A DNA stretch of 57,225 bases from Phycisphaerales bacterium (lineage in GTDB: Bacteria > Planctomycetota > Phycisphaerae > Phycisphaerales > SM1A02), in assembly GCA_022446795.1 (NCBI GenBank), contig JAKVBX010000023.1:1-57225 (forward strand). The letters run 5' to 3'. Positions 1 to 57,225 of the stretch are shown piece after piece. Numbering within the stretch: position 1 is the stretch's first letter; every line of letters begins with the position of its first letter. A model generated the notes under the pieces. The model saw only the letters and a program-made list of their open reading frames with translations, was not told where the DNA came from and made no database searches. A program made the translations under genes and the position numbers.

Positions 1-1170
1 GATGCGCCACACCTGGTGATCACCGGCCTCAACGAACACATGATTCCCTCGGCGGCCTCAGTCGATCCCTGGCTTCCGGAACCCGTTCGCGAGGCGCTCG
101 ACCTGTCCTCGCAGCGGCGACGGACCGCGCGTGATGCGTGGCTGCTGACGGCCATTCTCCAGGGTGGTCGCTCGGTCACGCTGGTGACCGCTCGTCGCGC
201 CGACCTGGGTGACCCCTTGATTCCGAGTCGACTGCTCCTGCGGGATTCCGGACCGGTACTGGCGCGACGGGTCCAGGACCTGGTTTCGGAGTTTCATCGG
301 GGGCCGGAACTGGTGCAGTGGAGAGCCCAGGCCGAGGTCGACAGCGCCTTCACGCCTCGCTACATGCCCGAGGGCGAGCCCGTGATCAACCACATGTCGG
401 TCACGGCCTTCAAGCGATTCCTTTCGTCGCCCTCGAACTTCCTCCTGGAACGAGACGAACGCCTGCGATTGACCACGGTCGAGACGCTGGATGCACTGGA
501 CCCGATGGGATTCGGGTCGCTGGTTCACGAGGTCCTGGAACAGTGGGGCCGGGAGGAGATGGACCGTCACGAGGTTGACGCCGAGACGATCGAGCGTGAC
601 TTGCTGGCGATGCTGGACCAGCATGCCCGTGATCGATTCGGGACCCGGCCAACACCCGGCGTGCGGTTGCAGATCTCCATCGCGGCGCACCGCCTCCGTG
701 CCTTTGCACCGGTACAGGCCGCGCGATCGGCCGCCGGGTGGCGCATTCACCTGGTCGAGGCTGATTTCTCGCCACGTGGATATCCGCCTCCGATGTTCCC
801 CGGGCCGGATGGACTTCCACTCCGTGGCAAGATCGATCGCGTCGATGTTCACGAGGTCCATGGGTACCAGGCACTCGACTACAAGACCGGCGCGACCGGG
901 CTCGATCCCGTTCAGGCTCACGGGTCGCGGAAGAAGTGGAAGGATCTGCAGCTTCCGCTGTACCGATTCCTGCTTCGGAGCATCGACATCGACGTCCCGT
1001 CCGATGGACTGGGGTACATCACGTTGCCGCCAGATGCGATGCAGTCGGGTGTCAAGATCGCCCGGTGGACCGACGAACAGTTGGACGGGGCGGAAGAGAC
1101 CGGGGCCGAGGTCATCCGGCTCATCACCGGTGGCGGTCTGCTGGCTGCCGCGGAGGCGAGCCTGCCATGA
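1..1170 (+). CDS. addB: AddB-like PD-(D/E)XK nuclease, C-terminal part (5' truncated by window edge)
   Basis: The reading frame is open from base 1, so the gene begins upstream; 389 codons are visible. The protein would be the nuclease partner of the helicase-nuclease encoded next, processing double-strand DNA ends for recombination. The visible part carries a PD-(D/E)XK nuclease: a conserved His in FGSLVHEVLEQW (visible residue 176), Asp in GKIDRVD (279) and the DYK triad residues Asp293 and Lys295 in ALDYKTG. The segment SVTAFKRFLSSPSNFLLE aligns with the family signature in which a Cys normally precedes Pro; here it is Ser, and no C-terminal Cys cluster follows, so the iron-sulfur staple of classical AddB appears absent. 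The stop overlaps the next start (ATGA), as in an addB-addA operon. The assignment rests on the nuclease fold plus context, because the helicase-like half is outside the window. Confidence 0.75.
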   Translation, partial: DAPHLVITGLNEHMIPSAASVDPWLPEPVREALDLSSQRRRTARDAWLLTAILQGGRSVTLVTARRADLGDPLIPSRLLLRDSGPVLARRVQDLVSEFHRGPELVQWRAQAEVDSAFTPRYMPEGEPVINHMSVTAFKRFLSSPSNFLLERDERLRLTTVETLDALDPMGFGSLVHEVLEQWGREEMDRHEVDAETIERDLLAMLDQHARDRFGTRPTPGVRLQISIAAHRLRAFAPVQAARSAAGWRIHLVEADFSPRGYPPPMFPGPDGLPLRGKIDRVDVHEVHGYQALDYKTGATGLDPVQAHGSRKKWKDLQLPLYRFLLRSIDIDVPSDGLGYITLPPDAMQSGVKIARWTDEQLDGAEETGAEVIRLITGGGLLAAAEASLP

Positions 1171-4100
1171 TCGGTGAACGAACACTCATCACGGCCAACG
1201 CAGGCTGCGGCAAGACCTGGACGCTGGCCAATCGATGTATCGGTTGGATGCTGGCCCACCGACGGGCCACGGGTCATGCGCAACCAGCCGGCCTGGTTGC
1301 GGCGACCTTCACTCGAAAGGCCGCGGGGGAAATCCTGCACAAGTTGCTGCGACACCTCGCGGATGCGGCTCTCGATCCGACCAGGATCGACGAGTTCGCG
1401 GTCGGCATCGACATCGATCCGCCGCCATCCTCCGATGAGTTCATCGAGGTTCTCGAGGATCTCGTGGCCAGCCTGCATCGACTGCAGTTCGGCACCCTGG
1501 ACGGGTTCTTTCATCGCATCGCCGCCACCTTCGCCAGCGAGATCGGCATGCCGGCCGGGTGGACCATCGGTGACGATCCCACGATGAGTGCGCTCCAGGC
1601 CCGGGCCCTGGACGATCTGCTGGATGCCTGTGAACAGAGCACCATTGACACGCTGGTCCTCGAGGCCGAGCGGGAGATTCTCAAGTCACGGGTTCATGAT
1701 CAACTGCTTCCAATCGTGTTCGGGAAGAGTGGCCGCGGGGGCCTGCGCTCGACCTGGCGGCAGACGCTGTTGACCTCCAGTGATGCCGAACCATGGCGTC
1801 GACTGGATGATCTTCCGGATGATGCCATCGCGCCCGGTGCGAGGCGACAGACGGTCGAGGCGATCGAGGAGGCCTGCGCAGCGCTCGAGATGGCGGCGGT
1901 TCCAGTCGCCAGTTCAACGGGGCAACCGCGGAAAAGATGGGTCACGGCCCGCCAGAAGGTCCTGGCGATGGTCGGTATGCACCAGTGGCAGTCGGTCCTG
2001 GTGAATACGATCGTGACCCGGATCTCGGCCGGCGAGGAGTACGACTCGGCGATGGCGCCTGTGGAGTTCGCTGATGCCCTGGCGACGATCGTGGCCCATG
2101 CCCGGGCGGAACTCGTGGCGGCCCTGCGGTCGCGCATGCGGGCCTGGCGGCTCGTGCTGCACGGCATCGACCTGGCCGCGGCCCGTCGGCAGCGGGAGGC
2201 GGGGGTCTACAGTTTCCAGGACATCGCCGATCACCTGGCCCGTGCCAACCTCCTGTCGAATGCCAATCGTGACTGGTTGCAGTTTCGCCTGGATGCGGAA
2301 CTGCGGGACCTGGCGCTGGATGAGTTCCAGGACACCTCCGATGCGCAGTTCGAGGTCATCCGGCCGATCATCAGCGAGATCCTCGCCGGTGAAGGCGGGC
2401 ATGAACTGCCACGCAGCATGCTCGTGGTGGCCGATCCCAAGCAGTCCATCTACGGTTGGCGCGGGGGAACACCATCACTGCTCCAGGTGCTGCGTGACAT
2501 GGGCGAGGGGGAACTCCAGCAGGGGACACTTGATCGCAGCTATCGATCCGGTCCGGCCATCATCGATTTCGTCAACGACGTCTTCGGATCGCTGGAGACC
2601 AACTCATCGCTTGATGGCGTCTCGCTTCCGACGATTCCGGCCGGAACGCTCTCGCGATGTGGCCTGCCCGAGATCGACACGTCGACAACGCCGGTGAAGC
2701 GGGCCCTTCGCAACTGGCAGTTCGATCACCATGAGACCGCGTTTCCGGACACGCCCAGTGCCATCATGGCCTGGCGGATCGATCCGGATGATGAGGATGA
2801 CGAGGACGGGACCCCCATGACCCGACGCGTCGTCGACATCGTGCGGAAACGGTCCGCGGTGTCGGGGAGCATCGGGATCCTGTTGCCGACGAATGCCCTG
2901 GTGAGCGAGGTCGTCACGGCGCTTCGCGCCGCGGGGCTCGACGCCAGCGAGGAAGGGTCCGGGGCCCTGACGGAGTCCTGCGCCGTGCATGATCTGCTCG
3001 CCCTGCTTCGGCTTGCCGATCACCCCGGGAATCGCGACGCGGCCTATGACGTATCGCATTCACCACTTGGTCCGATGGTCGGGCTTCCACCGCTGGAGAC
3101 CATCCCGCCTGCGGATCGCAGTGACATCCTCTCCCGAGTTTCCCGGTCCCTGCGGAGACGGGCCATTGACGAGGGACTCGAAGGGCTGCTGGTCTCGCTG
3201 TGCCAGGAGATGGAACCTCATTCGGACGCCAAGGACCGACAGGCCCTGCGGCACTGCGTCGACCTGGCCGCGGCGTGGCGACCAGGCGGTGTTCTACGGT
3301 TGTCGGATTTCGTTCATCACGTCGAGGCATCATCGGCCGGGGAGCCCTCCGGCGCCGCGGTCCGCGTCATGACGATGCACACGGCCAAGGGCCTGGAATT
3401 CGACGAGGTCATTCTCCCGACGCTCGATGAGTTGATGGTCAAGCAGGGTCATGGCGGTGCATGCACGGCACTGTCGCTGGCACAGGGCGAACCGGCACAG
3501 ATCGTCCTGCCCCAGCTCGCCGAGCCACTTCGACAGCATGCACCCGTGCTGGAAGTCGCCGCGCAGCGACAGTGGGAACTGAACCTCGGGGATCGGTTGT
3601 CCCTGCTCTACGTGATCGTGACGCGCGCCCGTCGCGTCCTCAACCTCGTTCTGCAGGCCGACGAGAAGCTGCCCGGTGAGAAGTTGACATCAGCCAACGT
3701 CATTCGGGCCGCGCTGCCGGATCTTGATGAAGCCCTTCGAACCGGCCGCGAGGACAAGCAGGGCCGAATCTGGATGCAATCTGCTGCCGGTTGGAGCGAT
3801 GAGACGGTCGTACCGTATTTCGTGGAAGAACCCACCAGTGGCATGAGGCCCATTCAGGTGGCGGAAACCGAGGACACCGGTTCGGTCACGCCATCGGCCA
3901 GCACGACGGAGGCGCTCTCGGACCGCTTCCGCGCCTGGAACACCCGGGCCCGCCGACGTGGAACGCTGTTGCACGAGTTGTTCGGCGCCATCGACTGGCT
4001 CGAGGACGGTCGCCCCGACGACGCGGCCATCGAGGCGGCCATCGCCCGGGCGACCATCGGCGCTCGCCGGCCACCGACCTCCGCCGAGCAGGAGGAGGCG

Positions 4101-4474
4101 ATCGAGGTCTTCCAGGCCGCGCTGGATGACGAGGCGATCGCCCATCGGCTCAGCCGGAAGGCCTATGCCGAGCACGGCGCGGACACGCTGGAGGTGCTCC
4201 AGGAATGGCCGATCCTGGAACGCATCGACGGCCGACTGGTCCGGGGCCGGATCGACCGGATGGTCGTGGGTCGACGAGGCGGCGAGATCGTGTTCATCGA
4301 CATCGTGGACTTCAAGTCCGGCCGGATCGAGGATGACCAGGCCGAGGTGGACGCCATCGAGTACTACCGACCACAGGTCGAGTTCTACGTGGAGTCGGCC
4401 CTGGTGCACTTTGAACTTGATCCAGCCACGGTCACCGGTCGGCTGCTGTTCATCGAAGCGGGCCGGGACCTACC

Positions 4475-6734
<2,260 letters not shown>

Positions 6735-6738
6735 ATGA

Positions 6739-7605
6739 TCACGGGTCCGTGAGGACACCGCTGTCCCGCAGGGTGGACTCGATGGCCTGGCGCTCTCGCC
6801 GCATCTCGTCGTCGCTCTCCAGCCAGTTGTGGTTCCCCTTGAGCATGATCAACGTGCTCTGGGAGGCCAGCTCGTGCAGGCGTGGCGCATGGCTGGCCGG
6901 GATGATGCTGTCCTGGTCGCGGGGGAGCAGGAGCAGGGGGACATCCAGTTCCTGCACGGCCAGGTCGCTGCGGAACGGACTTCGGACCATGAACGGTGGG
7001 ACACCGAAGCGCCAGGCCATCGAGTCGAGCCGCGATGGCGGAACCATCATGAGCATGGCCTTCGGTGGTTCCTGGAGCGCCACCTGGGCCAGCACGCTGC
7101 ATCCGATGGACCGACCCAGGTAGGCGATCCGATCGGGATCCACGTCCGGTCGTTTCCGGAGTTGCTCGACGAACGCGATCGTGTCGGGAACGATGACGCG
7201 TTGTGACGGCGAGCCGGTGCTTCGTCCGTACCCGCGGTACTCCACCAGGAGGACATGGAGCCCCAGTTCGGTCAGCCACCGCAGGTCGAGGTTGTCGTCG
7301 ATGACCTCGGCATTGCCATGGGTGAAGACGACGGCACCGGCTGGTTGATCAGCGGAGGCCCCTTCGGCCGGAATCAACCAGGCTTCGACCCGTTCACCAT
7401 CGTCGGTGTCCAGCCAGATCGACTCCACGCCGGGGGGGACGTTCGCGAGCAGGCGATCCGGTCCGATCATCCCCCGGGGAAACATGAGCCGGTGCTGCAT
7501 CGTCCAGACGAGCACGACCCAGACCACCCAGATGATGATGAAGAGGAGCAGCATGCGGGCGACTCTAGCAGTCCATCGAGGTGATGTTCGGTTCGTGGGC
7601 ATCAT
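6739..7605 (-). CDS. Membrane-anchored alpha/beta hydrolase
   Basis: Serine hydrolase of 288 residues with one N-terminal membrane helix (residues about 18-34), so the catalytic domain is probably periplasmic or membrane-associated. The nucleophile elbow is GRSIG (Ser167). The acid is likely in PRDQDSIIPASH and the histidine in KGNHNW near the C-terminus. The oxyanion-side motif FTHGNAE and EYRGYGRSTGSP resemble the YsgA/BEM46-like (DUF1749/abhydrolase) group. Substrate unknown. It is the last gene of a minus-strand run, starting 12 bases after the permease stop, so it is probably co-transcribed with the peptide-transport-like genes. A second Met codon three bases in is an equally possible start. 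Confidence 0.85.
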   Translation of the reverse strand: MMPTNRTSPRWTARVARMLLLFIIIWVVWVVLVWTMQHRLMFPRGMIGPDRLLANVPPGVESIWLDTDDGERVEAWLIPAEGASADQPAGAVVFTHGNAEVIDDNLDLRWLTELGLHVLLVEYRGYGRSTGSPSQRVIVPDTIAFVEQLRKRPDVDPDRIAYLGRSIGCSVLAQVALQEPPKAMLMMVPPSRLDSMAWRFGVPPFMVRSPFRSDLAVQELDVPLLLLPRDQDSIIPASHAPRLHELASQSTLIMLKGNHNWLESDDEMRRERQAIESTLRDSGVLTDP

Positions 7606-7617
7606 GAGAATCCGGGA

Positions 7618-8574
7618 TCACGCCAGGCGGATCCGGGGATCAAACCAACCATAGAGGAAGTCGACAACGAGATTGAAGAGGACAAGCAGGGCGCTGTACA
7701 CGAGAACGACGCCCATGATCAGGGTGATGTCCTTGCTCAGCACGGCCTCGATGAAGTGATTGCCGACGCCGGGAACCGCGAAGACCCGTTCGATGACGAA
7801 CGAACCGGTCATGGCGGCTGCGGTGGCCGGGCCGAGGTAGGAGAGAACCGGCAGGAAGGCATTGCGGAGGGCATGGCGAAGCAGGATGGTGCGCTCCGGC
7901 AGTCCGGCGGCCCGAAGGGTGCGCACATGGTCGGAGGCCATCTGCTCCAGCATGCCCGCTCGTGTCAGTCGGCCGATGTAGGCGGCGAATGGCAAGGACA
8001 ATGCCAGGGCCGGCAGGACCATGTGCTGGGGCTGCCCCCAGCCGCTGACGGGAAACCAGTCCAACCAGAGACCGCCGACCAGGAGGAGCGCGGTGCCGGT
8101 CACGAAGGCGGGGAGGCTGATCCCGATCAACGCAATCAACAGGCTCAACAGGTCCAGCCACGACCCCGGTCTCGCCGCGGCCAACACCCCGGTCGTGATC
8201 CCGATGAGGCAGGCCATCGCCATGGCCAGCAGTCCCAGGGTCATCGACACGGGCAACTGGGCTGCGAGGATCTCATTGACGGTCCAGTTCTCATGTCGCA
8301 GGCTCGGGCCCAGGTCGAAGACCGGGCCACTGTGATCACCCATGACCCAGGACACGCCGGTGGCGTTGCCCAGGTAGTCCCAGTAGAAGGACCACGGGTT
8401 GTCGAGCTGATACTGCTGCTGCATGGCCTCGACGACTTCCGGCGGCGGTTGGCGGGCTTCGGACTTCTCAAGCGGACTGCCTGGGATCAGCCAGACCAGC
8501 ACGAACGTCAACGTGTAGACCGCCAGCAGGATCAGCGGCAACTGCAACAGGCGTCGCAGGACGAGCCGCGTCAT
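7618..8574 (-). CDS. oppB: OppB/DppB-type ABC transporter permease
   Basis: Inner-membrane permease of a peptide/nickel-type ABC importer, 318 residues, with the N-terminal helix LPLILLAVYTLTFVLVWLIPGSP typical of OppB and about six membrane segments. The EAA-like loop that contacts the ATPase is visible as RAAGLPERTILLRHALRNAF, followed by PVLSYLGPATAAAMTGSFVIE. The start at 8574 overlaps the TGA of the binding-protein gene (ATGA), so the two are translationally coupled. The usual partner genes oppC, oppD and oppF are not next to it; instead a hydrolase follows. The partner permease and ATPases must be encoded elsewhere if the transporter works as a standard heterodimer. Confidence 0.93.
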   Translation of the reverse strand: MTRLVLRRLLQLPLILLAVYTLTFVLVWLIPGSPLEKSEARQPPPEVVEAMQQQYQLDNPWSFYWDYLGNATGVSWVMGDHSGPVFDLGPSLRHENWTVNEILAAQLPVSMTLGLLAMAMACLIGITTGVLAAARPGSWLDLLSLLIALIGISLPAFVTGTALLLVGGLWLDWFPVSGWGQPQHMVLPALALSLPFAAYIGRLTRAGMLEQMASDHVRTLRAAGLPERTILLRHALRNAFLPVLSYLGPATAAAMTGSFVIERVFAVPGVGNHFIEAVLSKDITLIMGVVLVYSALLVLFNLVVDFLYGWFDPRIRLA

Positions 8575-10781
8575 GGCTGGACCTCCGCACGGGGCTGGAG
8601 ATTCCAGAGGTAATGCGTCAATCGCGGGTGATGGGTGACGCCAGTCAATCGAGCCGGGTCGTACATCGTGATGTCGACCAACTGGCACACCGGCATCAAT
8701 GGCATCTCCTGCTGGAAGAGCATCGCCTCCAGTTCCGAAAGATCCCGGAGCCGCTTGGCCGGATCGGTCTCGGCCGCGGCCGCGTCCAGCGCGGCGTCGA
8801 CGTCCGGGTTCGAGAAGCCGCGGTCGTTGTTGCCATCGCTGGATCGGCACAGTTCGAGGAAGGTCGTGGGGTCTCCGTAGTCGCCATACCAGCGGCCGCG
8901 GGCGACCATGAAGTTCCCTTTGCGGAGATCATCCTTGAAGAACTTCGTGTCCTGGCCCAGGAGCACGATCGGAACACCCAGGTGTCGCTGCCACTGGTCG
9001 CGCAGTTCCACCGCCATGCGGGCGAAGCGCGGCGAACCGGTCGTGTAGAGGACCTCGACATCGGGGAACTCGACACCGTCCGTGTTCTCGGGTCGACCAT
9101 CACCATCTCGATCGAACCAGCCTGCCTCGGCCAGTTGTGCGCGAGCCTGATCCGGGTCGAATCCGAGTCCGCTCGGTGAGATGTAGCCCGGGATGGACCC
9201 GGGCGGCACCAGCGTGGAGGCGACCGGCTCACCGAGCCGGGTCACGTTCCGGACGATCGACTCCTTGTCACAGGCCTGGGCGAATGCGCGCCGAACGGCG
9301 GGATCCGCGAACGGATTCGGGCGACCGTCTGCCAGTTGCGGCCGGCAGTTGAAGGAGAAGAAGTCCGTTCCGAAGACCGGGATGGCGTGAATATCACGTC
9401 GCTCCTCATCACCCGGGACCGGCCCCGTTGCCAGCTGTTCAACATCGACGCCTTCGCCGAGACGTTTTTCGTAGCGGGCCTTCTGCGCCAACAGGTCGAC
9501 ACGGCAATCGGCGGCGACGCCGGTGAGCCAGTCGACTTCTCCCGTGAGGTAGGACAGCACCGCGGTATTGGGATCGGGGATGGAGCGAATCTCGATCGTG
9601 TCGAAGCCGACCATCCCGGGATCGTGGTAGGTATCGGATCGAGACAACCGCATGTCCCGCTTGTACCGCCACTCGTCGAGTTGGTAGGGGCCGTTGCCGA
9701 TCAGTGTCCCGGGGCGAGCCCATCGGTGCGATTGGATGAGGCGTCCGGTATCAGCGGAGACATCGATTCCGCGCCGCTGGTCGAACGATGGTCGCGGAAC
9801 CGTGTTCCAACCGGACTCGATGATGGCCTGTCGCGTGTCGGCGTCGACGGCCCAGTCCTCCACGGCCGGTCGGTAGACGGGGCTGGCCGGTGCGAAGGCC
9901 AGCAGGTCCGGGAAGTAGGGGACGGGTTGTTCCAGTTCGACGACGAGTTGGTCTGGTCCCTCGACCGTGATACCGACATCGGAGGCGAACCGATCTTCGA
10001 CCTGCTCCCACATCCATCGGGCCTCGGCCTGCCGCGAGACTGGTTCATCAAGCGCGGCCAGCAGGGATCGGTGAATGGGTGAGTTGTCCAGGACGTCGGA
10101 CAGGTTCTCCCCGGAGGACAGGGCCTGTTCCAGCGCGGCGTGTTCCTCGGCCAGCGCCCCGGGGTCCATTACCGCCCAGTTGATGTCCGTGGGTCGATCA
10201 GACGCTTCGGCGAGGGTGGACAGTCGGTCAAGGAAGGCGCGGGTCGACCTGGTGCGCGTGTCGGGATCAGTGGCCTGCCACGGGTCGGCGACGAAGGCGG
10301 CAAGTTGCGCCTGTCGCCAGTCCCAGAAGGACTGGGCGCCGTCGATGACGAAGAAGAGATTCGAATAGTCCGCCGCCGTGTCCGGAAGGAGGAGCCGCAT
10401 CCAGGACCACGCGAAGTCCTGTGCCGTGACCGGGGCGCCATCGGACCAGCGGGCTCCTGGACGCAACTGGAATTGGAATCGCCGGCCAGTGGAATCGACC
10501 GACCAGTCCGAGGCGGCGGCTGGTTCCAGCGTGAAGTCCTCGATGTTCCAGCGAAGCAGGCCCTCGTAGAGGGCATAGGCGAGTCGCATGTCCGCGAGAT
10601 AGCTCATCCGTTGCGGATCGAGCGTGAAGACTTCGTTCTCGCCGGCGATGACGATGTCGGCCCGGGGTCGACGGTCGCCGGTGCTGATCAGCACGGCGAT
10701 CACGAGCACGAGGAACACAAGTGGAAGCAACAGTCCCTTCACGACACCGCAAGTGTAGTCGCGGGACGACCGGGCCCGCAT
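8571..10781 (-). CDS. oppA: OppA-like extracellular solute-binding protein (family 5), membrane-anchored
   Basis: Family 5 solute-binding protein of 736 residues, longer than the usual 520-560. It captures peptides or similar ligands for the permease encoded next. Visible family features are DIVIAGENEVFTLDPQ, the cluster around LYEGLLRWN, ARWSDGAPVTAQDFAWSW, and RRAFAQACDKESIVRNV. There is no lipobox; a hydrophobic segment at residues 17-34 would serve as an uncleaved anchor or signal. The extra length lies mainly at about residues 150-270, an Asp/Glu/Ala-rich stretch (ADPWQATDPDTRTRSTRAFL onward) interrupting the binding lobe. The ATG at 10781 is used; a GTG at 10742 just before the membrane segment is an alternative. 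A TATAAC hexamer at 10829-10834 on this strand, inside the end of the upstream gene, could be its -10. Confidence 0.9.
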   Translation of the reverse strand: MRARSSRDYTCGVVKGLLLPLVFLVLVIAVLISTGDRRPRADIVIAGENEVFTLDPQRMSYLADMRLAYALYEGLLRWNIEDFTLEPAAASDWSVDSTGRRFQFQLRPGARWSDGAPVTAQDFAWSWMRLLLPDTAADYSNLFFVIDGAQSFWDWRQAQLAAFVADPWQATDPDTRTRSTRAFLDRLSTLAEASDRPTDINWAVMDPGALAEEHAALEQALSSGENLSDVLDNSPIHRSLLAALDEPVSRQAEARWMWEQVEDRFASDVGITVEGPDQLVVELEQPVPYFPDLLAFAPASPVYRPAVEDWAVDADTRQAIIESGWNTVPRPSFDQRRGIDVSADTGRLIQSHRWARPGTLIGNGPYQLDEWRYKRDMRLSRSDTYHDPGMVGFDTIEIRSIPDPNTAVLSYLTGEVDWLTGVAADCRVDLLAQKARYEKRLGEGVDVEQLATGPVPGDEERRDIHAIPVFGTDFFSFNCRPQLADGRPNPFADPAVRRAFAQACDKESIVRNVTRLGEPVASTLVPPGSIPGYISPSGLGFDPDQARAQLAEAGWFDRDGDGRPENTDGVEFPDVEVLYTTGSPRFARMAVELRDQWQRHLGVPIVLLGQDTKFFKDDLRKGNFMVARGRWYGDYGDPTTFLELCRSSDGNNDRGFSNPDVDAALDAAAAETDPAKRLRDLSELEAMLFQQEMPLMPVCQLVDITMYDPARLTGVTHHPRLTHYLWNLQPRAEVQP

Positions 10782-10821
10782 GGTCGTGGACCGGTCTTGC
10801 CGAGGGGTGCCGTGGAGGGGG

Positions 10822-11901
10822 CTAGTTGTTATAGGGTCGAGCGGTCAGGACGACCTGCCACTTGTCTCGACTCTCCGCCAGTCCGGACGAGTTGCCCTGG
10901 TCCCAGAGCTCACGGCCCGGGGTGACGGCGGGGGCGGATTGCCCGGATCGCAGGTGGGAATCGACCAGTTTCAGCGTGGTTTCGCTGGAGTCGATCAACT
11001 GTCCCGCGGCCTGCTCCAGTTCCGGGTCGTTCCTGATGTCCTTCTCGTTGACGAGAAGAATGTCGTAGACCCGGCCGAGCTGGGGCGCGGCCAGGAGGCC
11101 GATATTCCGTTGTTCACGCATCAACTGTGGGTCGATGTACTGGTTTCGGATCAACACCAGCGTCGGCCGCAGGGCCAGCAGCAGGCTGGCGGGTGCGGAC
11201 CCTTCTTCCAGGCGGTCGATCGTCTTGCCGACGACATCGAACTCCAGCTTGATGGCGTGCTTACGCAGGTCTTCACCGCCGGCATTCTCGGCCCGGGTAT
11301 TCCGAACGGCGTTGTCGAGTGTCTCCAACTCGCGGCGGAGAACCAGTGGATCGGTCTCCATCATGGCACTGCGAGCAATGACCCGGAGGCTGCCCTTGAT
11401 CTTGTCCGTTCGGATGCTGTCGGCATTCAGGCACCGACCGATTCCGATGGCGGCCCAGAGTCGAACCTGCGGACGCTTCTCCAGGTCCGGCTCGACGTGG
11501 TCATCCAGGAGGCTCAACGCCGACGGGATCGCCAGGGTGGAGGCCACCTGCATCGCATTGATGGACTTGTAGGTGCTGGGACCCTTGGCGAGCTTCTCCA
11601 TGATCGGAACAAGCGTCTTGCCATAGGTCGTGCGGAACATGAGGCTCGCCGGGCGTCCCGAGACGGTGCGGAGCGGACGGGTCAGCCGGTCGCGGGCTTC
11701 CTGGACAACGCCAGGATCCGAATCACCCAACCGGTTGCCCCAGTACTCGGCGTAGGCGGCGATCTTGCCCGACTGCGTGCTGTCAAGCGAGGTGGCCGTC
11801 GTGAGTCGATCAATGCCGTCCGGCGGCGCGGCATGCACGATGGTCGCGGGCATGCAGAGCAGTGCCAGGACGATGGCGAGATGGCTCAGGCGAGTGAAGA
11901 T
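10822..11901 (-). CDS. Secreted helical-repeat protein of unknown function, apparent ATC start
   Basis: Not recognised. The predicted product is 359 residues with a Sec signal peptide ending ATIVHA before APPDG, followed by alpha-helical segments with HEAT-like spacing (STLAIPSALSLLDDHVEPD, RLWAAIGIGRCLNADS). No catalytic motif is visible. No ATG, GTG or TTG precedes the signal peptide closely. In-frame TTG (11982) and GTG (12177) codons exist, but a TTGACA-18-TACCGT promoter at 11973-12002 would place transcription after them. An AGGAG stands seven bases before an ATC codon at 11901, which would begin exactly at the signal peptide (I/M-FTRLSHLAIVLALLC). I chose ATC for that reason; the start remains uncertain. 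Divergent from the TPR-like gene; its stop is 41 bases before the oppA start. Confidence 0.7.
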   Translation of the reverse strand: MFTRLSHLAIVLALLCMPATIVHAAPPDGIDRLTTATSLDSTQSGKIAAYAEYWGNRLGDSDPGVVQEARDRLTRPLRTVSGRPASLMFRTTYGKTLVPIMEKLAKGPSTYKSINAMQVASTLAIPSALSLLDDHVEPDLEKRPQVRLWAAIGIGRCLNADSIRTDKIKGSLRVIARSAMMETDPLVLRRELETLDNAVRNTRAENAGGEDLRKHAIKLEFDVVGKTIDRLEEGSAPASLLLALRPTLVLIRNQYIDPQLMREQRNIGLLAAPQLGRVYDILLVNEKDIRNDPELEQAAGQLIDSSETTLKLVDSHLRSGQSAPAVTPGRELWDQGNSSGLAESRDKWQVVLTARPYNN

Positions 11902-11972
11902 GGCGAGGCTCCTGGTCTTCGTGGCGGTTCTCGATGCCCGGGGGGTGGATATCCACCGGAATCGAAGCGGTG

Positions 11973-12002
11973 ACGGTATCAATCCTGCAGGGGCATTGTC
12001 AA
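11973..12002 (-). promoter_or_regulatory. Candidate sigma70-type promoter for the minus-strand secreted protein
   Basis: On the minus strand a consensus -35 TTGACA (12002-11997) is followed after 18 bases by TACCGT (11978-11973), which is preceded by TGA so that it reads as an extended -10 (TGnTAnnnT). The predicted transcript starts near 11965, about 64 bases before the ATC start at 11901. Confidence 0.5.
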
Positions 12003-12058
12003 CGATTCCCGATAGGGTACGTGACCCAGTCGGGCTGGGATGCCAATCCGCGTGTGGC

Positions 12059-12083
12059 AGGTCGGCCCGGGCGGACCTACCAT
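12059..12083 (+). promoter_or_regulatory. Near-perfect 20-base palindrome abutting a candidate -10 element
   Basis: AGGTCGGCCCGGGCGGACCT (12059-12078) is a palindrome with a single mismatched pair. It runs into TACCAT (12078-12083), the candidate -10 of the plus-strand TPR-like gene. A palindrome covering the -35/-10 spacer is where a dimeric repressor would sit, but no regulator can be named. Confidence 0.4.
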
Positions 12084-12106
12084 CGCCGTAGGGGATGGAG
12101 TCCCAA

Positions 12107-12155
12107 GGGGGGTCCAGGGGGGGAGATTCGGCCGGATTGGAGCACTGGAGCCCCC
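12107..12155 (+). other. Stem-loop in the leader of the TPR-like gene
   Basis: GGGGGGTCCAG (12107-12117) can pair with CTGGAGCCCCC (12145-12155) over 10 of 11 positions. The 27-base loop holds a second small inverted repeat around GGCCGG. It ends 30 bases before the ATG at 12186, which lacks a clear Shine-Dalgarno, so the fold could influence translation or attenuate transcription. No U-tract follows. Confidence 0.4.
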
Positions 12156-12185
12156 GTGAACCCATTTCAGCGGACACTTTGATTG

Positions 12186-14681
12186 ATGACCAGACGCAAG
12201 CGGATATTTCCCATGATCGGCACGCTGACCCTGGTGGTTGCCCTGGCCCTGGTTCCAGGCCCCGTTCGGGCCCAGGACCAGCAGGATGGGGCGGAAGTCA
12301 CCCGAGCGCGGCTGGCGACGATCCTGGCCCGCTACGCCAACCAGATTCTTGTCAGCGTCGACCTGAGCGTCCCGGGTGTCAACGTTGCGTTTGAACTCCT
12401 GAAATCATCCAGCGAGCTCGATCCAACGGAGCCGGCGACCTGGCGGAAGATGATCGCCCTGGCCCTGGCCACGGACCACGAGGAACTCCTGGAGGATGCC
12501 AGCAGGCAGTTGCTCAAGTATGCGCCGGAGGACCAGCGAGCCCAACTGGCCCGACTCGAGGCCGCCATTGATCGATACAACACGGCCGACGAGCGGATCG
12601 CGGCGCTGGAACAGCTGCTGGCTCCGGAGATGCACGATGAACTGGGGCCCGAGCTGTCCGCTCGACTGGCGTTTCGACTGGCCGACCTGCACCGCCGACG
12701 CGGAGACCTGGGGGCCTTTGGTCGGTGGCTGGGCGAGTCCATTGCCTTTGATCCAACCTATTCCGACGCGGTCGGGGTGGCGACCGGTTTCCTGAAGGAA
12801 CGGGTCGCTGACCACGTGGCCTATGTCGAGCTCCTCGTTGGCCTGCTGACGGCAGACCTGACGGATGATGCCATCCTGCAGACGCTCAATCTCTACCTGC
12901 TTCACGATGGTGCCTACGAAGCGGCCGAGCGGATGATCAAGATGCGGCTGGATCAGCTGGAAGCCCGTGGCGTGCCCGCGGGCACATCCCTGTACATCCA
13001 GCTGGCCATCGCCCAGTGGGGCGGCGGGAGTCACGAGCAGGCGATGGAGACGATCGAGGAACGCAAGCTCTTCCTCGACAATCTCTACGAAACCCTGGCG
13101 GGGATGGAGGATCCCAGCCGGTCGATCATGGAATTGGCGCAGTTGCGTGCACCGCTGCCGCCTCAGCTTGCTGCCATCCAGGCCATGCTGATGTCTGATG
13201 CCGAGCCGGATATCCGAAAGGAATCCTTGGAAGACCTCGTGCTCTCGGTCGATTTCGAGCAGGGGCTCTCCGACATGTCGGTAGAGCAGAATCGCGACCG
13301 GGCCGAGCGTCTCCTGCACGTGTACTGGTTGCTGCTCTGGCTGGATGCCGACCAGGACCTGCTCGCAACGCGATTGGAAGAACTGGAGAAGGTCGAGGAA
13401 ATCTCCGAGCAGGCACAGGAGCGGATCAAGGCCTGGACGCTGCTGCGGGATGGCCAACCGGCCGAGGCCGAGACGCTCTTCCGGAAGGATACGACCGGGC
13501 ATGCAGTGACCCAGGCCGGCCTGGCGGAGTGTCTCCTGGCCCTGGGCCGTGATCGTGATGCCGCCCAGATCCTGCTCCAACTCTGGCAGAAGGACAAGAG
13601 CGATATCACGGGCCTCTGGGCCCGCGACAAGCTCGAGGCCTTGCTGGGGGCACGCGTGCCACCGTCCGCCGAGGCGGTAGCGATGACGCGTTTGGTCGCC
13701 GAGATTCCAATGTTGATCGATCGAGTCCCCAATGATCCCCGCCTGGCACTGTCCATGCGGCTTACGCCCCAGTCGGACTCCTTCAAGCCATATGACCCCG
13801 TCCTGATCGACGTGGAGATCTCCAACAACACGCCGCTGCCCCTGGCGATCGATCGTGATGGGCCTATCCACGACCTGATCCTGCTGGAGGCCAAGATCGA
13901 TGTGCCCTACGAGCAACCACCCGATGGCCCCGGGATCATTTTCGACGTAGGCACCCGCCTGCGACTCATGCCGTTTGAATCACTCACCGTTCCCGTCGAC
14001 CTGCGTCGGTACTGGGTGGGGACGGTCATCGATCGCTACCCGCTGTACGGCGCAACGATCGACCTTACGGCCATGCTCAACTTCCGGATGAACACGGGGC
14101 CAACGACCGGGCAGGCTTCCCGTGTCCCTGGCCTGATGGGTATCGAGACGGATTTCAATGACATCCGTATCGATGGTCAGCGGGTCACGGTGCCTTGGGC
14201 AAGCCGCGTGATCGAGGACCTTCGTGGCGAGCAGATCTCGCCGGAAGAACTCGTGAACATGGCCATGCTGACCCAGGTCATCGCCTCGAATGAGGGCAGC
14301 CTGGTTTCTGATCCGCTGCCCGAGGAGATCATCACGGGTGCCATCGACGGGATGATCGCGTGCTATCCCCGTCTCGATCCGGTGTCCCAGACCTGGTTGC
14401 TGGCCGTCATGGCGAGATCCCCGCGGCTGGATCCCATCTGGGACATGGCCATGGGCAGCCCGACGGCGACTGTTCGCATCATCCAGTTGATGCGGACGCT
14501 TGATTCCGCGCTGGAGAGTGGTTCACTGGAGCCGCTCCTGGAAGACTCCACGGTGATCGCCGGCCAGAATTCCGACCTGCCTGCGGTTCGAGCCCTGGCC
14601 GAGTGGATCGAGACTCGAGCGGACCTGGCCAAGCAGGCGCGGCTGAAAGCCCTCACCAATCCGACAGAGCTCGAGAGGTGA
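12186..14681 (+). CDS. Secreted TPR-like protein of unknown function
   Basis: Product of 831 residues with a Sec signal peptide (GTLTLVVALALVPGPVRAQD). The first 500 or so residues are helical and TPR-like, with repeated pairs of amphipathic helices rich in Ala, Leu and Glu (for example WRKMIALALATDHEELLEDA, ALLECLLALGRD-type segments). A beta-rich segment follows at about 520-660 (SMRLTPQSDSFKPYDPVLID), then more helices. No enzyme motif is seen. The role is probably a periplasmic scaffold; function unknown. The ATG at 12186 is preferred over an adjoining TTG at 12183. The region upstream holds a candidate -10, a palindrome and a stem-loop. The stop overlaps the next gene's GTG (GTGA), so the two are coupled, suggesting that this protein works with the membrane protein encoded downstream. 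Confidence 0.75.
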   Translation: MTRRKRIFPMIGTLTLVVALALVPGPVRAQDQQDGAEVTRARLATILARYANQILVSVDLSVPGVNVAFELLKSSSELDPTEPATWRKMIALALATDHEELLEDASRQLLKYAPEDQRAQLARLEAAIDRYNTADERIAALEQLLAPEMHDELGPELSARLAFRLADLHRRRGDLGAFGRWLGESIAFDPTYSDAVGVATGFLKERVADHVAYVELLVGLLTADLTDDAILQTLNLYLLHDGAYEAAERMIKMRLDQLEARGVPAGTSLYIQLAIAQWGGGSHEQAMETIEERKLFLDNLYETLAGMEDPSRSIMELAQLRAPLPPQLAAIQAMLMSDAEPDIRKESLEDLVLSVDFEQGLSDMSVEQNRDRAERLLHVYWLLLWLDADQDLLATRLEELEKVEEISEQAQERIKAWTLLRDGQPAEAETLFRKDTTGHAVTQAGLAECLLALGRDRDAAQILLQLWQKDKSDITGLWARDKLEALLGARVPPSAEAVAMTRLVAEIPMLIDRVPNDPRLALSMRLTPQSDSFKPYDPVLIDVEISNNTPLPLAIDRDGPIHDLILLEAKIDVPYEQPPDGPGIIFDVGTRLRLMPFESLTVPVDLRRYWVGTVIDRYPLYGATIDLTAMLNFRMNTGPTTGQASRVPGLMGIETDFNDIRIDGQRVTVPWASRVIEDLRGEQISPEELVNMAMLTQVIASNEGSLVSDPLPEEIITGAIDGMIACYPRLDPVSQTWLLAVMARSPRLDPIWDMAMGSPTATVRIIQLMRTLDSALESGSLEPLLEDSTVIAGQNSDLPAVRALAEWIETRADLAKQARLKALTNPTELER

Positions 14682-15646
14682 CATCGCCCCAGGCGGAGGG
14701 TGGTCGGTCGTCGCAGCCATCGCGTGGAAAACGGTGGTTCTACATCCGGCTTGCCGTGATGGTGTCAGGCGTCCTGATGCTCGCCGGCGCCATCGTCTTC
14801 ATCGCGCTTCAGCATGACCGGATCACCGAGGCGTTGACGGCCATGTCGCGACCGCGGGCCCTGCCGATCATCGGGCTCGTGGTCTCGATGCTGCTGACGA
14901 TCCTGGTCACCGGGGTGCAGTTCCAACTGCTTCTTGCCCGCCATCGACTGCCGGCCCTGGAGATGCAGGGTCTGATCGCGGGATCGGCGCTGTTGAACTT
15001 CCTGCCCCTGAAGGCGGGCCTGCTGGGCCGCCTGGCCTATCACCAGGTCGTGCACGGCATCCGACCGCTGGAGACGGCCCGGGCCATGATCCTGGCTCGC
15101 GGGGCGGGGCTCTTCGTCATCGTGCTGACGGCCATCGCGCTCTACTGTCGCGACATCCTGGATGGACCGCTGTGGGCGTGGGCGTTGATTCCAGCGGTGA
15201 TTCCCGGCTGGTTCATCATGCCGCGATTCACGCGAACGGCGGGCGTGGTGGTCGTGCTGAAGTATGTCGACCTGCTGCTGATGGCCGTGCGGTATCGATG
15301 TGCCTTTGAACTCATGGGACAGCCCGTCGACTTCAGCATCTGCATGGCCCTGGCATCCATCGGCATGCTGGCTGGTGCCATCCCGTTCCTGACCGGTGGG
15401 CTGGGATTGCGGGAGTGGCTGGTCGGCTGGCTGGCGACCATGCTGGTCGCGCTTCCGGCGGCACTGGAACTTGGCGTGCTGGCCGACCTGATCAACCGAG
15501 CGGCGGAGCTGGTGGTCCTGGTTCCGGTCGGGGGTGCGGCCGTGCTCTGGCTGCGTCCTCGATTCGTCCGGGCCTTGGCCGAGGCGCGTGCGAACGCGGC
15601 CACGGGCGAGATCAGTCCGGATCAATCCCCAGGTCCCGAACCGTGA
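14678..15646 (+). CDS. UPF0104/LPG-synthase-transmembrane-like integral membrane protein
   Basis: Integral membrane protein of 322 residues with about seven to eight helices, starting at VMVSGVLMLAGAIVFIALQ. It resembles the flippase-like membrane domain family (UPF0104, YbhN/AglD type): an N-terminal helix, the GSALLNFLPLKAGLLGRLAYH segment matching the conserved polar loop of the family, and the GGLGLREWLVG motif in the C-terminal half. Members of the family sit with lipid or glycan export systems; the substrate here is unknown. The start is a GTG at 14678 inside the previous stop; earlier in-frame codons would only add low-complexity residues. Its last 35 bases overlap the convergent pyrE gene. 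Confidence 0.75.
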   Translation: MTSPQAEGGRSSQPSRGKRWFYIRLAVMVSGVLMLAGAIVFIALQHDRITEALTAMSRPRALPIIGLVVSMLLTILVTGVQFQLLLARHRLPALEMQGLIAGSALLNFLPLKAGLLGRLAYHQVVHGIRPLETARAMILARGAGLFVIVLTAIALYCRDILDGPLWAWALIPAVIPGWFIMPRFTRTAGVVVVLKYVDLLLMAVRYRCAFELMGQPVDFSICMALASIGMLAGAIPFLTGGLGLREWLVGWLATMLVALPAALELGVLADLINRAAELVVLVPVGGAAVLWLRPRFVRALAEARANAATGEISPDQSPGPEP

Positions 15647-16139
15647 ACAGCGAGTCGAAGCGGTAGCCAGCGCCCTCGATGTTCTCGCGAGCGCCTTCGA
15701 GCCGGTCGACGGTGGCGATGATGCCGCCGATGGTCGCTCCGGCGTCCTGGAGATCCCGGGCGGCTTCAAGCACCTGGCCGCCCGTCGTGGCGACATCCTC
15801 GAGAATCACGAGTTGATCACCCTCGTTGAGATCCCCTTCGAATCGCTTGGCCGTGCCATAGTCCTTCTTCTGGTTTCGAACGAACAGGCAGGGCAGGCCC
15901 GAGGCCATGGCGGCCGAGGTCACCAGGGGAATGCCGCCCAGTTCAGCACCAGCCAGGCGGACGGTGCCCACCGGCAGACGCTCAGCGAACATCTGGCCCA
16001 GTGTCCGGAGGATCCCCGGATCGGTGCTGAACCGGTACTTGTCGATGTACCAGGTGCTGGTTCTTCCACTTCGAAGTGTGAAGTTTCCTCGAAGGACCGA
16101 TAGTTCCGCGATGCGGCGTGCCATCTCGTCGCGTGTCAT
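15612..16139 (-). CDS. pyrE: Orotate phosphoribosyltransferase
   Basis: Transfers phosphoribose from PRPP to orotate to give OMP in pyrimidine biosynthesis. The product is about 175 residues. The PRPP-binding loop is VILEDVATTGGQ; the orotate-binding segment is FTLRSGRTSTWYIDKY near the N-terminus, and AGAELGGIPLVTSAA is the conserved core. The start at 16139 (MTRDEMARR) is chosen because AGGA lies eight bases upstream; an ATG nine bases earlier (16148) has GGTAGG directly abutting it and is less likely. The shared region between this gene and the divergent GH57 gene is only 55 bases. The 3' end overlaps the convergent membrane-protein gene. Confidence 0.95.
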   Translation of the reverse strand: MTRDEMARRIAELSVLRGNFTLRSGRTSTWYIDKYRFSTDPGILRTLGQMFAERLPVGTVRLAGAELGGIPLVTSAAMASGLPCLFVRNQKKDYGTAKRFEGDLNEGDQLVILEDVATTGGQVLEAARDLQDAGATIGGIIATVDRLEGARENIEGAGYRFDSLFTVRDLGIDPD

Positions 16140-16180
16140 GCCGGGCATCCTACCGCTTCACGAAATTCATGCAGGGGACT

Positions 16181-16198
16181 GGTACCATCCCGGGATGG
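16181..16198 (+). promoter_or_regulatory. Candidate -10 and palindrome at the GH57 start (probable leaderless start)
   Basis: GGTACC (16181-16186) contains TACCAT (16183-16188), and a perfect 14-base palindrome CCATCCCGGGATGG (16185-16198) covers the start codon. The -10-like hexamer ends six bases before the ATG, so transcription would begin at the start codon itself, and no Shine-Dalgarno is present. The symmetric arrangement could also serve the divergent pyrE gene. Confidence 0.4.
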
Positions 16199-17409
16199 CC
16201 TCTGTCTGCCTGTATTTCCAGATCCACCAGCCCTACCGGCTGCGACGGTACTCGGTGTTCAGCACCGACCCGTTCTACTTTGATAATGACGCCAACCGCG
16301 AGATTCTCGAGAAGGTGGCGGACAAGTGCTATCGCCCCGCGACCAACCTGCTGCTGGATCTCATCCGGCGGCACGAGGGCCGGTTCCGGATCTCCTTCTC
16401 CCTGACGCAGACGGTGATCGATCAGCTGGAGGAGTGGGCTCCGGATGTCATCGAGACCCTCCAGGCCTGCGGAGCGACCGGGGCGTGCGAGTTTCTTGCC
16501 GAGACGTCTCACCACTCGTTGTCGGCCCTGTTCTCACCGGCCGAGTTCCGAGCCCAGGTCGATGCTCATCGGGAACGCATCCAGGGCCTGTTCGGCCAGG
16601 ACCCCAACGTCTTCCGCAATACCGAGCTGATCTACTCCAACCGGATCGCCGGCCTGGTGACCGACATCGGTCGCTTCGGCGGCATGCTGTGCGAGGGCGT
16701 GGATCGACTGCTTGGCGTGCGGTCGCCCAACTACATCTATGCCCCGTCCGGCGCCGGTGACTTCCTGCCGGATGCACCGTTACGGCTGTTGTTGAAGAAC
16801 TACAAGCTCAGTGATGATGTGGCCTTCCGCTTCAGCAACCAGGGCTGGTCGGAGTGGCCACTGCGGGCCGAGACCTTTGCCGACTGGATCAACCAGATCA
16901 ATGGCGATGGGTATGTCTGCAACCTCTTCATGGACTACGAGACCTTTGGCGAGCACCAGTGGGCGGACACGGGGATCTTCGAGTTCCTCGACGCGCTTCC
17001 CGGGAAGGTCTTCGACACCCAGCCGGGTGAGAACGACTTCGTGACCGTCAGCGAGGCGATTGAGCGTCATGCCCCGGTGGGTGTCTACGACGCGTCCGAG
17101 CCCGTGTCCTGGGCGGACATGGAGCGGGACCTCAGTGCCTGGCTGGGCAACGCCATGCAGGAAAACGCGGCTCTCGAGCTCTTCCGGCTGGAAGGGGCCG
17201 TGAAGCATCGCCACCAGGAGGGGGACGAGTTCATCCTGGAGGACTGGCGGAAGCTCACTACCTCGGACCACCTGTACTACATGTGCACCAAGTTCTGGGC
17301 CGATGGAGACGTCCACAAGTACTTTTCTCCATATGACAGCCCATACGATGCCTACATCAACTTCATGAACGTGCTGGACAACGTACGATCCCGGGTCGGC
17401 GAAGCGTGA
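16195..17409 (+). CDS. Glycoside hydrolase family 57 (alpha-amylase-type)
   Basis: Alpha-glucan-active enzyme of 404 residues. GH57 landmarks in order: FQIHQPYR (residues 9-15), the EFLAETSHHS segment (99-108), FRNTELIYS with the likely nucleophile Glu144, and MDYETFGEHQ with the likely acid Asp247. No signal peptide is visible, so it would act on cytoplasmic glycogen or maltodextrin. The length is close to the shorter archaeal and bacterial alpha-amylase-like members rather than to branching enzymes. The start at 16195 puts HQP at its usual distance from the N-terminus. It is followed by gatB after 35 bases, with no functional link evident. Assignment of catalytic residues is by analogy to family motifs. 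Confidence 0.9.
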   Translation: MASVCLYFQIHQPYRLRRYSVFSTDPFYFDNDANREILEKVADKCYRPATNLLLDLIRRHEGRFRISFSLTQTVIDQLEEWAPDVIETLQACGATGACEFLAETSHHSLSALFSPAEFRAQVDAHRERIQGLFGQDPNVFRNTELIYSNRIAGLVTDIGRFGGMLCEGVDRLLGVRSPNYIYAPSGAGDFLPDAPLRLLLKNYKLSDDVAFRFSNQGWSEWPLRAETFADWINQINGDGYVCNLFMDYETFGEHQWADTGIFEFLDALPGKVFDTQPGENDFVTVSEAIERHAPVGVYDASEPVSWADMERDLSAWLGNAMQENAALELFRLEGAVKHRHQEGDEFILEDWRKLTTSDHLYYMCTKFWADGDVHKYFSPYDSPYDAYINFMNVLDNVRSRVGEA

Positions 17410-17444
17410 CGCCGGCAGGAGCACCGTTCACGACGTGATGGAAC

Positions 17445-18968
<1,524 letters not shown>

Positions 18969-18973
18969 CAAGA

Positions 18974-18986
18974 GGCGACAATCGCC
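18974..18986 (+). other. Short hairpin between gatB and the cyclophilin gene
   Basis: GGCGA-CAA-TCGCC is a perfect five-pair stem immediately before the AAAGGAG ribosome-binding site of the next gene. It may adjust expression of the downstream gene in a shared transcript. Confidence 0.3.
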
Positions 18987-18999
18987 AAAGGAGCGGGAG

Positions 19000-19470
19000 A
19001 TGAGCGATTACCCACAGGCACAGATCACCACGAGCAAGGGCGTCATGGTGGTTGAACTCTGGAACGACGTGGCGCCCGGTCATGTCGAGAACTTCACCAA
19101 GCTGGCCGGCGACGGGTTCTACGACGGGCTCTGCTTCCATCGCATCATTCCCAACTTCGTCATCCAGGGTGGCTGCCCGACCGGGGACGGTACCGGTGGC
19201 CCCGGCTGGAACGTTCCGGCCGAGTTCAATGACCGGGAACACGTGGAGGGTGTCCTCTCGATGGCGCGCAGCCAGGATCCCGATTCGGCCGGCAGCCAGT
19301 TCTTCGTCTGCCTCGGTCGGGAGCACTGCCAGCACCTCGACGGCCAGTACACGGCGTTCGGTCGCGTGATCGAGGGCCTGGACACCGTGCGGGCCATCGG
19401 CGGCGCGGAGACGGATCACCAGGATCGGCCGCTGGAGGCCATCACCATGGATACGGTGGAGATGAAGTGA
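19000..19470 (+). CDS. Peptidyl-prolyl cis-trans isomerase, cyclophilin type
   Basis: Cytoplasmic proline isomerase of 156 residues with no signal peptide. Cyclophilin active-site segments are present: FHRIIPNFVIQGG (catalytic Arg and Phe), SMARSQDPDSAGSQFFV and the HLDGQYTAFGRV loop. The length and the compact loop structure match bacterial PpiB-like enzymes. A strong AAAGGAG precedes the ATG by eight bases. It lies 31 bases after gatB and ends 12 bases from the stop of the convergent secreted-protein gene. Confidence 0.95.
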   Translation: MSDYPQAQITTSKGVMVVELWNDVAPGHVENFTKLAGDGFYDGLCFHRIIPNFVIQGGCPTGDGTGGPGWNVPAEFNDREHVEGVLSMARSQDPDSAGSQFFVCLGREHCQHLDGQYTAFGRVIEGLDTVRAIGGAETDHQDRPLEAITMDTVEMK

Positions 19471-19482
19471 CCTGAGCCGCGT

Positions 19483-20403
19483 CTAGCGGATCAGGTTGGG
19501 TCGCTCTCGCACGAACTTCCAGGACGTGGGCCTCAGGAAGTGGCGGTCGCGGTACGTGAAGACCTCGCCGCTCATCAGCATGGGTTGGCCCATCCACCCG
19601 TATCCGGCATAGGTCTCCAACTGGGCCAGTCGCCGTGACGGCAGCAGGACCAGCGAGGGATCGGACAGCCCGTTCACATCGGAGTCCAGGACGAAGACCC
19701 AGGCACCGGTCCGGCCACGGCCGAGTCGACCGCGTCGCGAGACGAGGATTCGACCTTCCGATGGACCGGCCACCGGGGCGACCGTGTCTTCGCCGGTATC
19801 AATACTGCGGCGCAAGGGTCCGACGCTGGACTGCAGGTCGGCAACGATGTCGGCAATGCTGTCACCCTGGTCTCTCGGGCTGGCCGCCTCGTCAGCCCAG
19901 GGATCGTCGCTCGTTTCAGCCGGTGTGGTTGGTGGTTCCTCATCCAGTGGCTCTGACGGATCCGGCGGAACCTCCGTGGTCTCGTTTCGTTCCGCGTGTT
20001 CCGTGATCCATTCGACGTGCTGTGGCAGGAGCCAGTTGTCTCGCCCGTAGCTGAGTACCTCTCCCGTGAGGCTGAAGCGAGCCGGTGTCGGTGCAATGGA
20101 CCGGGCTTTCTGTTCCATGTCCTGGAGCACCCGACAGGGCAGCAGGATGAAATCGCGTTCCGGTGCGTCCGGAGACTCCCGGTCGAGCTGGAATCGCCAG
20201 AGGGGCCTCCGCTCGTCAGGCACCATGGTGCCCTCGGCATTGGAGATGACCGTGCCTTCGGCCAGCAACGGGGCGCGGGCGATCGGGACGTCCTGCCCGG
20301 TTTCCGCCTCGTCGGACGAGGAGGCCGGTGGGGCGTCCTGGGCGAGGGCCAGGAGGGGGATCAGTATGGCCAGGAGGGGCGCACCCCGTCTTGGGCTGAA
20401 CAT
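19483..20403 (-). CDS. Secreted protein with two copies of an unrecognised domain
   Basis: Not recognised as a named family. It has 306 residues with a signal peptide (APLLAILIPLLALAQDA). Two similar segments, about residues 49-132 and 216-298, share the pattern EGxxhxxxx then FxLD, LLPxRxLxxLE and SGEVxxYRDRxxLxP (first copy LLPCRVLQDME and LTGEVLSYGRDNWLLP; second LLPSRRLAQLE and MSGEVFTYRDRHFLRP). They are joined by an acidic, Pro-rich linker (about 140-180). The pattern suggests a duplicated small beta domain in the cell envelope; function unknown. The start at 20403 is chosen at the signal peptide. An open frame runs further upstream, but it reads antisense through tRNA-Cys and is not coding. 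Confidence 0.75.
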   Translation of the reverse strand: MFSPRRGAPLLAILIPLLALAQDAPPASSSDEAETGQDVPIARAPLLAEGTVISNAEGTMVPDERRPLWRFQLDRESPDAPERDFILLPCRVLQDMEQKARSIAPTPARFSLTGEVLSYGRDNWLLPQHVEWITEHAERNETTEVPPDPSEPLDEEPPTTPAETSDDPWADEAASPRDQGDSIADIVADLQSSVGPLRRSIDTGEDTVAPVAGPSEGRILVSRRGRLGRGRTGAWVFVLDSDVNGLSDPSLVLLPSRRLAQLETYAGYGWMGQPMLMSGEVFTYRDRHFLRPTSWKFVRERPNLIR

Positions 20404-20440
20404 GGCTACAGGGTATCCCGACTTCCGCTCGAGGGTTTCT

Positions 20441-20469
20441 TTGCCTGGTGCGGAGGGCGGGTGTATCCT
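20441..20469 (+). promoter_or_regulatory. Candidate promoter of tRNA-Cys
   Basis: TTGCCT (20441-20446) and TATCCT (20464-20469) are separated by 17 bases, which predicts a start near 20476 and a 5' leader of about 30 bases before the mature tRNA. Confidence 0.45.
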
Positions 20470-20505
20470 CTCCCGTTGCCGCTCCGGGCCCCCTGGAACG
20501 GCGAG

Positions 20506-20579
20506 GGCCGAGTACCCAAGTGGACTAAGGGAACGGATTGCAAATCCGTCATTCGTGGGTTCGAATCCCACCTCGGCCT
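20506..20579 (+). tRNA. tRNA-Cys (anticodon GCA)
   Basis: A 74-base cloverleaf: acceptor GGCCGAG pairs with CTCGGCC; D stem CCC/GGG; anticodon stem ACGGA/TCCGT with loop TTGCAAA (anticodon GCA at 20540-20542); T arm GTGGG-TTCGAAT-CCCAC. The discriminator base is T (U73), the identity base of bacterial tRNA-Cys. CCA is not encoded. It is 101 bases upstream of phoB. Confidence 0.96.
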
Positions 20580-20604
20580 TTATCCGAAAGGTGACTGACC
20601 GGGT

Positions 20605-20619
20605 TCCCCGTCATGGGGA
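20605..20619 (+). terminator. Weak hairpin after tRNA-Cys
   Basis: TCCCC-GTCAT-GGGGA forms a five-pair stem between tRNA-Cys and phoB. There is no U-tract, so termination efficiency is doubtful and some read-through into phoB is possible. Confidence 0.25.
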
Positions 20620-20680
20620 CGTTGCGGTGCTGCCCGGGAGGGGCTCACAGCACGTCGGTCCTGGATGATGTGCGGGAGCC

Positions 20681-21397
20681 ATGGCGAGCAAGACGCCCAT
20701 TCTGATCGTCGAGGATGAACATGAGATCGGGGATCTCGTGCGACTCCATCTCCACAAGGAGGGGTACCAGACTGCCCTGGTGGAGTCGGGGGAAGCGGCA
20801 CTGAAGTACATCGACCGCCATGACGTGGCGCTGGTCGTTCTCGATCTGATGCTTCCGGGCATCGATGGCCAGGAAGTCTGTCGGCAGTTGAAGTGGAACG
20901 AGCGAACCCGCCACATCCCGATCGTCATGCTGACGGCTCGGGGTGAGGAATCGGACATCGTCTCCGGGCTGGAACTGGGTGCTGATGACTACATGGTCAA
21001 GCCATTCAGTGCCAAGGTCCTGATCGCGAGAATTCGCAAGGCCCTGAGCCGGAGCCAGGAGAAGCCGGTCACGGAGAAGGCAAAGGCCCGGACTCGAATC
21101 GGTGGCATCGAGATCGACGGGGATCGATACGAGGTTCGGGTGGATGAGATCCCGGTCAGTGTCACCAGCAGTGAGTTCCAGATCCTGAGCTTCCTGGCCT
21201 CCCGACCTGGATTCGTTCGCACTCGCGAGCAGATCATCGAGGCCACACATGGTCCACGGGTCGTCATGTCCAATCGGACGGTTGATGTCCACATCACATC
21301 ACTGAGACGGAAGTTGGGCGCTGCCGGCGATCTCATTGAGACGGTCCGTGGGGTGGGATATCGCCTGGAAGACAGTTCCAGGGTTGCCTCACGATGA
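20681..21397 (+). CDS. phoB: OmpR/PhoB-family response regulator
   Basis: DNA-binding response regulator of 238 residues. The receiver domain (1-120) has acidic pocket Glu11-Asp12, phospho-acceptor Asp55 in LVVLDLMLPG and Lys107 in YMVKPFS. The C-terminal winged helix (about 135-235) ends with the family pattern RTVDVHITSLRRKLG and ETVRGVGYRLE. Context identifies it as PhoB: it is coupled to a histidine kinase, then a Na/Pi cotransporter and phoU. It would activate phosphate-starvation genes, perhaps through the candidate Pho box at 23157-23185. GGGAG precedes the ATG by a few bases. The stop overlaps the kinase start (ATGA). Confidence 0.93.
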   Translation: MASKTPILIVEDEHEIGDLVRLHLHKEGYQTALVESGEAALKYIDRHDVALVVLDLMLPGIDGQEVCRQLKWNERTRHIPIVMLTARGEESDIVSGLELGADDYMVKPFSAKVLIARIRKALSRSQEKPVTEKAKARTRIGGIEIDGDRYEVRVDEIPVSVTSSEFQILSFLASRPGFVRTREQIIEATHGPRVVMSNRTVDVHITSLRRKLGAAGDLIETVRGVGYRLEDSSRVASR

Positions 21398-23229
21398 GGT
21401 CCTCCGAGACCCGCCGATCGCTGCTCTGGCGGCTGGGACTACCGATCGTGGTGGTGCAGGTGGTCGCTTCCATCGTTGTCGCCTGGATCACTGTCTCGGT
21501 GGTCGAGGAGTTCAACCAGTCGAAGATTGAAAGCCTGCTCTCTCGGTACACGATGCACCTGGAGGTCCTGCTTCAGTCTGACCCGAAGGCTGAGGACGCC
21601 ATTCTCAGGGAATGGAATTCAACCTCGCCGGATGTCCGGTTGACACTCATCGGGGGATCCGGTCGAGTGCGATGGGACAGTGATTCGGATTCCACCAAAA
21701 TGGAAAATCACGGTGATCGACCGGAGATCCTGGGGGCCATCACCTCCGGCCAGGCGGTACAGACACGGTTCAGCGCGACCATCGGCGAGCGCATGACCTA
21801 TGTGGCGAGGCGGATTGAGATCGGCGGCGAGCCGTTCATCATTCGGGCATCGATGCGGAGTGATCTGGCACAGGCCCAGGTCATGCCGATCATCTGGTCG
21901 ATCGTGATCGTTCTTGCGGCGCTCCTGGGTGTGACGCTCTGCACGGTGGCGTTCGTTTCACGCGATGTCGATCGACACGTCCGAAGGCTCAGCGTCGGAG
22001 CGGAGCGGATTGCCGCCGGGGACTTTGAATACCGGTCCGAGCCAGATCTGCCCGGCGCCCTGGCGACCCTGGGGATGTCGCTTGATCGAATTGCCAATGA
22101 CCAGGGCGAGCGAATCCGCCAATTGTCTGTCCAGCAGAGCGAGATGCAGGGCATCCTGTTCGCCATGAGTACCGGCGTGATTGCCATGGACCTGGATGGG
22201 CACGTGATCAGCGTGAATCCGGCGGCTTCCCGCATCCTGGCTCTCGATGAACTTGATGTCCGTGGTCGGCCTCTCGAGCGGCTTGAGATTGATGCCCGGT
22301 TGATCGAGTTCGCCCGATCGGTATCCGAGGCGGGCGGGCACGGATCTTCCGAGATCACCCTTGATTCCCTGGAAGGCCGGCAGATCGTGATCAATAGCGA
22401 GCCGATTCATGATGATGATGACCGGCAGGTCGGAACGGTCCTGGTTCTCGATGATGTCACCCGACTGAGGCAACTTGAAGCCATGCGGACTGACTTCGCC
22501 TCCAATGTCTCCCACGAGCTTCGTACGCCGATCACGGCGATCCAGGGATATGCGGAGTTGCTTCTTGATGAGCAGGATGACGCCAAGAGACGACAATACA
22601 CCGACGTCGTGGCCCGTCATGCAACGCGGCTCTCCGCGATCATCGAGGACCTGCTGTCCTTGTCCCGGCTGGAGGACCCCGAGGGATCACATCTTCCGGA
22701 GCGTGAGATTCTCGCGGCACACGAGTTGCTTGATGGTGTTGTTCGTGCCTGCAGTGATGAAGCGGCGAGCCGGGACATCGTCCTGGAGGTCGAATGTGAT
22801 GAGCCGCTGACGTGCCATGGCAGCCGGCAATTGCTGGAGCAGGCGGTCAGCAACCTCGTGGTCAACGCCATTCGTTACGGGCCACCACAATCGACCGTCC
22901 GGCTGTCTGCCTGGTCACAAGGGTCATTGCTGCATATTGCGGTGGCGGACGAGGGGCCCGGGATCGACGAATCCTCTCGTCGGCGACTGTTCGAACGGTT
23001 CTACCGGATCGACCAGGGGCGAAGTCGTGAAGTGGGCGGAACGGGCCTGGGCCTGGCGATCGTGAAGCACATCGCCCTGGCTCATGGTGGCTCAGTCGAT
23101 GTTGAGACGGCTCCGGGGAGGGGTTCTGTCTTTACCGTGACGCTGCCGACCTCATCTGAACACAATCTTAACACCCAGTACATTCAATCCTCAGATGGTG
23201 CGAGTCTCATGCCCCAACACGGCCACTGA
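21394..23229 (+). CDS. phoR: PhoR-type membrane sensor histidine kinase
   Basis: Inner-membrane sensor kinase of 611 residues. Order: transmembrane helix about 10-36, periplasmic domain about 37-165, second helix about 165-190, HAMP (CTVAFVSRDVDRHVRRLSVG region), PAS-like domain (about 245-350) and HisKA with His374 in SNVSHELRTPITAIQGYAEL. The HATPase has N-box NLVVNAIRYG, G1 DEGPGID, F-box LFERFYRID and G2 GGTGLGLAIV. It autophosphorylates and passes phosphate to PhoB. E. coli PhoR has no large periplasmic domain; the PhoR/PhoP-type kinases of Bacillus do. The last codons contain an AT-rich direct repeat annotated separately. Gene symbol is inferred from the operon. Confidence 0.92.
   Translation: MRSSETRRSLLWRLGLPIVVVQVVASIVVAWITVSVVEEFNQSKIESLLSRYTMHLEVLLQSDPKAEDAILREWNSTSPDVRLTLIGGSGRVRWDSDSDSTKMENHGDRPEILGAITSGQAVQTRFSATIGERMTYVARRIEIGGEPFIIRASMRSDLAQAQVMPIIWSIVIVLAALLGVTLCTVAFVSRDVDRHVRRLSVGAERIAAGDFEYRSEPDLPGALATLGMSLDRIANDQGERIRQLSVQQSEMQGILFAMSTGVIAMDLDGHVISVNPAASRILALDELDVRGRPLERLEIDARLIEFARSVSEAGGHGSSEITLDSLEGRQIVINSEPIHDDDDRQVGTVLVLDDVTRLRQLEAMRTDFASNVSHELRTPITAIQGYAELLLDEQDDAKRRQYTDVVARHATRLSAIIEDLLSLSRLEDPEGSHLPEREILAAHELLDGVVRACSDEAASRDIVLEVECDEPLTCHGSRQLLEQAVSNLVVNAIRYGPPQSTVRLSAWSQGSLLHIAVADEGPGIDESSRRRLFERFYRIDQGRSREVGGTGLGLAIVKHIALAHGGSVDVETAPGRGSVFTVTLPTSSEHNLNTQYIQSSDGASLMPQHGH
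23157..23185 (+). promoter_or_regulatory. Candidate Pho box (11-base direct repeats) upstream of the Na/Pi transporter
   Basis: TGAACAC (23157-23163), TTAACAC (23168-23174) and the more divergent TACATTC (23179-23185) recur every 11 bases: seven-base units separated by four, the architecture PhoB binds. The tract lies in the last codons of phoR, 83 bases before the transporter ATG, in a visibly AT-richer patch. Confidence 0.45.
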
Positions 23230-23267
23230 AGCACAGGGCCGGTTGGCACAGATGCCATGGAGTATTG

Positions 23268-24440
23268 ATGTCGCAGAGCATCAAGCAACCCAAGATCCGC
23301 CCGTTCTGGGTGCATGTGGTCATGGCGTTGGTGGCGCTCTACTTCTTTCTGTGTGCCATCAATGTCATGGGCGCCGGGTTGAAGGAGATTGGAAAGTCGA
23401 CTGACTGGCTCCAGGTCGCCATCGCACAAGGCGACAATCCGCTCGTCGCGTTGTTCACGGCGGTGTTGATCACGTCAATCGTGCAAAGTTCGTCTTTCAC
23501 GACATCGCTGATCATCACCCTGGTTGCAGCGGGAGAGTTGAGCGTTGGAACGGCGATCTTCGCGGTGATGGGTGCCAATATCGGCACCAGCATCACCGGT
23601 CTGATCGTGTCGCTCGGAACGATGCGGATTCGACGGCAGTTCCGGCGGGCCTATGCCACCGCTCTGATGCATGCGATTCCCAATGTCCTGACGGTCATGC
23701 TCCTGTTCCCGCTCGAATGGGCAACACGGTCATTGCCCGGAAGCGATGGCAAGGGCGTGCTGATGCGGGTATCGGAATGGCTTACGCAACTCATCGGGCT
23801 GGAGCCCGGGACGAAGCCAAACAGTCCCATCAAGGCCATCACGAAGCCAGTGGTCAGCGCCATCAAGGACATGGCCGGGTGGTTTACGGAGAATACGACT
23901 GCCATTGGCCTCACGGTTGCGATCATCGGGCTTCTCATTCTGTTCATGTCGCTACTGGGCCTGGTGAGCAATCTCAAGGGTGCATTGCTTCAACGGCTTG
24001 AGGGCCTGTTCAGCAAGGTGATCTTCCGGAACGACTTCCTGGCCTGGATTTCCGGGATCAGCTCAACCGTGGCTGTCCAGTCCAGTTCCGTGACCACGAG
24101 CCTCATGGTGCCCATTGCCGGCGCCGGTGTCGTGAAGTTGCGACGGGTTTTCCCCTTCATGCTTGGATGCAATCTCGGGACAACCGTGACCGGTGTCATC
24201 GCCGCGACGGCGAACCCGACGGCCGGCGCCGTGACGGTCGCCATCTCTCATGTGCTGTTCAACCTCGGGGACAACGCGATCTGGTATCCACTCAAGATCA
24301 TTCCGATCCGATTGGCCAAGTGGTACAGCGGCCTCGCGTCACGTTCGCCCCGATATGCGTTTATCTTCCTCCTGACGATCTTCGTGGTTGCCCCTGTCTT
24401 GGGATTGGTGATCACAGAGGTGTTCTTCTACAGCGACTAG
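23268..24440 (+). CDS. Sodium-dependent phosphate cotransporter (NptA/YjbB, PNaS family)
   Basis: Membrane protein of 390 residues that couples phosphate to sodium movement. The family hallmark is the internally duplicated QSSS motif: IVQSSSFTTSLI (Gln73) and VAVQSSSVTTSLM (Gln271), each preceded by a hydrophobic helix. GANIGTSITGLIVSLG and GCNLGTTVTGVIAA are the matching partner motifs of the two repeats. No PhoU domain is fused; phoU is a separate gene 44 bases downstream. The ATG at 23268 has GGAG five bases upstream and is preferred over the adjoining TTG. It replaces the PstSCAB importer that most bacteria keep with phoU. Confidence 0.92.
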   Translation: MSQSIKQPKIRPFWVHVVMALVALYFFLCAINVMGAGLKEIGKSTDWLQVAIAQGDNPLVALFTAVLITSIVQSSSFTTSLIITLVAAGELSVGTAIFAVMGANIGTSITGLIVSLGTMRIRRQFRRAYATALMHAIPNVLTVMLLFPLEWATRSLPGSDGKGVLMRVSEWLTQLIGLEPGTKPNSPIKAITKPVVSAIKDMAGWFTENTTAIGLTVAIIGLLILFMSLLGLVSNLKGALLQRLEGLFSKVIFRNDFLAWISGISSTVAVQSSSVTTSLMVPIAGAGVVKLRRVFPFMLGCNLGTTVTGVIAATANPTAGAVTVAISHVLFNLGDNAIWYPLKIIPIRLAKWYSGLASRSPRYAFIFLLTIFVVAPVLGLVITEVFFYSD

Positions 24441-24484
24441 CTTCGGTTTTCCGATGACTTTCGGGACCAGAAGGAGAGCCTGCG

Positions 24485-25195
24485 ATGCTCGGCCAACTCA
24501 TTGCTGCCTTGAAGACGGACAACAAGCTGGATGAGGCGTTCGCCCAGTTTCGAGAGATGCTGACCGCTGCGCAGTGGATGTTCGGCGAGGCCAACGATGT
24601 CCTTCGTGGCAAGAAGAACGGAGATGATGTCCGGGACCCGCTCTACAGCAAGGACCAGGAGGTCAACACGCTGCTGCGTTCGATTCGCGGCAACATCCTG
24701 ACACACCTGTCCGTCAATCCCGTGGCTGACATTGCCGGTTGCCTGGCGCTCATGAGCATCGCCAAGGATGCGGAACGCATTGGCGACTACTGCAAGAATG
24801 TCTTCGAGGTGGGTCAGTACTACGAAGGTGACTATGAGATTGGGCGGTACCACCAGCCACTCGAGGATATTCGGAAGCAGGTGACCACGTTGTTCGACGA
24901 TGTCATCTCGGCCTTCATGGAATCAAGTACCAAGCAGGCCAAGTCCGCGATCAAGGCGGCGGACAGGATTCGTGGTGAATGTGACGCGGTCGAGGAGACA
25001 CTGCTTCGAGATCGCCGCACCGTGGAAACTCACGCGGCCGTGGCGTACTCGTTGCTGTCCCGTCACTACAAGCGCGTCGCCTCGCACCTGGCCAACATCG
25101 CCACGGCCGTGTTTGGTCGGATCGAGGACCTCGACTTCCGAAAGCCCAAGAAATCGGCTGAGGAGACAGGAACGGACGCGGAAGCGGCAGGATGA
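24485..25195 (+). CDS. phoU: PhoU-family phosphate regulator
   Basis: Cytoplasmic regulator of 236 residues made of two three-helix PhoU repeats. The repeats carry acidic metal-binding segments: ISIAKDAERIGDYCKNV-type motif in the first (MSIAKDAERIGDYCKN) and the related RHYKRVASHLANIATAV in the second, where the acidic residues are largely replaced by Arg, Ser and His. PhoU proteins dampen PhoR signalling and modulate the phosphate importer. GGAG precedes the ATG. The stop overlaps the arsenate-reductase start (ATGA). The C-terminal tail is Lys/Glu-rich and probably disordered. Confidence 0.9.
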   Translation: MLGQLIAALKTDNKLDEAFAQFREMLTAAQWMFGEANDVLRGKKNGDDVRDPLYSKDQEVNTLLRSIRGNILTHLSVNPVADIAGCLALMSIAKDAERIGDYCKNVFEVGQYYEGDYEIGRYHQPLEDIRKQVTTLFDDVISAFMESSTKQAKSAIKAADRIRGECDAVEETLLRDRRTVETHAAVAYSLLSRHYKRVASHLANIATAVFGRIEDLDFRKPKKSAEETGTDAEAAG

Positions 25196-25617
25196 CCGAG
25201 CGCCCGCGGATTCTCTTCCTGTGCACGGCCAATAGCGCGCGGAGTCAACTGGCCGAGGCCATTCTGCGGGATCGAGCCGCTGATCGGATGGCGGTCTGCA
25301 GCGCTGGAACGAAACCAAGCACGGTGCACCCACTGGCGATCGAGGTCCTGGCGGAAGAGGGAATATCCTCCGAGGGGCTGCGGTCGACAAGTGTCGAGGA
25401 CGTCCTTCGAGACGGTCCGGTGTCATTGACGATAGCCGTCTGCGCTTCAGCAGCCGAACACTGCCCGGTGGTTGCCGGCGAACAGGTGCGCTCGTGGCCC
25501 TTTGATGATCCTGCAGCGTGTGATGGCGACGACGAGGCGAAACGCAACGCGTTCAGAACGGCGCGTGACGCCATTGCCTCGAAGATCGACGCCTGGTTGG
25601 AGGCGGGGGGCGCCTGA
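25192..25617 (+). CDS. arsC: Thioredoxin-coupled arsenate reductase (LMW phosphatase fold)
   Basis: Cytoplasmic enzyme of 141 residues that reduces arsenate to arsenite. The P-loop is FLCTANSARSQ with nucleophile Cys11 and Arg17 (CX5R). Two further cysteines, Cys84 and Cys91 in VCASAAEHC, have the seven-residue spacing of the redox pair in thioredoxin-dependent ArsC, and the general acid is in WPFDDP (Asp105/106). A plain low-molecular-weight tyrosine phosphatase would lack that pair. It is coupled to phoU by ATGA and is the last gene of the phosphate operon, which makes sense because phosphate importers admit arsenate. No arsenite exporter is in the window. The stop is three bases from the convergent sodN stop. 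Confidence 0.88.
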   Translation: MTERPRILFLCTANSARSQLAEAILRDRAADRMAVCSAGTKPSTVHPLAIEVLAEEGISSEGLRSTSVEDVLRDGPVSLTIAVCASAAEHCPVVAGEQVRSWPFDDPAACDGDDEAKRNAFRTARDAIASKIDAWLEAGGA

Positions 25618-25620
25618 GTC

Positions 25621-26103
25621 CTACTCGGTGTACCAGCCGGCGACGGCTGCGATGGCGGCGTCCAACTCATCCACGTTGGCCACGTCGACGGTCTGTTTGC
25701 ATTTCATGGCGGCAACCAGGATGCGATGGAAGGCGGCCAACTGCGTCATGTAGGTGTCATGGCCATCCTCACCGGCAGGGACGGCTTTCACGCGCTGGGT
25801 GAGGAAGTAGTAGGACGCCACGTCCTGGATGTTCTGGGCGTGCTGGTCCTTGGTCATGACCCAACGGGAACCCTGGTTGAAGTCCTGGAGGGGATGGTCG
25901 GACTGGGCTTCCATCAGGGCGGCCATCTGCGTCACGGCCTTGCGGATGGTCAAGGCGTCTTCCTTCATCTGGGCGACCCGGGCCGGATCGTCGTAGATCC
26001 CGCAGGGGATCTGGCAATGGGCGCTGGCCAACGGCTGGCTGGCCATGAACCAGGCTCCGGCCAGGAAGGACAGGGCGGCGATGATGAAGAGCGGGCGATT
26101 CAT
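25621..26103 (-). CDS. sodN: Nickel superoxide dismutase with Sec signal peptide
   Basis: Disproportionates superoxide to oxygen and hydrogen peroxide using nickel. The nickel hook HCQIPCGIY matches HCxxPCGxY: His29, Cys30, Pro33, Cys34, Gly35, Tyr37 of the precursor. Residues 1-28 form a Sec signal peptide with a hydrophobic core (FIIAALSFLAGAWFMA) and an ASA cleavage site directly before His29, so signal peptidase would release exactly the N-terminal His that binds nickel. Classical Ni-SOD precursors have a short propeptide cut by SodX; no sodX is visible here. Mature length is 132 residues against about 117 in Streptomyces. The SRWVMTKDQHA and YYFLTQR segments belong to the four-helix bundle. 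GGAAG precedes the ATG at 26103. Confidence 0.93.
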   Translation of the reverse strand: MNRPLFIIAALSFLAGAWFMASQPLASAHCQIPCGIYDDPARVAQMKEDALTIRKAVTQMAALMEAQSDHPLQDFNQGSRWVMTKDQHAQNIQDVASYYFLTQRVKAVPAGEDGHDTYMTQLAAFHRILVAAMKCKQTVDVANVDELDAAIAAVAGWYTE

Positions 26104-26153
26104 GGTGACTTCCTTTGTTTCTCTGGTGGAGCGTAACCGGGGGATTCCGGAGG

Positions 26154-27758
26154 TTAGTTCAACTGACCGATCTTGAAGGTCTGCGATTGGGCGCGATCCC
26201 AGGCCTTTTGCCAGAGGGCGTTGCCGCCGCCCTGGACCAGTTCACCGGGTTCCAGGAACTCGTAGATGTCGAGGTACGACCGGACCATGTTCGAGTTGAT
26301 TCTTCGCCACATGATGTCCGCGGTCAGTTCGCTCGGATGATCAAGGCCTGCTGCGGCGACGACCTCGGCGAGGGCTTCGAGCGTATTGCGATGGAAGTGA
26401 TAGGCGCGGTCGGCCTTCTCGTCCACGACGAGGCCTCGGTACAGCTTGGGATCCTGGGTGGCGACACCAACCGGGCAGGTGTTGGTGTGGCATCGCTGGG
26501 CCTGGATGCAGCCGACGGAGAACATGAAGGCTCTCGCGGCATTGCACCAGTCGGCGCCGATGGCCATGCGGCTGGCCATGCTGAAGGCGTTGGAGATCTT
26601 CGCGCTGCAGCCGACCTTGATCTTGTCCCGGAGATTGCAGCCCACGAGCGCGTTGTGGACGAAGAGCAGGCCCTCGGTCAGCGGCAGGCCGAGATGATCA
26701 AGGAACTCGACTGGACCAGCACCGGTTCCACCCTCGCCACCGTCAACGACGATGTAGTCCGGCAGGACTCCGGTTTCAAGCATGGCCTTGCAGATGGCAA
26801 GGAATTCGTAGGGCCGGCCGATGCAGAGCTTGAAGCCCGAGGGCTTGCCGCCACTCTTCTGCCGCAGCAGGTCAGTGAACTCAAGTAGTTCGATGGGGGT
26901 GGAGAAGGCCTTGTGATAGGCCGGCGAAATGCAGTCCTTGCCCACGGGCACGCCGCGGACCCGGGCGATCTCCTCGTCGACCTTCGGGCCCGGGAGGACA
27001 CCGCCGTGACCGGCCTTGGCGCCCTGTGACACCTTGATCTCGACCATCTTGATCTTGTCGTTGACGGCGGTCTCGTGGAACATCCCGGGATCGAACTGCC
27101 CATCCTTTGTCCGGCATCCGAAGTATCCCGTGCCGATCTCCCAGACCAGGTCACCACCGTGCTTGAGGTGGTAGGGGCTCACGCCACCCTCGCCGGTGTC
27201 GTGATAGAAGTTGCCGCGCTGGGCACCCTTGTTGAGGGCCAACAGGGCATTCGGACTCAGGGCACCGAAGCTCATGGCCGAGATGTTCAGAAGGGAGGCC
27301 GAATAGGGCTGGGTACAGGCACTGCCACCGATCGTGACACGAAACGGTTCCGTCGCCTTGGGTCGAGGCGTGATGGAGTGGGTCAGGAACTCGTATTCCG
27401 CGTTATAGACGTCCAACTGCGTGCCGAAGGGTTTGACGTCCTCGACGTTCTTGGCACGCTCGTAGATCGCGGATCGTTGCGTCCGGTTGTACGGCCGACC
27501 CTGCTCGTCCTGCTCGACGAAGTACTGCATGATCTCCGGCCGGATGCTTTCGGCCATGAAGCGCAGGTGTCCCAGGAGTGGGTAGTTGCGGAGAATGCTG
27601 TGATGCGGTTGAAGCCGATCCCAGATCGCGACGCCGCCCAGGGCTGCCGAGGGGATGAGACCCCAGAGCCAGTGCCAACTGAACAGCAGGCAGAAGATCA
27701 GGCTGAGCAGCGCGAAGACGACGAGGAGCAGGGACAGGATGAGGCTGGTGATTCGCAT
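26154..27758 (-). CDS. Membrane-anchored FMN-binding glutamate-synthase-like protein
   Basis: Product of 534 residues with one or two N-terminal membrane helices (LILSLLLVVFALLSLIFCLL) followed by the glutamate synthase FMN domain. Landmarks: EGGVSPYH, KVSQGAKAGHGGVLPGPKV, DYIVVDGGEGGTGAGP and the iron-sulfur cysteines in CIQAQRCHTNTCPVG. It lacks the glutaminase and central domains of GltB, so it belongs to the stand-alone FMN_dh-like GltS group (YerD type) whose electron donor and substrate are mostly untested. The start at 27758 is chosen at the membrane helix with AGGAG ten bases upstream. It is 50 bases upstream of sodN on the same strand and 64 bases downstream of the esterase gene, so the three may share a transcript. 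Confidence 0.87.
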   Translation of the reverse strand: MRITSLILSLLLVVFALLSLIFCLLFSWHWLWGLIPSAALGGVAIWDRLQPHHSILRNYPLLGHLRFMAESIRPEIMQYFVEQDEQGRPYNRTQRSAIYERAKNVEDVKPFGTQLDVYNAEYEFLTHSITPRPKATEPFRVTIGGSACTQPYSASLLNISAMSFGALSPNALLALNKGAQRGNFYHDTGEGGVSPYHLKHGGDLVWEIGTGYFGCRTKDGQFDPGMFHETAVNDKIKMVEIKVSQGAKAGHGGVLPGPKVDEEIARVRGVPVGKDCISPAYHKAFSTPIELLEFTDLLRQKSGGKPSGFKLCIGRPYEFLAICKAMLETGVLPDYIVVDGGEGGTGAGPVEFLDHLGLPLTEGLLFVHNALVGCNLRDKIKVGCSAKISNAFSMASRMAIGADWCNAARAFMFSVGCIQAQRCHTNTCPVGVATQDPKLYRGLVVDEKADRAYHFHRNTLEALAEVVAAAGLDHPSELTADIMWRRINSNMVRSYLDIYEFLEPGELVQGGGNALWQKAWDRAQSQTFKIGQLN

Positions 27759-27822
27759 CTGGTCGGAGCTCCTGTATTCACGAGTCAAGGGCGATGGTGA
27801 TCGTGCCTTGAGATGGTAGCAC

Positions 27823-30294
27823 TCAGCGGGCTCGATCCCCGAGGGCGGATTGCCGGGGATCGAATGACCAGTCCTCGGCAAAGAACCCGGTTCCGACGAC
27901 GCCGGAAGGTCCCTGTCGCAGTGACTCCGGCGCCAGGATCATCCAGTCCGGCCAACCGACGCCGGCAAAGAAGAACGGCATCTGTTCCGTCAGTCGATCC
28001 CCCGGGAGTCCACTGCCGCCGACCACGCCGACGCTGGCCAGGTCGCTCCCGGGGCGTGGGCGGATGAATACGGTGGCGAGATCGTCTCCGGTGATCACCT
28101 GGCCGTCGAGTCGCAGACCGCCGCGTTCCAGGATCAGCGGGCTGTCGGGCACCAGTGTGTTCCAGTGTGCGTGCGTATCGGCATTGCCGTACAGGACCAC
28201 GTTGCGGTCCGGTTCGGCTGATGGTTCGAATTCCGTGTCGGGCACGAAGGGGAGGTAGCCGTTTCCGCGGTACCAGAATCGTTCCGCGTCCAGCCGTGCC
28301 CGGGCCCGGTTCCGCGCCGTCTCGGCTTTCGTGCCACGGGTTCCATACACGAGGAGAACATTGTTGTTGAAGGCGTCGCGGAAGGGACCGGCCCGGTGTG
28401 GTCCCTTGAGGTCGGCCGAGGCCGGCCCGGTCACCACCCAGGAACCGTCACGTTTCGCGATATGCAGGGCATCATGATCCGCGGGGCGGTCGGACTCCAG
28501 CGTCGTTCCATCGATCTCCAACTGGAACAGATCGGTTTCCGCCGGGAAGTGGGAGAGGCCGACCGACAGTCGACTGACGTTCTCCGTCGTACCGGTGATC
28601 GTCCCCTTGTCCCGTTGGCGTGCGAGGTCCACTCGGCTGGGTTCCAGGCACACCTCCTGCGATTCGATGGTCACCCAGTGATTCGTGGCCGAGGCCCGCG
28701 GATCCACGGTGGTGAAGTCGATGCGATCGATCGTGGCTGGATCGGGGCGTTCGCGTTCCTGGAGGAAGCTGAACAACGGTGGCCAGTCCATGCACTGGTT
28801 GCCCCACCAGTGCCCGGCACCGGGCCGCTCGTAGTAGGTCCAGTCCGGGTGGTAGCCGCCCAGGACCTCTCGCATCTGACGCGCCTGGTCGACCGGCACG
28901 TTGTTGTCGGCGTCACCATGAAGCACGTAGATACCGAACTGATCGAGGTTGTCCTTCATCAGCAGCGTGTCGCTGGGATTGGCTGCTCGATGCAGGATCT
29001 CCTCGATACCGCCGTCCCGGGCGTATCGTTCCGGCCCGCCGTAGGTCCAGAACGAAATCCATCCGGCACTGGGCGCGATGGCGGCCCACTGGTCGGGAAA
29101 CGTGGCGCCCAGTTGCCAGGTGCCGTGTCCACCCATCGAGTGTCCCGTGAGCCAACGTCGGGCGGGATCACTCGGATAGCGTTCCGCGGCATCCGTGAGT
29201 ACTTCCATCGCATCGCGACGGCCCCAGTGTTCCCAATCGAATCCGAATGGGCGGCGATTGGTGGGTGCAACGACATGGACCCATTCGCGCGGTCGATAGC
29301 AGGCGGCCTGGCCGCGAGCTTCCACGCTGGCGCCATGAAGAGACAGGGCCAGGCCGGGCAGATCCTCGGCGTCCTCTCCTGGAACCGCTGGCCGAACGGC
29401 GTAGTACTGCACGCTTCCATCGATATCGCTCTGGAACGTGCGATGGTGAAGGTCCGATGGCGTCTTGACGCTCAGCGTGATCTCTTCGACATCAAGGACC
29501 GACGAGCCATCTCGAAGTCGCAGCCTGACTGGGACGTCCTGGCTCGGTGCGTCCATGCTGCAGCTGATCCGGAATGGGACCTTCAGGAAACTCATGGGTT
29601 GCAGGGTGTCGAGCTTGGTCGCCGTGGTGAACCCCTGCACGCTGGCGTCCAGCCACAAGCCGTCAAGTGGATCTGGGCTGACGTTGTAGATCAGCATCGC
29701 GGCCATGACATCAATTGGTTCACCGGTGACCAGGTCCGGGAGCGTTTGATCCTGTGTCCCGATGAACGCGACGGTGTCGCCCGGGTTGGACATTTCCATC
29801 TCGGCCACGGCCGTGGCGGATCGAACGATGGGCTTCAGGGGTCCTCGACCGGAACGAAACAGCAGTTCGTTTCGACCGTTCTGCACCATGAACGGCAATC
29901 GGAGCGTGCCTCGGTTGTAGACATCGCCACCGCGGGGTTCCCCGTTCACGTATGCCAGGGAGTGACCCCGGATATCAAGCAGGGCGGGGTAGGCCTCGTC
30001 CGATTCGAAGGCATAGAAGACGTATCCGCCCCGTGGGCCCGTGACCCGGCCCTTGTCATCGGGTTCCAGCGGGGTCCACGTGAGGGTCGAGCCGTCATCA
30101 TGTTCCACGGTGTCTCCGGCAGCGGGGGCGGTCCAGGTTCCCGTGACGATGGCGTGCTGCACGGCATCGGTATGGACCGGTCGTCGCCAACGCGATCCGG
30201 TCGACTCGATGGCCAAGGCGCCGCTGGGTTCGATGATGTCGGGAACGGCGGCCAGTGACGTCACCAGGACAACGACGAGGCTCAAACTGAACAT
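27823..30294 (-). CDS. Large secreted prolyl-oligopeptidase-like esterase/peptidase
   Basis: Secreted hydrolase of 823 residues with an N-terminal signal peptide (MFSLSLVVVLVTSLAAVPD). An N-terminal beta-rich region of about 300 residues precedes an alpha/beta-hydrolase domain (about 310-560). The catalytic set is Ser386 in GHSMGGHG, Asp461 or Asp463 in HGDADNNVP and His495 in GAGHWWG, as in feruloyl-esterase and S9-type enzymes. A further C-terminal beta region (about 560-823) has no recognised function. It may deacylate or cleave extracellular polymers or peptides; substrate unknown. GGGAG precedes the ATG at 30294. It is the first gene of the minus-strand run leading to sodN. Confidence 0.82.
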   Translation of the reverse strand: MFSLSLVVVLVTSLAAVPDIIEPSGALAIESTGSRWRRPVHTDAVQHAIVTGTWTAPAAGDTVEHDDGSTLTWTPLEPDDKGRVTGPRGGYVFYAFESDEAYPALLDIRGHSLAYVNGEPRGGDVYNRGTLRLPFMVQNGRNELLFRSGRGPLKPIVRSATAVAEMEMSNPGDTVAFIGTQDQTLPDLVTGEPIDVMAAMLIYNVSPDPLDGLWLDASVQGFTTATKLDTLQPMSFLKVPFRISCSMDAPSQDVPVRLRLRDGSSVLDVEEITLSVKTPSDLHHRTFQSDIDGSVQYYAVRPAVPGEDAEDLPGLALSLHGASVEARGQAACYRPREWVHVVAPTNRRPFGFDWEHWGRRDAMEVLTDAAERYPSDPARRWLTGHSMGGHGTWQLGATFPDQWAAIAPSAGWISFWTYGGPERYARDGGIEEILHRAANPSDTLLMKDNLDQFGIYVLHGDADNNVPVDQARQMREVLGGYHPDWTYYERPGAGHWWGNQCMDWPPLFSFLQERERPDPATIDRIDFTTVDPRASATNHWVTIESQEVCLEPSRVDLARQRDKGTITGTTENVSRLSVGLSHFPAETDLFQLEIDGTTLESDRPADHDALHIAKRDGSWVVTGPASADLKGPHRAGPFRDAFNNNVLLVYGTRGTKAETARNRARARLDAERFWYRGNGYLPFVPDTEFEPSAEPDRNVVLYGNADTHAHWNTLVPDSPLILERGGLRLDGQVITGDDLATVFIRPRPGSDLASVGVVGGSGLPGDRLTEQMPFFFAGVGWPDWMILAPESLRQGPSGVVGTGFFAEDWSFDPRQSALGDRAR

Positions 30295-30432
30295 GCATGC
30301 ACTCCCTTCGGTATGGCATGCTAACAGCCTCCTGACGGCATCCTGATGGCGTCATATCCACCGATCATTCACCACGGCCTGCGTTCGGTGCAGGAGGTTT
30401 CTCCAGGATCGATGCTTCTGCTGATGCTGAGG

Positions 30433-30438
30433 TATGCT
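30433..30438 (+). promoter_or_regulatory. Candidate -10 element (TATGCT) of the small membrane protein
   Basis: GGTATGCT lies 43 bases before the ATG at 30476, predicting a leader of about 31 bases containing GGAGG. No clear -35 is visible. Confidence 0.3.
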
Positions 30439-30475
30439 CACCCCGTGCAGCGACATTCGTGACCCTGGAGGTGAC

Positions 30476-30757
30476 ATGGGATCGTTGATCGGTGCAGTGG
30501 TGATGATGGCGGGGGTGATCGCAGTGGTCCTGGGTGTCGCCAGGGACCTGGCGCGATCTCGCTCGGACCAGGAACGTCAGGCGATCTGGATCTTCACCGT
30601 GCTGGTGCTGTTCGCCATGGTGATCGGGGTACTGTTCGTGCGACTGTTCCCCGGCTGGCTGGCTTGGGTGCCATGGCTCGGACTGTTCGCCATCCTCTTC
30701 TACAGCGTGCAGCGACTCCAGGCGACGATCCGCGCGTCCCGTGGCCGATCCGACTGA
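30476..30757 (+). CDS. Small two-helix membrane protein of unknown function
   Basis: Product of 93 residues with hydrophobic segments at about 4-22 (LIGAVVMMAGVIAVVLGVA) and 38-75 (WIFTVLVLFAMVIGVLFV, then WLAWVPWLGLFAILFYSV), separated by a charged loop DLARSRSDQERQ. The tail is Arg-rich. No family is recognised. GGAGG five bases before the ATG makes this start convincing. It lies between two large minus-strand genes and its stop is nine bases from that of the dockerin-like gene. Confidence 0.7.
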   Translation: MGSLIGAVVMMAGVIAVVLGVARDLARSRSDQERQAIWIFTVLVLFAMVIGVLFVRLFPGWLAWVPWLGLFAILFYSVQRLQATIRASRGRSD

Positions 30758-30766
30758 GCCGATCGC

Positions 30767-32815
30767 TCAATCGCTCGAGTTGAAGTCGATCTGCAAGGTG
30801 CCCTCGCCGGCATCACCCGATTCCCATCCACCGACCCGAATCAGCAGGGACTGACCGGAGGTGACGTCCAATTCCAGGAAGGACGAGTAGCCGCTGCAGC
30901 CGTCTCCGTCATCATTGCAGCCCAGCAGTTGAAGGTCATTGCAGTCCCAGCCGTCGTAGACCACCAGGTCGGAGTCGTAGTTCACCAGGTCGCAGGTGGA
31001 CACGGCCAGGACACCTGCCCCGGGGCTGACGAATCGATACCAGATGTCGTTGTAGGTCTGACCGTCGAACTGGCACTCCTCGTGTCCGGGGCCATCGGTC
31101 GTGGCGTTCATCGTGGAGAACTCGTAGCTGCCGGTCGTAATCAACCAGGACTCGTCACAGTTGTCGTTGTAGGCCGACTGGCTGCAGTCGATGGTGCCGC
31201 ACGTGGTTCCATAGCCTCGGAAATCGCCATCCAGTGCGTCGCAGTCAGGCAGGAAGAGCACCTGGCAGTCCGTTTCACTGACGCAGCAGGCGCCGGGGAC
31301 CGGGCAGTTCACGTCGAAACAGGGAACGGCGGCTCCATTGAAGGTCCCACCGGCGTCGGCACACTCGGACTCCAGCGACTGGATGCAGGAACCATCGCCG
31401 AGGCAGCAGGCGCCTGGCTCGCCGCATTCCGTGTCCCATTCGCCGAGAACGGTCAGCATGTCATTCACATTCACGCAGCAGTCACCATCAACGTCACTGG
31501 CGGGACGGAACGTTCCGTCACCACAGGTTCCGAAGTCGGCGATGAGCTGCAGGACGTCACCGACATCAACCCGGCTGCTGCCATCGATGTCCACCGCACA
31601 GGCCGGCACCGGCAGGTCACAGGGGTCAACCGGCTCTCCGCCCGGGATCGGACCGATTGCCGTGACGGAGGGGGCACCGCCGGGCTTGAACAGCTCAAGG
31701 GTGATCTCACCGTCCTCCGGCGGAACAGGAAGGTCGAACCGGACGTTGTAGAGTGAGTCCCAGCGGATCGCGTTGGCGTTCACGTCCTGGGCATAGGGTG
31801 TTGTTGCCCAGCGGAGCTGGCCGATCGTCTGCTCGCCGACCCAGTCGGTGCCGTCCCAGATTTCACCACTGTGGTAATCGACGTCGTGGAAACCGATGTT
31901 GGAGGCATTGGCGCCCGCGGGAAGCGGAATCGACACGCCACCGACGGATCGATCACAGTTGTAGTTGTAGATCGCGTACTCGTACCGCCACGTTCCGTTG
32001 GACAGTTCCGTGACCTTGGCACCAATGACGATCATTCCATCACCCGGGACCATGATCTCGATCAACGTGACCGTCGGGTCGATCTCCGCCCAGGCTTCGA
32101 TTGCCATTTCCCCGATTCGGGTCGGACCGATCGTCGAGGGCGAGCCGACGCTGCTGAAACCAATCTCCCGGAAGGACGCGTTGTTGAACTGCGTTCCCCA
32201 GGGGGCCTCGTCTGTGCAGACGTAGAAGCCCTCGAAGAAGTAACGGGCATCGGGGTTGAGCGAGGGATCGATATCATCATCAGCAATGCACAGATTGCCG
32301 CGAAGCGTCGCCGTACCACTGGGACTGTTGGTGAAGGGGTAGTCGTAGGCGCCAGTGAAGGCATTGACTTCCGATCGTGGGCCACCGGGGTTGGTATTCA
32401 GGCCGGCGCCGTAGGTGTCGGCACAGCCGATGCCGAGCGTGGAGCAGTCAGTGGCCTGGCAGTCACCACATCCACCTTCGCTGAGGGCGCAGAAGGAGTG
32501 TTTCAGCCAACTGGTTCCGATCTGTTCGAAACGCCCGTTCTTCAGTCGATACGCGTTCTGTCCGATCAGGGGAGTTTCATTGGTTCCGCCGTACCAGGCG
32601 GCCTCGATGTCGCCATAGTTGCACGAGGTGGTGCCGAAGGCGTAGCCACCGATTCCGTCGACGGATCCCTGGTAGTTGATGGACTCCGCGACATAGAACG
32701 CGACGACATCCGGACCGATCTGTCCGGCCGAAGCGGTCACGGAGAACGCCATGGCCGTTGCGGCGACGCTGATGCAGCAATATCCGGGAATCCGAACCAG
32801 GGTGCGTTGGAACAT
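30767..32815 (-). CDS. Secreted protein with dockerin-like Ca loops and Cys-rich repeats
   Basis: Secreted protein of 682 residues with signal peptide (CCISVAATAMAFSVTASAG). The first 400 residues are a beta-rich domain of unknown type. At about 409-463 lie two Asp-rich loops, DIDGSSRVDVGDVLQLI and DVDGDCCVNVNDMLTVLGEW, which have the spacing of type I dockerin or EF-hand calcium repeats. Two Cys-rich repeats follow (about 468-545), both starting GACC and continuing with C, C, GGxF or GDF and GxxxxC. The C-terminal part (about 550-682) resembles a bacterial pre-peptidase C-terminal beta domain. Dockerin-like pairs plus GACC repeats are characteristic of planctomycete Phycisphaerales secreted proteins. 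Function unknown, perhaps attachment or polymer binding. The start is supported by GGAGAG upstream. Confidence 0.82.
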   Translation of the reverse strand: MFQRTLVRIPGYCCISVAATAMAFSVTASAGQIGPDVVAFYVAESINYQGSVDGIGGYAFGTTSCNYGDIEAAWYGGTNETPLIGQNAYRLKNGRFEQIGTSWLKHSFCALSEGGCGDCQATDCSTLGIGCADTYGAGLNTNPGGPRSEVNAFTGAYDYPFTNSPSGTATLRGNLCIADDDIDPSLNPDARYFFEGFYVCTDEAPWGTQFNNASFREIGFSSVGSPSTIGPTRIGEMAIEAWAEIDPTVTLIEIMVPGDGMIVIGAKVTELSNGTWRYEYAIYNYNCDRSVGGVSIPLPAGANASNIGFHDVDYHSGEIWDGTDWVGEQTIGQLRWATTPYAQDVNANAIRWDSLYNVRFDLPVPPEDGEITLELFKPGGAPSVTAIGPIPGGEPVDPCDLPVPACAVDIDGSSRVDVGDVLQLIADFGTCGDGTFRPASDVDGDCCVNVNDMLTVLGEWDTECGEPGACCLGDGSCIQSLESECADAGGTFNGAAVPCFDVNCPVPGACCVSETDCQVLFLPDCDALDGDFRGYGTTCGTIDCSQSAYNDNCDESWLITTGSYEFSTMNATTDGPGHEECQFDGQTYNDIWYRFVSPGAGVLAVSTCDLVNYDSDLVVYDGWDCNDLQLLGCNDDGDGCSGYSSFLELDVTSGQSLLIRVGGWESGDAGEGTLQIDFNSSD

Positions 32816-32895
32816 GGGGTCTCTCTCCAGGTGGGTCTTCGGGGCTCCACGCCCGACCCCTTACCGTACTGGACGATCCGGGCCCCGGGAAGCAG

Positions 32896-32917
32896 TTGAC
32901 CGGGCAATCAGCGTCAA
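32896..32917. promoter_or_regulatory. Inverted repeat TTGAC-N12-GTCAA in a divergent intergenic region
   Basis: The perfect inverted half-sites lie midway between the divergent dockerin-like and sulfatase genes (192-base gap). It could be an operator, but no regulator is identified. Confidence 0.25.
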
Positions 32918-32996
32918 TTGGCCGGTTTCCCGCACGACGGGTGGAATTCGCGGTGCGCTGAGGCGAGCTGGGTCTCGCGATGTCCCGGGGCCGGGG

Positions 32997-33002
32997 TAGA
33001 CT
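32997..33002 (+). promoter_or_regulatory. Candidate -10 (TAGACT) of a probable leaderless sulfatase mRNA
   Basis: TAGACT ends six bases before the ATG at 33009, so the transcript would start at the start codon. No Shine-Dalgarno is present. Confidence 0.4.
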
Positions 33003-33008
33003 CCGGGG

Positions 33009-34493
33009 ATGACAACTCTCCTGTTGATGCTGTGCGCCGTGTTCCCGGCGGCTGACGACCAGGCGAAGACGCCTGGTGCGGCGCAGACACCGAACGTCGT
33101 CTACGTCCTTGCCGACGACCTGGGCTGGTCGGAGCTTGGATGCTATGGGCAGGACAAGATCCGGACACCGCACATGGATCGGTTGGCTCGCGAGGGTATG
33201 CGCTTCACGCAGCATTATTCCGGCAGCCCGGTGTGTGCGCCGTCACGTTGTGTCCTGTTGACCGGAAAGCACACGGGGCACGCCGTGGTCCGCAACAACT
33301 GGGAGAACGGCGGGTGGGGTGAATCCGAGCCCGAGGGACAGTACCCCTTGCCCGAGTCCGAGGTCACCATTGCGGAAATGCTGAAGGATCGTGGCTACGC
33401 CACGGCATGCATCGGGAAGTGGGGGCTCGGTGGTCCGGAAACGGTCGGGCATCCGAACAACCAGGGTTTCGATCACTTCTATGGTTACCTGTGCCAGCGA
33501 AAGGCCCACAACTACTATCCATCGCACCTCTGGCGCAATGGAGAGAAGCACGTGATCAATGATGGCGAATACTTTCGAGCGCACCAGCGACTCAAGGAGC
33601 CGCTGGCGACCGAGGAGGCCTACCAGGAGCGGTACGACCGGGCGGATTATGCCCCGGCATTGATGCGGGATGAAGCGGTCGAGTTCATCCGCGACAACGC
33701 GGACGGTCCGTTCTTCCTGTACTACGCCAGTCCCATTCCCCACGTGGCGCTCCAGGCGCCGCAGGAGGACATCGAGCAGTACCCGCGGGACTGGGATGAT
33801 CAGCACTACCTCGGCCACCAGGGCTATCTTCCGCATCCACGTCCGCGGGCCGCCTATGCCGCGATGATCACGCACCTGGATGCCGAGATCGGTGCGATCC
33901 TGGATGAACTCGAGGCCCAGGGCGTTGCGGACAACACGATCGTGATGATTTCGAGTGACAACGGAACGACCTTCAACGGCGGTGTCGAGGCGGACTTCTT
34001 CGACAGCACCGCGTCACTTCGTGGCCTGAAGTGCTCGCTCTACGAGGGCGGTATCCGAGTTCCAATGATCGTGCGATGGCCCGGGCACGTGAAGCCAGGG
34101 ACGATGTCCGATCACATCAGCAGCTTCCAGGATGTCATGCCGACGATTGCGGATGTGACCTCGACGACGGCACCTGATTCCGATGGCGTGTCCTTCCTTC
34201 CGGAGCTGACCGGTGGTGAGCAGCAAGATCACGAGGTGCTGTACTGGGAGTTCGGTCGACAGCAGGCCGTCCGCATGGGGCGATGGAAGGGCATCCGACC
34301 CAACCTGAAGAATGGCAATACCACCATCCAGTTGTTTGATCTCGAGTCCGACCTGGGTGAGCAGCAGGATGTCTCTGCCGCTCACCCCGAGGTTGTTGAT
34401 CGGCTCCGTCGGGCGATGGAGGAACAGCATGTTCCATCGGAGATCTTCCCGCTCGTGACGATCGACGATCCGCCGGCAGAACCCGGGTCATGA
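33009..34493 (+). CDS. Type I sulfatase (exported arylsulfatase family)
   Basis: Sulfate-ester hydrolase of 494 residues with an N-terminal signal sequence (TLLLMLCAVFPAADD). The CxPxR activation motif is CAPSR with Cys76, the residue converted to formylglycine. Metal ligands are in VLADDLGW (Asp36, Asp37) and in SSDNGTTF further on. The GKWGLGG and THLDAEIG segments are family landmarks. It would desulfate carbohydrate or other organic sulfates outside the cytoplasm. It is coupled by ATGA to the CxxCH cyclase-fold protein gene. The maturation enzyme is not in the window. The candidate -10 six bases from the ATG suggests a leaderless message. Confidence 0.94.
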   Translation: MTTLLLMLCAVFPAADDQAKTPGAAQTPNVVYVLADDLGWSELGCYGQDKIRTPHMDRLAREGMRFTQHYSGSPVCAPSRCVLLTGKHTGHAVVRNNWENGGWGESEPEGQYPLPESEVTIAEMLKDRGYATACIGKWGLGGPETVGHPNNQGFDHFYGYLCQRKAHNYYPSHLWRNGEKHVINDGEYFRAHQRLKEPLATEEAYQERYDRADYAPALMRDEAVEFIRDNADGPFFLYYASPIPHVALQAPQEDIEQYPRDWDDQHYLGHQGYLPHPRPRAAYAAMITHLDAEIGAILDELEAQGVADNTIVMISSDNGTTFNGGVEADFFDSTASLRGLKCSLYEGGIRVPMIVRWPGHVKPGTMSDHISSFQDVMPTIADVTSTTAPDSDGVSFLPELTGGEQQDHEVLYWEFGRQQAVRMGRWKGIRPNLKNGNTTIQLFDLESDLGEQQDVSAAHPEVVDRLRRAMEEQHVPSEIFPLVTIDDPPAEPGS

Positions 34494-35542
34494 GCATCCT
34501 GCTCACGCTGGTTGCAGCCTGTTCTCCGGTCGCCGGGGATCAACCGGCGCTTCCCGGTTCAGGTGACCCGGTGCGTGAGCAGTTCTCCCTGGAATCGGCG
34601 GACGAGTATCTCGCGAAGGCCTCACGGGGGTGGCAGGAGACCAACAGTTGCGTGTCCTGCCATACCAACGGTCTGTACCTGGTATCCGGTGCCATGGAAC
34701 CCGCCGGTGAACCCTGGCGTGACGCTCGTACCTTTGCCCTTGAGTACCTGGATCGGTACATCACCGATGGCGTCACTCCCGTCGGGCAGTACGGTGCGGT
34801 TGAGGGCATGGTGGCCACCGCGTGCTTTCTGGCCATGGGGGACAGCATTCGGTACGGGACGTTCAAGGACGACACGCGGGCCGCACTTGATCACGTCCTG
34901 TCACTGCAGGACGAGGCGGGGCACTGGCCCGATTGGCTGGCATGCAACTGGCCACCCTACGAAAGCGACACGCACTTCGGGGTGACGCTCATGGCCGTGA
35001 CCCTCGGCCGGGCCCCTGGGGAGTACCGGAAGCAGGCGCACGTGGCGACCGCTCAGCGTCGACTGGTCACCTGGCTGCAGGCCAACCCACCCGGCACGCT
35101 GCACCAGAAGGGCATGATGCTGTGGGCGGACGCGGAGAACGGACTCGAACTGCAGTCGCAGGAACGGGAGCAGTGGATCTCGGAGATTCGTTCCACCCAG
35201 CGTGAGGATGGTGGCTGGTGCATGGCGTCGCTGGGAACCTGGCCTCGTCATGACGGTTCGCCACAACTCGAGGAGAGCGAGGCCTACCCGACCGCGTTCT
35301 GCCTCTGGGTCCTGTCTCGCTGTGGTGTGGGAAATGATGATCCGGATACACGCAAAGCGGTGTCATGGCTCCAGGCCAACCAGCGGAACAGTGGCCGGTG
35401 GTTCAGTCGTTCCCAGCGGCGAGACACGCGTCACTACCTGTCCAATGCCGCGACCAACATGGCAACGATGGCGCTTCGCGCCAGTGCCCGTGCGCCGTCA
35501 CGATCAGACCAGCCGGCCAAGACCGGGCAGTCAGCGGACTGA
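34490..35542 (+). CDS. Cyclase-fold (terpenoid cyclase/prenyltransferase-like) protein with one heme motif
   Basis: Product of 350 residues starting MSILLTLVAAC, a very short lipoprotein-like leader with Cys11 in a VAAC lipobox. A c-type heme motif CVSCH (Cys54, Cys57, His58) follows. The remainder is an alpha/alpha-toroid of squalene-cyclase type: repeated helices with QW-like segments LSLQDEAGHWPDW and STQREDGGWCMASLG, and SWLQANQRNSGRWF near the end. The DxDD catalytic motif of squalene-hopene cyclases is not visible, so cyclisation is not supported. Planctomycete proteins pairing a single CxxCH with this toroid exist, but the function is unknown. It is translationally coupled to the sulfatase. 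The 3' end overlaps the convergent lipoprotein gene by 12 bases. Confidence 0.78.
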   Translation: MSILLTLVAACSPVAGDQPALPGSGDPVREQFSLESADEYLAKASRGWQETNSCVSCHTNGLYLVSGAMEPAGEPWRDARTFALEYLDRYITDGVTPVGQYGAVEGMVATACFLAMGDSIRYGTFKDDTRAALDHVLSLQDEAGHWPDWLACNWPPYESDTHFGVTLMAVTLGRAPGEYRKQAHVATAQRRLVTWLQANPPGTLHQKGMMLWADAENGLELQSQEREQWISEIRSTQREDGGWCMASLGTWPRHDGSPQLEESEAYPTAFCLWVLSRCGVGNDDPDTRKAVSWLQANQRNSGRWFSRSQRRDTRHYLSNAATNMATMALRASARAPSRSDQPAKTGQSAD

Positions 35543-36046
35543 CTCGTGCTCCGGCAGGTTCCGGTGTTGAAACCCGGAATCAATCATGCAGCGGGTGATC
35601 AGGCTTGAGGCGCTGTGGTCTGCGAGGCGAGGTTCGAGTGACTCCCAGGCGTCGAGGCTGGGTGCCGAACGCCTGATGACGTCGAGCCCCTGTGCCCGCA
35701 GGTGTTCCAGGGCCTGCTGGCGTTCCCGCTCGGCTGGTTCCACGCGATCCGAGAGTGTGGAGCAGAACGGGGCGATGAGGTGACCATTTCGATTGAGCCG
35801 GACATAGACTTCGAAGGCCGTGTCGTATTCGTCGAGGACCAGGGCCCAGAGTTCCCGCTGAAGCGAGGCCGGAAGCGGCGTCTCGACGGAGGCCTGTGAC
35901 AGGATCGATGTCTGTGCCTGAAGCAGCGTCACGAGGCGGTCCGCCGTCTGGTTCATATCCCAGTTGGAGGCATCCCAGTATGGATTGTCATCCTCGCATC
36001 CCATGATGGCGGCACTGGTCAGCAGAACGAGGAGAAGGCGAATCAT
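35531..36046 (-). CDS. Small lipoprotein of unknown function
   Basis: Product of 171 residues with lipoprotein signal MIRLLLVLLTSAAIMGC (Cys17), then a mostly helical region (ADRLVTLLQAQTSILSQAS, RERQQALEHLRAQGL). No family is recognised. It is the last gene of the four-gene minus-strand operon, with its ATG overlapping the S41-like gene stop (ATGA). The S41-like gene and the sulfatase upstream suggest an envelope role. Confidence 0.75.
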   Translation of the reverse strand: MIRLLLVLLTSAAIMGCEDDNPYWDASNWDMNQTADRLVTLLQAQTSILSQASVETPLPASLQRELWALVLDEYDTAFEVYVRLNRNGHLIAPFCSTLSDRVEPAERERQQALEHLRAQGLDVIRRSAPSLDAWESLEPRLADHSASSLITRCMIDSGFQHRNLPEHESVR

Positions 36047-37437
36047 GGTGATGCCATCTCGCAGAGTTCATCGAGAAGTGCCAGGGCGGTCAGGGTCTGC
36101 CGATCATGGGTATCCAGGAGCGCCGCCTTGAGGGAACCACCGTCGAACTGATCCGCGGCGGTACTGACCTCCACGTCGGGGGTCAGGCCGACCGACTGGA
36201 AGGCGGGGATGCCCTCGGTTCGTGTGTAGGGCTTGCCTCCGAATCGCAGCCGCGATCGATCCGGCGCTTCGATTTCAACGATGCAGAATTCGCACCCCTG
36301 TGTCTGGGCACCGACAATCATGGCGTCGCGTTCCCGGTCCAGCAGCGCGGTCATCCACTCGCCATAACTGGCGGTGAACTCGTTGGCCAGGACGATCGTG
36401 GGACCATGCACGATGGCGGGACTCCGTCGGATGCGATCGGTCTGGTCGTGAAACCCGAACCAGGACTCCTGCCTGAGGGTCATCTTGACATCCGTATCGA
36501 GCAGCCGCTCCATGACGGCTCGGAAGCCCGGGGTCTTGCCGCCGCCCTGGAAGCGAAAGTCGATCAGCGTACAGGTCGTCCCTTCGAACACCTTTGCGGC
36601 CTCGGCCAGGTCCTCTTCCAGTTGTTCGGTTTTCTTGTAGCCGGGCAGTGTCTTGGCCGCATTCCAGAGCAGGATGGCCGCGTCATCGATGCGCCACGCG
36701 TCGAGATAGGTTCCTCGGTACGTCCGGACGAGATCTGCGGCGTCCGCGCGAGCCTGGACGGCCTCCCGGGTCGACTGCCCGGCATCGCCATACAGGCTCG
36801 TGCCGTTTCTTCGGATCCGGATTTCATCGGATTCAAGCACCCGGACCCTCAGGCCACGCTTCCGCGGAAACACGGTACGACTTTCGCCCGAAGGTGAGGC
36901 CAGTTCAATCTCGATTCGGCTGTGACGAGGACCGATGTTGATGACATCATCAATGATGTCATTGTTCGGTTCGGCGCCATCGAAGACCTCGACCTCCCAG
37001 CCGTTGTAATCGAACTGGGAACGGGTCAGTTCCGTGAACATGTCATTGGCCATGTTCCAGAGCCGCGGTCGGCCATCGACTTCCACGACACGCAGATCGG
37101 TTGCCCCCAGCGGCCCGTCTTCCTGTGACCACATCTCGTAGTTTGGTGTCATGCGGATGTGAGGATCATCCAGGGCGGCACACATCCGCCCCAACGCGTG
37201 GTAGTAGTCCGTGGCCGATTCCGCGTCGATGACCTCGTCGGCCCACCTCGTACGAAGTGACTCCGGGTCGAGCCCGACTCGATCCAGGTCCGGGTAGTAG
37301 TCGACGATGGCGTCGTGATAGGCCTCGAAGGTGGCTTCTCGCAGCCGTGCATCGTAGGTATCCGGATCGTAGGATCGGCATCCGGTGAACAGGGCACCCG
37401 CGGCGCACAGCAGGATGAGACGGGACCGATTGGTCAT
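36043..37437 (-). CDS. S41-family (C-terminal processing/tricorn-like) peptidase-type lipoprotein
   Basis: Product of 464 residues. The start at 37437 is at the lipoprotein signal (LILLCAAGALFTGC) and overlaps the upstream stop. A helical N-terminal region (about 25-100, with ALDDPHIRMTPNYE resembling the S41 N-terminal DxHT motif) precedes the core, which shows IDFRFQGGGKTPGF and the nucleophile segment VLANEFTASYGEW (Ser357), followed by MIVGAQTQGCEF. In CtpA-type enzymes a catalytic Lys follows at the TxGK position; here it is Cys, so a Ser-His (tricorn/IRBP-type) mechanism or loss of activity is possible. No PDZ domain is obvious. It lies between a sulfatase and a lipoprotein gene in a coupled operon. 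Confidence 0.78.
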   Translation of the reverse strand: MTNRSRLILLCAAGALFTGCRSYDPDTYDARLREATFEAYHDAIVDYYPDLDRVGLDPESLRTRWADEVIDAESATDYYHALGRMCAALDDPHIRMTPNYEMWSQEDGPLGATDLRVVEVDGRPRLWNMANDMFTELTRSQFDYNGWEVEVFDGAEPNNDIIDDVINIGPRHSRIEIELASPSGESRTVFPRKRGLRVRVLESDEIRIRRNGTSLYGDAGQSTREAVQARADAADLVRTYRGTYLDAWRIDDAAILLWNAAKTLPGYKKTEQLEEDLAEAAKVFEGTTCTLIDFRFQGGGKTPGFRAVMERLLDTDVKMTLRQESWFGFHDQTDRIRRSPAIVHGPTIVLANEFTASYGEWMTALLDRERDAMIVGAQTQGCEFCIVEIEAPDRSRLRFGGKPYTRTEGIPAFQSVGLTPDVEVSTAADQFDGGSLKAALLDTHDRQTLTALALLDELCEMASP

Positions 37438-38786
37438 GGGCTGTCGGGGACGGTCGCAGTGACGGGAACGGGCATCGGGGCATCGATCTCCTGCCGCCAC
37501 TTCATCATCGACTCATGGAGTTCATCGCGGATGGCTGGTTCCGTTGCCGCCAGGTTGGTGGTCTCGGCGGGGTCCTTCGACAGGTCGTAGAGTTCCAGCC
37601 GGCCATCTTCGAAATACTCATGCAGCTTCCACTGCCCACGGCGAATGACGCCCACGGGAGTCGTTCGCCACGTTCCAAGCCGGCGGTTGCCCTCGAGGTA
37701 CGCGGGGAAGTGCCAATGCAGATCACGCGCTCCCAGGTCGTCGCGTGTCCCGGACAGGATCGGGACCAGGCTGTCGCCGTCCGACTTGTTGGATTCAACG
37801 TCGACGCCCGCCAACTCGAGAATCGTCGGGTGCAGGTCCATCAACGTCACCGGGACGTCGGTCGTCCGGGCTGATCCGCCTGGCGTGGCCACGACCAGGG
37901 CGACTCGAATGCCGCCCTCGTAGAGCATGCCCTTGGTGCCTCGCCATGGCCCGTTGTTGCCGATGCCACTCAAGCCGCCGTTGTCGGAGCACAACACCAC
38001 GATGGCATCGTCACCGACTGCTTCCAGGACCCGCCCGATGTTTCGATCGGTTCGCTGCATCATGGCCGCGAAGGTCGCCTTCCGCTTGTCCCACCCGGGA
38101 TTGGCGGCCTGCAGCGCAGCGATCTCCTCGGGCGTCGCCTGCAGCGGTGCGTGGACGGCGAAGAAGGAGAGGTGGAGAAACAGGGGGCGTGGATCATCAG
38201 CCGCGATGATCTCGAGCGCCTCGCTGCCGAGGCGATCAGTCAGCGACTCGCCTGGTTCACCGTCAGGCAGGTTGTCATTCTTGTACGGGCTGAAGTAGGA
38301 CTTGGGATGTCCCGCGCGGCTGCCACCGATATTGATCTCGAAGCCCTGCGCTGTCGGGTCGGTCCCCAGGTGCCACTTGCCCAGGTGGGCCGTTCGATAC
38401 CCGGCGGCCTGCAGTTCCTGCGCCAGCGTGATGGTCTCTGGCGTGAGCGCGGATCCATTGCGAGGTGGTTCGAGCGTGCGGTGTTCGGCCTTGCCCCGCT
38501 TGGGCGTCCCGACGGTCATGACCCCGTGTCGTGGTGTCCACTGACCGGTCATCAGGGATGCCCGGCTTGGGGCGCAGTTGGGACCATTGCTGGTGGCGTC
38601 GGTGAAGACCGTTCCTCGTCGGGCCAGTGCATCCATGTGGGGTGTGTCATGGGAGCCACCGGGCATGAAGCCCGGGTCCGCCCACCCCATGTCATCGATC
38701 ATGATGAGGACGACATCCGGTGGTGGCGGGTCATTGGTCGTCGTGTTGACGCCGCTCAGCAGCAGGCACGTGAGGAAGATCAGCAC
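37434..38786 (-). CDS. Type I sulfatase (second copy, minus strand)
   Basis: Sulfate-ester hydrolase of 450 residues. The signal sequence is short (LIFLTCLLLSGVN). Activation motif CAPSR with formylglycine precursor Cys71; metal ligands Asp31-Asp32 in IMIDDMGW and SDNGG further on. GKWHLGTD is the family lysine/histidine motif. The start is a GTG at 38786 with GGAG nine bases upstream; no ATG precedes the signal sequence. It is the second gene of the minus-strand operon (21 bases after the TlpA-type gene) and is coupled to the S41-like gene. Only about 40% or so of the residues appear shared with the plus-strand sulfatase by eye, so the two are likely of different subfamilies and substrates. 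Confidence 0.93.
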   Translation of the reverse strand: MLIFLTCLLLSGVNTTTNDPPPPDVVLIMIDDMGWADPGFMPGGSHDTPHMDALARRGTVFTDATSNGPNCAPSRASLMTGQWTPRHGVMTVGTPKRGKAEHRTLEPPRNGSALTPETITLAQELQAAGYRTAHLGKWHLGTDPTAQGFEINIGGSRAGHPKSYFSPYKNDNLPDGEPGESLTDRLGSEALEIIAADDPRPLFLHLSFFAVHAPLQATPEEIAALQAANPGWDKRKATFAAMMQRTDRNIGRVLEAVGDDAIVVLCSDNGGLSGIGNNGPWRGTKGMLYEGGIRVALVVATPGGSARTTDVPVTLMDLHPTILELAGVDVESNKSDGDSLVPILSGTRDDLGARDLHWHFPAYLEGNRRLGTWRTTPVGVIRRGQWKLHEYFEDGRLELYDLSKDPAETTNLAATEPAIRDELHESMMKWRQEIDAPMPVPVTATVPDSP

Positions 38787-38807
38787 GTCACGGGTCTCCG
38801 TGTCGGG

Positions 38808-40700
38808 TCAGGTGCCCGGCTTGGCCAGTGCCTGATCAATGGCATTGTTGATCGTGCGTCGCGTGGCATCCTCGCCGCCAAAGCCGACCTCGACCGTCAC
38901 GATGTTTCCATCGGGACCGATCACGACCGTGTGCGGAATACCACCGACCCGGTACAGCTTCCCGACCTCGCCCTTGCGATCCATCAGCACGGGAAGATCC
39001 CAGTTGGACTTCTCAAGGAAGGCCTTGACCTTGGATGGTGTCTCACGCATGTCGACCGACCAGAGCACGACGCCATCAGAGGCCCGCTCCTTGGCGATGT
39101 CCATCAGGACCGGCAGTCCCTTCTTGCAGGGACCACACCACGTCGCCCAGAAGTCGAGGATCACCACCTTGCCCCGGAGCGAGCTGAGCGAAACGGACTG
39201 TCCCTCCAGGCTCTCCAGTGTGAACTCCGGCGCCGGCTTGCCGCCCTCCTCGGAGTCTCCATGGGCCGGCATCTCGGGTTCCTGGATTCCATAGGCGACC
39301 ATCACATCCTTCATCAGATCATTGGTTTCCTTCCAGTCCGCGGGAGGCGTCCAGGCGAACGAACTGGCGGGTGTCTCGGTCGTGCGCCAGTCACTCAGCA
39401 CGAATTCCATTTGATCGGGTCCGGCCGGCATGCCGGGAGGCGGCTCGGGAACATCGAATCGAATCCGTCGAAGCCAGGCTGGTCCTTCCTTGTTCACGCC
39501 GAGGTACGTGGGCGGAATCGAATTCGGATCGTCCGTGGAATGAGGCATGATCACGAGTTCGACTTCGCCCGGGTTCTTCCCAGGCTGAACATCGATCGAC
39601 TTGGTGGCGTCGAACAGGACGGAGGTGTCGATGGAATTGACAAAGAGATCCACTACCAATCCCTGGACGAGGCCGGTGGTGAAGATGATCGACTGGGCCT
39701 GGCCAAGCGACTGTGGTGCTTTCTCACGCGTCCAGGCCTTGGCCATGGTCGAGTACTGCCAGAGGAACTCACCATCACACGCCATGGAGATCGGCACCGA
39801 GTCGTGCATCTTGAAGAGGTTGGGCTTGACGATCTCGAGCGTGTTGCGCTCCATGTCCTCGAGTCCCGGCAGGTCGGGCATGTCGGCCTGCATGGTGATG
39901 GTGACTGCGGCCCCGGGGATCGAGCGGTAGTAGTCCCTGATCCGATCGATCAGCACCCGGGCCTCGGGTGATACCGTCGGGCCACTGGCGGTCATCGGGG
40001 TACTGCGGGGCGTCTCGCCGGGAACCGGCTGGAAGGCGGAGGCGGGCTGATCGTCCTTCCGCCAGTTGGCGAAGGTCACGGTCGAATGACCGTTGCCGGT
40101 CGGCGGTGAGATCTTCATCACATCCACCCAGGTCTTGTTGTCATGCAGTCCAAGGGCGAGCTCGATCTTCGTATCCTCGGGAAGTGAGCCGCCATCCCGG
40201 GCCAGCATGACCAGGCTCGGCAGCCGGCGATCGCCCATTGGCGGCCCGATCTTGATGTGCTTGCAGTCCGTCACCAGGAGTGACTCCGCGTCCGCGGAGA
40301 GCAACGTCATGACCAGGCTGGCCGGGCCGGCAATGGAAGTCCGGCCAGCACGATTCATGAACTGGTTGGCTTCGACGAAGTTCACCGGGGCGGCGCGATC
40401 CTGGGGATCCTGCCCGGGCTGAAGCAGCCACATGGTCTCACCATTGGAGACGAAGGTGACATCACCGGAGTCAACCCGGAATCGATTCGGCTTGACCGCG
40501 AGGATCGATCCCTGGGTCTTGACCAGGTTTGCTTCATCCTGGGTGGCAATGACCCGCTCGAAGGTGACCTGGCAGCCCGGGATGCCCTGGTAGGTCCGGA
40601 TGAGGTCCTTGATGAGGGGCTTGGCATCATCATCGATGCTGGGCGCTCCCCAGGCGGTTCCGGAAGCCAGCACGAGGCAGGTGGCGAGCAGGCGGGTCAT
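38808..40700 (-). CDS. TlpA-type thioredoxin protein with two LolA/DUF2092-like domains
   Basis: Exported protein of 630 residues with signal peptide (LLATCLVLASGTAWGAP). Two similar domains precede the thioredoxin. Each begins with a helix (LIKDLIRTYQGIPGCQVTFE and RVLIDRIRDYYRSIPGAAVTIT) and continues with a beta sheet in which FRVD and LFKMHD segments match the LolA-like/DUF2092 fold. The C-terminal domain is a TlpA/ResA-like thioredoxin with WATWCGPCKK (Cys522, Cys525) and GGIPHTVVIGPDG. The redox domain would reduce disulfides in the periplasm; the front domains may bind lipid or hydrophobic ligands. The start at 40700 is fixed by the signal peptide and AAGGAG. It leads the four-gene operon; TACCAT at 40743-40738 is a candidate -10. 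Confidence 0.85.
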   Translation of the reverse strand: MTRLLATCLVLASGTAWGAPSIDDDAKPLIKDLIRTYQGIPGCQVTFERVIATQDEANLVKTQGSILAVKPNRFRVDSGDVTFVSNGETMWLLQPGQDPQDRAAPVNFVEANQFMNRAGRTSIAGPASLVMTLLSADAESLLVTDCKHIKIGPPMGDRRLPSLVMLARDGGSLPEDTKIELALGLHDNKTWVDVMKISPPTGNGHSTVTFANWRKDDQPASAFQPVPGETPRSTPMTASGPTVSPEARVLIDRIRDYYRSIPGAAVTITMQADMPDLPGLEDMERNTLEIVKPNLFKMHDSVPISMACDGEFLWQYSTMAKAWTREKAPQSLGQAQSIIFTTGLVQGLVVDLFVNSIDTSVLFDATKSIDVQPGKNPGEVELVIMPHSTDDPNSIPPTYLGVNKEGPAWLRRIRFDVPEPPPGMPAGPDQMEFVLSDWRTTETPASSFAWTPPADWKETNDLMKDVMVAYGIQEPEMPAHGDSEEGGKPAPEFTLESLEGQSVSLSSLRGKVVILDFWATWCGPCKKGLPVLMDIAKERASDGVVLWSVDMRETPSKVKAFLEKSNWDLPVLMDRKGEVGKLYRVGGIPHTVVIGPDGNIVTVEVGFGGEDATRRTINNAIDQALAKPGT

Positions 40701-40737
40701 GGGAGGACTCCTTGGCTTGGTCTCATGGTGATCCTGC

Positions 40738-40743
40738 ATGGTA
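40738..40743 (-). promoter_or_regulatory. Candidate -10 (TACCAT) of the minus-strand sulfatase operon
   Basis: TACCAT reads on the minus strand 37 bases upstream of the TlpA-type gene start; TTGCCG at 40770-40765 is a possible but too distant -35 (21-base gap). Confidence 0.3.
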
Positions 40744-40793
40744 CGCCCAGCCCGGCTGCCCGGGCGGCAACCGGGCATGGAATACACTGCGGC

Positions 40794-40878
40794 GGGCCCG
40801 TGGCGGAATTGGCAGACGCAGCGGCCTTAAAAGCCGCAGCCCCATTGGGGCGTGTGGGTTCGAGTCCCACCGGGCCCA
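40794..40878 (+). tRNA. tRNA-Leu (anticodon TAA)
   Basis: An 85-base tRNA with long variable arm: acceptor GGGCCCG pairs with CGGGCCC; anticodon stem GCGGC/GCCGC with loop CTTAAAA (anticodon TAA at 40828-40830); variable stem GCCCC/GGGGC; T arm GTGGG-TTCGAGT-CCCAC; discriminator A73 as in tRNA-Leu. CCA is not encoded. TACACT (40783-40788) lies five bases upstream, so a 5' leader may be minimal. Confidence 0.96.
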
Positions 40879-40927
40879 GTCCACGTGGGCGGGTGCCTGT
40901 TCGGAGCCCTGCCGGGAGAGCCGTGCC

Positions 40928-41503
40928 ATGAGAATCGAGGTATCCGACGAGCAGGTCCGAGAGGCCTTTGCCCGGGTGTCAACGCATCCCGTCTTTGCCG
41001 AAAGCGCGGAACTGGTCCGTGGTGGCGGCCAGCCGCTGGAGATGATCCGCGCGATGTGCGCCAATCCCGATGTGCTCCAGGGGTTCGCTGACTGGAGCGA
41101 GGCAATCTATCCCGGGGGATCACTGGATCGCGATGTTCAGGAGGTCGTGATCCTGGCGTCGTCGATCGAGAACGCATGCCAGTTCTGCGTCGACTCACAC
41201 GTTGACATGTGCCGGGCGCTTGGGCTCTCGGATGATCCGGCCGGACTGCTGGAGTCACCGGGAGACATGACGGCACCGCAACGGCTCGCCGTCGAGTGGA
41301 CGCAAGCGGTCATGCGGGACAGCAACCAGGTACCAAGTGAACTGTTCAACCAGGTCCAGGGGTGTTTCGGCGATGCGGGCGTCGTGGAGCTCACCTTGCT
41401 CGTGGGCTACATCAACATGCTGAACATGTTCAACAACACCCTGGAGAACGCCTATCGCGGTGAAATGGACTCGACGTCCAGCGGTGGTGGCAGCTCGAGC
41501 TGA
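40928..41503 (+). CDS. AhpD-like carboxymuconolactone-decarboxylase-family peroxidase
   Basis: Product of 191 residues of the AhpD/CMD family. The active-site motif ENACQFCVDSHVDMC has the CxxCxxxH arrangement (Cys84, Cys87, His91), preceded by Glu81, the residue pattern of AhpD peroxidase/disulfide reductase. It could reduce peroxides using a dithiol donor. No signal peptide is visible, so it is cytoplasmic. The ATG at 40928 has GGGAGAG upstream. It lies 49 bases after tRNA-Leu, and a strong hairpin follows its stop. The C-terminus is Ser/Gly-rich. Whether it acts as a peroxidase or a decarboxylase cannot be told from sequence alone. Confidence 0.85.
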   Translation: MRIEVSDEQVREAFARVSTHPVFAESAELVRGGGQPLEMIRAMCANPDVLQGFADWSEAIYPGGSLDRDVQEVVILASSIENACQFCVDSHVDMCRALGLSDDPAGLLESPGDMTAPQRLAVEWTQAVMRDSNQVPSELFNQVQGCFGDAGVVELTLLVGYINMLNMFNNTLENAYRGEMDSTSSGGGSSS

Positions 41504-41508
41504 CGTGG

Positions 41509-41562
41509 GGTTCCTGCCGTCGACCCGGCCTCCGGGCATCGCGATGCCGGAACCACGGCAGG
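41509..41562 (+). terminator. Strong hairpin after the AhpD-like gene
   Basis: CCTGCCGT (41513-41520) pairs with ACGGCAGG (41555-41562) over eight bases, enclosing a second stem around the palindrome GGCATCGCGATGCC (41535-41548). An alternative pairing GGTTCC (41509-41514) with GGAACC (41549-41554) excludes the outer stem. No U-tract follows. It probably ends or attenuates the AhpD-like transcript. Confidence 0.45.
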
Positions 41563-41687
41563 CTCGAGGGTCAGCCGGTGCAGGAGCGGTATCCGACTCA
41601 AATCCGCCTGTCCGCACAGGCCGCCCCCGGGAGGGGCCATTGCCTGCGAACAGGTCCGGGCGGGCTCGCGTCCTCCGAATCGGGCGG

Positions 41688-41725
41688 TACCATGACCGGT
41701 GTATCCCCGGCTGATACGGGGAATA
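41688..41725 (+). promoter_or_regulatory. Candidate -10 (TACCAT) and 5' leader hairpin of the FHA-protease gene
   Basis: GGTACCAT (-10 at 41688-41693) predicts a start near 41700. The leader would begin with GTATCCCCG-GCTGATA-CGGGGAATAC (41701-41725), a nine-pair stem with one bulged A, ahead of AAAAGGAAG and the ATG at 41744. Confidence 0.4.
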
Positions 41726-41743
41726 CGGGAAAAGGAAGCAGAT

Positions 41744-44029
41744 ATGTCCCTGACGATTCAGTTCCTGGATGGTGAACGTGCCGGCCAAACCCTCGAGTTT
41801 GGCGATGAAGTCGAGTCGATCGCCATCGGCCGTGACCCCGAGCGATGCCAGGTCGTCATTCCCGCCGACCTCCGGATGGTCGGCCGCGAGCATTGCACGA
41901 TCACCCGCGTTCGTGGCCACTACTACATGGAGATGGCTGCCGATCGTCGCGTATCCATGAACGATGACCTGATGGAAACGGCCCAGACCATTCCAGAAGA
42001 CTGCCAGCTTGAGATCGGTCCCGATGGGCCGAAATTGCGAGTGGTCACGATTCGGGCCGGCCAACTGGGCTCGACGATGCAGCAGCAGATCGATACGGAG
42101 ACGATTCAACGCCGATCCGCGACGCCAGCCTCCGCAACGGACGTCGCGGCCGCCCAGGCCAAGGCGAGGAAGAGCAACCAGACGTCTACGGTAGCGATCG
42201 CGATCGCCGGCCTGGTCCTCGTGGCCGGCGGCATCGGTATCTACTGGCTCCAGGAGGATGTGGGCGGTCTCGAGGCGGAGCAGGTCAGGACTACCGAAAC
42301 CGTAGGCGAACTGCAGGGGACGGTTTCCGGACTGTCGCAGGACGTCACGAATCTCGGCGCGGAACTGCCCGCCGCGCTGGAAGCCGCTCGCGAATCCACC
42401 TACCTGGTGATTCGCCGAGGCCCCGAGGGTGATGTTCCATTTGGTACGGCGTGGGTTCTTGCCCCCGGCGAACTGGCGACCAATGCACATGTCGCTGATC
42501 GATTCAACCAGCTCAATGATGACCAGGAGATCATCGTCCGGAGCATGGGAGGTGATCGGGAGTTCGCGGTTACTGGTGCGACTACCCATCCGGGCTATGG
42601 CTCTTTTACAGACCTCTGGCGGGACTATGTTCCGGTTCAGATCAACGCGGCCAAGGAGTCCGATCCGGTCCGGTCCGCAGGGATGGCGGCCGATGTCGGC
42701 GTCCTGCACGTGGATGAGGCGGCGTCGCTGGGCCCGGCCCTGGTCATGGCCACGACGGACGGCCAGTCTGCTCTGCATGCCGGCGACCCGGTGGGCTACG
42801 TCGGCTACCCGCTTGAGGGCCTGGCGCTCGGTGGTGTCAACATCAATGAGCCGATGCCCCAGACCCAGATTGGTCGCATCACGGCCATCACGGACTACTT
42901 CAATGCCCCGGTCGCCGAGGACGAGGGCCTGCTGATCCAGCATTCGCTTCCGGCGACGGGAGGAGCCAGCGGAAGTCCCTTGATCAACGCCAGGGGCGAG
43001 GTCGTTGGCCTGCTGAGCGCCGTCAACTTCATCGTGGTCGGTGGCAAGCGAATTCCCAGCGGTGTCGACGTCAACTTCGCCCAGCGGTCGACGCTGCTGG
43101 AGGAACTGGAAGCGCCTGATCTGGCGGAACGCCAGCAGGCCAGGACGGCTGCCTGGGAGGATCGTATCGAGGCGTTGTACGCTTCCGGCCACGTGGCCAA
43201 CCGATCGGCGGAACTCGAAGATGTGGTTGCCGGTTGGGAGCAGATGGTGGCCAACCAGACGGATGACGTCGTGACGGGGTCCGAGGTGGTGGACTCCGAG
43301 ATGTTCCCACTGGATTCCCTGGAGATCGACGCGCTGGCGATGGGCGCCGGTGACACGCTTGGTGCTGCGGTCTATGGCCGGCAGATCGAGCTGGACCTCG
43401 AGGCCAACAAGAATTACCTGCTGTCCGTCGAAGGCGACGGTGAGGTCATCGTGAACTTGCCCGATGGCGATATCCGTGTGGTCGAGGTCATGGACATCAA
43501 GCCCATGCTCAAGGCGATCGCCTTCCGGGCCGAGCGGGCGATGACCGTGAAAGCCACGATCGGATCCACCGAGCGTGCCGGAACGGTCGGCTACCAGCTG
43601 CGCAAGGCGAATGCCGAGCCGGCTACGCCCGATACGGTGGCGAAAGCAGCCATGAGGCGATGGTTGCGGGACATGTCCCGCCGAGACGGTGTCACCCTGG
43701 AGCCCTCGCTGGTGAAGCAGTGGCAGGGCAGTCTCAAGGCGGACAGCGAAGGTCATTGCAAGGCCAGCGAATCCATGAACCTGGATTCCGCGGGTCGGTG
43801 GTTCATCGTGGCCGTCTGCATGGAGCAGGCCAATATCAACCTCCAGCTCGTAGCGGCCGATGGAACACTGGTCGCCGAGGACAAGGAGCCGGATTGGTAT
43901 CCCTTCGTGTCCGTGGAAACCCGCGGACCGCGAACCATGAAGGCCAAGATCTGGGCAGAGGGTGATGGCGTGAAGTACCGGCTCTTCCTGTACCGCGCCG
44001 ATGAGAACACCCAGCAGGCGCAGGGATAG
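41744..44029 (+). CDS. FHA-domain, membrane-anchored trypsin-like serine protease
   Basis: Product of 761 residues. Cytoplasmic FHA domain (1-105): Gly29-Arg30 and VGREHC (Arg48, His50), although the usual phosphothreonine-contacting Ser is Gly47. A transmembrane helix spans about 149-168 (VAIAIAGLVLVAGGIGIYWL), then a short coiled segment (180-215). A chymotrypsin-fold protease domain follows with triad His249 (ATNAHVADR), Asp318 (AADVGVLH) and Ser409 (TGGASGSPL). About 300 C-terminal residues are beta-rich. Topology puts the protease outside and FHA inside. It would link phosphorylation-dependent binding to envelope proteolysis, but no kinase is in the window. It ends four bases from the stop of the convergent FHA-GAF-HD-GYP gene. 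Start chosen by AAAAGGAAG upstream. Confidence 0.87.
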   Translation: MSLTIQFLDGERAGQTLEFGDEVESIAIGRDPERCQVVIPADLRMVGREHCTITRVRGHYYMEMAADRRVSMNDDLMETAQTIPEDCQLEIGPDGPKLRVVTIRAGQLGSTMQQQIDTETIQRRSATPASATDVAAAQAKARKSNQTSTVAIAIAGLVLVAGGIGIYWLQEDVGGLEAEQVRTTETVGELQGTVSGLSQDVTNLGAELPAALEAARESTYLVIRRGPEGDVPFGTAWVLAPGELATNAHVADRFNQLNDDQEIIVRSMGGDREFAVTGATTHPGYGSFTDLWRDYVPVQINAAKESDPVRSAGMAADVGVLHVDEAASLGPALVMATTDGQSALHAGDPVGYVGYPLEGLALGGVNINEPMPQTQIGRITAITDYFNAPVAEDEGLLIQHSLPATGGASGSPLINARGEVVGLLSAVNFIVVGGKRIPSGVDVNFAQRSTLLEELEAPDLAERQQARTAAWEDRIEALYASGHVANRSAELEDVVAGWEQMVANQTDDVVTGSEVVDSEMFPLDSLEIDALAMGAGDTLGAAVYGRQIELDLEANKNYLLSVEGDGEVIVNLPDGDIRVVEVMDIKPMLKAIAFRAERAMTVKATIGSTERAGTVGYQLRKANAEPATPDTVAKAAMRRWLRDMSRRDGVTLEPSLVKQWQGSLKADSEGHCKASESMNLDSAGRWFIVAVCMEQANINLQLVAADGTLVAEDKEPDWYPFVSVETRGPRTMKAKIWAEGDGVKYRLFLYRADENTQQAQG

Positions 44030-44033
44030 AAGG

Positions 44034-45569
44034 CTATCGCTCGAGCATCGCGTCGTAGGGCGCCAGATCGATCTTGAGGAAGGCCTCGGCCATCCGCGGG
44101 TCGAACTGTGTTCCGGCGCACTTGCGGATCTCCTCGAGCACGGTCGCCGAGTCACGCCCATCGCGATAGGCGCGAGCAGAACGCATGGCATCGAAGGCAT
44201 CGACGACCGCCACCAGTCGACCGAGCTCGGGGATCGACTCTCCAGCAAGGCCGTCGGGGTAGCCCTTGCCGTCCCATCGTTCGTGGTGGTGCTTGACGCC
44301 CCCGAGCACGCCCTTCATGGCGGGGATGTCGTGGAGGATCCGGTGACCGATGTCCGGATGCTGCTTGACCTGATCAAACTCCTCGTCGGTCAGTCGATCC
44401 GGCTTCACGAGGACGGCCTCAGGGACGCCGATCTTGCCGACGTCATGCACCTGTCCACAGACCCGGGCGGTCTCGATGGCCTGCTGATCGTGGCCGAGCG
44501 TTCGGGCCAGGGCCTCGCTCAACCACGAGACTCGATCAGAGTGACCGCGGGTGTAGGGATCCTTGGCATCGATGGCCGAGGCCAAGGCCCGGACGGTGCC
44601 TTCAAACATGTTGCTTCGGGCTTCCGCGAATCGTCGCTCCAATTCGGATCGAGCGAGATTGGAGATTGCGACGGAGGCCAGCTGGGCCAGGGCGATCACG
44701 AAGTCCAGGTCACGTTGGATGACCTCGCCATCGAGCGAGACATCCGTGGTATCGACATAGAGAACCGATGCGACGGCGTCACCGGTCTTGAGTGGTGCCG
44801 ATACGGCGGCCAGAACATCCAGTCGCTGGAGACTCTCGGCGGCCGTCTGGCTGGACGCGACGAACCGAGCGGGTCGTCCCGATGCGGCCATGCGCAGCAG
44901 TGTGAAGCTGAATCGCTCGGGACCGGCACCGGCGAGCGCCCCGTGGGCGGCCAGCAGATCGATGTCGCCGTGCTCATCGGGAGGGGATACGACACACCCG
45001 TCTTCGAACGAGGTTCCGTCCGCGACTGCCTGCAGAACCGCCTGGAACAGCGAGTCTTCATCGGTCGCGTCGTGGATGTCCTGGCTGAAGGCCAGTAGCG
45101 ATGCCAGTCGGTTCCGATCAAGGTCCTCGGAGAGCTCGACGGGGCTGAAGTCGATGGAGTCCGACGATATCTCGACGGTTTCCAGCCGCAGCCGCCGGGT
45201 TGATTCATGACGATTGCCGCTGCGATGCTGGTGGCGAAACAGCAGAACGAGGTCCGGCAGGCCAATCTGGTCACCGGGCTCGAGGCGACAGGGCAGTCCG
45301 GCGGGAATCCGTTCACCGTTGACGGAGGTTCCGCCGCGGGATCCCAGGTCCAGGACCATCCATGCTTCTTTGGTGGGCTCCCAGCTCAGCTGCGCGTGAT
45401 GGCGAGACGCCTGCGGCGAGTGCATCACGAGGTCGCACTCGCGGCTTCGACCGATCACGACCTGCCGGGCCGGATCCAGCGGATGGTGAATCGACTGGGC
45501 GCCGCTGACGGAGACGAGTTCGAATGTGTTGCTCATCTCGGGCTCGATGGCGACGCCGTCGCCGGTCAT
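44034..45569 (-). CDS. FHA-GAF-HD-GYP signalling protein
   Basis: Product of 511 residues. The FHA domain (about 14-115) keeps Gly40-Arg41, Ser55, His57 and Asn84 of the phosphothreonine pocket. A GAF domain covers about 150-310. The HD-GYP domain (about 325-500) has GHSDRV, HDVGKIGVPE (His375, Asp376), HHERWDGKGYPDG (Gly436-Tyr437-Pro438) and DAFDAM, so it should hydrolyse cyclic di-GMP. FHA would recruit a phosphorylated partner and GAF would sense a ligand. No membrane segment. A second Met at 45536 is possible. It lies 42 bases after malic enzyme on the same strand and may be co-transcribed with it. Confidence 0.9.
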   Translation of the reverse strand: MTGDGVAIEPEMSNTFELVSVSGAQSIHHPLDPARQVVIGRSRECDLVMHSPQASRHHAQLSWEPTKEAWMVLDLGSRGGTSVNGERIPAGLPCRLEPGDQIGLPDLVLLFRHQHRSGNRHESTRRLRLETVEISSDSIDFSPVELSEDLDRNRLASLLAFSQDIHDATDEDSLFQAVLQAVADGTSFEDGCVVSPPDEHGDIDLLAAHGALAGAGPERFSFTLLRMAASGRPARFVASSQTAAESLQRLDVLAAVSAPLKTGDAVASVLYVDTTDVSLDGEVIQRDLDFVIALAQLASVAISNLARSELERRFAEARSNMFEGTVRALASAIDAKDPYTRGHSDRVSWLSEALARTLGHDQQAIETARVCGQVHDVGKIGVPEAVLVKPDRLTDEEFDQVKQHPDIGHRILHDIPAMKGVLGGVKHHHERWDGKGYPDGLAGESIPELGRLVAVVDAFDAMRSARAYRDGRDSATVLEEIRKCAGTQFDPRMAEAFLKIDLAPYDAMLER

Positions 45570-45611
45570 GGTCCCTGGCCGTCGAGGTCAGATCATCAAC
45601 GCGGCCAGGTG

Positions 45612-47258
45612 TCAGTGCGCGGCGGCGGCGGCCATGCTGCTGTCATAGCTCGGAACATAGGTCATGCCCTTGATGAACGCGGCGATGTCTGCTGGACGAT
45701 CGACCGTGGCCAGGTTGGCATCGAAGATCTCCTCGGCAACCTTGCAGGCGATGTGTCCGGAGACGGCGCGAATGCGATCCCGTGGGGGATAGAGCAGGCC
45801 GCTGTCGAGTTCTTCCTGCGTGAGCGTCTCGGCCAGGGCCCGGGCGGCGGTGAGGAACATGTCCTCGGTGACCCGCTTGGCTCCCGTGGCATACACCGCG
45901 AGCCCCATCGCGGGGAAGATGTAGACATTGTTGCCCTGGGAGGGTTCGATGTTCTTGCCGTTGACCTCCAGCGCCGGGAACGGGCTGCCGCTGGCGAAGA
46001 GGGCCTTGCCCTTGGTGGCGGCGTAGGCTTCTTCAGCGGTGCATTCGCTCTTCTTGGTCGGGTTGGAATACGGGAAGATGATCGGGCGGTCATTGATCTC
46101 CGTCATCGCCTTCAGCACGTCGGCATTGAAGGCGCCATGCGCCGTGGACACACCGATGATGGCCGTGGGCTTGAACGAACGAATCATGCCCGCGAAGTCC
46201 GTAGTAGGCTCGTGATCAGCCGCGAATGGCTTCTGGAAATCCTCCAGTGAGTCAGCCCGTGACTTCGTCAGCAGTCCGTCGATGTCGAACAACCGAATCT
46301 GGCTGTATGCCGTGGCCTTGTCGATGCCCTCGGCCTGCATGGCCTGGGCCAGGAGATCGGCAATCCCGCAACCAGCGGAACCGGCACCCAGGAAGAGAAT
46401 CCGCTGCTGGCTCATCTTCTCGCCCTTGGACCGGCAGGCGGTGTAGATCCCCGCCGTGGCCACGGCCGCCGTGCCCTGGATGTCGTCGTTGAACATGCAG
46501 ATCTGATCGCGGTACTTCTCCAGCAGTGGTTCCGCGTGGTGGATGTTGAAGTCCTCGAACTGGATGCAGCACCCGGGGAATCGCTTCTCGACGGCCTGCA
46601 CGAATTCATCGACGAAGGCGTAGTACTCGTCATTCTCCGGCCGGTGCTGCTTGAGCCCGGGGTAATAGGGATCGTCAAGGAACTCCTGGTTCTCGGTCCC
46701 CACGTCCAGCGTGATGGGCAGCGTGTACTGCGGGGGCACGCCGGCGGCGGCGGAGTAGAGGGCCAGCTTGCCGATCGGGATGCCCATGCCATTGGCGCCG
46801 AGATCGCCGAGGCCGAGAATCCGGGAGCCGTCCGTCACCACGATGAACCGCACATCGTCCGTGTACCAGTTGGCCAGGACCTCATCGAGGCGACCCTTGA
46901 GGGTGAGGGGCAGGAACATGCCCTTGGCCTGGCGGAAGATATGCCCGAACTGCTCACACGCATCGCCGACGGTCGGGGTATAGACCAGTGGCATGTACTT
47001 GTCCGGATCAGAAACGAGGAGGCCGTAGAACAAGGTTTCATTCGTGTCCTGCAGGTGGGACATGAAGATGTACCGGGCCAGGTCGTCCGAGCACGCATCG
47101 CACTGGGCGGCGGCACGACCGATCTGATCTTCCAGGGTCTCCTGTACCGGCGGAAGAAGCCCCTCCAGTTTCTGCGCGGCTCGCTCTTCCTGGGTGAAGG
47201 CGGTTCCCTTGTTCTTCAACGGGTTTCGCACGAGATCAAAGGCTGCCTGGTTGTTCAT
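45612..47258 (-). CDS. maeA: NAD-dependent malic enzyme
   Basis: Oxidatively decarboxylates malate to pyruvate. It has 548 residues, the length of the large SfcA/MaeA type. Landmarks: VYTPTVGDACEQF (catalytic Tyr), TDGSRILGLGDLGANGMGIPIGK (catalytic Lys), QFEDFNIHHA and FNDDIQGTAAV (metal and substrate), FLGAGSAGCGIADLL (Rossmann) and FASGSPFPALEVNG. The ATG at 47258 has AGGAG five bases upstream. A promoter TTGACG-17-CATGCT lies at 47352-47324. The FHA-GAF-HD-GYP gene follows 42 bases downstream, an association with no obvious reason. NAD preference is assumed from length and family; NADP use is not excluded. Confidence 0.94.
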   Translation of the reverse strand: MNNQAAFDLVRNPLKNKGTAFTQEERAAQKLEGLLPPVQETLEDQIGRAAAQCDACSDDLARYIFMSHLQDTNETLFYGLLVSDPDKYMPLVYTPTVGDACEQFGHIFRQAKGMFLPLTLKGRLDEVLANWYTDDVRFIVVTDGSRILGLGDLGANGMGIPIGKLALYSAAAGVPPQYTLPITLDVGTENQEFLDDPYYPGLKQHRPENDEYYAFVDEFVQAVEKRFPGCCIQFEDFNIHHAEPLLEKYRDQICMFNDDIQGTAAVATAGIYTACRSKGEKMSQQRILFLGAGSAGCGIADLLAQAMQAEGIDKATAYSQIRLFDIDGLLTKSRADSLEDFQKPFAADHEPTTDFAGMIRSFKPTAIIGVSTAHGAFNADVLKAMTEINDRPIIFPYSNPTKKSECTAEEAYAATKGKALFASGSPFPALEVNGKNIEPSQGNNVYIFPAMGLAVYATGAKRVTEDMFLTAARALAETLTQEELDSGLLYPPRDRIRAVSGHIACKVAEEIFDANLATVDRPADIAAFIKGMTYVPSYDSSMAAAAAH

Positions 47259-47323
47259 GGTGCTCCTCGCTTCGCCTCTTCCAGGTGGATGCATGCTCCG
47301 GCAGGACGCTGCCGTGGACGACC

Positions 47324-47352
47324 AGCATGGGCCCCGGGATCGATCGCGTCAA
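47324..47352 (-). promoter_or_regulatory. Candidate promoter of the malic enzyme gene
   Basis: On the minus strand TTGACG (47352-47347) and CATGCT (47329-47324) are separated by 17 bases. It predicts a leader of about 59 bases. Confidence 0.4.
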
Positions 47353-47382
47353 GGGCTGCGGGCGGTTAGGCTCTGACTTGAC

Positions 47383-48687
47383 GTGACTGGCCAGGACCAA
47401 TCAACCCGTACAGGCTCTGGAATCGGCAGCCGGGGATTTCTTGCCCTCCTGGCAACCATGTCCTGCGGTGCCATCAATGACAACCTCTACCGGGGCACCT
47501 TGCTGCTGGCGGTTGCCGCGAATGGAACATGGTCCGGTCAACTGGGGGAGGGTGGCAGTGGCTGGGTGACGGCCATGCTGTATGCCCCGTTCCTGCTCCT
47601 GCTCGGATTCACCGGGGTACTTGCCGATCGGTATCCCAAGCGCCAGATCATCGTCGGCAGTCGCGTGGTCGAACTGGTGCTGGCCGTGGGGGTGATCGGT
47701 GCGATGGCACTGCAGAGTCTTCCGCTGGCCTGCATCCTGCTGGTGCTGCTGGCGGGGCAGAGTGCGTTCTTTTCCCCGGCAAAATACGGCTCGGTTCCAG
47801 AACTCGTGCCCAGCCGTCAACTGAGCCAGGCGAACGGCCTCTTGAGCCTGCTGACGAATGTCAGCATCGTGGCGGGCATCGGTATCGCAGGGTTCCTCCT
47901 GGATGTCGGGCCTCGACTCGGCATGTCGGGACTGATCTTCGTCGGCCTTGTCATGACGGTCGTTGCAACGATCAGCGTGGTGATCAGTCTCTTCATTCCG
48001 CGACATCCACCGGGGCAGCCCGATCTTCCCGTCACGCTCAATGTCTTCCGACCCTACTGGAAGACGCTTCGGACGATGGCCGGGACGGACCTGGCAGCGG
48101 CCACCGTGGCGTGGTGCCTGTTCTACTCCGTGGCCTCCATGATCATCGTCATCATCCCCAGCTACGGTGAACTGCTCGAGATCTCCAAGACCAAGGTGAG
48201 CCTGCTCATGGGTGTTACCGGTCTCGGGATCGCGGTTGGCGGTGTGATTGCCGGATTCGGTTCCGGGCAGCGAATCCGGGCCGAGTTCGTGCCCCTCGGG
48301 GCCATTGGTCTCATCCTGTCTTTCCTCTCGCTGGGCCTGCTCTCGCTGGGATTCACCGGCGTCATGATCCTGCTCGGGCTGACCGGGATGTTCGCCGGGA
48401 TCTACCTGATTCCCATCCTGGCCATGCTCCAGCACCTTCCCGTCCCGGGATTCCGAGCCCGTTGTGTCGGCACTGCCAACTTCCTGACCTACGTAACCAT
48501 GACGGCCTCGGCCATCTTCTACGCCGTGATGTCCAGGTGGGTCGGCAATGAGCCACCAACCTGGTTCCTGATCTCGGCCGCCATGATGACGATCATCCTG
48601 GTCTGGGTTCTCATCCTGCTTCCCAGGTTGAGGAACGGCGGCCGGCCCGAGGCGTTCGCGACCATTGAGGACTGGAAGACGGCATGA
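47383..48687 (+). CDS. MFS transporter (LplT-like)
   Basis: Major facilitator permease of 434 residues and about 12 helices. Family-like segments include FLALLATMSCGAINDNLYRG, GVLADRYPKRQIIVGSR (loop 2-3 motif), GQSAFFSPAKYGSVPELVP and QANGLLSLLTN, the latter two typical of the lysophospholipid transporter LplT group. Substrate unproven. The start is a GTG at 47383; TAGGCT at 47367-47372 is a candidate -10 giving a very short leader, and no Shine-Dalgarno is visible. The stop overlaps the phosphatase start (ATGA), so the two are coupled. Confidence 0.85.
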   Translation: MTGQDQSTRTGSGIGSRGFLALLATMSCGAINDNLYRGTLLLAVAANGTWSGQLGEGGSGWVTAMLYAPFLLLLGFTGVLADRYPKRQIIVGSRVVELVLAVGVIGAMALQSLPLACILLVLLAGQSAFFSPAKYGSVPELVPSRQLSQANGLLSLLTNVSIVAGIGIAGFLLDVGPRLGMSGLIFVGLVMTVVATISVVISLFIPRHPPGQPDLPVTLNVFRPYWKTLRTMAGTDLAAATVAWCLFYSVASMIIVIIPSYGELLEISKTKVSLLMGVTGLGIAVGGVIAGFGSGQRIRAEFVPLGAIGLILSFLSLGLLSLGFTGVMILLGLTGMFAGIYLIPILAMLQHLPVPGFRARCVGTANFLTYVTMTASAIFYAVMSRWVGNEPPTWFLISAAMMTIILVWVLILLPRLRNGGRPEAFATIEDWKTA

Positions 48688-49370
48688 GCGTTCCCGACAT
48701 CGTGCTCTTCGACCTCGACGGCACCTTGATTGATTCCGTCCCCGACCTGGCGACGGCACTGAATCGCATGATGGCCGACCTGGGTCGTGATCCGGTCGAG
48801 GAAGAGGCGATTCGAAACTGGGTCGGCAACGGCAGTCGGATCCTGGTGCACCGGACGTTGTCCGGATCGCTGGATGGTCGTGTCGAGGACGATCTTGCGG
48901 CGTCGGCATACACCCGCTTCCAGGATCACTATGCCGATTGCTGCCTCGACCGTACGAGGATCTTCGATCAGGCGGAGCAGTTGATCGCCTGCCTCCGCGA
49001 CCACGGCATCCGAACCGGGATCGTGACCAACAAGCCCGAGCGACATGCGGTGCGGCTGATGGATGCCTGGTCGGACCGCCTGCCCATGGACGTCGTGCTG
49101 GGTGAGATCGAGGGCCGACCTCGCAAGCCGGATCCGGCGATGCTCCAGGAAGCGATGCGCCAGTGTGACGCAACGACCGCCTGGATGGTGGGGGACTCCG
49201 ATGTCGATGGCCATGCGGCCCGTGCCGCCGGGGCCGTGTTCATCGGTGTTCGATTGGGGTACAACCATGGCCGGGACATTGCCGCAATGGATCCACCACC
49301 AGACCAGGTGTTCGATGACCTGGGTGGATTGCTGGATTGGATCCGTCCAATGATCGCGGCCTCGGCGTGA
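48684..49370 (+). CDS. gph: Phosphoglycolate phosphatase-type HAD hydrolase
   Basis: Cytoplasmic phosphatase of 228 residues. HAD motifs: FDLDGTLIDS (Asp9, Asp11), TNKPE (motif II), KPDPAML (motif III lysine) and MVGDSDVDGHAA (motif IV). The cap insertion is the small alpha type seen in Gph enzymes, which clear 2-phosphoglycolate. Pyrophosphatase or other phosphatase activity cannot be excluded. Translation is coupled to the MFS gene by ATGA. A hairpin follows at 49399-49425. Confidence 0.9.
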   Translation: MSVPDIVLFDLDGTLIDSVPDLATALNRMMADLGRDPVEEEAIRNWVGNGSRILVHRTLSGSLDGRVEDDLAASAYTRFQDHYADCCLDRTRIFDQAEQLIACLRDHGIRTGIVTNKPERHAVRLMDAWSDRLPMDVVLGEIEGRPRKPDPAMLQEAMRQCDATTAWMVGDSDVDGHAARAAGAVFIGVRLGYNHGRDIAAMDPPPDQVFDDLGGLLDWIRPMIAASA

Positions 49371-49398
49371 TGGCCATCGAGGATCGATTCGACCGAGT

Positions 49399-49425
49399 GG
49401 CGGAATCCTCGACGGTGGAGCCGCC
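49399..49425 (+). terminator. Hairpin after gph
   Basis: GGCGG pairs with CCGCC and an inner TCC with GGA, separated by small internal loops, 29 bases after the gph stop. No U-tract. The rest of the 177-base gap holds only weaker inverted repeats before the purU -10. Confidence 0.4.
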
Positions 49426-49535
49426 CATTCGCTAGGCCTGGGGTGATTCGGCCGGAACCAGGTCCATGACCGTTGCCGTGATCCTCCGCCAGGGTGCCGT
49501 TCACGGCGGAACCAGCGCTGCCTCGGATCGCTTCG

Positions 49536-49541
49536 TATCAT
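49536..49541 (+). promoter_or_regulatory. Candidate -10 (TATCAT) of a probable leaderless purU mRNA
   Basis: TATCAT ends six bases before the purU ATG at 49548, as in the GH57 and sulfatase cases. No Shine-Dalgarno is visible. Confidence 0.4.
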
Positions 49542-49547
49542 TCGGCC

Positions 49548-50417
49548 ATGACCAGTCTCGACTCACCTGCTGAAGCTACTGTCCTGGTGTCCTGCCCGGA
49601 CCGGCCGGGGATCGTGGCTCGGCTTACCGGATGCCTGCACGAGGTCGAGGGCAACATCCTTGACGCTTCGCAGCACACGGACCAGCAGAGCGGGACGTTT
49701 CTCCAGCGGATCCACGTGTCCTGGCCAACGGCGCCGCCGGAGCCGGAGTCCGTCCGCGAGACCCTGCAGGAACTCGCGGACGAGTTCGACATGGACTGGA
49801 GGATCCGGTGGGGACAGTCGCCTCGACGCGTGGCGATCTTCGTGTCACGCATGGATCACTGTCTTCACGACCTGCTGCTGCTTCGTCGAGACGGTGCGCT
49901 CAACTGCCGCATCCCGCTGATCATCTCGAACCATGAGGATCTGTCGGAGGTCGCCGATCGATTCGACATCCCGTTCCATCATGTCGATGTCTCGGATTCG
50001 GGAGATGAGCAGGCCGAGTCCCGGCAACTGGCCCTGCTGGAAGCCCATGACATCGATCTCGTCGTACTTGCGAGATACATGAGGGTGCTCAGCCCGGGCT
50101 TCATCGAGCAGTATCGACATCGCATCATCAATATCCACCATTCGTTCCTGCCGGCCTTCGCTGGTGGCCGTCCGTATCACCAGGCCCATGAGAAGGGTGT
50201 GAAGTTGATCGGCGCCACGGCGCACTATGCCACGGCGGAACTGGATGCCGGACCCATCATCGAACAGGGTGTCATTCGAGTGTCGCACCGAGACTCGGTC
50301 GAGGACATGGTGCGCAAGGGTCGCGATATCGAGCGGACGGTCCTGGCCACCGCCGTTCGCTGGCACCTCGAGGATCGAATCGTCGTTCACGGTAATCGCG
50401 CCGTCGTATTCGATTGA
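49548..50417 (+). CDS. purU: Formyltetrahydrofolate deformylase
   Basis: Hydrolyses 10-formyl-tetrahydrofolate to formate and tetrahydrofolate, balancing one-carbon pools. It has 289 residues: N-terminal ACT domain (VLVSCPDRPGIVARLTGCLHE, residues about 10-90) and a formyltransferase-type hydrolase domain. The catalytic region shows NIHHSFLPAFAGGRPYHQA and GATAHYATAELDAGPIIEQ (catalytic Asp in ELDAGP). The length matches the family. The start at 49548 is placed at the ACT domain. Confidence 0.95.
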   Translation: MTSLDSPAEATVLVSCPDRPGIVARLTGCLHEVEGNILDASQHTDQQSGTFLQRIHVSWPTAPPEPESVRETLQELADEFDMDWRIRWGQSPRRVAIFVSRMDHCLHDLLLLRRDGALNCRIPLIISNHEDLSEVADRFDIPFHHVDVSDSGDEQAESRQLALLEAHDIDLVVLARYMRVLSPGFIEQYRHRIINIHHSFLPAFAGGRPYHQAHEKGVKLIGATAHYATAELDAGPIIEQGVIRVSHRDSVEDMVRKGRDIERTVLATAVRWHLEDRIVVHGNRAVVFD

Positions 50418-50424
50418 GCGGGGC

Positions 50425-50437
50425 CGCTGCGACAGCG
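50425..50437 (+). terminator. Short hairpin after purU
   Basis: CGCTG-CGA-CAGCG is a perfect five-pair stem eight bases after the purU stop. It could be a weak terminator. Confidence 0.3.
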
Positions 50438-50518
50438 TTCGCGGGCTGGATTCTCGGAACCACGAGTTGGTTTGGCTGCGTGGGGCAGTCGAGGGGTCCC
50501 AGGTGATCAACTTGGGGG

Positions 50519-50524
50519 TACCGT
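50519..50524 (+). promoter_or_regulatory. Candidate -10 (TACCGT) of the GH63/HD-GYP operon
   Basis: GGTACCGT lies 33 bases before the GTG start at 50558, giving a leader of about 27 bases containing GGAG. No clear -35 is visible. Confidence 0.35.
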
Positions 50525-50557
50525 GCTCGGTCTGCCTGTCTGCTGGAGACCTGGACC

Positions 50558-53215
50558 GTGGCGACGTCCCCGAGCAATACAACCAGGACCGATGTCGAGC
50601 GGAACCGTCCCGGGGCGGATGTCGACAGTTGCCCGTGGCGGACGTGGGGGCCGTACCTGTCTGATCGACAGTGGGGCACGGTCCGCGAGGACTACAGCGC
50701 TGACGGTTCGGCCTGGGACTATTTCCCGCACGACGCGGCTCGATACCGCGCCTACCGATGGGGGGAGGATGGCCTCGCCGGGTTCTGTGATCACCATGGT
50801 CGGCTCTGCATGTCGCTGGCGATGTGGAATGGCCAGGACGCCATCCTCAAGGAGCGGCTGTTTGGCCTGACGAATGAACAGGGCAACCATGGCGAGGACG
50901 TCAAGGAGTTGTACTGGCATCTTGATGCCGTGCCGAGCCATGCCTACCAGCGGATGCTGTACCGCTATCCACAGGCGGCCTTTCCCTACGAGGACCTCGT
51001 CGAGGAGAACGCCCGGCGTGGCGTAAAGGATCGCGAGTACGAGATCATCGATACCGGGGTCTTCGATGGGAACCGGTACTTCGATGTCGAGGTGGAGTAC
51101 GCGAAGGCGGACACCGATGACATCCTCATGCGGATCGTGGTTCACAACCGCGGCCCCGAGGCGAAGGCCATCGACCTGTTGCCGCAGATCTGGTTCCGCA
51201 ATACCTGGTCGTGGGCACCCGGTTCGGTCCGACCCCGGTTGCGAGCGGGTGCACCGGGCACCGTGTCCATCGATCATGAGGACTTCGAGGGCTGGTCCTG
51301 GGCCATCGAGTCACCTGATGAACTGCTGTTCTCCGAGAATGACACCAATCCCGGGGCGGCGTGGAACGAGCCGACGGAGGGGTTCTTCAAGGACGCGTTT
51401 CACGAGTACGTCGTGAATGGCGACGAGTCCGCGGTGAACCGGTCCGGGGAAGGAAGCAAGGTGGCCGGGCGTGTTCGCCGGACGGTCGCCGCGGGAGGTA
51501 CCGAGATCATCCGGGTCCGGTTCGGCCGACTGGACCAGGCAACCGCCTTCCAGGGATTCGACGAGATCATTGACGAGCGACGTTCGGAAGCGGATGCGTT
51601 CTACGAATCGCTGCAGGAGGGGATCGACGATCCGGAGCGAGCACGGATTCACCGGCTGGCGCATGCCGGTCTGCTGTGGACCAAGCAGTTCTACGACTAT
51701 GACGTCCGCCACTGGCTCCATGGCGATCCCGCATCGGCTCCACCACCCTCCTCTCGGTTGACCGGCCGCAACAGTCGCTGGGGTCATGTCAACAGTGGTG
51801 ACGTGTTGCTCATGCCGGATTCCTGGGAATACCCCTGGTTCGCGGCCTGGGACCTGGCCTTTCACTGCATCACCCTGGTCGAAACGGATCCGGCCCTGGC
51901 CAAGAAGCAGCTTCGGCTCTTCACCCGCGAGTGGTACATGCACCCCAATGGCCAGATCCCGGCGTACGAGTGGGCCTTCGGTGATGTCAATCCACCGGTG
52001 CATGCGTGGGCCGCCTGGCGGGTGTTCGAGATCGATCGTCGCGCCCGCGGCGACGAGGGTGACCTGGAGTTCCTGGAAGCGGTCTTCCACAAGTTGATGT
52101 TGAACTTCACGTGGTGGGTCAATCGCAAGGACGATGACGACCGCAACGTCTTCGAGGGGGGGTTCCTGGGACTGGACAACATCGGCGTGTTCGACCGGAG
52201 CGCGCCCTTGCCCGAGGGCGGCTGCCTGGACCAGGCCGACGGCACGAGCTGGATGGCCATGTACAGCCTGAATCTCCTGCGGATCGCCATCGAGTTGTCG
52301 TTCACGCGTCCCGCCTACCAGGACATCGCAACCAAGTTCTTCGAGCACTTCCTTCGCATTGCCTACGCGATGAACAACGTCGGCCGCACCGACATCGGGC
52401 TCTGGGATGAGACCGACGAGTTCTTCTATGACGTTCTCCGCTTCCCGGATGGCTCTTCGCAGCCCATGCGGGTTCGATCGATGGTCGGCTTGATCCCGCT
52501 TTTCGCGGTTGAGATCCTGCACTCGTCGAACATGGAGAAGATCCCGGAGTTCGTCCGCCGCGCGCAGTGGCTTCGAGACACCCGTCCCGACCTGGCCAGC
52601 CTCATCTCCCGCTGGCATGAACCCGGCCAGGAAGAACGACGCCTGCTGGCGCTCCTGCGGGCCCATCGACTCAAGCGCATCCTGGCTCGCATGCTCGATC
52701 CCGAGGAGTTCCTGTCGCCATTCGGCATCCGGGCCCTGTCACGGTATCACCTGGAGCATCCGTACCGGTTCACCCGCGGTGATACGACCCTCGAGGTCAA
52801 GTACGCACCGGGCGAATCGGAACAAGGCCTGTTCGGAGGCAACTCCAACTGGCGAGGCCCGATCTGGTTCCCGGTGAACTTCCTGATCATCGAGTCGTTG
52901 CAGAAGTTCGAGTACTTCTACGGTGACAGTCTCAAGGTCGAGTGCCCGACCGGCTCGGGTAACATGATGACGCTCGGCCAGGTGGCGGACGAGATTCGAA
53001 ATCGCCTGGTACGCCTGTTCACGCTTGATGAAAACGGCCATCGTCCCTTCCATGGCGATAAGACGATGCTCCAGGAAGACCCCATGTTCCGTGACCAGAT
53101 TCAGTTTCATGAGTACTTCCACGGCGATACCGGCCGCGGATGCGGTGCCTCGCACCAGACCGGCTGGACGGCGCTCATCGCCAAGTTGTGCCTGCCTCGC
53201 AAGGACGGAACATGA
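50558..53215 (+). CDS. GH63-type glucosidase (alpha/alpha-toroid, MGH1-like)
   Basis: Large cytoplasmic glycosidase of 885 residues with no signal peptide. The N-terminal beta sandwich (about 1-330) includes RLFGLTNEQGNHGEDVKELY and the C-terminal catalytic toroid (about 350-880) includes WEYPWFAAWDLAFHC, FTREWYMHPNGQIPAYEW, GGCLDQADGTSWMAMYSLNL and GNSNWRGPIWFPVNFLIIE, all conserved in bacterial GH63/MGH1-like enzymes. It likely releases glucose from an oligosaccharide or glycoside. The actual substrate is unknown. It starts at GTG 50558 with GGAG eight to ten bases upstream. The stop overlaps the REC-GAF-HD-GYP start (ATGA). Confidence 0.85.
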   Translation: MATSPSNTTRTDVERNRPGADVDSCPWRTWGPYLSDRQWGTVREDYSADGSAWDYFPHDAARYRAYRWGEDGLAGFCDHHGRLCMSLAMWNGQDAILKERLFGLTNEQGNHGEDVKELYWHLDAVPSHAYQRMLYRYPQAAFPYEDLVEENARRGVKDREYEIIDTGVFDGNRYFDVEVEYAKADTDDILMRIVVHNRGPEAKAIDLLPQIWFRNTWSWAPGSVRPRLRAGAPGTVSIDHEDFEGWSWAIESPDELLFSENDTNPGAAWNEPTEGFFKDAFHEYVVNGDESAVNRSGEGSKVAGRVRRTVAAGGTEIIRVRFGRLDQATAFQGFDEIIDERRSEADAFYESLQEGIDDPERARIHRLAHAGLLWTKQFYDYDVRHWLHGDPASAPPPSSRLTGRNSRWGHVNSGDVLLMPDSWEYPWFAAWDLAFHCITLVETDPALAKKQLRLFTREWYMHPNGQIPAYEWAFGDVNPPVHAWAAWRVFEIDRRARGDEGDLEFLEAVFHKLMLNFTWWVNRKDDDDRNVFEGGFLGLDNIGVFDRSAPLPEGGCLDQADGTSWMAMYSLNLLRIAIELSFTRPAYQDIATKFFEHFLRIAYAMNNVGRTDIGLWDETDEFFYDVLRFPDGSSQPMRVRSMVGLIPLFAVEILHSSNMEKIPEFVRRAQWLRDTRPDLASLISRWHEPGQEERRLLALLRAHRLKRILARMLDPEEFLSPFGIRALSRYHLEHPYRFTRGDTTLEVKYAPGESEQGLFGGNSNWRGPIWFPVNFLIIESLQKFEYFYGDSLKVECPTGSGNMMTLGQVADEIRNRLVRLFTLDENGHRPFHGDKTMLQEDPMFRDQIQFHEYFHGDTGRGCGASHQTGWTALIAKLCLPRKDGT

Positions 53216-54969
53216 GTGCGGCCTCATCGGGTTCACAGGGGGACGCGATCACCGTCACCCTGGTGGATGATCAGCTCATTGTCGGCGAAGCAGTTCGACG
53301 GATGCTCGGTGAGGATCCGGACATCACCCTGGAACACATTGATGACCCGGCTGCGGCGATGGCCGGGATCCGGGAGCAGCAGCCCACGGTCGTGATCATC
53401 GACCTGGTCATGCCCGGGATCGATGGCATGGAACTGATCCAGCGGGTGCGTGACGAGCCGGCGACACGCGACATTCCCGTGATCATGCTGAGCAGCGAGT
53501 CAGATGTGCATCGCAAGGTCGAGGCCTTCCAGTACGGCGCCAATGACTTCCTGGTCAAGATGCCCGATCGACTTGAACTGGTGGCGCGGATCCGCGCCCT
53601 GGCCGCCAAGGCCATTGCCGAACGCGAACTTCGAACGATGGCGGATCGACTTCAGCGGCAGGCGGTTGCCCTGGATGAAGCCAATCGTTCGCTCCAGGCA
53701 CTCAATGTCTCCCTCGAGTCCGATGTCTCCCAGCAGCGAGGTCGCCTTCGGTCCATCGCCATGCTGGGCAACGAACTGTCACGCATCCAGGACATCGACA
53801 TTCTCACGGAACGACTGCTGGACGAGGCTCGGCACATTCTCGGCGCCGATGCCGGCGCGGCCTTCCTGGTCGAGGGCGAATCGATTCGACTGACGCATGC
53901 CCAGAACGAGTCCTTCTCCGATCCAGAGACCCTGGAACGGTTGAAGCGGTCAGCGGTCAACCTGCCCGTGAATTCCAGGAGCCTGGTGGGGTGGGTTGTT
54001 CAGACCGGGGAACTGGTCAATGTCGAGGACGTCTATTCGCTTCCCGGGAACGCGGCCTTCTCGTTCAATCCGTACTTCGACGACACCTACGGGTACCGGA
54101 CCCGGTCCGTGCTCGCGGCGCCGCTGGTGGGCACCGCGGGAACCGTGATGGGTGTCCTGGAGTTGATCAATCCTCGCCAGGCTGATGGGACGCCGCGGGC
54201 CTGCTTTGATCCCGATGACGAGACCGTTGCGCGTCACTTCGCGTCGATGGCCTCCGTCTCGATGCAGAATGCGCAGCTGACCCGCTCGATGATTCTCCGC
54301 ATGATCCGGATGGCCGAGTTGAGAGACCCGACCGAGACCGGGGCGCATGCCAATCGCGTGGCGGAGTACGCCCTCGTGGTCTACGAGGAATGGGCGAAGC
54401 GGCATGGTGTCGATCCGGATGAACGTGAGAAGCAGCGTGACCGCCTTCGTATCGCCGCCATGCTTCATGACGTCGGCAAGGTGGCTATCCCGGACATGAT
54501 CCTCAAGAAACCGGGCAAGCTCACGGATGAGGAGTTCGCGGTGATGCAGGGGCACACCATGGTGGATGACACGCTCTTTGATGAACTCCTGTCCGGATAC
54601 GACGAGGCGGCGGCGGAGGTCGTGCGAGGTCATCACGAGCGCTGGGATGGATCCGGATACCCCGGCAGCCAGGTGATGGCACGGGACGAGCATGGCTACC
54701 TGGTGTTCCCGGGAGAGCCGATTCGCACGGGACGTTCCGGGGAGGACATCCCGTTGTTTGCGCGGATCGTCGCGATCGCGGACGTGTTTGATGCCCTCGG
54801 ATCCGCTCGAGCCTACAAGGACCCGTGGCCGGAAGAGCGGATTCTCGACCTGCTTCGCGAGGAGGCCGGGGCGCACTTCGATCCGGAACTGGTCGAGATC
54901 TTCATCAGTCGCATCGAGGCCATCCGGGCCATCCAGGTCAAGTGGGGGGCGGCGCCCGAGGTGACCTGA
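53212..54969 (+). CDS. REC-GAF-HD-GYP response regulator
   Basis: Cytoplasmic signalling protein of 585 residues. Receiver domain (about 12-130): Asp19-Asp20, phospho-acceptor Asp64 in IIDLVMPG and Lys116 in FLVKMPD. A coiled-coil linker follows (about 130-185), then a GAF domain (about 185-345), then HD-GYP (about 355-575) with GAHANRV, MLHDVGKVAIPD, HHERWDGSGYPGS and DVFDALGSA. An insertion after GYP (MARDEHGYLVFPGEPIRTGR) is longer than usual. It should cleave cyclic di-GMP under phosphorelay control; the cognate kinase is not in the window. Translationally coupled to the GH63 gene, an unusual pairing. Confidence 0.91.
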   Translation: MSAASSGSQGDAITVTLVDDQLIVGEAVRRMLGEDPDITLEHIDDPAAAMAGIREQQPTVVIIDLVMPGIDGMELIQRVRDEPATRDIPVIMLSSESDVHRKVEAFQYGANDFLVKMPDRLELVARIRALAAKAIAERELRTMADRLQRQAVALDEANRSLQALNVSLESDVSQQRGRLRSIAMLGNELSRIQDIDILTERLLDEARHILGADAGAAFLVEGESIRLTHAQNESFSDPETLERLKRSAVNLPVNSRSLVGWVVQTGELVNVEDVYSLPGNAAFSFNPYFDDTYGYRTRSVLAAPLVGTAGTVMGVLELINPRQADGTPRACFDPDDETVARHFASMASVSMQNAQLTRSMILRMIRMAELRDPTETGAHANRVAEYALVVYEEWAKRHGVDPDEREKQRDRLRIAAMLHDVGKVAIPDMILKKPGKLTDEEFAVMQGHTMVDDTLFDELLSGYDEAAAEVVRGHHERWDGSGYPGSQVMARDEHGYLVFPGEPIRTGRSGEDIPLFARIVAIADVFDALGSARAYKDPWPEERILDLLREEAGAHFDPELVEIFISRIEAIRAIQVKWGAAPEVT

Positions 54970-54975
54970 CTGCAG

Positions 54976-55004
54976 TTGTAACGCTGCGGGAGAGCGGTCA
55001 TACT
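54976..55004 (+). promoter_or_regulatory. Candidate promoter of the UPF0173 gene
   Basis: TTGTAA (54976-54981) and CATACT (54999-55004) are separated by 17 bases, predicting a start near 55011 and a short leader with GGGAGG. Confidence 0.45.
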
Positions 55005-55028
55005 GCCCGCCACCTCGGGAGGTACCTC

Positions 55029-55703
55029 ATGAGCGCTGAACTGACATTCCTGGGCCACTCCGGCATTCTCTATTCCGATGGAGAGGTGACCGTTGCCGTT
55101 GATCCGTTCCTGACGGGCAACCCGGTGGCGACGATGGGCCCGGACGACGTGAGGTGCACACATGTTGCGCTGACCCACGGGCACGAGGATCACTTCGGTG
55201 ACACGGTGGCGATCGCCAAGGCCAATGACGCAACCGTCGTGGGGGCCTACGAGATCGTCAACTTCGTCGCGTCACAGGGCGTCGAGAAGGGCGAGCCCGG
55301 GAATCCGGGTGGTCGGATCAGCCTCGGCGGTGATCGGTGGATCGCCTTTACCCATGCGTTCCATTCCTCCAGCTACGAAGGACAGTACATGGGCATGCCC
55401 TGTGGACTGGTTCTCCATCTCGGGGGAAAGACGATCTACCACTGTGGGGACACGGGTCTCTTCAGTGACATGGCCTTGATCGGGGAGCTCTACTCACCCT
55501 CCGTCGCCTTGATTCCCATCGGCGATCGCTTCACGATGGGACCGGAACTGGCCTCGCGTGCGGCCGACCTGATCGGCGCACCGACTGTCATCCCGATCCA
55601 TTACAACACGTGGCCGCCGATCGAGGTGGATGTCTCCGCCTTCGCACCATCGAAGTCGAGGGTGCACGTGATGCAGGCCGGCGACACCTTCACGGTGGAG
55701 TAG
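55029..55703 (+). CDS. UPF0173 metallo-beta-lactamase-fold hydrolase
   Basis: Metal-dependent hydrolase of 224 residues. The ligand motif THGHEDH supplies His50, His52, Asp54 and His55; further ligands are expected in FTHAFHSS and HCGDTGLF (Asp). PIHYNTWPPIE near the end is the last conserved His segment of UPF0173. The family (YtkL type) has no confirmed substrate; members are called L-ascorbate-6-phosphate lactonase-like by similarity. GGGAGG precedes the ATG at 55029. Cytoplasmic. Confidence 0.92.
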   Translation: MSAELTFLGHSGILYSDGEVTVAVDPFLTGNPVATMGPDDVRCTHVALTHGHEDHFGDTVAIAKANDATVVGAYEIVNFVASQGVEKGEPGNPGGRISLGGDRWIAFTHAFHSSSYEGQYMGMPCGLVLHLGGKTIYHCGDTGLFSDMALIGELYSPSVALIPIGDRFTMGPELASRAADLIGAPTVIPIHYNTWPPIEVDVSAFAPSKSRVHVMQAGDTFTVE

Positions 55704-55712
55704 GCGGCAGCG

Positions 55713-56663
55713 TCAGAAGGTGATGGGCGCGAACAGGGTCGTGATCCACACGGCTGCGCCCAGCAGAACGAAGGTTCCGATGATCCAGGCGGCCTGCTGC
55801 CATCCCGGGAGCGAGGGCATGTCCATCGCGTGGCAGCCTTCTCCCTCCATGTCGTGACCGTCGTGCCCGGCCATGTCATGGTCCATGTTGTTCATGTCGT
55901 GACCTTCGTGTCCGCCCATGTCATGGTCCATGTTGTTCATGTCGTGACCTTCGTGTCCGGCCATCTCATGATCCATGTTCATTCCCGTGGTCGCGGGCGC
56001 GCCCTTTTCCGGGACGGTCATGCACCCATGCTTGATGCCCTTGGCGACCAGCCACCAGTTGATCGGGAACCCGGTCAGTCCGCCCACGACGGCGCCCATG
56101 CACATGCGGAACCAGAAGCGGGGATCGCCGGGGGAATCGCTGCCCGGGAGCTCATGCAGCAGGATGACCATCACCGGGATCATGCCGACCATGACCATGT
56201 TCATCGAGACGGTTTCGACGAAGATGGTCTTGCGGACGGCCTTGAAGTAGTTGTTGCCGAACATGTCCAGCATCATCAGTGCCTGGAAGATGAACAGGCC
56301 CATGACCCAGGCGGCGATGTACTCCAGGACAAGGTCGACACCTGGCGACAGGGTGAAGAAGGAGACGACGATGGCACACAGGATGATCCCGGTGGCATCG
56401 CCGGCCAGGCAGTGCATTTCGCTGTTGACACCCTGTTTCCAGGAGGCCTTGGTAAAGACCGCGTGCAATCCACGACCCGGATTCCGGCAGGAGAGCAGGA
56501 AGACGAACAGGCCGATGGGACCGGTGTAGGCGATGACCAGGATCCAGGCCAGCTTCTGAACCCAGCTCACAGGGGTATGAAGCGCCAGGTCGACAATCGC
56601 GAAGATCAATGACAGCCCGGTCAGTACGAACCAGGTAATCATGATGCCGTCGAGAACAGGCAT
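55713..56663 (-). CDS. DUF4396 membrane protein with His/Met-rich repeats
   Basis: Membrane protein of 316 residues in the DUF4396 family, with about seven helices including GIMITWFVLTGLSLIFAIVD, FVETVSMNMVMVGMIPVMVILL and the final WIIGTFVLLGAAVWITTLF. Before the last helix lies a loop of three 15-residue repeats of the type MDHDMGGHEGHDMNN, rich in His, Met and Asp, a likely copper or other soft-metal binding segment. DUF4396 neighbours often handle metals, but no function is established. The start at 56663 is chosen as the only ATG near the first helix; an upstream TTG (56687) is possible. Confidence 0.8.
   Translation of the reverse strand: MPVLDGIMITWFVLTGLSLIFAIVDLALHTPVSWVQKLAWILVIAYTGPIGLFVFLLSCRNPGRGLHAVFTKASWKQGVNSEMHCLAGDATGIILCAIVVSFFTLSPGVDLVLEYIAAWVMGLFIFQALMMLDMFGNNYFKAVRKTIFVETVSMNMVMVGMIPVMVILLHELPGSDSPGDPRFWFRMCMGAVVGGLTGFPINWWLVAKGIKHGCMTVPEKGAPATTGMNMDHEMAGHEGHDMNNMDHDMGGHEGHDMNNMDHDMAGHDGHDMEGEGCHAMDMPSLPGWQQAAWIIGTFVLLGAAVWITTLFAPITF
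55848..55979 (-). repeat. Three tandem 45-base repeats encoding the His/Met loop
   Basis: Forty-five-base units (15 residues each), almost identical between the first two and slightly diverged in the third. They remain in frame and encode MDHEMAGHEGHDMNN, MDHDMGGHEGHDMNN and MDHDMAGHDGHDMEG. Such repeats can expand or contract by slippage. Confidence 0.85.
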
Positions 56664-56705
56664 GGTTGACCGCCATGCTATCGGCAAGCAGTGAGTTCGT
56701 CCTGC

Positions 56706-56711
56706 TAGAAT
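56706..56711 (+). promoter_or_regulatory. Candidate -10 (TAGAAT) of the HD-hydrolase gene
   Basis: TAGAAT lies 23 bases before the ATG at 56729, giving a leader of about 11 bases with GAGAGAG as ribosome-binding site. Confidence 0.4.
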
Positions 56712-56728
56712 CAGCGGCGAGAGAGATC

Positions 56729-57225
56729 ATGCCGAAGAACTGGGACATCGTGATCGTTGCTGCGTCGATGGCTGCCAAGCTTCACGGCGGCCAGGCGCGC
56801 AAGGATGGAACGCCGTATTTTCAGCATCCGGCCCGTGTTGCCACGTTGCTGGCCCGAGCGGGCGCCGATGACGAACTGGTCGCGGCCGGGTTTCTTCATG
56901 ATGTGATCGAGGATACGCCTGCCGACTACGACGACATTGCCGAGAAACTGGGGACCGATGTGGCCGACTGGGTGTCCGCCATGAGCAAGGACCATCGGAT
57001 GGCCGAGCCGGTTCGCGAACCGGCCTACAAGAAGCAGTTGCGCAAGGGGCCCTGGCAAGGCCGCGCGATCAAGCTCGCAGATCAGATCGACAACTTCTCG
57101 GCCTCCAAGATCGGGAGCTCACGCGTGGGTCGGCGTCGACTCGAGGCTGCGAATTGGGCCCTGGAGATCACGGAATCGGACGAGCAGGAGGTCATCCTCA
57201 AGCTTCGCGCCACGCTCCAGGGCGT
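56729..57225 (+). CDS. (p)ppGpp-hydrolase-like HD-domain protein (3' truncated by window edge)
   Basis: The frame is open to the last base; 165 codons are visible. The protein begins PKNWDIVIVAASMAAKLHGG. It has the HD hydrolase pattern of RelA/SpoT and Mesh1 enzymes: QHPARVA (first His), FLHDVIEDTP (His-Asp and Glu-Asp) and IKLADQIDN (Asp). The domain starts at the N-terminus with no synthetase in the visible part, so it could be a small alarmone hydrolase or the beginning of a full Rel protein. In the latter, a synthetase would follow beyond the window. Length alone cannot decide. Confidence 0.8.
   Translation, partial: MPKNWDIVIVAASMAAKLHGGQARKDGTPYFQHPARVATLLARAGADDELVAAGFLHDVIEDTPADYDDIAEKLGTDVADWVSAMSKDHRMAEPVREPAYKKQLRKGPWQGRAIKLADQIDNFSASKIGSSRVGRRRLEAANWALEITESDEQEVILKLRATLQG

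Follow-up and report, generated by a model that had tools for sequence, protein, structure and literature searches.

A gene for a nickel superoxide dismutase (Ni-SOD), sodN, was found on the minus strand of a 57,225-nucleotide stretch of DNA from a Phycisphaerales bacterium (contig JAKVBX010000023.1 of assembly GCA_022446795.1; hereafter the window), and its product is, as far as its sequence tells, a Ni-SOD of a divergent, exported class that constitutes a conserved and widespread variant of the known enzyme. The occurrence of a predicted signal peptide ending at the N-terminal histidine (His1) of the nickel-binding hook, the failure to find the protease SodX, and the recurrence of this layout across phyla all point to such a class. 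Reading these data jointly, we consider it likely that this divergent Ni-SOD is exported by the Sec pathway, that one cut by signal peptidase I frees His1, and that nickel is bound outside the cytoplasm. The features of the gene and of its precursor are given in Table 1.

Table 1. Features of the exported Ni-SOD gene and of its precursor, with positions in the window.
Feature	Coordinates	Strand	Basis
sodN, exported (signal-peptide) type Ni-SOD, 160-aa precursor	25621..26103	-	ATG open frame; Pfam Sod_Ni, 107.6 bits
Putative ribosome-binding site AAGGAAG	26109..26115	-	5 nt before the sodN ATG; read from the sequence
Predicted Sec-type signal peptide, residues 1-28	26020..26103	-	sequence; -3/-1 rule and hydrophobicity compared with 91 relatives
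Putative Ni-hook HCQIPCGIY, mature residues 1-9	25993..26019	-	sequence; hook common to 105 pattern-collected relatives
Predicted mature domain, 132 aa, four-helix bundle	25624..26019	-	AlphaFold2 model; best PDB matches are Ni-SOD chains

The open frame, whose interval includes the stop codon, begins at an ATG and encodes a precursor reading MNRPLFIIAALSFLAGAWFMASQPLASA and, past the predicted cut, HCQIPCGIYDDPARV.... Its identity as a Ni-SOD, already proposed in a sequence-only reading of the window, is borne out by the Pfam model Sod_Ni (PF09055; 107.6 bits, cut-off 25) together with the hook HCQIPCGIY. The score obtained with the NCBIfam sodN equivalog model (TIGR02753; 43.3 bits) falls below the cut-off of 90 and was a first sign of a non-textbook Ni-SOD. 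No other Sod_Ni gene was found in its own assembly (3.54 Mb, 95.96% complete), and a promoter scan returned no candidate. From residue 29, the protein reads HCQIPCGIYDD, where His1, Cys2 and Cys6 stand at the positions of the nickel ligands of characterised Ni-SODs. The sequence-only reading had described a Sec signal peptide whose final ASA is immediately followed by HCQIPCGIY, and these 28 residues are indeed encoded on the minus strand, with the features of a Sec and signal peptidase I substrate: a short, positively charged n-region (MNRP), a hydrophobic run (LFIIAALSFLAGAWFMA), and a c-region (SQPLASA) closing on ASA. The hydrophobic maximum of this leader reaches 2.78, versus -0.41 to 1.89 in the canonical sequences described below, and the leader is not the short, non-exporting propeptide of the canonical sodN/sodX system. 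Neither a twin-arginine motif (by sequence and script) nor a lipobox with Cys at +1 occurs in it, the Cys of the window protein being at +2, after His. Between residues 15 and 40 of the precursor, cut sites compatible with the -3/-1 rule (scored as A/G/S at -1 and A/V/S/T/G/L/I at -3) are found after residues 16, 17, 27 and 28; the first two fall within the hydrophobic run, and site 28 (A-S-A before H) has Ala at -3 as well as at -1.

Relatives came from two sources: 392 genomes of the phylum were searched with a profile, which detected Sod_Ni in 55 (hereafter the HMM sample), and public genome contigs were queried with the window protein, giving 55 loci in a set biased toward the window's own type. 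Open frames were gathered by the Ni-hook pattern, hook invariance being therefore partly by construction, and start codons were chosen by script, a choice that is probably wrong for L133 and L138. From 144 loci, the 30 belonging to the SodX search (L087-L116) were set aside to leave 114; five loci without a hook ORF under the pattern and length limits (L002, L085, L086, L143 and L144) were dropped to give 109, and merging four duplicates resulted in 105 unique mature sequences. Among the dropped loci, L143 and L144 do carry a hook, preceded by a leader of the signal type with G or S at -1, L085 and L086 are without N-terminus, and L002 is a signal peptidase locus.

These 105 sequences can be divided into 14 canonical and 91 exported-class members. 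The canonical members have the hook HCD[GI]PCG and short propeptides of lower hydrophobicity, and the exported ones the hook HC[EQ][IVM]PC[GA] and hydrophobic leaders (one residue being unread in one row), with position 3 occupied by Glu or Gln in the exported class versus Asp in 14/14 canonical sequences. Within the exported class, Pro5 is found in 91/91, Gly7 in 90/91 and Tyr9 in 85/91 sequences, with Phe in six, figures that are partly fixed by the collection pattern. In the tree, the canonical 14 are set apart by a supported branch (97/93; 140 columns, bootstrap not settled). According to record titles and taxonomy labels, the exported class occurs in Planctomycetota, Latescibacterota, Gemmatimonadota and Fidelibacterota (Marinimicrobia), and also in Thermodesulfobacteriota, Verrucomicrobiota, Lentisphaerota and others, mostly in metagenome-assembled genomes and with uneven sampling of phyla outside the window's own. 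Among the 55 sodN-bearing genomes of the phylum, 41 have the exported type only and 14 the canonical type; both types occur together in three genomes (G100, G169 and G191). A third cysteine (C107) was rejected as a universal feature of the relatives: it is present in 50/50 genome-contig relatives, a set partly picked by the motif MKCKQTVD, and in 21/41 of the HMM sample.

In the exported class, the -3/-1 rule holds exactly before His1 in 82 of the 91 sequences, as compared with 275 of 3486 other positions (7.9%; binomial p ca. 1e-79, in a test that takes relatives as independent). The same is true of 34/41 sequences in the HMM sample alone and of 37/41 in a set thinned to less than 60% identity. 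Upstream of His1, the entropy of the thinned set is 1.75 bits at -1 and 1.94 bits at -3, and ranges from 2.8 to 3.7 bits at -2 and at -4 to -12; with low values at -1 and -3 only, the leader appears to drift while the cut adjoining His1 is held. A hydrophobic N-terminal segment was identified in 89/91 exported sequences with script-chosen starts, and in the remaining two given an earlier ATG (upstream frame read by eye). The exceptions to the rule comprise L027, with Thr at -1, and eight sequences with R, L, W or F before His1 (L050, L069, L129, L132, L133, L137, L139 and L140). These eight form one clade (93/80, bootstrap not settled), most of them have an extended c-region, and since no rule-compatible site exists at their His1, another protease would be needed. 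L138, from the window's own family, is counted among the 82; its hydrophobic segment is separated from His1 by about 25 residues. A lipobox-like pattern lies within the leader of 10/91 exported relatives, the window protein not among them, and some exported relatives may thus be lipoproteins; a Tat-like motif was seen in 2/91.

The propeptide of canonical Ni-SODs is cut by a cognate peptidase that is encoded nearby (PMC3919588, in excerpt), and processing by a cognate peptidase is also mentioned in the available part of PMC8346466. The sequence-only reading had suggested that signal peptidase I could serve for both export and hook exposure, a view that a sodX gene elsewhere in the genome would speak against. 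In the window's own assembly (95.96% complete), the search for such a gene was negative: the best match to the SodX model (TIGR02754) scored 13.5 bits against a cut-off of 63.25, none was obtained at E<=0.01, and the 13.5-bit match is itself a 519-aa signal peptidase I (TIGR02227, 94 bits). The cognate SodX of the canonical sodN/sodX system was thus not found in this genome. Throughout the 55 sodN genomes, SodX exceeded the cut-off in nine, always beside a canonical sodN, and four weaker SodX-like genes (G100, G249, G044 and G072) likewise adjoin a canonical sodN. A SodX-like gene is found beside 13 of the 14 canonical sodN genes, the 14th (G102) being at a contig end. Among the matches listed, none adjoins an exported sodN, and the closest one to share a contig with it is ca. 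90 kb away (G287). The cut site conserved in 82/91 sequences, the negative search for SodX, and the presence of SodX-like genes beside 13 of 14 canonical sodN genes but, among the matches listed, beside no exported one, all argue for signal peptidase I in this double role. The SodX model also gives weak matches in six of 14 control genomes, which are without Sod_Ni, and canonical propeptides have A-x-A before His1 in 14/14 sequences (V-x-A in one); judging from these weak matches and propeptide ends, SodX is related to signal peptidase.

In native Ni-SOD, His1 is held by Glu17 and Arg47 (PMC5722923, in excerpt). An AlphaFold2 model of the mature 132 residues, computed with 46 relatives, predicts a four-helix bundle with a pLDDT of 93.0, the first ten residues being low (ca. 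57). The top VIA-align match was a Streptomyces Ni-SOD (1q0d_A; Z 14.3, rmsd 2.0, 111 residues, 18% identity), followed by the family of FliS chaperones (Z 12.1). Helical bundles generally score high and the Z value is indecisive alone, but the predicted Ni-SOD fold is convincing when considered with the hook. A sequence search of the PDB retrieved Ni-SOD at E 0.63 with the single protein and at E 0.0027 with a profile.

In the mechanism that we propose, the chain would cross the inner membrane unfolded via Sec, and the housekeeping signal peptidase I would remove residues 1-28, a single cut releasing the protein and freeing the His1 amine. The mature chain would fold to the four-helix bundle, presumably as a hexamer as in Streptomyces, and, once outside the cytoplasm, would bind Ni(II) with His1, Cys2 and Cys6 as ligands. 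Sec substrates cross the membrane unfolded, and nickel should therefore bind outside the cytoplasm; we infer this site of loading from Sec export, the counts of nickel importers giving no proof. NicO was detected in 5/14 canonical and 5/41 exported-only genomes (p=0.10) and CbiM in 6/14 and 6/41 (p=0.055); with either importer in 6/14 and 10/41 (p=0.31), the two classes were not separated significantly. HupE/UreJ occurs in 7/55 sodN genomes, and none of these three importers was found in the window's own genome.

Past the last conserved Tyr, 175 of 953 tail residues are His in the exported class versus 0 of 209 in the canonical class, and tails with at least three His are found in 31/91 exported and 0/14 canonical sequences (an alternative tail cut gave 33/91; 31/91 is the figure quoted here). 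These His-rich tails look like built-in metal collectors and may help to gather metal in about one third of the relatives, though not in the window protein, which ends GWYTE without such a tail. Strongly His-rich C-termini were seen in L135, L036, L057 and L124; in L135, a member of the window's own family, 11 of the last 43 residues are His. In some periplasmic CuZn-SODs, His-rich N-terminal extensions have been proposed to aid metal acquisition (Battistoni 2001, cited in PMC8382915, in excerpt).

If the exported type is active outside the cytoplasm, the cells that have it still require a SOD in the cytosol. Fe/Mn-SOD (PF02777) was detected in 29/41 exported-only versus 1/14 canonical genomes (Fisher p=7e-5), and CuZn-SOD (PF00080) displayed the opposite trend (3/41 versus 5/14, p=0.02), kinship being ignored in both comparisons. 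The co-occurrence with Fe/Mn-SOD fits a different compartment for the exported type. In the window's own genome, the one Fe/Mn-SOD begins MAYTLPDLPYG without a preceding signal peptide, and the search for a CuZn-SOD was negative; all seven distinct Fe/Mn-SOD N-termini inspected begin with MA or MS and a short stretch to LPY, without signal peptide. The exported Ni-SOD would thus protect the periplasm or cell surface against superoxide, a post that CuZn-SOD holds elsewhere, and the cytosolic Fe/Mn-SOD would serve the interior. Neither Fe/Mn-SOD nor CuZn-SOD was detected in 12/41 exported-only genomes, so this division of labour is not universal and other protection must exist there. Genomes G127, G287, G311 and G331, which are 98-99% complete, have an exported Ni-SOD with neither of the two other enzymes detected. 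In the Fe/Mn-SOD of the window's own genome (L151, G000:C11:29000-30600, 222-1085), the metal-binding DVWEH is immediately preceded by a Cys-rich loop, GVCGCECGCHP; shorter Cys-bearing loops occur there in L154, L155 and L156, which belong to the same family or order, and are absent in L145-L147.

Part of these data could be explained by a cut elsewhere, for instance after residue 27, or by retention of the leader as an anchor, with a second peptidase trimming to His1. A cut between LAS and AHC is also compatible with the rule and would leave one extra Ala, and the eight relatives with R, L, W or F at -1 must be trimmed by something beyond signal peptidase I alone. We hold this explanation to be unlikely, given that only -1 and -3 are kept small upstream of His1 (37/41 thinned relatives) and that the flanking genes, in what is a weak test, suggest no trimming partner. 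Dual targeting is very improbable: it would take the internal ATG nine codons before His1 (MASQPLASA preceding HC) as the start of a second, cytoplasmic form, whose short propeptide would resemble canonical ones such as MSEIKRDLPIAQA, but a start codon is missing at this position in the close relatives L033 and L034, no SodX was detected for processing, and a plausible ribosome-binding site sits before the long form.

The exported protein might also be a periplasmic metal binder built on the Ni-SOD hook, such as a nickel or copper scavenger, store or buffer, instead of a working SOD. Such a role would suit the His-rich tails (31/91), Glu or Gln at hook position 3 where all 14 canonical sequences have Asp, the third Cys in 21/41 relatives of the HMM sample, and the NCBIfam sodN score below cut-off. 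It is nonetheless quite unlikely in our view, since Pro5, Gly7 and Tyr9 are kept besides the ligands (the collection pattern fixing part of this), the predicted fold is Ni-SOD-like, and the exported type co-occurs with Fe/Mn-SOD, as expected of a periplasmic SOD.

An exported Ni-SOD matured by signal peptidase I would share with the canonical SodN/SodX system of Streptomyces and marine cyanobacteria the hook HCxxPCGxY, the four-helix bundle and the need for a free His1. In contrast to that system, where a short propeptide is served by a dedicated peptidase, a full signal peptide is present here and no SodX was found. Cyanobacterial Ni-SOD is called cytoplasmic in the available parts of PMC8346466 and PMC8193680, and cyanobacteria with sodN but without sodX are read in the former as possibly unable to use Ni-SOD. 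Ubiquitin-NiSOD fusions occur in algae (PMC6332867, in excerpt) and represent another case of an N-terminal leader preceding Ni-SOD; cleavage behind the ubiquitin would plausibly expose the N-terminus of the enzyme without SodX, but the leader is there a eukaryotic ubiquitin with no Sec export, and here a signal peptide. The periplasmic CuZn-SOD (SodC) is likewise an exported SOD with a His-rich extension in some members, but its fold and metal are unrelated and its extension is N-terminal, whereas that of the exported Ni-SOD is C-terminal. Among the literature matches listed, which cover titles and abstracts outside the subscription literature, none describes a Ni-SOD whose signal peptide runs up to His1, and prior notice is possible. 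The available parts of PMC11636452, PMC7055735, PMC3578206 and PMC10783094 contain nothing further on exported Ni-SOD, and that of PMC2667541 lists no SodN in its three Planctomycetes.

More tentatively, the exported class may represent a second widespread Ni-SOD route, relying on export and the housekeeping signal peptidase alone, with nickel taken up outside, the tail acting as a collector in some lineages, and the canonical propeptide possibly a relic. If so, a nickel enzyme would be run without a dedicated protease and perhaps without nickel import, the His-rich tail fused in some lineages would be its own nickel collector, and the canonical A-x-A propeptide, cut by the signal-peptidase-like SodX, could be the relic of a signal peptide. 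Should the exported class work as argued, many sodN genes (41/55 sodN-bearing genomes of the phylum have this type only) would belong to another compartment and another metal economy, and the His-tailed members would be a compact model system for the loading of metal outside the cytoplasm. The class would also offer a testable origin for SodX.

Flanking regions were clustered, and clusters of at least three loci were considered. Besides sodN, no family was found in more than 10 of the loci compared, a weak negative since the greedy ORF caller misframed some GC-rich loci. The largest neighbour family comprises 10 loci, all from Latescibacterota or Gemmatimonadota, and the few families that cross phyla comprise 3 to 7 loci, one of them being an opposite-strand ORF overlapping sodN. 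In the window, the plus-strand genes convergent with sodN (20681-25617) form a row of response-regulator-like and sensor-kinase-like frames (by eye), followed by genes for a Na/Pi cotransporter, PhoU, and a LMW phosphatase/arsenate-reductase-like product. The arsC-like, PhoU and Na/Pi genes adjoining sodN recur mainly in L032 and L034, where relatives of all five genes are present. On the minus strand, 50 bp upstream of sodN, positions 26154-27881 encode a protein with a glutamate-synthase domain and, judged by eye, a hydrophobic segment at its N-terminus; related frames were not found in L032 or L034 and are present in L033, L035 and L036.
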